From Tetraselmis striata (lineage: Eukaryota > Chlorophyta > Chlorodendrophyceae > Chlorodendrales > Chlorodendraceae), in NCBI GenBank assembly GCA_006384855.1, contig VCJN01002650.1, positions 1-64,000 on the forward strand: a stretch of 64,000 bases of DNA, in the 5' to 3' direction. This document shows, one piece after another, positions 1 through 64,000 of the stretch (position 1 is its first letter; every line of letters begins with the position of its first letter). The notes beneath the pieces are model-generated. The model worked only from the letters and a program-made list of their open reading frames with translations. It was not told the origin of the DNA and did no database searches. Position numbers and translations under genes: made by a program.

Positions 1-1697
1 AAGAACCCCTTGAACATGCTATCCACCCTCTTTCACTTCACCTTCCCACTCGCCAACCAGCTGGGCAAAGTGCTGCGCATGCTGGACATGATGCCTGTCG
101 AAACCAAGGTGGGCAGGTGGTCCATGCTTTGCCGCTTACTCGGTGGTATCGTTTTCCTAGCGTGGTCGCAAGGCTAGGCGGGGGTGCTGATTCGTGCTGC
201 GGTGCCACTGCTGGAGGAATTGGACACGGCGCACCGGATCCTCCACAACAAGTCCCTGGAGCTGTCGCGATCCGCCGTCGCCGATGTATCATCTGGCCAG
301 AAAGAGGCGCAGGGCGCCGGGAGCTTTCTGCAGCACCTCGCCATGTCCGACAAGGGGCTGGACAACTACCAGGTGCGCCCTTGTGACCCTTGATGCGCTC
401 TATCACAGCCTGGGTGCTGATGAGGCCTGTATTGGTGTAGGAGACTGGGTCCACTTGCAACACATCCATGTTTAATCCCCATAAGTGAGGGGCCATAACC
501 GTCCTTCGGTTCATGGTCACGTATTATGGTATGCCAGTGCAGAGCGCGTTCCTATCACTAATTCTTCTCAAAAGTGCGGCGGCAGTCGCGGTGTAGACTG
601 CAGACGCCACCTTGACACGTCGGCAGAATGACCTTGTGGTATGTGTTTCGCAGATGGCGTCCCAGGCCTTTGTGTTCATGCTGGCGGGCTATGAAACGAC
701 GGCAAACGCGCTCGCCTTCGCCATGTACAATCTGGCCCGCTACGAGGAGGCGAGCGCCCGTAGTACTGTTACCTTGTGGTGTCTCTACAGTATGCCTTTT
801 GCATGTTTTCGCGCGTCTTACCTCCGAATATGCAACATGCAATTGTGGCACAATTCTGAGTGCCGCATTTCGGTGAGAAGCAGGGGAAGTGTGTCTTCAC
901 CTGCCGGTCGAAACATGCAAAGGCGCCCAGGTCTCAAACGTCTTGGATGCTCGGTTTGACAGGTCTATGATAAAGCGGCGGCAGAGGGTGGACGCCTATG
1001 GTGACAAGCCCCTGGAGTACGCCGACCTGAGCGCGTTCCCCTACCTGGACGCGCTGATCAAGGAAACGCTCCGCATGTACCCGCCCGTGCCGACCACCAT
1101 CGCCCGCTTCCTGGGCAGCGACATGGAGCTGTGTGGGCTACCGCATCCCGAGCGGCTGCCAGGCGGTCGTCCACACCTGGCACATGCAGATGAACCCTGC
1201 AGTGTTCAAGGAGCCGGAGCAATTCATCCCTGAGCGCTTCATCAAGGTCCGCCGCCAGCGTCAGTTTCTCAAACCAGTTTTTCATTCTGAAAGGTCGCTA
1301 TTCGCCAGGGCCAACGCGGCATGTTTCTCAACTGCTGCAGGGCTCTTCTGCTCACGAGGACTTTCACCCGTATGCCTACTTGCCATTCGGCGGCGGCTCG
1401 CGCATGTGCATCGGCGTTAAGTTTGCTCAGGTAGAGTGTGATCCCTGCTCGCTCTGGATGGCCATGAGACCACGCAGTGCCGGTGCTGGACGAGGCCGGT
1501 AAGAAGCAGCTGTGCCGACCTCGCCTGACGAAGCAACGTGCTGGCAATGACAGGAGGAGATGAAGCTGGCCCTGGTGCATGTGCCGCGCACATTCAAGTT
1601 CCGTCTCTCACCGGGCCAGGTCCCGCTCAAGATTTCTGCGGCTTCTACTCTCCAGCCAAAGGAGGGCATTGTTTGGGTATGTTACATTGCGCAGTGA
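1..1697 (+). CDS. cytochrome P450, 3' part (5' end outside window)
   Basis: Heme-thiolate monooxygenase, probably ER-anchored; substrate unknown. Proposed exons: 1-108, 178-372, 654 to about 767, about 983-1246, 1341-1430 and 1554-1697 (stop TGA). Family landmarks appear in order: the I-helix oxygen-binding motif AGYETT (near 680-700), the K-helix ExxR as KETLR (near 1060), PERF (near 1230), and the heme loop FGGGSRMCIG (1386-1415) with its cysteine ligand. Order and spacing fit a CYP3/CYP5-clan enzyme, but I would not assign a CYP number. The reading frame slips by one base near 1136 (one G too many, between ELCG and YRIPSG), and the joint between the third and fourth exons is unresolved. 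The last exon could use a GTATGT donor at 1677, but reading straight through to the TGA at 1695 is simpler and sits 130 bp before a TGTAA. The N-terminus and membrane anchor lie left of the window. Confidence 0.85.
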
Positions 1698-1823
1698 GAC
1701 GCAATCCACATAGTCCGCATACTTTGCGTTGGATCCTGCTGCCATTTGCGCACTCTAACTCACCAAAGGCGGCGGCGCTCCCGTTTACGCTACCGACCAT
1801 TTTTTTGTATATCAGAAACTGCA

Positions 1824-1828
1824 TGTAA
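1824..1828 (+). promoter_or_regulatory. candidate polyadenylation signal TGTAA (P450)
   Basis: TGTAA, the usual green-algal polyadenylation motif, lies about 130 bp after the proposed P450 stop. A five-base motif is weak evidence alone. Between 1698 and 2240 I see no gene. Confidence 0.35.
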
Positions 1829-2885
1829 TGTGCTCGGTGAGAAACAGGGTGCCTCACTTCGCACCGCGCCGTCATGCGGCAGTGGGCAATCATGCCATAT
1901 GCTGGCATCAAATGACGCAACGGGTCTTGAATGATCAAAATGCTAGCTATAGTTGCACATAACCGTGCGTATTCCATCCGCAGTAAGTGGTGATGCTCAT
2001 TGAAACTTTGCTGCAGGCAACAGCACCGTCCTGCGCCCTTGCCACTCCAGAGAGAGACAGGGACCTTACATGGCGTTGAAGATGGTTGAGGGCATCGCTG
2101 CATCCCAGTTGCGTAAACTGTATAACAGCCCTTGTTGACGGGCGGTTTTATATTTGCGCGGCGACTAGCTACAACCGCTGCAATAATAAGCAGGCGCCAA
2201 GCACCAATCAGAGATGATGTGGTTTGGAGCATAACCAGCGGCTGTTGACGCTTTGCGCTGCGGTGATGATGATGCTGCGCATGCATGCGCGCGCGGTGAT
2301 GATGCGGCGGAGCAATGGTTTCGGAGCATATATCATCACGACAACATCATTGCGCAGCTCACGAAGGGCGGCGGGGGGTGGGGGGGGGGGGGGGGGGGGG
2401 GGCGGCGCCAGCATCGTCTGTGATGCTCGTCGTTGGAGTTACATCGCGCATGCGGCTGCACCTGCCGCTGAATATTCGGTGAAGCGCGGGTGGTGTTCGC
2501 TCTGCTTGTCGCAGCAGACTGTGAGGACAGCACACACACTACCAGAACGAGGGCCCCCTATTCGCCGCCGCTGCCGGTAAACCAGGCTACCTGCTGCTAC
2601 TAACACCTGCGTGTACCTCAACTGGACCCCTGAAGCAACTTGCGTCGATCAGGAGACCATCTGGACAGACCAATTGGATATTATTCACACAGATAATTAA
2701 CAGTCACTTACGACACCTTTACGATCCATGTGTTTGCCGAATTTGATTGATATCTAGCGGCGTGTGGAGCTGCATCGGCAATTCTTGTGCTGGTAGTGTT
2801 ACAGAGTGCAGTGCGATCGGAACCCTACTTTGTGTTATTGGCATGTTGTGTCGATCGAATATGATCCCCACTTTCTCTGCTTCGC

Positions 2886-3344
2886 TTGCCAATTGACAGA
2901 CTGCCACAGCTGGCGGCGGCTCTGGCCGACGCCATGGATGGGCGGCCGGCGCTAGGACAGGCGCTGCGCGATGCCATGTCCCGCGTGCTCTCGGCGCCGG
3001 GGCAGCTGCTCAACCTGGCGGCTGATGAGGCCGCGCTCGCCACCGCGCTACCCGCTGCCGAGGTGCTGATGGCATATGTGGCGCCGACCCAGCCAGCGCC
3101 CCCGAGCTCATGGGACGTTCAGCTACTGCCTGCTTGTAGCGAGGCTCTGCTGCTGCCCACCGACGACAGCAGCCTCTTCAGCGCTCCCCCGCCGATGTCT
3201 CTGATCTGCCAGCGAGCGGGGCTGCCGAATCCGCCGTCAAGTCGCTGCTCATCAGCGCCTGGCTTCCTGACCAAGCAGCAAGTGTACATGTTGAATTCAT
3301 TGTCACGACCAAACAGCGAATATGCATGTCACTGCAGCCCTTGA
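2886..3344 (+). pseudogene. gene fragment in left arm of fold-back
   Basis: An open stretch rich in Ala and Leu (contains LAADEAALATALPAAEVLMA) with coding-like composition. The same sequence recurs in the opposite orientation at about 3600-3785 with stop-disrupted reading. I do not recognise the family. Duplication inside the fold-back suggests a captured or duplicated exon and not an active gene. Confidence 0.35.
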
Positions 3345-3628
3345 ATACGTCTGTTGATACCTGCAGGTATCAGTAGAACACTAGATGGCAGAGGCGGTGA
3401 CTTATGCGATTCATGTGGAAAGTGGCCTACTGCCGGCATGGGATCCTTCTGCCTGGGCTGCTATGGGAATTGTGCTTGTGTTCCTGCAGCACTGTCGTCG
3501 GAGCTGTCGGGTGTCGTCGGAGGCACGAGACCTGGTACAGCAGCTTCCAGTGGCTGACCCCACCGTACGCATCACAGTCGACAAATCCGACGATGCTCTC
3601 TAGCACCCTCGCAAGCAGCGGAGCCTCG

Positions 3629-4162
3629 CTACAAGCTGGCAGTATTCGCTGAGCATCCCACGAGCGTGGGGGCGCGGGCTGGGTTGGCGCCACGGATGCC
3701 ATCAGCGCCTCGGCAGCGAGTTATGCGGTGGCGAGCGCGGCCTCGTCGGCCGCCAGGCTGAGCAGCCGCCGCGGTGCAAAGAGCACGCGGGACTGGCCTG
3801 CTGCAGAGCCGCCAGCCGACCGACGCCCAGTCGCAGGTCTCACTGGGCAGCGCCCTGCGGCGAGGCACCAAACCCCACTTGAGCTCGTCCATCCTGCCGC
3901 CCTCCATCGTGGCCCGAATCACCTTCTTGTGGTCCAGCAAGGGGCACCACTGCTCCACCGCCCACGCGCTCAGCGTCGACACACTCAGGAAGGCGCTAGG
4001 GTCCACGCAACAGGAACCCTCGGCGCCGTCCACGCCGGCACGGCCCGCCCCGCATACGCCCCGCAGGACGCCCCGCCAGTTGCCGCCATCGGCGCCTCCC
4101 ATCTGTTTGGCCACGGCCTCTAATTCGTCCTCCGAAAGCTCGGGCACGACGGCGACCGCCAA
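3629..4162 (-). pseudogene. unrecognised gene fragment in right arm of fold-back
   Basis: A 177-residue open frame beginning MAVAVVPELSEDELEAVAKQ. It overlaps the inverted copy of the 2976-3165 segment and extends into right-arm-only sequence (about 3790-4162). The acidic SEDELEAVAKQ start and the stretch VEQWCPLLDHKKVIRATMEG look like real protein sequence, but no family is evident. It could be one exon of a captured host gene. Confidence 0.3.
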
Positions 4163-5429
4163 ATGGGCATTGGGGAACGCCGCCAGCTATCGTTCCGCAG
4201 CACTGCACTTCACCTGATCCCGCATGGCGCGAGCTCGCCGTGTACGAAACACAGCTCGGCGCAGCGGCTTTAAGACGAGCTGACGGCTTGTGCAGTCGAC
4301 GAGAGAGCAGCTCGTTGCACTATGAAGCTGCGCGCAACCCTCTTATGCCGTGCCCCGACGGCGCACGATAGGATAGGGATGATGGGGGGAGCAGTAAGCG
4401 TGCGAGGCGGTAGCGCCTGGGCAGTACCATTGGTCTGTCCGGATAGTCTCCTGAGCGGCGCGACTTGCTCCAGGGGTGCAGTCGAGATACACGCAGGTGG
4501 TGGAAGCAGCAGGTAGCCTGGTTTACTTGCAGCGACGGCGCACCGCGGGGTGGGGGGGGGGGGGGGGGGAGGGGGGCGCTTGATCTGGTACGTTAGGGTG
4601 TGTGCTCTTCTCGCTGTCTGTGACACCACGGACGAACAATGCACCGCGCCGCACCGGATCAGCGGCAGGTGCAGCCACAAGCGCGCGATGCGACGACCAA
4701 CACTTCTACTTGCGGCCGTCTGCCGGCCTTCTCGCGCAGCGCATCTTGTCTTGGCCGCATTGCGCATCTTGTCTTGGCCGCATCGCGCATCTTGGTTGGT
4801 GATCTTGTCGTGACGGTATGTGCTCCGAAACCATTGCTGCGGCGCAGCTCTGCAGGCGTCACCACGCACGTCACCATAGAAGGACCCTTACCAGCAGAAG
4901 CCGCGCTGGTTTTGCCGGTCACCCCGAAAGTACGAAGCCACGTCAGTCTGCTGACTGATCGGCGCCTGCTTTTGTTTGCGGCTCTGGTCGTAGTCGACAT
5001 ACACCGTGCCGATACAACCACCTCTGCTTCGCTCGCGTTGCTGTGCAGGAGCAAGTAGTGCAGGATCCATCCATGGCGCTCGAATCCCTGCTAGCGGCAA
5101 TGCTAGCAGGCGGTGGTACTGCACGGCAATTGCAAGCAGTGGATGTGTAGTAAGGAACAGTTCACATTTATTCAAGTCCATGTGTATATGAGTTTATTAC
5201 TGAAATAGCCGTAAGAAATCATCATCCTCCAGAATATTTTCTGGAGAATAATTATCTAATCATCCCTCTTTAATCCCTAACAATCCCTCTTCATTACCAA
5301 ATTATGCTTCGTTATTATCTCCAAAATTACACTGTTTTGTATCTCCAAAACATTCCCGTGGTAAGGGTTATCCCCAAGAGGCCAAAGACACACATGTGGC
5401 ATTTGTGGACTTGAACAACAAGCTATCTT

Positions 5430-5560
5430 TTTGTGCCCCCGGGACAGGACTGGCACCAGTGAAACCCCTGCAGCCTCTTTACGACGGCAAGCTGGATAAC
5501 GATCTTGACGGCAGCGATCCAGCAGTGAGAGAAAGCCCTGGGTAGGCGACGCTCCGTTAT
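5430..5560 (+). repeat. dispersed repeat R1, copy A
   Basis: Shares GGGACAGGACTGGCA, then CTACGACGG-like and GAAAGCCCTGGGTAGGCGAC blocks, with copies near 29165 and 55365, in the same order and orientation. About 130 bp; no terminal repeat seen. Confidence 0.6.
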
Positions 5561-5629
5561 ACTCAACAAGCAAATTGCCGAAGCATTCTGTAAGACTAAT
5601 TGAAGGCCAGTGACAAATGAATTTCCAAC

Positions 5630-5683
5630 ACTTGCTAAAAACCCTTGCTAAAAACCCTTGCTAAAAACCCTTGCTAAAACTGT
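5630..5683 (+). repeat. short tandem repeat, 13-bp unit
   Basis: About four head-to-tail copies of CTTGCTAAAAACC. Not in a gene. Confidence 0.8.
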
Positions 5684-6295
5684 CTTGTTTCAACTCGTGT
5701 TGTCTCCGTCCATTTTTTTCTCCGTGAAACCTTGGTGAACCGCATTTTGAAATCTCCATCAATTTGTTATCTCCGCGGGACGTCAGATTGTATCTCCAAC
5801 GAAAGTTCTCGCCGAGATTTCGCGACGACGATTATTTTGTATCTCCCAATTTAAATTCGGGTCGTCCGGCAACATCACATCAACCTCCAAGTGCTGAGAT
5901 ACATGCCGATGGTACGGTATTTGAAAATGAAATTTGAAATTTCTTCCAACTTCATTCCCGGGCGCCCCAGCTGTCGTGAGACGGCCCGACTACCTGTACG
6001 TGAACCACATAAAGTCGGCTGCTACCGTTAGGGCGAGATCGCCCGCAGCATGTACCATCATTCGCTACCATTAGTCCTCTAAACGCCAGCATAAGTATCA
6101 GCTATTCTCTATTCGCTATCTTAATCGCACCGGGGCGGGGAGGGGGACCACAGCATATATTGCGGCTACTGTTAAGGATTATGAATTATGTGGTTGGTCG
6201 TCACCTGTGACATTGTGACATGCAGGCCGGTGGCAATTGATAATATAATTCAATAATGAACCATCGTGTTAACTAGAATGAAACGTGGGTATTTT

Positions 6296-6475
6296 TCCCC
6301 GCCCCGGGGAGGTGGTACCAGGCCGGTAAAATGATGCATTTCCTAAGGTGATGTTTTATCCGCCCCCGGCCGGGTCATTAAAAATGTCGTCGTCGTCGAT
6401 CTATCGCTCGTGTCGTCGTCGCTCGCGCGGTGCTGTCGTCGTCGATCATCCTATCATAATATAATTCGATGAATA
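6296..6475 (+). repeat. direct repeat R4b, copy 1
   Basis: Runs from the GCCGGTAAAAT region through AAAAATGTCGTCGTCG and GCGCGGTGCTGTCGTCGTCG. It matches 7035-7195 in the same orientation. Confidence 0.65.
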
Positions 6476-6734
6476 ACCATCATATTAACTAAAATGACAC
6501 TTGGGTATGTGGCTTGTCGTCACCTGTTGACACTGTGACATGCAGGCCGTTGGTAATTGATAGTATAATTCAATTGTCACCTGTCGCGCAGACGGCGGGG
6601 GATGTTGCAGCGGGTCTCGGCTTGCGTGCATGGTACCCTGGGCGGCATTCTCTCTGCCGGTGTGCAGACGGCCAAGTCCGATGCGTGGGCGCTCGTGCCC
6701 ATTGTGCGTCTTCTCATGTTACTGCTTTCACCTC

Positions 6735-6815
6735 GCAGTCGCTGTAGAGGCCTTTCTGATTGTCCTTTTTTGGTGATTTCCTGATATCGCCTTCTGCTGC
6801 TAGCTCATGTAATGT
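6735..6815 (+). repeat. dispersed repeat R3, copy A
   Basis: About 80 bp nearly identical to 45381-45465, including TGATTGTCCTTTT, GGTGATTTCCTGATAT and CGCCTTCTGCTGCTAGCTCA. Same orientation. Confidence 0.7.
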
Positions 6816-6865
6816 ATATGAATAGTATAATTCAATGAATCATCGTGTTCACTGATACGTGGTAA

Positions 6866-6906
6866 AAGCAAAGTAAAGTTCGCCCCGGGACATCGGCCGA
6901 GGCCAC
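6866..6906 (+). repeat. dispersed repeat R2, copy A
   Basis: Core GTTCGCCCCGGGACATCGGC, preceded by AAAGTAAA. Matches 30877-30913 inside the fold-back next to the FAM184 gene. Confidence 0.65.
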
Positions 6907-7034
6907 CCCAACACTTGATGACCTCTTGCGCCAACTGCAGTCGTAGGTCTGGCATAGCCATTGCCTCATTCGAACCCCGAAGGGCTATAAATGCATCAAC
7001 CGGGTAAACCCAGGACACGCCGGGTAAACCCATG

Positions 7035-7195
7035 ACACGTGGTACTAGGGCGGTAAAATTATGATTTTCCTTAACAACCCCCTGCGGGTTTTATCCGCCA
7101 CGGGCCGGGTTATTAAAAATGTCGTCGTCGGCGATCTATCGTGTCGTCGTCGCTCGCGCGGTGCTGTCGTCGTCGATCGTCCTATCGCGCGGCGA
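7035..7195 (+). repeat. direct repeat R4b, copy 2
   Basis: Second copy of the 6296-6475 block, keeping the CGGGCCGGGTTATTAAAAAT and GTCGTCGTCGCTCGCGCGG cores. The GTC-rich part is a short trinucleotide tract. Confidence 0.65.
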
Positions 7196-7666
7196 CCTAT
7201 CTCTGAGATAGTCGCTACGAGTCTACGACGTGGCGCGACATGTGAAATGGGATTGGTTAGAGTCGGGCGCCACATGTCGATATATAGCGACAATAGTCGC
7301 GGACGGGCGCCGGGGGGCAATATCCGTAACGACGGTCATTACTTCGCCACGCTCACTGACTCTACTGCCCGTGATTATCCGCCTGACCGTCTTCGCCTTC
7401 GACTGCGGAATCTTGGAACCATCAGTAGTCACTCCGCAGCGTTCCCCCCCCCCCCACCTCAACAGGCATTGTTCCACCCCCTCACACCCCCCCTCCACCA
7501 AGCCATTCGCGCGCGGCCAGGCAGCCTCCGGGACTCTGAGCTTTTGGCGCCAACTCCGGGGTACTGCGGCGGGCCGATATTAACTCGACGGTGACACATA
7601 ATAATACCGGCCTGGCCCACTACCCCGACGGCGCCCTCGACTCCGCCTACCACTGCACGGGCAACA

Positions 7667-17003
<9,337 letters not shown>

Positions 17004-17156
17004 TGGCGCCCGGCGTCCGTATCGGGCCACTGTCACCTCGGCGCGAAGTTTGACCATCGAGAATAAGGCCCGCCGGAACTGAGACTGAACAAGTGACACC
17101 AAGCAAGTGACACCAAGCAAGCCGAGGCCACTTCGATCATTAGTGTTTTAAAACGG

Positions 17157-17161
17157 TGTAA
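17157..17161 (+). promoter_or_regulatory. candidate polyadenylation signal TGTAA (LONRF)
   Basis: TGTAA 154 bp after the LONRF stop codon, a normal algal 3' UTR distance. Confidence 0.4.
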
Positions 17162-17584
17162 AAGTAGTTTAGATGCCCCGCGGTTGGGTAGCACGGCACT
17201 ACTGACCCAATCATTGGTTGCACGCCCGGCATCTCTCGGATGTGCCCCCCCCCCATCCTTTCACGAGAGGATCAGTGCCGGAGTCGGGCATGTGTTTGTT
17301 TCGGCTGGCCTTGCAGGCCGTGAGTTAGTGATGGGCTGCAACATGGACAGACATACGGATGTACAGATGCGGGTGCAAGGGCTCGTCCCAAGATGCGTGC
17401 CGTTGCATTCACACTGCGGGATGGCCATGCCCGGCGCCACCACAGAGAACAAACTGAACAACGACGAGCTTCCACGCATACATCCCGACATACCAGGCCG
17501 CATCTCCTTTGGAAGATATGTGCGCCCACACCGGTCCACTGCCGTCGTCGGCGTCCCTGGGCGCGCCCGTGTTGACACCGTACC

Positions 17585-19965
17585 GCATAGTCTCGAACTC
17601 AAGGCGATGCACCCATGGGACTTCACATCGTACCGCGTGGTGTTAAATTCGATGAGATGCACCCGCCATGGCACTTGACACCGTACCGCAGCATGGTGTC
17701 GAACTCCAGGAGCTGGCGATATGCACCCATGGCACTTGACACCATATCGCATGGTCTTGAACTCTTGGGGATGCACCCATGGCACTTGACACCGTACCGC
17801 AGCATGGTCTTGAACTCTTGGGGATGCACCCATGGCGCTCGACACCGTACCGTACTGCATGGTCTTGAACTCTTGGGGATGCACCCATGGCACTTGACAC
17901 CGTACCGCAGCATGGTCTTGAACTCTTGGGGATGCACCCATGGCGCTCGACACCGTACCGTACTGCATGGTCTTGAACTCCAGGAGCTGGCGATATGCAC
18001 CCATGTGGCACGCGATACCATACCGCACGGTCTTGAACTCTTGGGGATGCACCCATGGAGGTTTACACCGCACCGCATGGTCTTGAACTCAATGAGATGC
18101 ACCAGCCATGGCGTTTGACACCGTACTGCATGGTGTTGAACTCAAGGAGATGCACCCATGGCACTTGACACCGTACCGTCGCATGGTCTTGAACTCTTGG
18201 GGAGACGGCGCAGCAGCATGTCATCACCGATGTACATCACACCGGCACGGGCGTATCGATCATCAGGTACCCGGACGGGGTCACTAGGAGAGGGAGGCAG
18301 AGAATGGGAACTGGGCGACGTGAAACGAGGAGCATGGCCCCACCCCGATCGTCTTGAACGCTTGGGGATGCACCCATGGCGCTCGACACCGTACCGTACT
18401 GCATGGTGTCGAACTCCAGGAGCTGGCGATATGCACCCATGTGGCACGCGATACCATACCGCACGGTCTTGAACTCTTGGGGATGCACCCATGGCGCTTT
18501 ACACCGTACCGCAGCATGGTCTTGAACACTTGGGGATGCACCCATGGCACTTGATACCATACCGCAGCATGGTCTTGAACTCTTGGGGATGCACCCATGG
18601 CGCTTTACACCGTACCGCAGCATGGTCTTGAACGCTTGGGGATGCACCCATGGCGCTCGACACCGTACCGTACTGCATGGTCTTGAACTCCAGGAGATGG
18701 CGATATGCACCCATGGCACTTGATACCATACCTCATGGTCTTGAACTCTTGGGGATGCACCCATGGCGCTCGACACCGTACCGTACTGCATGGTCTTGGA
18801 ACTCCAAGAGATGGCGATATGCACCCATGTGGCACGCGATACCATACCGCATGGTCTTGAACTCTTGGGGATGCGTCCATGGCACTTTGCTACACCGCAC
18901 CGCATGGTGTTGAACTCCAAGAGATGGCGATATGCACCCATGTGGCACGCGATACCATATCGCACGGGCTTGAACTCCTGGGGATGCGTCCATGGCTCTT
19001 GCGCCATACCATATAGTCCTGAAATCGAGGCGATGCGCCCATGTCACTTTACACGGTACCGCGTGGTGTCGAACTCCAAGAGATGGCGATATGCACCCAT
19101 GTGGCACTTGACACCGTACCGCATAGTCTCAACTCAAGGTCATGCACCCACCATGGCACTTGGCACCGTACCCCGTGGTGTTGAACTCCAACAGCTGGCG
19201 ATGTGCACCCATGTGGCACGCGATACCATACCGCATGGTCTTGAACTCTTGGGGATGCACCCATGGCACTTTACTACACCGCACCGCATGGTGTCGAACT
19301 CCAAGAGATGGCGATATGCACCCATGGCACGCGATACCATACCGCATGGTCTTGAACTCTTGGGGATGCACCCATGGCACTTGCGCCATACCATATAGTC
19401 CTGAAATCGAGGCGATGCGCCCATGTCACTTTACACGGTACCGCATGGTGTCGAACTCCAAGAGATGGCGATATGCACCCATGTGGCACTTGACACCGTA
19501 CCGCATAGTCTCAACTCAAGGTGATGCACCCACCATGGCGCTTTACACCGCACCGCATGGTGTTGAACTCCAAGAGATGGCGATATGCACCCATGTGGCA
19601 CGCGATACCATATCGCATAGTCTCAACTCAAGGTGATGCACCCACCATGGCGCTTTACACCGTACCGCGTGGTGTTGAACTCCAAGAGATGGCGATATGC
19701 ACCCATGGCACGCGATACCATATCGCACGGGCTTGAACTCCTGGAGATGCGTCCATGGCTCTTGCGCCATACCATATAGTCCTGAAATCGAGGCGATGCG
19801 CCCATGTCACTTTACACGGTACCGCATGGTGTCGAACTCCAAGAGATGGCGATATGCACCCATGTGGCACTTGACACCGTACCGCATGGTCTTGAACTCT
19901 TGGGGATGCACTCATGGCACTTTACACCGTACCGTAGCATGGTCTTGAACTCCAGGCGATGATAT
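17585..19965. repeat. minisatellite, 50- and 60-bp units, about 2.4 kb
   Basis: About 45 tandem units of two related types. The 50-bp type has GGTCTTGAACTCTTGGGGAT, then GCACCCATGGCACTTGACAC and CGTACCGCAT. The 60-bp type has GAACTCCAAGAGATGGCGAT, then ATGCACCCATGTGGCACGCG. Units form higher-order blocks: a CGAAATCGAGGCGATGCG-like variant recurs near 19020, 19400 and 19785. The array lies between the convergent LONRF and FAM184 3' ends. Long open frames cross it (up to 270 codons at 17261-18073 on the minus strand), because the unit lacks stops in several frames; I do not call them genes. A copy of R5 is embedded at 18205-18352. Confidence 0.95.
18205..18352 (-). repeat. repeat R5, copy B, inside the minisatellite
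   Basis: Inverted copy of 16690-16862 that interrupts the tandem array. The array resumes directly after it with a GGTCTTGAACGCTTGGGGAT-type unit (18351 onward). Confidence 0.75.
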
Positions 19966-20985
19966 GGCGTGTCCGACTCTCCGCTTCCGGAAAACGTCAT
20001 GCATCACATCCACTGTGGTCGGTTCCGGATGTAGCACGCATGCGGCACTGGCTTAACTAACTGAATACTTGCTTGTAGAGTGAGGCCTTCAGCCACCATG
20101 GCGGCCGCAGGCACATGGAAGACCGCAACGCATGCGAGGGTGATGCCACCGCCATGGCTTTGGACGCTGCCGCATGCAGGGTAGTGCGTCGAGGTGCTAG
20201 CCTGGACGGGGACGCACGCCGCCTAGGCTCCTCCGACTCGACGTGTTGTGTCATGAGAGTGAGGGAAAGCTGCATGCGTTGCCACACTGGTTCTTACGTA
20301 CCACCTTCCGTACCAGGCTTGCAGTACTTTCCGCCAAGGGTGGGCAAGGCGTGTAATGTGACTCCATGAGGGCGATACGGGTACCGTAGTGGTGAAATCG
20401 TACCGCATGTCAGCCCGCATTATAATGCTTGCACGTGATGATCACGTGATGACCTTCAGTAGTCGCTACAAGTCGCTCTAGTAATCGCTAGTGACGGTAA
20501 CAGTACGGGTAGTGCTGACCGCCGCGCGGGCGAGCAGGGGCAGAATGATCACGTGCGTATTTTCCGCTGCCATGTAGCATATTTCCCGGTTGTGTATCAC
20601 TTTAGCAGCCAAAGCGGCCAGGAGCCATAAACCTTGCCACTACACAGGTATGTAGGACCCCTCCCCCGGAGAGCCTGGGTGGCAGCTGCGGGGCCATGCA
20701 ACGCCGCCACCCATGCAGCAATGCAGTCTGTCCCAGTTTGCCGACCCGTCCCAAGTTACGGCTGCTAAATCGGCCACCGTATGCAGTGGGAGCTCGGCAT
20801 CCTCCAGGGCGTGCTTGCAAGCGAGTTTAATTTCAAATTAAAATGAGAGCCCGCAGCGGGGGGGTTGTGGCCGCCATCTCAGGCCTCTCTGCCGCGGGGC
20901 GCACTAGCATGATAAACAATATGTAGATAGAGCATGCGCGCGGGGCCGTCGCCAGGGCGCCTGGCACAAAGGCCCGGCTCGCTGG
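19966..20985. other. spacer between minisatellite and FAM184 3' end
   Basis: No gene recognised. It contains a palindromic CACGTGATGATCACGTGATG near 20430-20455. The open frames near 20057-20420 have no recognisable similarity. Confidence 0.5.
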
Positions 20986-22901
20986 TTACCGCCCGCTGCC
21001 GAGCCGGGCGGAGCTGGGGTCCTTCCCGCCGCCGGCTTTGCTGCTGTTCTTGCGCTTGAGCATCCAGTCCATCTGCACGTTGGTGGCGTTCATGGCCTTG
21101 CCCACGTTGAGCACCGACTTGCCCGCGCCGCCGTTGGCGAAGGTGTTGTTGTAGTTGTCCTCGCGCAGCAGGATCTCGGCCTGGTGCAGAGCAGGGTTGG
21201 TGATGGGGGAACACCGTTAGGACCACTCACCACTGCGAGTCCACGAGCCGCCTGCCTACAACTCTCTTCGGGTTGCTTGCCACGTGACAGCTCCATCATA
21301 TGTAAAATACACTTTTCCACACACGGAAGCCCGCCACATTTTCACCCAGCATATACGTAGTTTGTCAACGCAAGATAGGTGCCCTACCTCCGACTAGGCT
21401 CCGACTGGGACTAAGTCACAACGGACTTGCTGATGCGGCTTCAATGAGCACGGGACACGGATGCGCGCGTGCCCACATGCACACGGAATCATTCCGGCCG
21501 TAGTTTACGAGCATAAAACTTACCAGGTATGCTATGAGAAAATAAACATCACGATTTCCGCCGCGTGGCAGGCGTGGTAAGCGCGTTGCAGACGGTGTAC
21601 AAATTGGTAGGGAAGCGCGACAGATAGTAATGAAGCGCGATGTAACTACGCGCGCCGGTGTCGTGCGGTGTCGTGGATTATGACAGGCGGAGGCCCAAGC
21701 GCTGGAGGGGGAAAACTACTACAACACCGTTAGGGCCCATTAACCCAGAAGTGTACGGATTGTCAATGGTCGGCGCATGCTCGGCTGCGCACCTTCATCT
21801 TTTCCATCGCCTCCTTGTAGTACACGACGTCCTTCTGCTGCTGTGCCACCAGCGCCGTCAGCTCCTTGATCCGCGCAACGTCGTCCTCACGGCTCTCCCG
21901 CGCGTTGAAGCGCTTGGTGAGCACCGTGAACTTGTGCTCCAGCTCGGAAAACCTGTGTTATTCGCACCATGCCGAGCAAACATCAACGTACATCCATCGC
22001 CACGTCATGGTGGGGGCAGCCACTCGCAGTATTTTTCACAATTGGAAACAAGCGGGCGTACCGTTCTTCCGCCGCCCGCATCGCCTCTCCGTGCGCCGCC
22101 ACCAGCGCCTCGGTGGCGGCAGCGTGCTTGTCGGCCATCGCGTCGCGCATGTGCTCCGCCTCCTCTGCCGCGTCCGCCATCTCGGTCTCGTGCGCCGCCC
22201 GCAGCGCCGCTATGTCGGCGCTCTTCTCCGCCAGCCCCTTTTGCGTCGACTGCAGCGCCGCCTGCGAAAGCAGACGTGGTGGCGGTGGAAGTTCCACGGG
22301 CGTCAGAACCGCCACCCAAGCGACGAGGTTCGTCATACCGAAAGCTAGATACCACCGAAAACAGTCGTCAAGCGCTATCGACTCGACTGTCCTCCTGCCG
22401 TGTCGAGAGCTTTACCGACTCTCTCTGTCAAAAGGCATGTATATGTAGGGGGTCCAGTTTAAAGCTAGTCGTCGACCAGACAGCTCTCGCTGTGGTCGAT
22501 CGTTAGCTAGATCATCGTCGAGTCGGAAAACGGCCCACTCAAGGGATGTCGAGAGGGGGAGGCTGTGGCGCACCATCGTCTGCGCATTGGCGGTCTTCAG
22601 GCCATCCAGCTCGCTCTGCATCGACGCCATCGTAGACTGCAGCTGCCCGATCTCGCCGCGCAAGCCGGCGACCTTGCGGCCGTGTGCCTCCTTCATAGCC
22701 TCCGCCGCCGCCGCCGCGCGCGCCGCCGCAGCTGCCGCTTCCTCTGCGGCGGTGCGGCGCGCCTCCGCCACCGCGCGGCTGCCTTCCTCTCGAAGCCGCT
22801 CCGCCGTCTCCGCTGCCGCCGCCTGCAGCCTCGCCACCTCCTCTTCGTGCCTGCCAGTCGACAACCACAGCGATACCTACTCAGACTGCCGTCGCATGTA
22901 A

Positions 22902-22970
<69 letters not shown>

Positions 22971-25900
22971 TAATTTTTCTAATATATATATACACATGCA
23001 TGTATTATATATTATGAATATATATCATATGTATATACATAAATACATACATACATACACACATACAAACATATTTACATTAGAAATATATACATACACA
23101 TATGTATACATACATATATGAATATATGTACATATATGTATATATACATTAATATATATGTATGTATTTATGTATGTACGCATGCATGTATGTTCGACTC
23201 ACCGGTGCTGGCTGTCCTGAAGCGCCGCCTCTCGTGCTGCCGCCATCTCTGCCTGCTCACGAGCCGCAGCGTCCGCCACCGCCTGCCGCGCCGCCGCCGC
23301 CGCTTCTGCCGCCGCCTCCAGCTCGGCCGCCAGCTTATCCGCCGCTGCGCGCTCCGCCTCCGTCATCTCCGACTCCTTGGCGCTCAGCGCCGCCGCCGCC
23401 TCCGCACGCAGCGCCGCCTCCTTCTCGTGCATCTCGCGCTCCTTGGCCTCTGACACCTGCCGCAATCGCGCCTCCTCCGCCGCGTGTGCCTCCCTGCGCA
23501 GCAGCAGAACGTGCGCGAGAGGGATGCTCTGGTCAGCATCAGGCCGGGGGCCAAGTAAAACCTACAAGTAACCATAGAATTATTATATCATAATCCATGA
23601 CAAATCCGGAGATACTTCAGACAAAATATGTGTGGTTCAGGTCTGATGGAATAGGTCGTTAGGAGGGAGGGGAGCTATGAGATGCCAAGACGGGGGAGAG
23701 AGGGGAAGGGAGAGGAGGCAGGGGCAACTCCACTAGCAGGGGGGGGGACGGGCGCCAGGAGTTCGCAGTGGCATTCACTGGTGACAAGTCCGCTGTTAGC
23801 GGTGGCGGAGGAGCAGAAGTGCGCCTCCTCAGCCAGCATCACAACTCGGCCGTGGCGATGCTATCGTGCTGCGGGGACGCAGTTCCCAAGCTCGGAGGCT
23901 TGCCAAGCGGTAAAGGCAGCGAAGCGATGAGGAAAAACAGAGCGGTGCGGGTTGTGAGGTGAGCCAAAGTGGCGCTGGTGGGGGCCGGGTATCGTGAACA
24001 AATACAAGCACACGGAACGCAGGCATGCGTGCGCACGCACGCACATGCATTTATGTATGGGTGGGTGTGTCTCCTTGTGCGTGGGTAAATCCACGGCTAT
24101 GAATTCGCGGGCACGTGTTCGCAGGGGGGGGGGGGGAGGGGTCACTTGAGGGCCTGCAAGTTGCCGGACGCCGAGGCCTGCGCAGCCTGCAGCGCCGCGG
24201 CCGCGCGCGCGCGCTCCTCCGCGAGCGCCGTCTCGTTCGCCGCCTTGAGCGCGGCGCCCTCCGCCGCCGCCTTGGCCGCCAGCGCCTTGACCTCCGCCGC
24301 CGCCTGCGCCGCCATGCGCGCCTCCATTGCCGCCATCTCGTCGCGGAGCTCGCGCTCGCGTTTGGCCTGCACGCGCGGCTCCATGGACTCAGTCTCCCCC
24401 CTCCCCCCCCCCCCCCCCCCCGGGGCCACCACTGCCACCCCACCCTCCCTTTTCCCGCCACCTGCCACCCCCTCACACAACCGCCACCACCAGCCTCCTC
24501 TAAGAGTTCACAATACGCAACATCTACACCGACGCCATCACCACTCCAAACCATAACCAACTCGCCACATTCGACAGCGCCGCCCGCACCACCTCCATCG
24601 CCCCCCAATTATATCTCCACCTCCGTCTCACCTGCCACCCAATCGATCCACACCTCAACCCTCCCCCTCCCTCCCCGCCCCCCTCCCTAACTTGCATCAG
24701 CATGCTGCCATTATCCCAAAACATCCTCCAGTTCAATCTCCTTTGCCAACTCTTACACCTCCACTTTCACCGCTACTGGCCCGCTCCCACTAGCTCCTAT
24801 AACCCATTCTGCCTCCGCCTCTGACAACGCACCCGGCAATCACCATTCCTACCTCCAACACCACCCCCGACCTCCCATCATCACCACATCCGCCACCAAC
24901 CCCACCCTCCCCAGGCTCAGGAGCGTGCGACACGGGGCGCACCAGCGTGGCCCTCAGCCCGCCTCGGCGTCACCAGCCTGCAGGGCTAGCTGCTCAGCGG
25001 CCTGTGGACGGAATCCGACAGCAAAGGGGGAAGGGGGAGGGGGGGGGGGGGTCAGCCAGCCAGCTAGCCTCCGCCTATATAGCCATATAGCCTACGCGAT
25101 ATGACTACGTATCGCATCTGCGAATCAGTCTGCTGGTACCGCCTGTGCTACCTGCCGGAGCTAGGTACGGGAACTCCGTTGGGACTCGTGCGTACGTGGT
25201 ACCGTGAACCCTATAATCGTATAGCCCTAAACCCCTCCCCCCCCCCCCCCCCCCCCGCGCGCAGCACCGGCCTGCGCGCTGCCACAGCTCGCGACACTGG
25301 CTGCGATTCATGAAATGTCCGCTTCTGTACTTAAGCAAGGGGCGCCATGGCCCCCATGCTCGAGTGAGTGTCCTACGTAATGGCAGTGCTTACACTTCCC
25401 ACTAAAGTGTAAGACATAACTTGACCACAGTTGCGTTTTAAGAGGAACGTAGGTGAGCCTGAATAAGTAACTTTGAGTTCCAGTGGCTCGAAGTGGGCTC
25501 ACGCACGGCCCTGCTGAACAACACCCCTTGCTGCCTGCAAGAAAAGCACGGGAAAGGAAAGGAGGGGGTGGGCTTTGGGAGGGGGGGGGGGGGGGGGGGG
25601 GCGCACCTTGCGGCGCTCTTCCTCCAGCGAGGCCTGGGCCCCGGCCAGCTCCTTCTCCGCGGCAGCCGTCTCCGCCCTCGCCGCCTCCAGCGCCGCCGCC
25701 GCCGCCGCCGCGCCGGCCTCCAGCTCCGCAATCCGCGCGCGCGCCTCCGCAGAGCCGGCCTCCGCCGCCGCCAGGCTGCCCTCCAGCGCAGCCAGCTGAT
25801 CGCTGGCGCTGCGCCCGCTGTCCTCCAGCTGCTCCTGCAGGCGCGCCACCTCCTTGCCCTTGGCGGCCGCGTCCGCTTCCGCAGCCCGCAGCTTGACGCC

Positions 25901-28900
25901 AAGCTCCTCCGCCTGGGGGGGGGGGGGGGGGGCAGTCCGTTGGGGGGGGGGAGGGGGGTCAGCTCTCACCCCTTCCAACCGTTTGCGCGCCTCGCTATGA
26001 TCGTGGCACACGGCGCTGTTAACACAGGGTTTTCATCAGTTTCATCACCCGGTAAAAAGCAACTGGGTGCTGATTACTGTCACATTTCATTGCGTTAAGC
26101 GCAATCATTCCAGACATTCCATTCTACTTGTTAGGATTGCAACGTTTGTCTCGTGGTGGCATTCCTAGTGTTCATCTGTCCCGTTCCACATATGCTTTGT
26201 TTGTTTGTGTGTGGGTGGGTGGGTGAGTGAGTAGGTGTGTTTTTTTTTGGGGGGGGGGGGGGGGGGGGGGTGAATGGACGCCGATGAGTGCATACATCGT
26301 ACTTCCGGGGGTTGCGAGGCAGCATTGTGGCCTCCACAAATGAATGAATGAATGAAAGTGAATTCACAACGTCGTGATGTCAATAATCTGTGATATCGAT
26401 CAGGCCAGCTTTTGGCTGCGCGCGTGCTGCAGCGAAAAGTGGTCGGCATGAGGGGGGGCATGTGACAGGACATGTCGAGCATGCCCAGAGAACGGGCCAG
26501 CCATAGGGAGGTAGGGGGAGGTAGGAGGAGGGGAGCACTCAGACTGTTGGCAGTCGCCCTCTACTCAATGTTGACCGCCGGCTGGGGGGGGCGGGAAACA
26601 GGGGGGAGGGGGGCTTTGCGTCCGCACCTGCTGCGCGGCTGCCTCCTTCTCCGCGACCGCTGCGGCCATCTCCTCTTTCAGCTGTTGATGCACGGCCCCG
26701 TCACGCAGCGTCAGCTCGATAGTGCCGGCAGCAGCAGGGGAGGGGGTAATACACGGAGGCGGGTTAGCCGGGAGAGGGGGGGTTGTTACCTTTGCAATCG
26801 CCGTGCCCTGCTCCTCCTGCAGCTTGACTTCCAACGCGGAGAGTTGTCTCTGCAGCTCAGCCTCACGCGCGCCCAACTCTGTAGCGGCGCGCTCCGCGGC
26901 GGCCGCAAGCTCCTTGGCGGCGCGCTCCTGCGCCGCGGACAGCTCCGCCGTGTGCTTCCCGCCCAGCGCGTGGACCTCCTGCGCATGCTCCGCCGCCAGC
27001 TCCGCCAGGCGGCGCTTGAGCTCGGCATCCGCGGCCTCCGCAGCGCGCCTGGCTGCCTCCGCTGCGCCGGCCGAGCCGTCGTTCTGCGTGCAAAAGACAG
27101 CATCAGCAATGCCCGCGCCCACGTTCCGTGATGCAGCCCGGAGGGCAGGCCAGGCAGGGCAGGTTCGGCAGACCGTTGCTCCCAAGGCAAGCATAGCGGC
27201 GGGCCCTCTGCATGTGCATATGTATGCGTGGGTCTGTGTATCTTCTGTATACCCCGCCATCGTTTAATTGAGCCTGCATGTCCGGAAATATGAATCGTTT
27301 TGCAGCATCTCGTCGGAATATGCCTGTGGTTTTCATGGCAGTGTTTGTTCAGACAAGGAAAAGGGCAAATATGTTTTCCTCTCTGTGCCGGGAGGTGTGT
27401 GTGTTGGGGGGGGGGGGGGGGGGAGGGGAGGGGGGCAAAACACACCAATGTAAAGCAAACCGAAACAGTGGTTGCAGGTGTAGATGTACGGGTGCCAACT
27501 CACCTATGAAAACCCTTACTGTTAGCCTCAAATTGGGCTTGCTAGCAACATATAACAATATCGGCTATAGTTTCGTCTGCAGTTGACCTCTGGGTGGCAG
27601 GGCGAGTCGCTATTTAGAGTGTTCTTATGAACGTGCCGGCAACCGTAGATGCAGATGTATATCGAGGGCATACACCAGACTAGCAGGGGGGGGGGGGGGG
27701 GGGGGGGGCACAGGGGCGCGGGCGGGCAGCGCACCATCGCCTTGCTCAGCGCGTCCTCCAGCCCGTTGATGCGCACCTGCGCCGCGGCTGCGTCCTTGTC
27801 GTGCTCGATCCGCGCGGCGGCCGCGGCCCTGGCCTCCTCCGCCAGCTGCTCCGCCAGCGCCGCGCGCCCCGCCCCCGCCGCGCGCAGCTCGCCCTCCAGC
27901 TCCCCCACCAACGTGCCCAGCTCCTCCTTGGCTGTGACCGCCTGGACGCCCGCGGGGGGGAGCGCCCCAATTTCAACACCGTCAGCGCCAGCCCCAGGCA
28001 TCAGACCACAGGGAAGGGGCGAGTGGGGGACTCCGCTCTCAGCAAAAGAGGAAGAAGGTGGGTGGGGGGGGGGGGGGGGGGAGGGGGGGGGGAGGGGGGG
28101 GAGGGGGGGGGAGGGCATGCCTGCCCGAGATCGCTGTTGGCCGTGGCCAGATCCTTCCGCAGCCGCTCCAGTTCTGCCTGCCATCCGCAGCAGCAAGCGC
28201 CCGCGTCAGCCAACACACCGAACCCAGCATCGCATCCGCCTCTGCGCGGACCTCCGCGTTACTTGGACTAGAATGGGTGCGCCGTTCCCCAGGGAGAACC
28301 TTTAACTGGGTCCTCATGTGCTAGATGGCTCCCTCTTGCCACCCAGCATTCACACTGCCATTCACATATGCATATATGGGTATACAGAGACACGCCGGTG
28401 CGTGGTGGCAGGGCAGGGGGGGTGTAGGGGTGCGCTGGGTAGCGGCGCACCGCTGCGGCCGCCGCCGCGTCGGCGCGCGCCTTGTCCGTCTCGCCAAGCC
28501 GGCCCTCCTGCTCCGCCAGCTGCACCCTCAGCTCCTCCAGCTGCGCCTCCAGCGCCGCGGCCCGCGCTGCCGCCGACTCCTCCGCTGCCGCCGCCGCGCG
28601 CCGCGCCGCTTCCAGCTCCTCCGCCAGCCCCGCCGCGCGAGCATTCCCGGCAGCGCACTCCCGCCGCGCTGCCTCCAGCTCCTTGGCCGCGTCCTCCAGC
28701 TTGGCGGCCATCTCCCCCGCCGCCTCCGAGCTGCGGTTCAGCTCCGCAGCGCGCCCGCGCTCCTTGGCCAGCTCCTCCAGCAGCCCTTCCACCTTGCCCT
28801 TCCTGCATGCATTCATGCAGCGACAGGCGACGTCACCCCCCCCCCCCCCCCTTCCCTGCTGCCGGAATCCTCCGGCAGTGATGGAGGCCATGCATTCCGA

Positions 28901-30513
28901 GGCTGCCCTCCACGAACGGCATGCAGGATGGGGGAGGGTTGGGCCGGCGACGCACCAGGTAGCATCCGCCTGCTTGAAGCGCCCCTCCCAGTGCTCCTTC
29001 TCCTGGCGCACCAGCTGCCGCTGCGCCTCCACGTCCGCCGCAAGGTCCGCCTCACGCGCGGCCGCTTCCGCCCGCAGCCGCTGCAGCTGCGCGTTGAGGT
29101 CGTCCTCCACCTGCGCAGCCAACCGATCCGCGCTGCCGCTGTCAGCCAGCGCACCGCTTTTTTGGTCGTGCCCCCAAGACAGGACTGGCAACAGCAACAC
29201 TCTTGCAGCACCCCTACGACGGGCCTTTCAGGCAGCAATCCAGGAACGGCAGACCACCCTGTGGTCTTGCTCTGCCACGCCGGGTCATGCTAGGCCACCT
29301 AGCTGGCAGCGCAACACAGAGTGCTCACCCCCCCCCCCCTCCCCCTTTTCCCTGAGACGCCCCCCCCCCCCCCCCCCCTTCCCCCCCCCCCCCCCCTAAA
29401 TCCCCAAGCCACACCCCGCCAGCCCACCTGCATGCGCTCCGCTATCATGTTGTTGTATTTGGAGTTGCCCTCCGTGACCGCCTCCTTGAGCTCCGCGCGC
29501 GAGCGCTCCAGCTCCGCCCGCAGCTGCCCCTCCGCCGCCGACGCGCTCTTGGACAGCTCGCTCGTGTTTCCCAGCGCGCGCTGCAGCTCCGCCTTCAGTG
29601 CCTCCACCTGCAGGCGCCCCCGCAGCGCGTCAACCCCCGCCGCCCTGCCGTGCACCGCCACAGCCGCAACCAAAGCCACAGCCTGCAGCAGCAGCCCGGG
29701 CCACCGGCGCGGCAGTCACCTCGCCGCTCAGCTTGACCACCGTCGTCTCCGCGGTGGCGACGAGCTCCGCCTCGCGCCGCTGCGCGCGCTCCTGGCAACC
29801 CCGGCCAAATCAGCAGAATGTATCAATGGCTGCGGCCCGCCGTACCAGGGCGGGGCTGTTCATGCTGGTGAGAAGGTGGTGTCTAGGTAGAGGATACCGA
29901 GGGAGTTGAGGAGGGGGGGGGGCACCTTATACTCGGCAAACTCCCCCATCGCCGCCTCGCGCATCTGCTCATTCTGACGGTCCATCTTTTTAATCACCTC
30001 CTGCACGCGCAGCTCCTCGCGCCGTCCGTCCAGCGCATCCTGCCAGTGGCCAGGCGGGCGACGGCGCGTGCGAGTCAGGTTTCGCGGGCAACCGGCCCTT
30101 GGCTCGCGCATTCCCCACCGCCCCCTCGGCCGTTCCGAGCCGCAACAGGGCTAGAGCGTAAGCAGCACCCGACTCCCCTCATCGCCAGCTTTTCACTCAG
30201 TTGGCTCAGAGCATTCCCACAGCCGCACGACTTCTACTCACGCAGGAAAGCCGCCCGCCGCGACAGCTCCGCGGCGCACTGCTGGCGGACGGGAACGGGC
30301 GCACACCTGGAACGCGTTGAGCTTGTCCGCGGTGTCGCGCAGCACGGTTTCGATCTCCGATTCGTACTGGTCCGCCATCTCCGCGAGGTCCATGTCATGG
30401 TCCTCGTTCTTGTTGTTAAGATGGTAGATGACCTTGGTGAGCTGCGCTATCTTCTTGCTCATCCGCAGCTGCAGGTCGGGCATCATACCGCCGCTGCCGC
30501 CCGATTGCGCCAT
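20986..30513 (-). CDS. FAM184-type coiled-coil protein, complete
   Basis: Seventeen exons on the minus strand: 30307-30513, 29926-30039, 29720-29791, 29428-29607, 28956-29110, 28451-28802, 28121-28177, 27735-27941, 26790-27083, 26628-26714, 25607-25912, 24146-24393 (or 24387), 23203-23493, 22574-22850, 22062-22261, 21793-21952 and 20986-21180 (stop TAA). All phases agree, giving about 1133 aa, close to animal FAM184A. The start MAQSGGSGGMMPDLQLRMSK runs into KKIAQLTKVIYHLNNKNEDH, the FAM184 N-terminal signature. The middle is almost unbroken Ala/Glu/Arg-rich coiled coil. The C-terminus keeps FSELEHKFTVLTKRF and EILLREDNYNNTFANG, matching the family's NREENYNKVF-like end. No enzyme motif or membrane segment is present; the role is unknown, with a cytoskeletal or ciliary scaffold as a guess. 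The seventh exon uses a GC donor (CAG|GCATGC). A fold-back lies just upstream of the start. Confidence 0.88.
22905..23190. repeat. (CT)n-(TA)n microsatellite and AT-rich tract
   Basis: In the FAM184 intron 22851-23202: CT repeats (about 22905-22940), TA repeats (22940-22968), then ATACATACATAC-type DNA. Confidence 0.9.
24420..24915. other. G-depleted, C/A/T strand-asymmetric block in FAM184 intron
   Basis: About 500 bp in which the plus strand is almost free of G and rich in C-A-C-C words. The transcribed sense (minus) strand is therefore G-rich and C-poor. It starts next to a C18-type tract before the exon ending near 24393. No repeat unit is evident. Confidence 0.75.
27487..27646 (-). mobile_element. 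MITE-like element, copy 6 (FAM184 intron)
   Basis: Begins TACGGGTGCCAAC, continues AACCCTTACTGTTAGCCTCA, AATTGGGCTTGCTAGCAA, TAGTTTCGTCTGCAGTTGAC and TGGCAGGGCGAG, and ends near GTGCCGGCAACCGTA. Lies in the intron 27084-27734, in the same sense as the gene. Confidence 0.7.
29165..29250 (+). repeat. dispersed repeat R1, copy B (FAM184 intron)
   Basis: Keeps AGACAGGACTGGCAACAGCA, CTACGACGGGCCTTTCAGGC and AGCAATCCAG. It sits in the intron 29111-29427, antisense to the gene. Confidence 0.6.
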
Positions 30514-30649
30514 GCCGCCCGCCACTCAGCCGCCGCCCCTCCCCCGAGCCTGCTCCCGCTCCCACCCGCCAGGCGCCGGATGCTCCGCTCCAGGGATGCT
30601 GGGCCGAGGGCCACGGTGCCGCCTGCGCCACGGGAGGGCAACCGCAGGC

Positions 30650-31131
30650 CGGTATAAGGCGGGCCGCGGGTCTAGTGTCGAGGCGCCGCTGGGTTCTTGG
30701 CCGAAATAAATGCTGTCCGACGGGCGGCTGTCTCCAGGGACATATACGCTAGGTGAGTAATATTCGCCTAACGACAATATAAGTAAAGTAAAGTAAAGTT
30801 AATCTTATCTTAGCAAGCATTCATCCATTTTATTGGACTCCGGGGGAATGTTACTTCAATAATAAAAAGTAAAGCTAAGTTCGCCCCGGGACATCGGCCG
30901 AAGCCGCCCCAGCATGTTACTTCAATAATATCCCCACCTGTTCGAATTCTCGGCGTTATTATTTTATCTTTTCGATCTGCTTCATAGCTCACTGCTATGT
31001 TATTTGCTATCGTCTAGTGTACCTGTACGTTCCCGGAGCCAGCCGCCCGTCGGACAATATTTATTTCGGCCAGCAAACTAACCCAGCCATGTCGCCAACT
31101 CTCCACTAGACCCGCGGCCCGCCTTACCACC
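30650..31131. mobile_element. fold-back element upstream of FAM184 start
   Basis: Inverted arms of about 105-120 bp at 30650-30753 and 31012-31131. Shared blocks include GGCGGGCCGCGGGTCTAGTG, TTGGCCGAAATAAAT and TGTCCGACGGGCGGCTG. The 260-bp loop contains AAAGTAAAGTAAAG and repeat R2 (30877-30913). No coding capacity; the shape is that of a long-TIR MITE. It lies 137 bp upstream of the proposed FAM184 ATG, so it could overlap the promoter. Confidence 0.75.
30877..30913 (+). repeat. dispersed repeat R2, copy B
   Basis: GTTCGCCCCGGGACATCGGC core as at 6869-6906, here in the loop of the fold-back. Confidence 0.65.
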
Positions 31132-34100
31132 GGCCGGCGGTTGCCGGAAACGGAAAACGAAGAAAAATAACGAGAATGGGAAATCCCGACCATAATATAG
31201 TCGATTAAGTCCTATGATTGCCAATTTATGAGATAATGCATCCGGAGATACCCTGTTGTTGTTGTACCATAATATCTTGGTCGCGATGTATTTTTATAGA
31301 GATTTAGTCGCTTTAGTCGCTATTTGCGGAAAAAGCGCAAACAAATTCCAGCCGGGGGGGGGGGGGGGGGGGGCGGTGCTGCTGTGTGTAGGGCACTTCC
31401 TGTTCGAACAACGATAAGTGCCCGGCCGCACTCCTGCGTATGTGTATGTTTGTCTGTCGAGCTCCCAGTGGTAGTCTGGCTGGAGCAGATAGCAAGGAGC
31501 GGGCCGCTGGACTTCCAGGCGGGCGCCGTTATTACCCGCCGCCCTGCTCGGTTTGTTCTTCGTCGCGCACGATGCTGTCGTTGTCCCGCAGCGTCTTCCG
31601 CACAGCATCACCCTAGCGCCATCAGACATGCGCGCTCTACTATCATCAGTCGTCTGCAGCGTACAATACAAAGTCGCGCGCTGTGGGGCCCCTGCGGCGA
31701 AAAACTCCGGTATACAAATGGAACAATATCGGATATATAACACGGAAAGCAGTTACGGGTAGTTCTTATTTGTGGCAAGACCCTTAAATAGATAGACCCT
31801 GGTTGGAGGACTGATGTACCGATTACACGTACCGGTATGTATGAATTACAAAACGCTGGTAAGGACCAATCATAGCCAACAGCAGCGCTAGCTAGAGGAG
31901 ATCGACAAAAGCAGCCGCTTCAAAAGGAACAGATTCCTTATGACTCCGAACTCCCGTTCTTTCGTCGCGAGACCCTATTTTCAATAGGCGTCCCGTCACA
32001 ATTTGGGTAGCTTTGTACACGTACATGTATGTGTGCGTCTACGTGTACGTGTTCATGTAATCCAATGGGCCCGAAACCCGCACGAGACATGACGGATGAG
32101 TTATGCGCGCCAGATTCGGGCCGGACCACTGCTTCCGGGCCTGATCCGGGCCCGCCCGCCGTCCGGTCCGGGCAAGGCCGGGGTTAGAGAGTCCGCGCCA
32201 TGCATGCATGTGCGACGGTGATCCATGGCCACACTGGGTTGCTTCGGCAGCGGGATGACAGAGTGGCGAATATATGCCGTATGTTGAGGCAGCGCGCACG
32301 CTCTCGAGCCGCCACCAAGCTCAGCGCAACCCGATGAAATCCCCAGCGAGCAAGGCCTCTTGATGAGCTCGGGTGATGCACCGAGTGCCATGCGACGAGA
32401 GGGTGCCATGCCGATCCGCCGCCAAGCATGCGACAGGTCGCACCGCGCGGCGAACGCCCTTGCTCACCTCACCCACCGTGCCAAAAACCACGCATGCCTG
32501 TGTACACCAACATATCCAGGATGTCCCGAAGTGGGTCATGTTGTCCCGGGTCCTTGTTGTGCCACGCCGCATCCCAAACAACCATTCATGTTGCATGTCG
32601 CCCAACGGGGTGCGCTCAAACTGATCCACAGCCCTGGCAGCCCGAGTTTCAACACCATATGGTGATACTGGGCCAAAGCTTCCCCTCCATATTCTGCGAC
32701 GGGCATATCGCATGTAGAGTACTCCATGACGGTACTCTCTTAATCTCTATCCCTTTATTGAATGGCAATTGCTTCAACACAAACATGATGGATTGTTGTA
32801 CGAATCCTTGGGACATATCTACGGCGTAAGAAGGCATGTCGGTGATGCCATGCCACCGGGATATTGCTGCAGTGTTGCCCAACAACATCAGTGTGGCGTG
32901 CAAATACAATAAGGCTTTGGGCCTCGTAATATAGACGAATACGTGGAATGTTCAACGGGACGACGTGTTCCTTGAAATGCTCCGATACATTCTTCCTTGC
33001 AATGAACCGATTGAAACAGCCGGTGCGGCGCAATAAAGCACCACGTGCTGCCCAGTATGGTGGCTCTCCCAGTCCAAAACATTCTGTCGTAGTAGCCTAT
33101 ATAATTATAGGCAGCACAGGGTGTGATTTATTACAGCTCAAAATGTGGCCATCGATGTCTGGGTATTTATCCGTAGCGTTAATCGCAACCGTTTATTATT
33201 GTACAACATTCATGGTGCATATATTGCACCAAGCCAAAAGTACGCAGATTGTGTTCTCGCGCTAAGATTTGCCAGCATAATATTTTATATGTGACTACCT
33301 ATGCACAGTTTGGGGGAGAGCTATGGGGCATATACGCATAATGCTCAACAGGAACGTCGTGTCCTTGAAAATGCTCCGAAACCAACACTGAAACCATCGC
33401 CGGAGGAAACCGCACGGCCGCTGCGTTGCCGAGACATCATCACCCGGGATCACGCGGAGTCATGGGTATGTCGCCGGCCATGTGTGAAAGGTTGGCGGGG
33501 CAGAACGCGATAGCTCGGCAGTATGGTGGCAACAAGCGACGCTTACTACACGTTGGCGCGTTCATTGTCCTGAAATTGCTTCGAAATCAACAATCTCAAC
33601 AATATAACCGGCACTGCGGCACACCGGATGTTTGTTGCTTCGATCCTGGGGCAACTCCGAAAGGTATAAAATGCTCCAAATTAACCTAAACATGTAACAA
33701 CTTACCGCCCCAAGCTCCATGCATGATGTCCGTGCGTGTGAGATACGTCGGGTCGACAAGATGTCGTTTTTTTGCCGTACTACACGAGTGCGGTACGGCG
33801 CTTTAGATGGGTAGCTAGGACGGTCTGAAGTATACCCGCCTCGTACTACAGTTTTCTCACCAATTCTCCAACCCCAGCATATTAGTTGCTTTCCCGCCGC
33901 TTGCCATAGGCAGGTGGGATGCTGGGGGAGAGTCATGGTGCATCGCATTGCTTTTGGAAGTGCATGCCATGTGACACAATGAAATACACAGTGAATCGCA
34001 TCGTGAAAACTTGTAAATTGAAAGTTGGTTATAACGTGCTGGCCTGCTGCTCCCCAAACAGAGTTGTTCTCACAATGCTATATCCAACCATAGTAGGCAA

Positions 34101-34340
34101 CACATAGTCTAATTACAATTCAATCTTTTGTCCGGCCTCTCTCGTTTCCAAGCCCCGCCTACTTCCACCATGTGATCGATAGCTATGTTATTTTCCATAC
34201 AAGCACGGGTAGTCGCAAGTACGAGCGACTACCGGTAATTGGCGGTACAAAGATTTCTATGCAATAGTCGCCTCGCCCCCGTATAAAAGGCTTCTTCACT
34301 CATGCATGTACATGTGCATCAGTAATACACATGCGCGGCT
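31132..34340. other. gene-poor region, no intact gene recognised
   Basis: It has only short broken frames. A minus-strand stretch at about 32755-33082 reads smoothly (ARKNVSEHFKEHVVPLNIPR). Related words (VSEHFQGHDVPVEH) recur on the minus strand near 33340-33400, so a degraded element duplicated in place is likely. I cannot name the family. A TATA-like GTATAAAAGG lies at 34280-34289 with no gene after it. A poly-G tract is at 31354-31372. Confidence 0.5.
32945..33560. repeat. imperfect local duplication within gene-poor region
   Basis: GTGTTCCTTGAAATGCTCCGA near 32970 resembles GTGTCCTTGAAAATGCTCCG near 33360. CAGTATGGTGGC occurs near 33052 and 33519. Diverged and partial. Confidence 0.45.
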
Positions 34341-35039
34341 CAATGTACGGTCGCCGTGATGCATGAGTCTTTGTTCCCGCCTCTGCCGCCATAGCTGAAA
34401 ATATCCCGTAGGTCGTGGCGCTGATCACCCCACCGCGCCGCGGTTGTGGCGGTCCGCCGGCCTCGGCCACGGTCCATCCCTGCTGCCGCCATCGCGTCCG
34501 CCCGAGCCCTTCGCGCGTCTCTGGGAATGGCGGGCATCACCCCCCCCCCCCTCTGCGTCCTTACGTCGTCGCTCCGTGGCCAACAAGCCGGTCATGCTTG
34601 CCTGCGCGCCGTTTGCTGCCGCGCCGCGCGTCGTCGCTGTACCCACCCATCCAAGGCAAGACCGGACTGCCCGCCATCTGACTCCTCCCGCTGCATGGCG
34701 TGACTCCCTCAGGGCACTCCGGCTCCTATCTCCCGCCGCTAAGTCGCCGCCAGGCCCGACCTCTCCGCCCCCAACGCCCACCCGCCTTTGAGTGCCGGGC
34801 TCATGTCTCTTCGCCGCTCGCCGCCTTCGCCAATTCTCACGGAAGGGCTGAGTGTTCCCAAGGTGTTCCAAACGGGTCGGCCGCAGGGCGCCGCCGGACA
34901 TTCCGTCGTGCTAGACCAGGATTCGCGAAGTGTCATTTGAAACACATGCGGGTGGGCGGGGGGGGGGGGGGGGGGGGGGGGGCTAGATCTTCTGCAAATC
35001 GGTCGCGGGTCGTATGTACCGACTGAGGTACGATAACAC
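34341..35039. other. GC-rich spacer without recognisable gene
   Basis: Open on both strands because of composition (for example 34425-34901, minus), but nothing resembles a protein family. A poly-G tract of about 25 lies at 34957-34982. Confidence 0.4.
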
Positions 35040-35450
35040 GATGTACCGAGGTACGAGAATACGATTTTATTTCTGAGCAGCCCTCGGTAGGAGCATGCCC
35101 CTGTCTGAGTTATACATCCCCTCTCCCCGTGGATCTCGGAGGTGTTGACGATGGGCTGGGGTCGCACATGAATAATTTTCAACAGCCCTCGGTACGACAT
35201 GGCTGCTGCTGCCCGGCGCTGCCTCCAAGAGGCGCTACCGGGACTGTGAATATTGTTTGAAAAGCCCCCGTAGCGCTCCCCTGTCATCTCACGATCCGAG
35301 AACCCGCCACAACAACCGGCCACCCCGCTCAGCCCCCTACTGTACCAAGCCGGGCGCGGATCATAGGGGTTACCAACGCCCATCACGAGGGGGTTGGAGT
35401 GGTGCCGCCGGGCCTGCCGCACCCATGATTCCCCGCTTTTGGTAGGACGC
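35040..35450 (+). repeat. third copy of the palindrome arm (direct)
   Basis: Matches 36170-36580 in the same orientation: ACGAGAA-ACGATTT, GTGGATCTCGGAG, AGAGGCGCTACC, GGCGCGGATC and AGGGGTTACCA blocks in order. It is separated from the palindrome by about 300 bp. Confidence 0.7.
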
Positions 35451-35754
35451 CGCAAAATTTTGAAATATGTTACCACTGAATCAATTTGTCATCTCGACAA
35501 GTTCTATTTATCCAGCATCAAGGACGGGCCCGCCCTTGACCAACCCGCATAGGGTCCGCTAATTAAAGCGCGTATGGCGGGGGCTATGTAGGCCACGCGT
35601 GGCTATGTTGCAGCAATACAAGTGCTAATTTTGCATGAGTGATATCGGTACGCGACACGTGAGTCGTACGGGGGATTAGGCGCGTACATGGGCGCCAGCC
35701 TATACGCGCTAGCCCGTCCGCTGAAACCCGTGAGCACGGGACCGCCGTCGTACG

Positions 35755-37665
35755 TAGATGCACCTGTTCCCGCCGTTTATTGCGCAACCGGAAGTCGTAG
35801 ATAGACTGCTCCAGCGCAGCGCTCCACCGGCCGCTGCCTAATGGTTAGGCCGCCCGGCCATCGCGCGCGTTGCTGAGATCAGGCCCCGCCTTGAGCTGCT
35901 GCTAGCGGTGTCCTCGGACGCCTCGGAGTTAGGAGGTTAAGGCAGGGAAAAACATCCCCATGCACCGCCGGCCGTATGCACTCCGATATTGTGCAACACA
36001 CCAGTGCCGGATCGCCCGACGTGCGGCAGCCAACTACTGCCCACGCTCGTAGCCGAGGTCACCGACCGAGGGCGGCTCCCTGGGCCCGTGCACGGTTGTA
36101 TTTGTTACAGTCGCCGCAGTACGTGCAAGGCTGTGCCGAGTATTGTAACGGTGGCCCCCGTATTGGACGGGTCGCACCGAAGTACGAGAACACGATTTAT
36201 GTTTTCAAACATCCCTCGCGATCGAGTATAGGCTGCTCCCATGCCATTCGTATACAGCCACCTCCCCACCCGTAGGTGGATCTCGGAGAGAACGACGCTA
36301 CTAGGCCGGTGTCGTACATGGATTAATGTTAACAGCCCCCGTAGATAGTTGCTGCCCCGCGGCGCGAAGAGGCGCTACCACGGCTATGAGGTTTTTTGAG
36401 AAAATGCCCCCCGTGGAGCTCCCCCGTCGCCGCACGATCCCAGGATCAGCGACACCCGGCCACCCGGCTCAGCCCCCCTACCGCAACCAGTCGGGCGCGG
36501 ATCTTAGGGGTTACCAGCGCCCACCGCGTGGAGGTGGGGGTAGTGCCGCCCGCGATGCCACATTCGGGATCCTCCCCTCATGGCTGCCTTGCGGCGGGCG
36601 CCTAAAAGACGCGAATTCATTCTAGATTTAGAAGGGCTCAATGCGATACATGCCACTAGAAGTGCTGAGGGACTGGGCCCGGCCCGTTGGCCGGCGACGG
36701 CTCGACGTCATCCTTGTCCACTGAGGCGTTGTCGCGGTCATGCTCGGACGCCATCCATAGACCCCACGTCCTTCTTGTCAGATTTAAGTCACCTGTCGAG
36801 GCGCCGCCCGCCACTACTAGCCAACGGCCTACCAAGAGCGGAGAATCCCAAATGCGGCAAGCATGGCAGAACCATCACCCCCACCTCCACGCAGTGGATG
36901 ATGGTAACCCCTATGAATTGTGCCTGGCTCGGCACGGTAGGGAGCCGAGCGGGGCGGCCGCTTGATCCTCGTTGTCGTTAATCCTCTGATTGTGCGACAA
37001 CCGGGAAGTCTTACGGGGGTTCTTAAAATAATACTCGGAGTCGTGGTGGCGCCTGCTAGCGCCGTCGGGTGGCAGCCATGCACGGGGGTGTTATAATTAA
37101 TTCACGTTCGACCCCGACCCGGACATAGTGTCGGCGTCTCCGAGATCTGCCTACCGGTGGGGAGGGGGTTCGTACGCGTAGGACACACGGGGGTAGCCTA
37201 CTCGCGAAGGATACTCGCGAGGGATTACAAATAAAACCGCGTAATCGTACTTCGTTGCGACCCCCCCCCCCCCCCCCCCCCCCCCGCGCGCCGGTATGGG
37301 GGCGTTAATCTACGCGGCAAAGCCTTGCACGTACGGACGTGGCCTGAATAAATCCAACCAAGGCATGCACCGGGGCCCAAGAAACCACTCGGGCGGAAAT
37401 CTCGGCTATGAGCGTGGGCAGGTGGCTGCCGCGCGTCGAGCGAACCGGGCCGGTTTGCTGCCAGCAAACAAAGCGCATACGGCCTGCGGTACATCAAAGT
37501 GTTTCTCCCATTCGACCTCCGAGCCCCGAGGGGTCCGGGGGCGCACCGTTGGCAACAACTCAAGGCGGGGGCTGGTCTCGGCGGTGAGACGGCCAACCGC
37601 TTATCCGCCGCCGGTGAAGTAGGACGGCGCTAGGCAAACAAACGGCGGGAAAACGCCTGTTTCTA
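35755..37665. repeat. large imperfect palindrome, arms of about 830 bp
   Basis: Left arm about 35755-36600, right arm about 36815-37665 inverted, spacer about 215 bp centred near 36707. Matching blocks include CCCCGCCTTGAG (35884; inverted near 37565), GTACGTGCAAGGCT (36119; inverted near 37325), GTGGATCTCGGAG-like (36276; inverted near 37145) and the GGGGTTACCA block (36506; inverted near 36905). The right arm has a C tract at 37261-37285 where the left arm has only a short GC-rich stretch. No open frame is preserved in both arms, and I see no transposase. Confidence 0.75.
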
Positions 37666-38982
37666 CGCATGTTTCTACTAACGTGGAAAGTGCACACCGG
37701 TGCCGGTATAGCGCGTACATGCTTGCGTCTTTGAATAAAGCTTCGTATGAACCACTAAAGCCCCTATTCGAATATATTTCAGATTGCGAATAGTTGCAGA
37801 TCGAGCGCGCGTAATACCATAGATAATTTCCCGTATTCCCGTACTCCGGTCGGCTAATCTGTGACAAACGACATCAGTGACGGGCTTTATTCGAATAGAT
37901 CACAGACTTCCCAGACCTTGCACAAATCACATAGAGGATACCGCTATTGCTCGCCACTGCGGCGCTACTGCTCGCTCGCCATTGCGGCGCCCCGCCGGAT
38001 GAGCCGCCGCCACCACCACCGCCACGATTCCCCACGCACCCCCGCGCCTACCTGACCTTGCCCAGGCCCCGAGCCCCCGACCTCCGGTTTAGGCTGCCGC
38101 CATGACGGGGCGCGGCGCCCGGCGCGGTAGTCGTATCATGGCCCGTCTCGCCGCCTCGGTCGTAGTCTCCGCCTACCTCACCGGTCAACATCCAGCTCGG
38201 GACTACAAGGCGCCGCATGCTTGGCGCGAGGTGGTTGGAAACCGCCACTATGTCGCCAGATGGGTGCGGCAGCGGGTGAGGGTTGGCGGGAGTGTTGCGA
38301 CGGGGTGAAGTGCGAGAGAGCGCGGCCGGGATATTGACGCTGCGCGACGGGGCGGGCGCGATGCTGGGAGGGGCGGGCGCGGTGGGGCCTGGAAACATAC
38401 TGGACGGGTCCGAAATGCACAGGATGCAATAAATTCTGTAACCAAACCCAGCAGCACGTCAGGTATGTGACGTCACATATATTAGGTCCAAAGTACGTCA
38501 CGCGTTATGCGTTTTGCCAAATACCGGGAAGTGTTTGCGCCACGTCATAGTTTCCAATCTGGCACCGTCACTCGCCCGGGTGCCCGCGGGGAGTGACAGT
38601 ATCCGTTACTAGCGTGACGGATAAATGTTTTGTGGGGACTTTCTACCAAAGTGCCCCAAAACATTCGTACGCGTTATCCTACATTGCGCGCCGCCGGCCA
38701 AATTTTCGCGCACAATCCAGTCCACCGCCACAACATCGCGCCACCGCTTGCTGTCGGGTATCATACCGTGGCCGACAGCCGGTTGACCACAACAAAACTG
38801 GAGAGGCGCCGGGCTGACCCCGGGTTGGCGGCTGCCCGCCGTGGGAAGTGGTGGCGCGACTGGCGCGGCGGCGCTCCTCCGAGGAACGTAGGTGGTAGTA
38901 CCGCTGCTCATCCTCGCTACATTCCTCACCTCCCTCCATCGGTGGTGCGCGTGCGACATGCCGTCGAGCCCATTGGAAGGGC

Positions 38983-38984
<2 letters not shown>

Positions 38985-39018
<34 letters not shown>

Positions 39019-39030
39019 GGGGGGGGGGGG
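38985..39030 (+). repeat. (GT)n followed by poly-G
   Basis: Compound microsatellite; its reverse-complement form (C run then CA repeats) recurs at 41034-41085 and 41386-41420. Confidence 0.9.
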
Positions 39031-40314
39031 TGTCGGGGCGAGTGTCAGCGCGTGTGTTTGCGAATTGAGCTGTGTGATTGGGATTGTTCAGATGCATGGC
39101 TGGGCAGCTAGGTGCCGATTCAGGCAGTAGCTCCGTCACGTGTCATGCGTTGATGACGAGTCGCAAAACGTATAATAGCCGACAATTTTAATTGCCAGAC
39201 GCAACGGTCTCTTAGCCAACACAATGGCTGCGTGGCGCGATATACCCGGATTGTACTCGCGTAAAGCATTGCGGGTGACGTAACGTATAACGTGGCCCTA
39301 ACGGCCAATTGTCCGAAATTCGCGAGAATCTGAGACAATTTCAATTGGAAGCTAATCTGTGACGTCACAAATTGCTCATCTTGCGATATGTGACAATTTT
39401 TCGATTCGAATACGGATATAAATCACATCAGATATTCTGGGTCTCAGATGATGAATCTGTGATATGGAATATTTCCGAATACGGGCTTGAATAACGTAAT
39501 GTATTTGTAGCTGATGAGATTTTTTGCCGTTTTACTACAGGCGTCCAAAGCAATAAATGGGTAGGTGGGTCTTATTAATCCGTGCGCAGGTTGCACGCCA
39601 CATGTCGCCAATCTGATTGGCGCCCTACGGACATACATCCTCACCTTTCCTTGCGAGCTAGCCGCCCCTAGTAGTTGCACAATGAATGCGACGGCGTATG
39701 GTGGACATTATAGAGTTTTTCCACAATAACGTTTAAGTACTAGCTTTTTGGCACCCTGGCCCGTGGGGACTAGATTATTGGGTCGCAAGGTTGCGAGGGG
39801 ACGGCAAGCAGTTCAAAAGCTGCGCGGCGCGACGTTCCGCTCACAGAACTCGCCGCGCCTCGCCCACCTTCAGTGCCTGTCGTGCCAAAATCTCCCACGA
39901 TCCTGCCCCAAAAAGCACTCCAAGGGCAAACCCCAAGCAACCCTTCGACTGCGGTTTTGTGACGCCAGGCACGTGGCTGGGCGACGTGAGCGAGACGCTC
40001 AGCCTGAGGCGCGCCAGCGATGCTCGAGCGACCGGTCGCTGAGCCGCTCCGTCCTCAATCATTTACATCTAGCATTTACATCTAGCGTTAGTGATGAAAT
40101 GCTACATCTTGCCATACGCAAATGCGTGACATCGCATGTATGCGGTGTACATACATATAGGGTTATCTAGGGTATTTCTATGCCCCACTCTGAAAACATG
40201 CGGGGTCATGTTGCGGCTGTCTTGCGTCGCGAGCCCATTGCCGCGCTTGGCGTATGCGCTTCAACAATCAGCGATACCTGCCCGCTAGTGCGCCCCGGGG
40301 AAAAACGGATTACC

Positions 40315-40360
40315 GGTCGGCAATTGCCGGTCGGCGGTGCGGAAATTGCCGGTCGGCAAT
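40315..40360 (+). repeat. short direct repeats, ATTGCCGGTCGGC
   Basis: Three near copies of ATTGCCGGTCGGC, plus a variant TTACCGGTCGGC, within 50 bp. Outside genes. Confidence 0.75.
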
Positions 40361-41055
40361 AAATAAATGCGCGCAAAAATCGCAGTACAAGCGCGCAGGA
40401 CATACGGTCATAGTGTGAGGCTGTACAAACTGTGTGCGGTACTTAGTCGCACCCGCGCCCGCGCCCGCTAAGCCCGCGCAAGTCGCGCACCGTGGTCCGC
40501 GCGCGGCGGGCCCGCCTACCAGGAAATGTGCCGACGGAGAATTCGAACCGACGGAGAATGTACGGGCGTGCGCGCGTACGAAGAGCGTCGCTTAAACGCT
40601 CAGGCCGCAGCCCGAAAGTGAAAATCACGCCCTGTTTTTGTTATAACGATTATATGCCGTATATATGTGCCAGGTACCGAACGGCTCGCTGATGTACCGC
40701 GTGCGGCGCCGTCTTGAAGTTCGGTTGTTAAACACCGTTCATTAATTTTGACGCCTGTAGTACCTACCTACATATTCCTCATATTTCGCCCGCCGGGTGT
40801 GGAGCGGCAACACGGGCCTGAAGATCCCCGCCCTACGAGTTTTGATTAGTGGACCGTATTCGTGTTGGCCGCGGTCGGGCCCTTCATCCCTGATGTTGGG
40901 TAAAGACACTCGCAAAATGTCCGAACGATATAACGTGAACTATCACGTTCGTTCGCCACATCCGCGAAAGATGCTTTTGGGTAAAGACAGCTTGTCAAGA
41001 AAAAAAGTAACAAATTTCAATTTCACCCGTCGCCCCCCCCCCCCCCCCCCCCCTC

Positions 41056-41086
<31 letters not shown>

Positions 41087-41367
41087 TAGGCCGAGTAGTG
41101 CATTCTCGCACCATATCAATTACGGAAAGATAGGCCACCAATGCCACCACTCGTACCACTTGTCCCCCCCCCCCCCCCCCCCCCCGAACAACGCCCACCT
41201 GCGACCGTGCACCCATCTCCTACTACCACATGATGTGCACCCACTCTTTGAAATTTGTTACTGCTTGATCCCGGGCGTGCCACGCAAGCCTTGTCACGGT
41301 CCGACAACATGAATCAGCACAGAGCCGGCTTGGCCCGTAGCTTGTGCGGCTTTGAGGGCGTTGTCCT

Positions 41368-42057
41368 TTATGCTAATACTGTGATGCCCCCCCCCCCCCC
41401 CCCTCCAGACACACACACACATCCCGGCCCTCCGGGAGGCGGTGGATGGGGCGTTTCCGTGTGCGGCCTTGTCAATGCTACCATCTGATGCTTTGCGATT
41501 TCTGGGGTGTTTGGCGCTTTGCGTGCGGTGAGATATGCCTGTGTGGGCGCGGCGCTTGAATTGAAAACTTTGGAGAAGTCTGTGTAGCCATTGCACCGTG
41601 TGTGTGCATGCATTGTAGGAGGGCCGGGGGTGTATGCACCTCCGCCAAGCTTACCTCCTTGTTCCGGCAGGTCCGAGCTTCCCACCCGTACAACCTGTTT
41701 CATGCCTTTTTTGGTGAGTTTGCCCGGCGTGCCCGTACGAATTATTACGATCGGGATAATTTGGACCTTGCAGCCCAGCCATTGCTCTCGTTGAGTCCGT
41801 GCCAGGGGTTTGTAGATGCTATATAAGGGCGATGACAGTACCCATGTGTGGTTGGCGCAGAATTGTAGTTCCAATACGTGGAAAAGTGTAGCGCCGGCGA
41901 AATCATCGTCGGACATGTCCCTGCCGTTGACCGAGTCCACGGCTCCCGACATGTCGGGCTTGCGGTGAGCGGGGAAACGAGGCATAGGCTTGAGCCAGTG
42001 CCTTGCACGACTGCTTCTTGTCGCAATCATCAGGTCAAAGGGAGACATCCGCAGCAT
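41368..42057 (-). CDS. hypothetical open frame, function unknown
   Basis: A 229-codon frame beginning MLRMSPFDLMIATRSSRARH. Residues 1 to about 190 have varied composition (for example GAVDSVNGRDMSDDDFAGAT and KVQIIPIVIIRTGTPGKLTK), unlike the Ala/Gly/Pro shadow frames elsewhere. The end runs into the poly-C/CA tract at 41386-41420 and is probably not coding. No domain recognised, no neighbour of related function. It could be an exon of an unknown gene, part of a transposon, or chance. Confidence 0.2.
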   Translation of the reverse strand: MLRMSPFDLMIATRSSRARHWLKPMPRFPAHRKPDMSGAVDSVNGRDMSDDDFAGATLFHVLELQFCANHTWVLSSPLYSIYKPLARTQREQWLGCKVQIIPIVIIRTGTPGKLTKKGMKQVVRVGSSDLPEQGGKLGGGAYTPGPPTMHAHTRCNGYTDFSKVFNSSAAPTQAYLTARKAPNTPEIAKHQMVALTRPHTETPHPPPPGGPGCVCVSGGGGGGGITVLA

Positions 42058-42721
42058 GCAACAAAAGGATATATATCAGTGCCCAGGTTGACAAGCCACC
42101 AAAGTCATTCTGCAGCTGTTCCCCGCTCACACCGATTCAATTGCGCCAGCGCTGCGCGACGGATTTTCAACATTGACTTAGCCCTTTCAGTGTTTTACAT
42201 TCGGTGCACGACTTGCGCGGTATGTAATACATTACATACGCTGAGGCATGTTGGCAAAAGTGCATACAGCTTGCTGCCCAGTCGAGCCGCCATGGATCAG
42301 CACTACAGAAGCAAAAGCACACTTCCCATGGAAGCCCATACGGAACTATACCACTCTAATCTGTCTGTTCACTGACATTGACATAAGACACGGCCTATGT
42401 TTACCTAGTGTTCTACGAATACTTGCAGGTATCGGTAGATGGAAGGGCTGCGCTACCATGCATACAGCAAAAAATTATCTACTGCAATCGATATTTCTGC
42501 CGATAGCATGCCAAAAAGTGACACTGCCAAGGTCTAGGCTCGTGCAAGCTGCGCATGGTTGCAGACAGTAGATGATTCAGGACTTCAAGTTGACGGCTCT
42601 CATGAGCAGCAATGCAGGCGAGGCGCGTGCTCAGTGCGCCATCGCTACGTTTCCCGACAATACTTGTGGTCCACCCAGTCAGCATAGACCTGCGCAGACA
42701 AACGAGATGCATGATCAGATG

Positions 42722-44726
42722 TCAAGATGTCGTGTTATCGCGTTTGCCACAAGAGGCTCTGCTGGGCTGATAATGGCTGCCGCAGAAATGGACCAGCCCC
42801 TGTAAGCCCGGCAAGCTCCGGAGTCGTGGGTCAAGGATACCAGTCACCTTATGGCACTTCTCTTTCGAGGGGTCGTAAGAGTGCTTGTCGCTCTCTGGCA
42901 GGTATGTGTAGCCGCGGGGGATGGTGGGCTCTGCGCCACAGACATCGGCATGGATCTTGGGCAGGTCCTCCGTGGGGTTGCACAGCCCATTACATTTCGT
43001 CGTGTCATAGTAGCCCAGGATGTTTGTCTCACTGCAGTCGTTGCTGCACAGCCGGCGGTCCTCCCAGTGCGTGACGTTGAACGCCAGCATCCAGCCACCA
43101 AAGGACGCATCGCCAGCCCCAAAGAAGCGCAGCCCGCGGTCTGGCACAGCCATCAGCAGGCTGGCGGCCCAGCTGGACAACGCGTATGCGGGGCCCGCCT
43201 TGTACATGAAGTACCTGGAGGAGCAGCCATACAGGGTTCAACACGTGTCAGACTACACCCGCTTTGTTGAAGTACTAATCTGGCGTGCGGGCGGAAATCG
43301 ATCGGACAAGTGGCCGGTGAAAGCAGGATGCAGGCGGGGATGTCATACTTGGCATTTGGCATCAGGTGACGCTGCGGGTCAAAGTAGCGGCTCTTGGGCA
43401 TGTCAAACATGGTGCCGCCCAGGCGCCTACAGCCTACAAAGTCCCCGTCGCCCGCCGCCCACTGCGGCACCGCGTGCGACACACGGTCCGGTCGGAAGTA
43501 GATGTCGTCGTCCACCTTGAGGTAGTACTTGGCGCCAAACAGGCGCGGCGCGGTCTGGAAGTAGCGCAGCATCTTGAGCTTCAGATTGTCGTACTCCTCG
43601 ATGACATTGAGGTGCAGGTGCTGCCCCTTGCTGAGCTCCTCCGCGACCACCTCTGCAGGCACCTGCCCGCTGTGTGTCTTGCCCACCACAAAGCGCAGCT
43701 TCACGTTGAAGCCCTCCTCGAAAGCGCGCAGCCGGGAGGCAGTGTTGGGGAACCAGGTGGTGCGGCACGCGTTGCGCCGGCCGATGCCGCCCTCCTTGCC
43801 GTACGAGAAGACGCCGATGAACGCGAGGTACTCGCCGCCGGGGTGCGTCCACTGCCCCGTGCCCTCGTCGTACACGGGCACCGCATGCGTGTTGGGTCCG
43901 CCGCCGTAGGTGCCCATTGCCGCCGCGCTGCGAGCAGCATAGGAGCTGCCTCCCGAAAGCGCCTGCTGCGCCTCGGTGCGGCCCGTGTCCCCTCCTGAAG
44001 CAGCCCCGGGCGCCAGCGATGCCGCCACTGCCTGCGGCGCAAAATTCCGTCGCAAGGGAGAGTCACGGTGCCGGGAGGTGGCTGCTGCTGCAGTGATGGG
44101 TGCTTGTGCTCTTGCGATCTGCCCTAGACACACACACAGTTGCCCCCCCCTCCCCCCCTCCCCCCCCTATCTCCATTGCTGCTGCTCTGACAGGCGGCAC
44201 GCTGCGGGCGCTGCCACTGAGAGAGTGAAACTTGCGCAGGGGATGGATGCATCCTGCGTGGTAGGGTGAATGTCTTTTGAGGTGTGTACGTATCTGTTAG
44301 CCCCACAACAAAGCCCTGAGAAAAAGCAGGGGGATTGGCTGCAGACACAGAGCTGCTATATCTCGTTGGTGGTTTCACTGAATGGCACAATAACCCAGCC
44401 GAGGGGAAGGCGAGGGAGGGTGGGGGGGGGGGGGGGCGCGCCTTCTGTCGCGACTGAGTCTCCGTTGCCGCCCGCTCTCCCCCTTCGCCCTCGCCCTCGC
44501 CATCCACCGCGATGCTGCCAGCCCAGCGGGGGCTCACCGGCATCGAGTCCACCCAGTGCTCGCTTGCCGGTCGGCGCTGCTGCGACAGCAGCCTGACGGC
44601 GTGCTCAGAGTGCGTTCGCCGCGTGGCCACCGACATGTAGGTGCTCAGCGCGGCCAGCAGCATCAGCGCGCCCACCCCCAGCTGCCCCAAGTCGCAGCGC
44701 CACCAGCGTCCCCCGCGAGCGGCCAT
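42722..44726 (-). CDS. GT31-family glycosyltransferase (beta-1,3-galactosyltransferase-like), Golgi type II membrane protein
   Basis: Proposed exons: 44442-44726, 43349-44118 and 42722-43214; about 515 aa. Residues about 13-34 (LGQLGVGALMLLAALSTYM) form a single signal-anchor helix after a short basic tail, the usual Golgi type II layout; a low-complexity stem follows. The catalytic part begins at EYLAFIGVFSYGKEGGIGRR and NACRTTWFP, the GT31 start pattern, and reaches the metal-binding DDD motif in YYLKVDDDIYFRPDRV. The Cys-rich end (RRLCSNDCSETNILGYYDTT, CNGLCNPTEDLPKIH) resembles algal members. Such enzymes add galactose or a related sugar to glycoproteins; acceptor unknown. The first intron needs a GC donor (AAG|GCGCGC) to keep phase. 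The exact C-terminus is uncertain, because a GTGACT donor follows KEKCHK. Head-to-head with the methyltransferase gene. Confidence 0.8.
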
Positions 44727-45850
44727 CTCCCCGCCCCCCCGCCCACCTGCTGCTGCTGCTGCTGCTGAGAGTAACGCACCCGGCGGCGGACGTTACCCCC
44801 TCGTCGGGGGATCGCGGGAGAGCAGAGCACTTTAGGCGATAGTTTCCTGCTGCTAACAGGGCGCAGGTCGTGCCGTGCTGTGGTGCTGCTGCCTGCGTAT
44901 GTATGCTGTAGGCGCGACTATAGGTAGTGCCCATAAGTATTTGCATTGAGGCCGTGCGCGCGTGCATGCTTCTTTCCAACCCACCCTCGTCCCTCCCTTT
45001 TAAATTTTTTGAATTCTTTTCACATCAGTGCATTAACAATGCGCACTACAAACAGACCCAACAGCGACTATGAAAGGTTGCCAGCAAAAGAGAGACATAA
45101 GCCTGGAACCAAGGTCAAGCAAGAGGCCAGGGAGCCAAGAACCAAGGGAGAGCCAAGGGAACTACGAAATCGCCAAGCTGCCAGGAATCTAAGGGACCAC
45201 CGCTTCGGGGTAGCCATCAGCCGCGGCGAGCTGATTACCGCGGCTGATGGCCCACCCCGGGGCGGTAGCCCATCAGCCATTTCAGTCATTTAAAATTGTT
45301 CATCGCTCTATTTGTCCCCAGCCCTTTCCGTATATTAAGTAAGCCTGCGCACTATAATCTCCCTGCTGTTGCTTCCACCTCGCAGTTGCTGTAGAGGGCC
45401 TTTTTGATTGTCCTTTTGTGGTGATTTCCTGATATATCGCCTTCTGCTGCTAGCTCATCTAATTATACTATACAATCTCCCTGCTTACCTTCCTCAGTGT
45501 CTTACCGGGCCGGGCCGGGGGGAAGAGTCGGATGTCGGATGTCATCGCCGCTGCTGGCGGATATTTAGTGGTCCCCAGTCGCCGCGACTACAGGTAACAT
45601 TTAGGGCTCTACATTAGGTGTTTATAAATGGATTTCCTTCCACGGGGTGATCCTTAGTCGTCGACGTTTCACTCTCCTCAACGCCGTCGGCGCACCTTCA
45701 GCAGCGCCATCGTCACGCGCCAGCACCGGGGGAGGTCCGTCGCTGCGGCGTCCAAAACGACAGGCAAAACCGAGGTTACTGTCGGGCAGCGGCAGGCCCT
45801 TCCGCCCTGTGTCCTGCTGCGGAGGGAGGGGCGTAGGGTGGCTTGGGGCG
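44727..45850. other. intergenic region between divergent GT31 and methyltransferase genes
   Basis: About 1.1 kb likely holding both promoters; no clear TATA box. A short inverted repeat, GCCATCAGCCGCGG against CCGCGGCTGATGGC, lies at 45211-45257. R3 copy B lies at 45381-45465. The frame at 44946-45293 has no recognisable similarity. Confidence 0.5.
45381..45465 (+). repeat. dispersed repeat R3, copy B
   Basis: Near-identical to 6735-6815 in the same orientation; contains GGTGATTTCCTGATAT and CGCCTTCTGCTGCTAGCTCA. Confidence 0.7.
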
Positions 45851-47479
45851 ATGAACGGCGCGGCGCGGCAGTCGGGCGGTGACGGCGGCGGCGGCGTCGG
45901 CAGCGCCTCGCCGCGCTCGGGGAAGGCGGCTGAGCGCAAGCGGTGGAAAGCGCGCTGCAAAGAGCGGCACCTGGCGCGCGTCGAGGCGGTGCTGGACAGC
46001 CTGCGGTCATCACTGCCGGAAGAAGTGTACTCGCCGCTCGCCGACGGCATTCTGATGCGCGGCGACACATGGGAGGCACTCGCCAGCGAGGCGGCGTGGG
46101 ATGAGGTGTGGTCCAGCCGCGTGCCGGAGGCGGCCGACCCCGCTTTCGGGGGGCGGCTGTGCGGCGCGCCGGTCCGGCGTGGCGGCACCCAGCGCGGGCG
46201 GGATGTTACTACGAGGGATGACACGGCGGGCGTCGTCAATCCGCGTGCGGCACGGAAGCGCTGGCAGGTGGGTGCGGCTGCAATAAGTCATTTTTAACTC
46301 ATTCGCTTTCCTACTGATGGCTCAAACTCCAAGCCAGGAGCTGAGTACTACACTATTTCTGATAACAACTGCTAGCTTTGGCTGCAAATGGCAATTCAAA
46401 CATCATATATCGAACCCACACGCAAGCCAGAGCTTATTCGAATCTTGAAACTGTCGCAATAGGTAGGAAGTCTGAGAACGCCGTCATGCTGTGCTTTTAC
46501 GACATACGCTACCTTGCGTGCGCAACAGGTCGCCACCATCGCTCTGGTTCTGCGCCGGCTTCTGGGTGGCTGGGGAACGCAGCCGCTAATCGACGGGCCC
46601 ATCCCCGTGGTGGTCGACTTCGGCTGCGGCAGCGGCAACCTGCTTCTCCCCCTCGCTGCGCTCTTCCCGGGCGCCGTATTTGTGGGGATCGACATGAAGG
46701 CGCACGCGATTAAGCTGCTGCGCGAGCGAGTGGCTGCTTCGGGCCTGACTAACGTAAGCCCGTGCTGGAATGGCTTGCCATGCCCTGATCTTTGCCGAGT
46801 GGGCAGCATGCATAGAGCCATAGAGCCATGGAGGTTCTTGGGGCTAGTCGGCAGGGGTTTGCTGGCCAGGGCTGGCGGTGCTGAGGCAGCCGCTGGCGTG
46901 ATGCCGCAGGTGCGCGCAGAGCAGGGCATGATCGAGCAGTTCGGGGAGCCCTTCGACGTCGCCGTGGCGCTGCACGCCTGCGGCAACGCCACCGACTACG
47001 CTCTGCTGGCCGCCGCGCAGCGCCAAGCGGCGTACGTCGCGTGCCCCTGCTGCGTGGGCAAACTCAAGTTCTCCGCGGCGGGCGGCTCCTCCTTCTCGCT
47101 CACGCGCACCACCTGGCAGGGGCTGGGCACCGCCGACCAGCTGGAGCGATCGCGCCAGCTGGCGGCCGCGCTGAGCCACCCGCGCTCCGCCTGGCTGCGA
47201 TCCGCGCTGGCCTCGGGGGCCGCGCCGCCGGAGGAGGCGTTTGCTGACCTGGCGCAGGCCGCGGACTTCAGCCACGAGTCGCATCACGCGCGGCCGGAGC
47301 TCGCGGCGGCGGCCAAGCGCGTGGTGGAGCTGGACCGCATCGCCGCCGCTGCGGAGGCTGGCTACCGCACCGCGCTCGCGCGCCTGCTCCATCACGAGGA
47401 CGATGCGAAGACCGACCTGCTGGTGGGCGTGCCGGCCGACTCGGTGCCGGACCGCTTTGGCTGGGGCTGGCTTGGCTAG
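45851..47479 (+). CDS. SAM-dependent methyltransferase, GSTCD type
   Basis: Exons 45851-46267, 46529-46753 and 46910-47479 (stop TAG), all in phase 0; 403 aa. Residues about 1-139 are a basic, charged N-terminal region. The Rossmann methyltransferase domain follows: motif I VVVDFGCGSGNLLLPLAALF (about 165-184), motif II acidic loop VFVGIDMKAH, then FDVAVALHACGNATDYAL and the Cys pair YVACPCCVGKLK. ALHACG...CPCC is typical of the methyltransferase part of GSTCD (Methyltransf_32 group); substrate unknown, RNA or protein possible. Unlike animal GSTCD there is no GST-like domain before it. I chose ATG 45851 as the first in-frame ATG after the TAG near 45602; the frame is open upstream, so a longer form via an upstream exon is possible. 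Confidence 0.8.
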
Positions 47480-48390
47480 CGGGAGGCGGCCGCTGGCGAG
47501 CTCTCGCAGGGGGGCGGGCTGAGAGCGCGCTGGGCTGTCAGAATCAGCAGCAGAGGCACCTTTGCTGTACGATTATTTAGGCCAGTCTACCAGAGTACCT
47601 GTGCCACTCAGCAGGCGGGTGATGACAGAGGGCAGGCCCAGGCTCCGCGAGATGCCGCAAGCCGGATGCCGGAGACCCCTGGCCCAGAGTTTTGCGCAGC
47701 AAGCATTCCGGTATTGGACACCAAAGCGGAAACCGATTAGTATACTTCGATCTTGTCACCCCCCAGTGCGCCTTCAGCCCCACACCATTTGCCAGCCCAG
47801 CCAACACACCGCCCACAGCATGAAGCTATTGCCGGATCCCCCGCGCAGCGAGGAATGGCGGCTGTCAATGGCCCGCCCGAGGTTGCCTATGTGCCGTCGG
47901 CACGCAGGCAGGCACATTGTTAGGGTGGGGCATGCCGTCAATGGCTGGGATGCTGGCTAGGTGATTCGAGACGGGATGTGATGCCTGAGGCAATTGTGGT
48001 GGTATGATCCCATGGGGGCGGGCCGCACGGATGGCATGCCGGCCACTCTGGGAATCAGAATCAGGTTCTCTGAACATTCTGTTGTTGGCTTGCCAACCGC
48101 GGCATATCACCACAACTTCAGCGCTTCAAGTCGTGAGTAGTGTCATATTGACGGGACCGCGCTCTGTGGAGGGTAGGGGATGTTGGCCCGTGATACCTCG
48201 GACCGCCACAGCTCACTTACCGTCTCGCACGAGTTCCAACCTTTCGATGGTTTCAAATAGGGATTTGGTGCACTGTGCCGGCACAGGTCTAGGGGCGGCC
48301 GTCGTTCACTGAGCAGGTGCGGTTCAAGGCGCCACTCCGCCCTTGCAGGAGTGAAGTACAACAAGTGATGTGCTGCCGCGGAGGTGCGCG
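47480..48390. other. spacer between convergent methyltransferase and ATE1 3' ends
   Basis: No gene or clear repeat recognised. It should contain both 3' UTRs. Confidence 0.5.
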
Positions 48391-54946
<6,556 letters not shown>

Positions 54947-56544
54947 CACGCCACCGCGAAGGTACGTATGGAAGTGTGCGTGTGTGTGTTGGTGGGGGGG
55001 GGGGGGGGGGTGGCGGCCTGGCGGCGTGCCAATGGAACGAGTTATCGCCGGCCCCTTTCGCGCCTTGCCGCTGCTGCTGATGAACGCTGCACCGCGCGGC
55101 TGCCAAACGCTGCTGCGGGGAAGATGTGTGGAGGCGGCGCCTGAGGTGTTTTGTGTGTGTGTGTTTGAGGTTCGTTGATCCACCGATCCCCTGTGGCCCA
55201 GGGGGGGGGGGGGGGGCAGTACCAGTACCAGGTTCTAGTTCTTACTACTCACGGGCTTACGGTACTTAATACTTCTTATAAACTTACTCGCCATTTGATG
55301 AAATTCGTACCAGCAGGCGGGAGGCTGTGAGGCTCCAGCGATCTCCCATTGTCGCCCATTTTTTTCGCCCCCGAGCCGACAGGACTGGCTGGCAACAGCA
55401 GTGACACAGGTGAGGGCTCTTGCGGCGTCTCTACGACGGACGTTTAGGCAGAGATCCAGTTATTAGTACGGAAAGCCCGGGGTAGGCGACGAGCGGGTGC
55501 CCATATTCCTTATTTATTCGTCATACATTCGCGATAGGTCGTGGCGGTGCTCGAGTGCTGGGTCGAAGGTATTCATCAAGGAATGACGCGCTCTGTGACA
55601 ACGGCAATATAAATAACGATCATGCCTGCATTTAATGGTCGTCTGCATTTAATTATTTGACGCTACTACATGTGGCATATTTCTAGAAACTCCATCTTTG
55701 TTTCGGGGCACATCCGTGGTACACCCAATGCACCTTGCAGTATATGGTGGGAGGCACCCATGCAAAACCCTTATTTATATGGCTTCTTGCTGCTACGAAC
55801 CTCCAGGAAAGTCCCGATATATCTGGCGTCTGCGGGTGGGTAGCGCAGGAATAACCTCTGATCTGGTCTATTGATGAGTACATCGTGCTGGAAGCGTCAC
55901 AGAAACTGCACATGCACACATATCCACATACACATACATAAATTGATTAATCAGTGGCACGCTTAGCGTGATGCTGAAGTCAGTGATGCAGTCAGCCTCA
56001 GTTTATCCGACTCCGTCCCCCCCCCCCCCCCCCCCCCCCCCTTGGGTGCGTCACTTGGCTGCTCCCCCCACCCCTCACAACTCAGGGGAAATCCGCACAG
56101 CACCGGGAACTCAACGGTGGCGGCGAGGCACCGCCGCAGTGGGCCACTTGGATAGCACTGCTGCGACCTGCTGTGAGTCGCAGTGAGAGCGGAGCATGAA
56201 AGACACACATTGGATAATTTAAACAATACATTCCAATCTGGAGGAGCCATCTTGGCGAAAGACTGAGTGCTGCATAAATCCAGGGCCCATGCGCCTTCCG
56301 ATAGCGAGGCTGGTCGCTGCTAGGGAGTGCCAGGGAGAAGTTCCACTAGGCGGGGATCTAGAGCTATTCTAAAGGCTGCGGAGTCGTCAAACCTGGTAAA
56401 CTCTGAGAAGCAAAAATGATGACCTTATCTTCGTGGGCTCGGAGCTACTCGCAATATTCACGTCTCAAAGCCCTGCAGACCCCGCCAGGAAGGCGCGAGG
56501 CGTGGCAACTACAGCGGCGGAGCCTCAGTAGGCAATCCGCGTAT
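54947..56544. other. intergenic region between PDE 3' end and ATE1 start
   Basis: No gene recognised. It holds the ATE1 5' flank (poly-G at 54993-55010 and 55201-55216), R1 copy C, and a C tract of about 27 at 56017-56041. Confidence 0.5.
55365..55500 (+). repeat. dispersed repeat R1, copy C
   Basis: CCGACAGGACTGGCTGGCAA, CTACGACGGACGTTTAGGCA, GAGATCCAG and GAAAGCCCGGGGTAGGCGAC, as in copies A and B. Confidence 0.6.
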
Positions 56545-59500
56545 TCACCCTTCCTTGGGCGGCTCGGGCGGTGGGGGGACGCGCATCCTGTCTTCCCGCG
56601 GAACCGCCGTGTCCATGTCTCGATTTGATAGTTCGGTGCTCGGGATCGGTGGCAGCGTGCTGCTGGACCTCTTCGCGCGCGCCTTCACATCCAGCGACGC
56701 CTTGCGGTTACGGGGCAGAAGGGGCCGCCCGCCGCGCCTGCTGCCCTCGGAGCTGTTCTGCGACTGGAAGGAAATGGACTGGAGGCTGGTGCTGGTCTTT
56801 GCGTTCTTCCAGCGTTCCACGGAGGCCTTGGAGGAGCTGGTGTGGGAGAGCAGCCTCCGGAGGGTGCCGTCCAAGGGCATGTCTGTGAGGGAGGCGTACT
56901 GCTCGTTGGTTTCCACCAGGCTGCCCGACATCGAGAAATTGTCCATGATGCGCCAGTGCAGGTTGTCCAGCACCGGCGGGGTGTGGTCGGCGCCTTTCCC
57001 GCTGCAGTGCTTCCAGAAGCGGTAGTTGAGCTCCAGCTGCTCCTGCAGCGGGCCCGCCCCCGGGAATGCAGACGCAAAGGCGGTGTACAGCGGAGTGACG
57101 ATGACGTCGAAGAAGCCCACCTGGGGACGCACGGGCAGGTGTGAGCAGCATGCGGCGCCGCAAGCGCACAAGAGCGTTTCAGGTGGCGGGCCATCCTCTG
57201 TGCTGCAAACCCTCAAACTCGACTCTCAGACAACGGGTACCCACGCGGCAGTCCGCACACTGCGAACAGGTTCTGCCCCGCCTGCCAGAGGTCAAATTGC
57301 AGACGAATCGATAGCGGCTCTATAGCAAATGTTCTTTTAGTGCTTAGTTGCAAGCCCTATTTGAGGCCTAATCTATGGGTGGTTATAGGTGCGTCGGCAC
57401 CTTTGGGCAGCGGCGATGGCCAGCGGTGATACACAGTGCTGGGGATGCAGATAGTCACATGTCAGTTGCCGGCGGGCGGGGCGCGGGGGGGGGGGGGGCG
57501 CATTGGGCGTGCACCTGGTTTCCAGGGTGCGTGGTGCCTGGCTTTTCGCGATCCATGAGCGGGCTGATGTCAAAGCCCGCCTTGCGCTCAAGATCGCCCT
57601 GCTGGAAGAACTCCAACTCCAGCTTGCCCACCCAGTAGCAGTGGCTGCCCAGCCTCATGGCGCAGTGCCCGATGTCCGCCACCTTGAGCGCCATCTGCAC
57701 CGCCATCTCCACAGACTTCTCGTTGCTCATCACGTCCGCGAGGCAGCTCTTGTCCATCTTGTTCAACAGCTGCGTCTGGAACTTGCTGAGCGACTCAAAG
57801 TGCAGGGACATGTCGGTGGACAGCACCAGCGTGGTCACCTGGTGTCGAAACTGCAGTGGGCAGGGGCGGCAGAAATACGGTTAGGCGAGCCCCACCCGCA
57901 AGGCGGACAAATAGCAAGCAGGGCCAGGCAATCAACTGGGCACCAGGCGTCAGCGGTCGGGTGCTCGGGAGTAGGCTTTGGAGTTACCGTGATCCAGTCG
58001 CGCTCTGTCCCGATGGCGGATCCTGCAAGGAAGTTCATGCTGGCCTCCTGCACCATGTTGAGCGCCATGCGGATGCTGTGGTTCTCGATGACGTGCTGGT
58101 CGTTGAACTGCTTGGCAATGATGCCCTGGTTCCGCACCACAAAGCCGTTGTTCGTGCCGGGGTGGTTGAAGTCGTGCACGGCCGCGGCGATGACGGCGGT
58201 CAGGAAGCGCATGGATGTGCCGGTGCCCATGAAGTTGAGGAGGTCGGTGTTTCTCAGGACGCAGATGAGCCTCTGGAGCACATCCGCCGCGTGGTACATG
58301 TTGTGGTACTGGTTCTCCATCACGTATCCGTCCTCGATGGCCATCAGGTAGCACTGCAGCCTCTCCACGTTGAGCCTCAGCCGCTACACAGTGGGCAGGA
58401 AAGATGTCAGAATATTCTGAATGAGGGCGCTAAGGAAGTCCATCCATCCATCCATCCATCCATCCATCAAGTATCAATCCATCAATCTATCAATCCATCA
58501 ATAAATAAACAAATCAATAACTAAATCCATCAATAAAGAAATCAGCAAATAAACCATCCATCAATACATCAATACATACATGAACAGATAAATAAATCCA
58601 TCCATCCATCAATCAATAAATCGCGAAGCGAAGGGAAAAGAGGGGGGGGGGGGGGGGATTCGCAGTAAGCCTGGCGCCACTGTGAATAGTCACTGTCGCC
58701 CGCATACCTGGATGGTTCCTGACGTGTGCAGAACGTAGAACGCTACGGTGGTCAGCGGCCGTTCGTCCGTCATCTGCTGCAGGCAGAGGACGTTGCAGAA
58801 GTAGTCCTTCCCCACTGGCTCTAGTACTTCCAGGAGCCGCTGCGGCACAGGGCCCGGCGGGATCAGAGCATGCGCGAGTCGCAATCGAGGGCAGGGCGGC
58901 ATCGCACGCGAGGGGCAATAAGAGCACAAGCGATGGTGACCAATACCTGTGTGTAAACACCTTCCTTCAGCCAGGGGGCTGGTAGGTTCTGCAGGGCCTC
59001 CTTGCTGCCCTGGGGAAAGCCATCGACATCTTCATCCACCAAGGGCGCACCCAATGTGGAATCACCCCAGCTGCCCTGCGACGCGAGACCTTCCCGGCGG
59101 GAAGAGCTCCCCGACTCGATGTCGGCCGCGCCACTGATGAGCTGCGAGAACTTTGTCGAGCGGGTGCGCGACAGGCGGCGCTTTAACTGGGTGTCTTGCG
59201 AGCTCGGTGCAGCAGTGCCAGAGTCCTGTCATGCTGAGCAAATACTCCGCGATCTGGTCAAATTGCCATGTGCGTTTGACACACATGTCAGCACGCCATC
59301 CCATGCCAGGGCATACTTACGGCAGAGCATACTGTTGCATTTTGCTGTTTTATGCTCTCCCAAAATATATCCCAAAATCAACAGGAGATCACCACAATAA
59401 CTGCATGTTTATTCCGACTCGGTGTTGCAGGACACCTGATGGCTTTTTCGGGGACCTGTGAACCCAATTGAGCGGTACTGGTATGTGCAATCATACTTGT

Positions 59501-61648
59501 CCACATGCCCCATTGCTTGGGGCAAACTGGAGCGCACCCCCGGGACGCGGCGTCTGTCACTGTAGGCACTTTGAATGTCTGGACTGGGAAAGCGGGTAGG
59601 AGCGGGGGACGGGGGTAGGGTCACCTGGTTGTTGCCGTCGTTGTACCGGTCCAGCGCACGGCCCATGTTGGGAGCCTGCGGCACGCACATTGGCACAAAG
59701 AATCGCTTAGACAGCAGCGGCGGGAGGCGCAGATGACTTTCCGCACATTGGTCAGGGACGGAACTGCATACACAGGCCAGCCACGTCGCACACAGGCGCT
59801 CGCACACACCCACACACCCACACTCAGGCGCCCTCACAAACACACACACACACACACGCACGCGCATGCAGCATGCATGCATGGATTACATATATTCTGC
59901 AACTAATCTAGAGCAATACGACTCTGGCCCAGGAATCACCAGAAACAGCTCCAACTGGCACCAGGACGTGGTCTGTACAACACTTATTACAAGCCCATAG
60001 ATTAATAAATGTATGGTTACCGCAATTGCCCAGCTGCCCCCGAAATCCATATGCTTCCATTCCGTACATCCTTCTTGACATACTCTTCACGCCGATACTG
60101 CACCGCGGCTATGCGGAGTCGCCAGAATATTACTGTGTCGTAAGCTGCACGGTTGCGCCTCGTACAATCGTGGTATTCAAGCAGCAATGTTGCCCTCAAA
60201 CGTGCTCCACGGTATGCCGTACGCCCTCGTGGTCGCATTTTATACATTGGTGGATGCCATGAATGCCGGCGGCGGGGTGCAAAGCAGTGACCGACTGCAC
60301 ACTAGAGCAGAACTCCGACATCAAGGGAAAAGCAAAACGTATGCTAAGGGCGGTCACGGCAGATGTAAAGCGGCAGCCGCGCCAACAATACGCCTGGGGA
60401 GGGAGGAGGGGCAAGGGGGGGGGGGGGGGGGGGCGGTCACCCGGTGCACATCGTCGGTCTGCTCAAGGATTTCCAGAAGAGCCTCGGCCTCGCACACTCG
60501 GACCGGCACTTTATTGGTGATTCTCTGCGGAAGTGATGCACGCGGGGCTATCAAATTCCCAGGTACGCTGCTTCAAACCCGCCGGCAGCCCAGAGCCCAG
60601 GCTGCGGCAGTGCAACAGCCACCACGAGCAGCGCAGTGGCGTTTCCGAGCGAATTTTTATTTGCATCAGTGGAATAAAAAGCAAAATATAATTCTCTGCT
60701 GTGGATTATAAGTGATGACTTCTTGTGCCTCTCACCCCTCTCCAGTTAAACTTCTCTGAGCCTTAAGAACAAATTCACCCGGAACAAATTTGGAACAAAT
60801 TCACCCGGAAATATATACGATCAAAATTTCACATGCATTAACATATTTCTTTTACTTTTACTCCATTTTCTGTACAAATTATTCTCTGTTAGTTCTGGAA
60901 TACCTAGCAAGTGTATACTCTCACCCTGTGCTCACAGTATGCAACATTGCTGGGGGGGCGGAGGCGCTGAAGTGTGCGCAAGTGGGCGGACAACCACCTG
61001 CAGCAAGCTGACGACCTTCACGATCGGCGCGGTCAGGTCGATCGCGCTCGGCTCATCCTCCTCACCGCTCTCCGAACCGCTGCTGCTGCCTTCCAGCTCC
61101 TGCGTGAAGCGGCCGACCTCATCCAGCAGGTTGACTCGAGTGAGGCGCTTGGTGAGCGGCTCCTTCACCTGCTCCCAAATCCGCGAGGCCGCATTGGACC
61201 CCCTGCCAGGCTCCTCGGAGGCGGCAGTGCCTGCCGCGCTGTTACCAGCTGAGGACGACCATGTCACCTTGACCAGCTCCGCCTCAGCGGCAACCCGCCG
61301 CCTAGCTCGCAGCAGGAACAGGAAGGGGAGGGGGATGAACACCCCAAAGAGGCATGCTGCCACCGGCACCAGGACCAAGGGCCACAGTGGCCAGGGAAAG
61401 GGCGTCTCCGAGCACGGCTCCGGCTCCGGCTCTGGCTCCTCCGGCTGCTGCGCACAGGTGGCCAGGCCGCACGCCGTGGCGGCGTCCGGGCCGCTCATGG
61501 CCCAGGCTTGGTGGCTGCAGAGGTGGGCCATGCCGGGCGCGCTCATGACGCGCTCCGCAACGCCGCTGGATAGCAGCCACTGAACAAACCGGCCGAGCGC
61601 ACTCTGCAGAGCGACACATCCCGGGAACATGCATGAGCCAAGGAAGGG

Positions 61649-61684
<36 letters not shown>

Positions 61685-63890
61685 CTTCCCGGTGGACATT
61701 GTGTGCCAAAATGCTACGGCACAGGATGCATCCCTGGCAGGACCGCTGACAAGGCACAGGACGTGTCCCTTTTTGAGATAAGGAAGTAGCAGAAACATGC
61801 ATGTTTTTTTTGTATGGGCTTGTAAGCCCTTCTCCACCCGTCCAGTGTCTCTCGAGGGACGGATTGGGAGGGGGAAAGGGAGGGGAGAGGGGGCAAAAAG
61901 GGGGGGGGGGGGGGGAAATTAAGCTGCAGATCACTGCGGCACCAGGTGCAAAGAAGGGGACTGTTTGGGGGCTGGATAACCCGCGCACCACCGCGGTGTG
62001 GGATTGACTGTGGCATGCATTGCTTTATGGTTGGTTTGGCGCGGAAGGCCTAGGAGCAGGCCTTGCCTGCTCAGGAGACTCCGGCGCCCCCTGCCTGTAA
62101 AGCAGCGAAGCTGCGGAGGCCAGGGGATAGCAGCCAGCAGCTGTGCGGTTGAGCTGCACTAAGGCCGGGCCTGCGGTCCCAGCGCTCATCAGACAAGCCT
62201 GCCGAGGTCGCACAAGGAGAAAAGTTTACCGGTTTGGGGTAGGGGAAACAGAAGGGGGGAGCGGGGGGGGGGGGGGGGGGGGGCTGGGGGGCTGTCTATA
62301 TACGTCAATGTGGGGTCGATGACAGCCAGCACTTACTGTGCACTACGCAATACAAAACCCCACTGCTGACAGCATAGTTTCCAGACAGGGGCGGGGCCCA
62401 CCTCTATGTTTTGGCGGGAGGGGGCCACATAGGCTGCATCAGCGTGGGATCGCAAGTCTGCGGTGATCAGCCCTGCCGGCACCGCCGCTGACAACGGTAC
62501 CACCGCCAGGGTGTTGGGTGTGCGGCCCACGGCATCAAGCACCATGGCGTGGCTGCTGACACACGCCACACCCGGCGCGCTGTCACAAAGGCGATCCCAC
62601 GAGATGCTCCGATCATCGACGAGAAAGCCCTCCTGTGGCAGGGCAGCAAGTAGGGGTGTCAGCCGCAGAGGCGCAATCATTTCATCATGCACCTCACCTG
62701 CCGCGGTAGAGGCAGGGAGTGGCGCATGTAGGTTCTTGTTATCGTCTGCGCAATTGGCATCTGTACCCGGTTATTCCGTGTGCTGAATTTGCTCCCGATG
62801 AGTTGGCTCACGATAGCTTCACATGAGATGAACATGCAACGGACATGTTGTTGCAAGGCTCGTCATGCACGCGAATGTATATCTGTGTGTCTCAGCGCGT
62901 ACCTGAATGCGTGAGTGTGTCTCACATCAAGGTGAGAGGGGGGGGGGGGGGGGGGGCACCATGTCCGCCTTGGGACAGCACAGTTGAGCCTCACCTGCAT
63001 CACTGACCGCAGTTCCGCTATGTCGTCTCTATGTAGGACCACATTCACGGCGGCGCTGCCCTCACCCAATGCTGCCTGGCCTGCAGGGCGCACATCCTCC
63101 CAGCTGACCACGTCCCTGCCGATCCGGATCGCAGCCCAGTCTGTCAGGACTGATGGCATGGCCATTTTTGGGGCGAAGCAGCGATAACGCAGTACCGGCA
63201 GGGTGGATAGGAGAGTCTGGGAGCGCACCCTGAGAGGATGCCTGCCAAGGAGCTGGCGTCCAGTTGCAGTCCGTCCACCCCTGGAAGGTTGGCAATGACA
63301 GCGAAACCGCTGAGCCAAAGCGGGGCCGCCTGGAACCCCGCAGGCGGAGCGCCGTGCGAGCACACTCGAAAGTGCTCCTATACAACAAAGGCAGAGGAGT
63401 CAGCAAGATAGCCACCTGCTATCACGTGAGACCAATGGCCGCGGTTGCGGACGCTGCACATCATAAGCAGATAAAAACATATAGCAGATCCCCCCCCCCC
63501 CCCCCCCCCCCTGCGCCCCCTGTAGCATGAGGGCAATGTAGCAGTGTCAATGGCCCCGGGCGCACCGCATCCTGCAGAGGCTCTGCACAGCTCGCTGTCA
63601 CAGCAGGCTGAACCTTGATCTGCGGCAGCACAGGAAAGGCCACAACCTGATTGAGAACAGAGCCCCCCCCCCCCCCCCCCCTCTCCCTCATCGCCGGAGG
63701 CAACCATTAAAACAGCCCTGGTGAGACAACAACATGCAGACACTGAAGTAGCAGGCGAGTGGCGCTCGGGGCTGCGTCTGACCTCGGCATTGGGCTCGCT
63801 GCTGGTGGCATACACCGTTGACAATGGCGACAGCAAGGTTGCGGACCCGGGTGAGGCTGTCCCCGCGATGCTTGTCGTGGTGCACCAGCC
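56545..63890 (-). CDS. receptor-like cyclic-nucleotide phosphodiesterase with PstS-like ectodomain (5' end beyond window)
   Basis: Exons in gene order: 63783-63890, 63566-63646, 63229-63377, 62995-63149, 62402-62632, 62067-62198, 60998-61603, 60441-60524, 59625-59675, 58947-59225, 58708-58839, 57988-58383, 57515-57850 and 56545-57120; about 1104 aa in the window. The first exons resemble a type 2 periplasmic-binding (PstS-like) domain: LSGFAVIANLPGVDGLQLDA, SSLAGILSG, LTDWAAI, AAVNVVLHRDD, GCYPLASAASLLYRQ. One membrane helix follows (WPLWPLVLVPVAACLFGVFI), then a cytoplasmic linker, then a class I PDE catalytic domain with YHNMYHAADV, HDFNHPGTNN, KVADIGH and the invariant glutamine in NQVGFFDV; it should hydrolyse cAMP and/or cGMP. 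Phases agree everywhere except between 63229 and 63149, where one base is extra. The intron after 62067 starts with GC (CAG|GCAAGG). Confidence 0.88.
57233..57402 (+). mobile_element. MITE-like element, copy 9 (PDE intron)
   Basis: Left end ACGGGTACCCACG, then GAACAGGTTCTGCCCCGCCT, AGAGGTCAAATTGCAGACGA and GGTTATAGGTGCGTCGGCAC at right. Lies in the intron 57121-57514, antisense to the PDE gene. Confidence 0.65.
58436..58622 (+). repeat. (ATCC)n / (AATC)n microsatellite in PDE intron
   Basis: CCATCCATCCATCC tracts mixed with AATCAATC and AAATAAAT words in the intron 58384-58707, followed by a poly-G tract at 58642-58657. Confidence 0.9.
59836..59862 (+). repeat. (CA)n microsatellite in PDE intron
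   Basis: ACACACAC tract in the intron 59676-60440, in a wider CACACCC-rich stretch. Confidence 0.8.
61651..61681 (+). repeat. long poly-G tract in PDE intron
   Basis: About 30 G in the intron 61604-62066, about 50 bp upstream (in transcript terms) of the TM-encoding exon; poly-C on the sense strand. Confidence 0.9.
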
Positions 63891-64000
63891 CTGGCACATG
63901 CGGCTATGTCAAAGAGCATGGAGAGTGTACTAGACGGATAGCGTTGTCACCAATAGATAAGCGCTTGCGGCAGATGTATAGAATGCAGCGCAGCAGCTGG

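Follow-up and report, generated by a model that had tools for sequence, protein, structure and literature searches.

A predicted receptor-type class I phosphodiesterase with tandem PstS-like ectodomains in the green alga Tetraselmis striata

A chlorophyte gene on the minus strand of contig VCJN01002650.1 likely encodes, as judged from its sequence, a single-pass receptor-type class I phosphodiesterase (PDE), with two tandem PstS-like domains (type 2 periplasmic-binding-protein class) outside, a membrane helix with a juxtamembrane block, and an intact PDE inside. What the sequence itself shows is the chain of exons, the matches to known domains, an undamaged set of PDE motifs, and the homology of the helix-PDE region to other PDE genes. 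The confidences attached below to the different readings are not mutually exclusive.

Gene model

The window, that is, the whole stretch of 64,000 nucleotides that was analyzed, ends within the gene. In the 224 Mb genome assembly, a model of 25 exons (A to Y) on the minus strand gave a single 1426-codon frame free of N, running from a signal-peptide-like start at contig position 68633 to a stop at 56545. From N- to C-terminus, the model comprises a predicted signal peptide, two PstS-like domains (1 and 2), a single membrane helix, a juxtamembrane block, and a complete class I PDE, with the start codon, signal peptide, and domain 1 lying beyond the window. An earlier sequence-only reading had proposed one set of phase-consistent exons; the chain proved to be real but incomplete, and a search for 5′ exons to the right, which that reading had advised, recovered domain 1, the signal peptide, and the start codon. 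The exon end points that it had placed at 63890, 62067, and 56545 are reproduced by exons L to Y, and the peptides, helix, and PDE motifs that it had quoted were all found in place.

All 24 acceptors of the model are AG, the 24 donors comprise 22 GT and two GC, and 20 of the 24 introns are in phase 0. Phase consistency holds across the chain, but requires the two GC-AG introns, one after exon N (GGGT/GCGCTC), which was dictated by phase, and one after exon Q (CAG/GCAAGG). The exons were chosen by eye for fit. An exon M end at LQ, which had no GT donor, was dropped in favor of an in-phase GT end, and an extra exon between A and B was not adopted, as the alignments do not demand one.

Of 21 exons ranked by codon usage, the chosen frame came top in just 10, where chance alone would give 3.5, and it came last among the six frames in exon I; among 50 further sense frames of these exons, 17 were also open. 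This weak codon signal, together with G+C at third positions that ranges from 0.31 to 0.71 over exons A to I and reaches 0.84 in exon R, would fit an ectodomain part that is decaying, with the gene a pseudogene in progress, a reading that we consider highly improbable and against which stands the lack of any stop or frame break in the 25 modelled exons.

Catalytic domain

The PDEase_I profile (PF00233) matched the window part of the model with an E value of 5.6e-60 and 203.5 bits (cut-off 24.8), covering profile positions 1-237 of 238, and matched the whole model with an E value of 1.4e-58; the whole-model Pfam figures, here and below, come from a 1424-residue version that is two residues shorter than the final 1426. 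The nearest solved relative was PDE4A (E 7e-46), followed by PDE1 and PDE7. Class I PDEs are recognized by the hallmarks HNxxH, HDxxHxGxxN, a metal Asp, and an invariant Gln, and the corresponding motifs YHNMYH, HDFNHPGTNN, VADIGH, and NQVGFFD are intact in the model and align with PDE4A.

The N-terminal part of the catalytic region is encoded by exon V (58708..58839), and a single open frame of L023 crosses the V-W junction (model residues 945-1116). Exon W (57988..58383) carries YHNMYH (58291-58308), HDFNHPGTNN (58147-58176), and ENHSIR (58069-58086), exon X (57515..57850) carries VADIGH (57665-57682) and has the invariant Gln of NQ/VGFFD as its final codon, and exon Y (56545..57120), which is also covered by the PDE4A alignment, holds the domain end, the tail, and the stop; all three belong to the PDEase_I match. 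The full class I domain with HD motifs and invariant Gln that had been read from the window was thus confirmed, and by sequence the domain is a class I cyclic-nucleotide PDE, with predicted hydrolysis of cAMP/cGMP.

Tandem PstS-like ectodomain

Domain 2 begins in exon L (63783..63890; AG acceptor, GT donor, phase 0), and its first lobe continues in exon M (63566..63619), whose in-phase GT end is uncertain, with a poly-G run in the stretch to 63378. Exons N (63227..63377, with GFAVIANLPGVDGLQLDASSLAGILSG and the first GC donor) and O (62995..63149, a modelled exon running from LTDWAAI to NVVLHRDD) lie within the PBP_like_2 match, and the domain continues through exon P (62402..62632), placed by the gene model, and exon Q (62067..62198, with GCYPLASAASLLYRQ and the second GC donor).

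The earlier description of the ectodomain as PstS-like was upheld by two kinds of profile. In the whole model, PBP_like_2 (PF12849) reached an E value of 1.7e-9 and 38.3 bits, above the Pfam cut-off of 27, while the window portion, joined from exon N onward, stayed below it (E 4e-5, 23.9 bits); taken singly, domain 1 scored 17.7 bits, below the cut-off, and domain 2 scored 27.9, just above. With our own profile, built without this gene, the joined ectodomain scored 51.2 bits versus 3.5 for the top of 2000 shuffles (866 listed), with 40.3 bits for domain 1 and 15.7 for domain 2, so that the clearer domain differs by profile, being domain 2 by Pfam and domain 1 by our own. In a six-frame scan of 74 kb (2496 stretches) with the latter profile, the top two matches were the domain 1 exons E and K, on the gene strand and in order, and the third (E 0.96) lay elsewhere; no domain 2 exon was found alone at an E value of 1. 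Among proteins of solved structure, 11 of the 13 matches to the ectodomain sequence up to an E value of 5 were PstS or other phosphate-binding proteins, the best at 5e-4.

A two-sequence, two-domain profile (A2), whose alignment was perhaps poor, found no PstS, and its sole match up to an E value of 1 was unrelated (E 0.82). When each half of the ectodomain was searched against the genome, no locus besides its own appeared at E values up to 0.1. Periplasmic-binding-protein matches on C606 and C1466 were set aside by eye as bacterial contigs.

Membrane helix and link to the PDE

Hydropathy maxima were located at residues 8-32, at the N-terminus, and at 674-706, the one strong later helix; a third, weak hydrophobic window (1.72) at residues 526-544 falls within domain 2. 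The helix core (LVLVPVAACLFGVFIPLPFLFLL, then RARRR; 61310..61378) has a Kyte-Doolittle maximum of 2.41 over 19 residues and lies in exon R (60998..61603), a 606-base open stretch that also holds the end of domain 2 and the start of the juxtamembrane block. This block continues in exons S (60441..60524) and T (59625..59675), both covered by the L022 and L024 alignments, which extend at low similarity into the linker exon U (58947..59225; alternative start 59186 by eye).

Since exon R can be read onward into a stop, and since introns of 473, 765, and 399 bases separate exons R, S, T, and U, the locus might instead comprise two adjacent genes, the first for a tandem PstS-like protein that is anchored in the membrane and stops after exon R, the second for a PDE by itself. 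In two further PDE genes of this genome, C578 and C1567, the juxtamembrane block and the PDE start share one open frame, and the block starts with sequence homologous to the 3′ end of exon R; in C578 the helix lies in that same frame, and in C1567 it lies in a different frame, 359 bases upstream. Because of this juxtamembrane homology, the helix exon is assigned to the PDE exons and the two-gene reading is rated very unlikely, and the matching intron phases across the chain also speak against it.

We therefore return to a single protein, for which a single-pass topology with the domains outside and the PDE inside is predicted. The domain matches, the one strong helix, and the helix-PDE homology support the single-pass PDE with a PstS-like ectodomain that had been proposed, and for this reason it is plausible from the architecture that one protein couples an external ligand to cAMP/cGMP breakdown, the coupling itself being our extrapolation from sequence. 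In this picture, binding of a small ligand or of a partner protein would close either or both of the outer domains, domain closure would move the helix and juxtamembrane block, perhaps within a dimer, and this motion would raise or lower cAMP/cGMP hydrolysis. If so, an outside ligand would act on second-messenger breakdown within a single protein, with neither a G protein nor a cyclase as intermediary, and a domain used by bacteria for nutrient uptake would have been turned into a receptor module in a eukaryote.

Phosphate as a candidate ligand

Phosphate had been suggested as the ligand, and the closest structural relatives of the ectodomain are indeed phosphate-binding proteins, in which case the ectodomain would bind orthophosphate as PstS does and set PDE activity. 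The domains were aligned with E. coli K-12 PstS, using seven residues that we take to be its phosphate contacts. Domain 1 retained one of the seven (S38), with T10S, D56E, and S139T as mild changes, and domain 2 retained two (S38, R135), with S139, G140, and T141 altered in both, compared with five of seven in each domain of C602 from the same genome; in domain 1 of C1091, three of the four contacts covered were retained. The test is weak, because the control, the bacterial PstS-like protein of contig C606, also retained one of seven on the same alignment, and this failure led us to raise slightly our estimate for a phosphate sensor, which we still hold to be quite unlikely. To judge from these residues, orthophosphate coordinated as in canonical PstS is an improbable ligand.

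Related genes in the same genome

A helix upstream of the PDE is a common feature in the T. striata genome. At a Kyte-Doolittle value of 2.5, such a helix was found on the gene strand at six of 10 other PDE loci versus one of 10 on the opposite strand, and above 2.0 at seven versus three; L002, L003, and L005 were left out of this count as likely duplicates of L001 and L004. Some of these genes have a different type of binding domain upstream, type I (ANF_receptor), namely C1567 (weak, below the cut-off), C1968, and C1825, the last likely a second haplotype of C1968, and in all three the domain and the PDE appear to form one gene. They resemble the present gene in the order of binding domain, helix-like segment, and PDE, and C1567 also has the juxtamembrane block in common with it, but their outside domain is of another binding-protein class.

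The C1091 gene has the same outside layout as the present one, tandem PstS-like domains and one helix by eye, but a glutaminase inside instead of a PDE, so a second kind of enzyme seems to carry this layout as well. This use, and the preservation of the two-domain layout across approximately 650 residues, argue against ectodomains that have moved past small-ligand sensing and now serve dimerization, adhesion, or placement of the PDE in the membrane. The mostly altered ligand-site residues in both domains and the missing part of the first lobe in the modelled domain 2 would fit such a role, which we regard as unlikely, though less so than the other alternatives. Tandem PstS-like domains may be interchangeable outside sensors on different inside enzymes in this green-algal lineage (PDE here, glutaminase in C1091), forming a eukaryotic nutrient-receptor family in which contact-keeping members sense phosphate and diverged ones, including this PDE, sense another ligand. 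We put this forward tentatively, at somewhat less than an even chance; the likely glutaminase-linked use of the layout makes a family-level test possible.

Comparison with known systems

Among the matches listed in the open-licence literature, no title dealt with a green-algal class I PDE that bears an ectodomain of the PstS-like or any other binding-protein type. Both domains share sequence kinship with bacterial PstS and PBP_like_2 proteins, and their best solved relatives are PstS, but here they are tandem, membrane-anchored, and fused to an enzyme, with most phosphate contacts altered. Unlike PstS, a separate soluble part of the Pst transporter, they are joined to the PDE by a helix in the gene model.

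The entire catalytic domain and its motifs are shared with class I PDEs, PDE4 first and then PDE1 and PDE7. The usual regulatory modules of animal class I PDEs are cytosolic, whereas the present protein bears a predicted extracellular binding module; this contrast, drawn already in the sequence-only reading, is fair, but within this genome upstream-helix PDEs are common and some carry the other type of binding domain. BvgS-like bacterial sensors have tandem Venus-flytrap domains followed by a histidine-kinase output. As in the present model, the paired binding domains precede a helix and then an enzyme that signals, but that output and the binding-domain family are different. In rhodopsin phosphodiesterase, a light-sensing rhodopsin domain is linked to a PDE (PMC7644710), which gives the same succession of membrane sensor, linker, and PDE as here, with a rhodopsin in place of the binding domain.

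Gene model and exon support

The putative PDE receptor gene is located on the minus strand of contig C2138 (258,093 bases, with bases 1–64000 as the window) in an assembly that totals 224 Mb over 2903 contigs, and the DNA read for it comprised the window part and 10 kb past the window's right end. Exons L to Y lie within the window, where they match the exon end points of the sequence-only reading, and the 5′ exons sought to the right were located as exons A to K (contig 64070–68633, minus strand). The joined frame comprises 1426 codons with a single stop in a stretch without any N. All 24 acceptors are AG, the donors are GT in 22 cases and GC in two (after exons N and Q), and 20 of the 24 introns are in phase 0; alternatives exist for where exon M ends and where exon U starts. 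Residue numbers for hydropathy follow the 1424-residue version. A hydrophobic stretch near the N-terminus (residues 8–32) resembles a signal peptide. Of the remaining stretches, the strongest (674–706, maximum 2.41) is followed by RARRR, and a third, weak window within domain 2 covers residues 526–544 (1.72).

The codon signal is weak and counts against the model: with four PDE exons as the training set, the chosen frame ranked first in 10 of the 21 remaining exons versus 3.5 expected, and last in exon I. Across exons A to I, third-position G+C ranged from 0.31 to 0.71; the helix exon R had 0.84. Since 17 of the 50 alternative sense frames in these exons were open as well, the openness of short exons is little proof, and support for the predicted exon chain rests on homology. 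Upstream of the gene, inspection by eye showed a pair of similar stretches, separated by about 1.3 kb (L010:7600–9400), which are perhaps a dispersed repeat.

The PDE domain and its link to the helix

The full class I PDE domain with metal motifs and invariant Gln, claimed from the window, was recovered in every element, with PDEase_I matching near full length (E 5.6e-60, profile positions 1–237 of 238). The nearest solved relatives were PDE4A (E 7e-46) and PDE4D (4e-45), followed by PDE1B and PDE7A.

Exon R spans the last part of domain 2, the membrane helix, and the beginning of a juxtamembrane block, which runs from IDLTAPIVKVVSLLQ in this exon via S, T, U, and V to the PDE exon W. The block aligned with two other PDE genes of the genome, on C578 (model residues 793–1108, E 4e-23) and C1567 (model residues 793–1064, E 3e-17), within one open frame in each, with low similarity across exons S to U. 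The helix shares the open frame of the block in C578 and lies in a different frame, 359 bases upstream, in C1567. These alignments within single open frames tie the helix exon to the PDE exons by homology, a link limited by the low similarity in the S to U part.

Two PstS-like domains in the ectodomain

The PstS-like match of the ectodomain held, but the sequence-only reading had seen the second domain only, and two are present. Domain 1 contains SFPYAATALVPTYNIS and LILSPELLYQIWTCELQQWDDSELLRINP and, close to its end, EWPMMGLFWMLVQQL and NFAGLPRSTAARVVEQL. Pfam PBP_like_2 (cut-off 27 bits) matched the whole model with 38.3 bits (E 1.7e-9), domain 2 with 27.9 bits (E 2.6e-6), and domain 1 below the cut-off with 17.7 bits (E 0.0033). 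The ectodomain gave 13 matches to solved structures up to E 5; 11 of them were to PstS or other proteins named as phosphate-binding (best E 5e-4), with alignments mainly on domain 1. A six-domain algal profile, with two of its domains taken from the gene under study, matched 31 distinct solved chains at a threshold of E 1, the best with 6.5e-35, a strength partly due to the other genes' domains in it; the first 18 were all named phosphate-binding or phosphate-transport proteins.

An independent profile was built from E. coli PstS and two other tandem PstS-like genes of the genome (C602 and C1091), without any sequence of the gene under study. With it, the joined ectodomain scored 51.2 bits, domain 1 40.3, domain 2 15.7, and the cytosolic part −2.1; the best of 2000 shuffles, of which 866 were listed, scored 3.5. 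Thus, the clearer domain differs by profile, Pfam favoring domain 2 and the independent profile domain 1. A six-frame scan with the latter (2496 stretches, 74 kb, threshold E 1) yielded three matches, two on the minus strand in the correct order within domain 1 (65227–65571, E 5.8e-5; 63950–64219, E 0.0085) and one on the plus strand (71788–72138, E 0.96); the domain 2 exons gave none singly up to E 1.

Phosphate-contact residues in the PstS-like domains

An alignment placed the two domains beside E. coli K-12 PstS, C602, C1091, and a bacterial PstS-like protein of contig C606 that by eye sits ahead of a PstC-like frame. At the seven PstS phosphate contacts (T10, S38, D56, R135, S139, G140, T141), domain 1 shows S, S, E, P, T, T, Q (1/7 kept), and domain 2 shows P, S, A, R, A, E, L (2/7). 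The residues in both C602 domains are T, S, D, R, S, S, S (5/7 each), and the first C1091 domain, which covers the last four contacts, has R, S, G, S there (3/4). The C606 control also kept 1/7, so the alignment or contact choice can miss a true phosphate binder; consequently, loss of the phosphate-binding site in both domains of the putative receptor is likely, not proven.

The C602 gene (C602:132535–135931, minus strand, L012) encodes another tandem PstS-like protein, whose hand-joined domain 2 matched PBP_like_2 with E 1.7e-26. The frames of C606 (L021) and C1466 (L019) are long, intronless, and bacterial in look, with PstS-like then PstC-like content and a LysR-type regulator by eye; the assembly therefore seems to contain bacterial contigs.

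Related receptor-like genes in the genome

At least 86 PDEase_I and at least 68 guanylate-cyclase matches were found, counted per exon and likely including haplotype duplicates. Ten other PDE loci with upstream DNA were scanned over up to 3 kb. At KD above 2.5, six (L004, L022 to L026) had an upstream helix-like segment on the gene's strand and one had such a segment on the opposite strand, versus seven (L006 added) and three at KD 2.0; these counts are no census, since L022 to L026 were picked for similarity to the receptor gene, just 0.8 to 1.5 kb of upstream DNA was scanned at the other five, and the frames counted in L025 were mostly low-complexity. ANF_receptor lay upstream of PDE on the same strand above the cut-off at C1968 and C1825 and weakly, below it, at C554; the match at C1567 was also below it (E 0.0017). 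At C1671:137502–141616 (minus strand), ANF_receptor matches directly precede those to guanylate cyclase on one strand, so that a receptor cyclase is likely there. The C578 gene (L024, 1407–5689, minus strand), with a signal-peptide-like start, ectodomain, helix, and then PDE, looks like a receptor-like PDE; its ectodomain resembles type I binding proteins by eye, and a Pfam scan of a 278-residue frame gave no match.

PBP_like_2 gave eight genome matches on four contigs (C606, C602, C1091, C1466). The receptor gene itself was not found, its single exons falling below the first-look threshold, so more diverged PstS-like members may go unseen. PstS-like domains, a helix, and glutaminase look like one gene on C1091 (L015:5032–9057, plus strand; L017:4817–8801, minus strand; PF04960 E 9.1e-44, PBP_like_2 E 7.9e-8), a contig with two glutaminase frames and three PBP_like_2 matches, near-identical by eye. 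Rubisco small subunit had a single genome match, with 7jfo, a Chlamydomonas entry, as best solved relative (E 5.2e-50), which places the genome in the green lineage.

Proposed mechanism and comparison with known systems

The predicted architecture of tandem PstS-like domains, helix, and PDE is well supported by sequence. Binding of a ligand or partner would close one or both outer domains, this closure would shift the helix and juxtamembrane block, and the shift may in turn alter PDE activity. No printed account of a PstS-like/PDE architecture appeared among the titles listed in searches of open-licence papers. As predicted from the sequence, this architecture would be a new form of receptor-type signalling enzyme.
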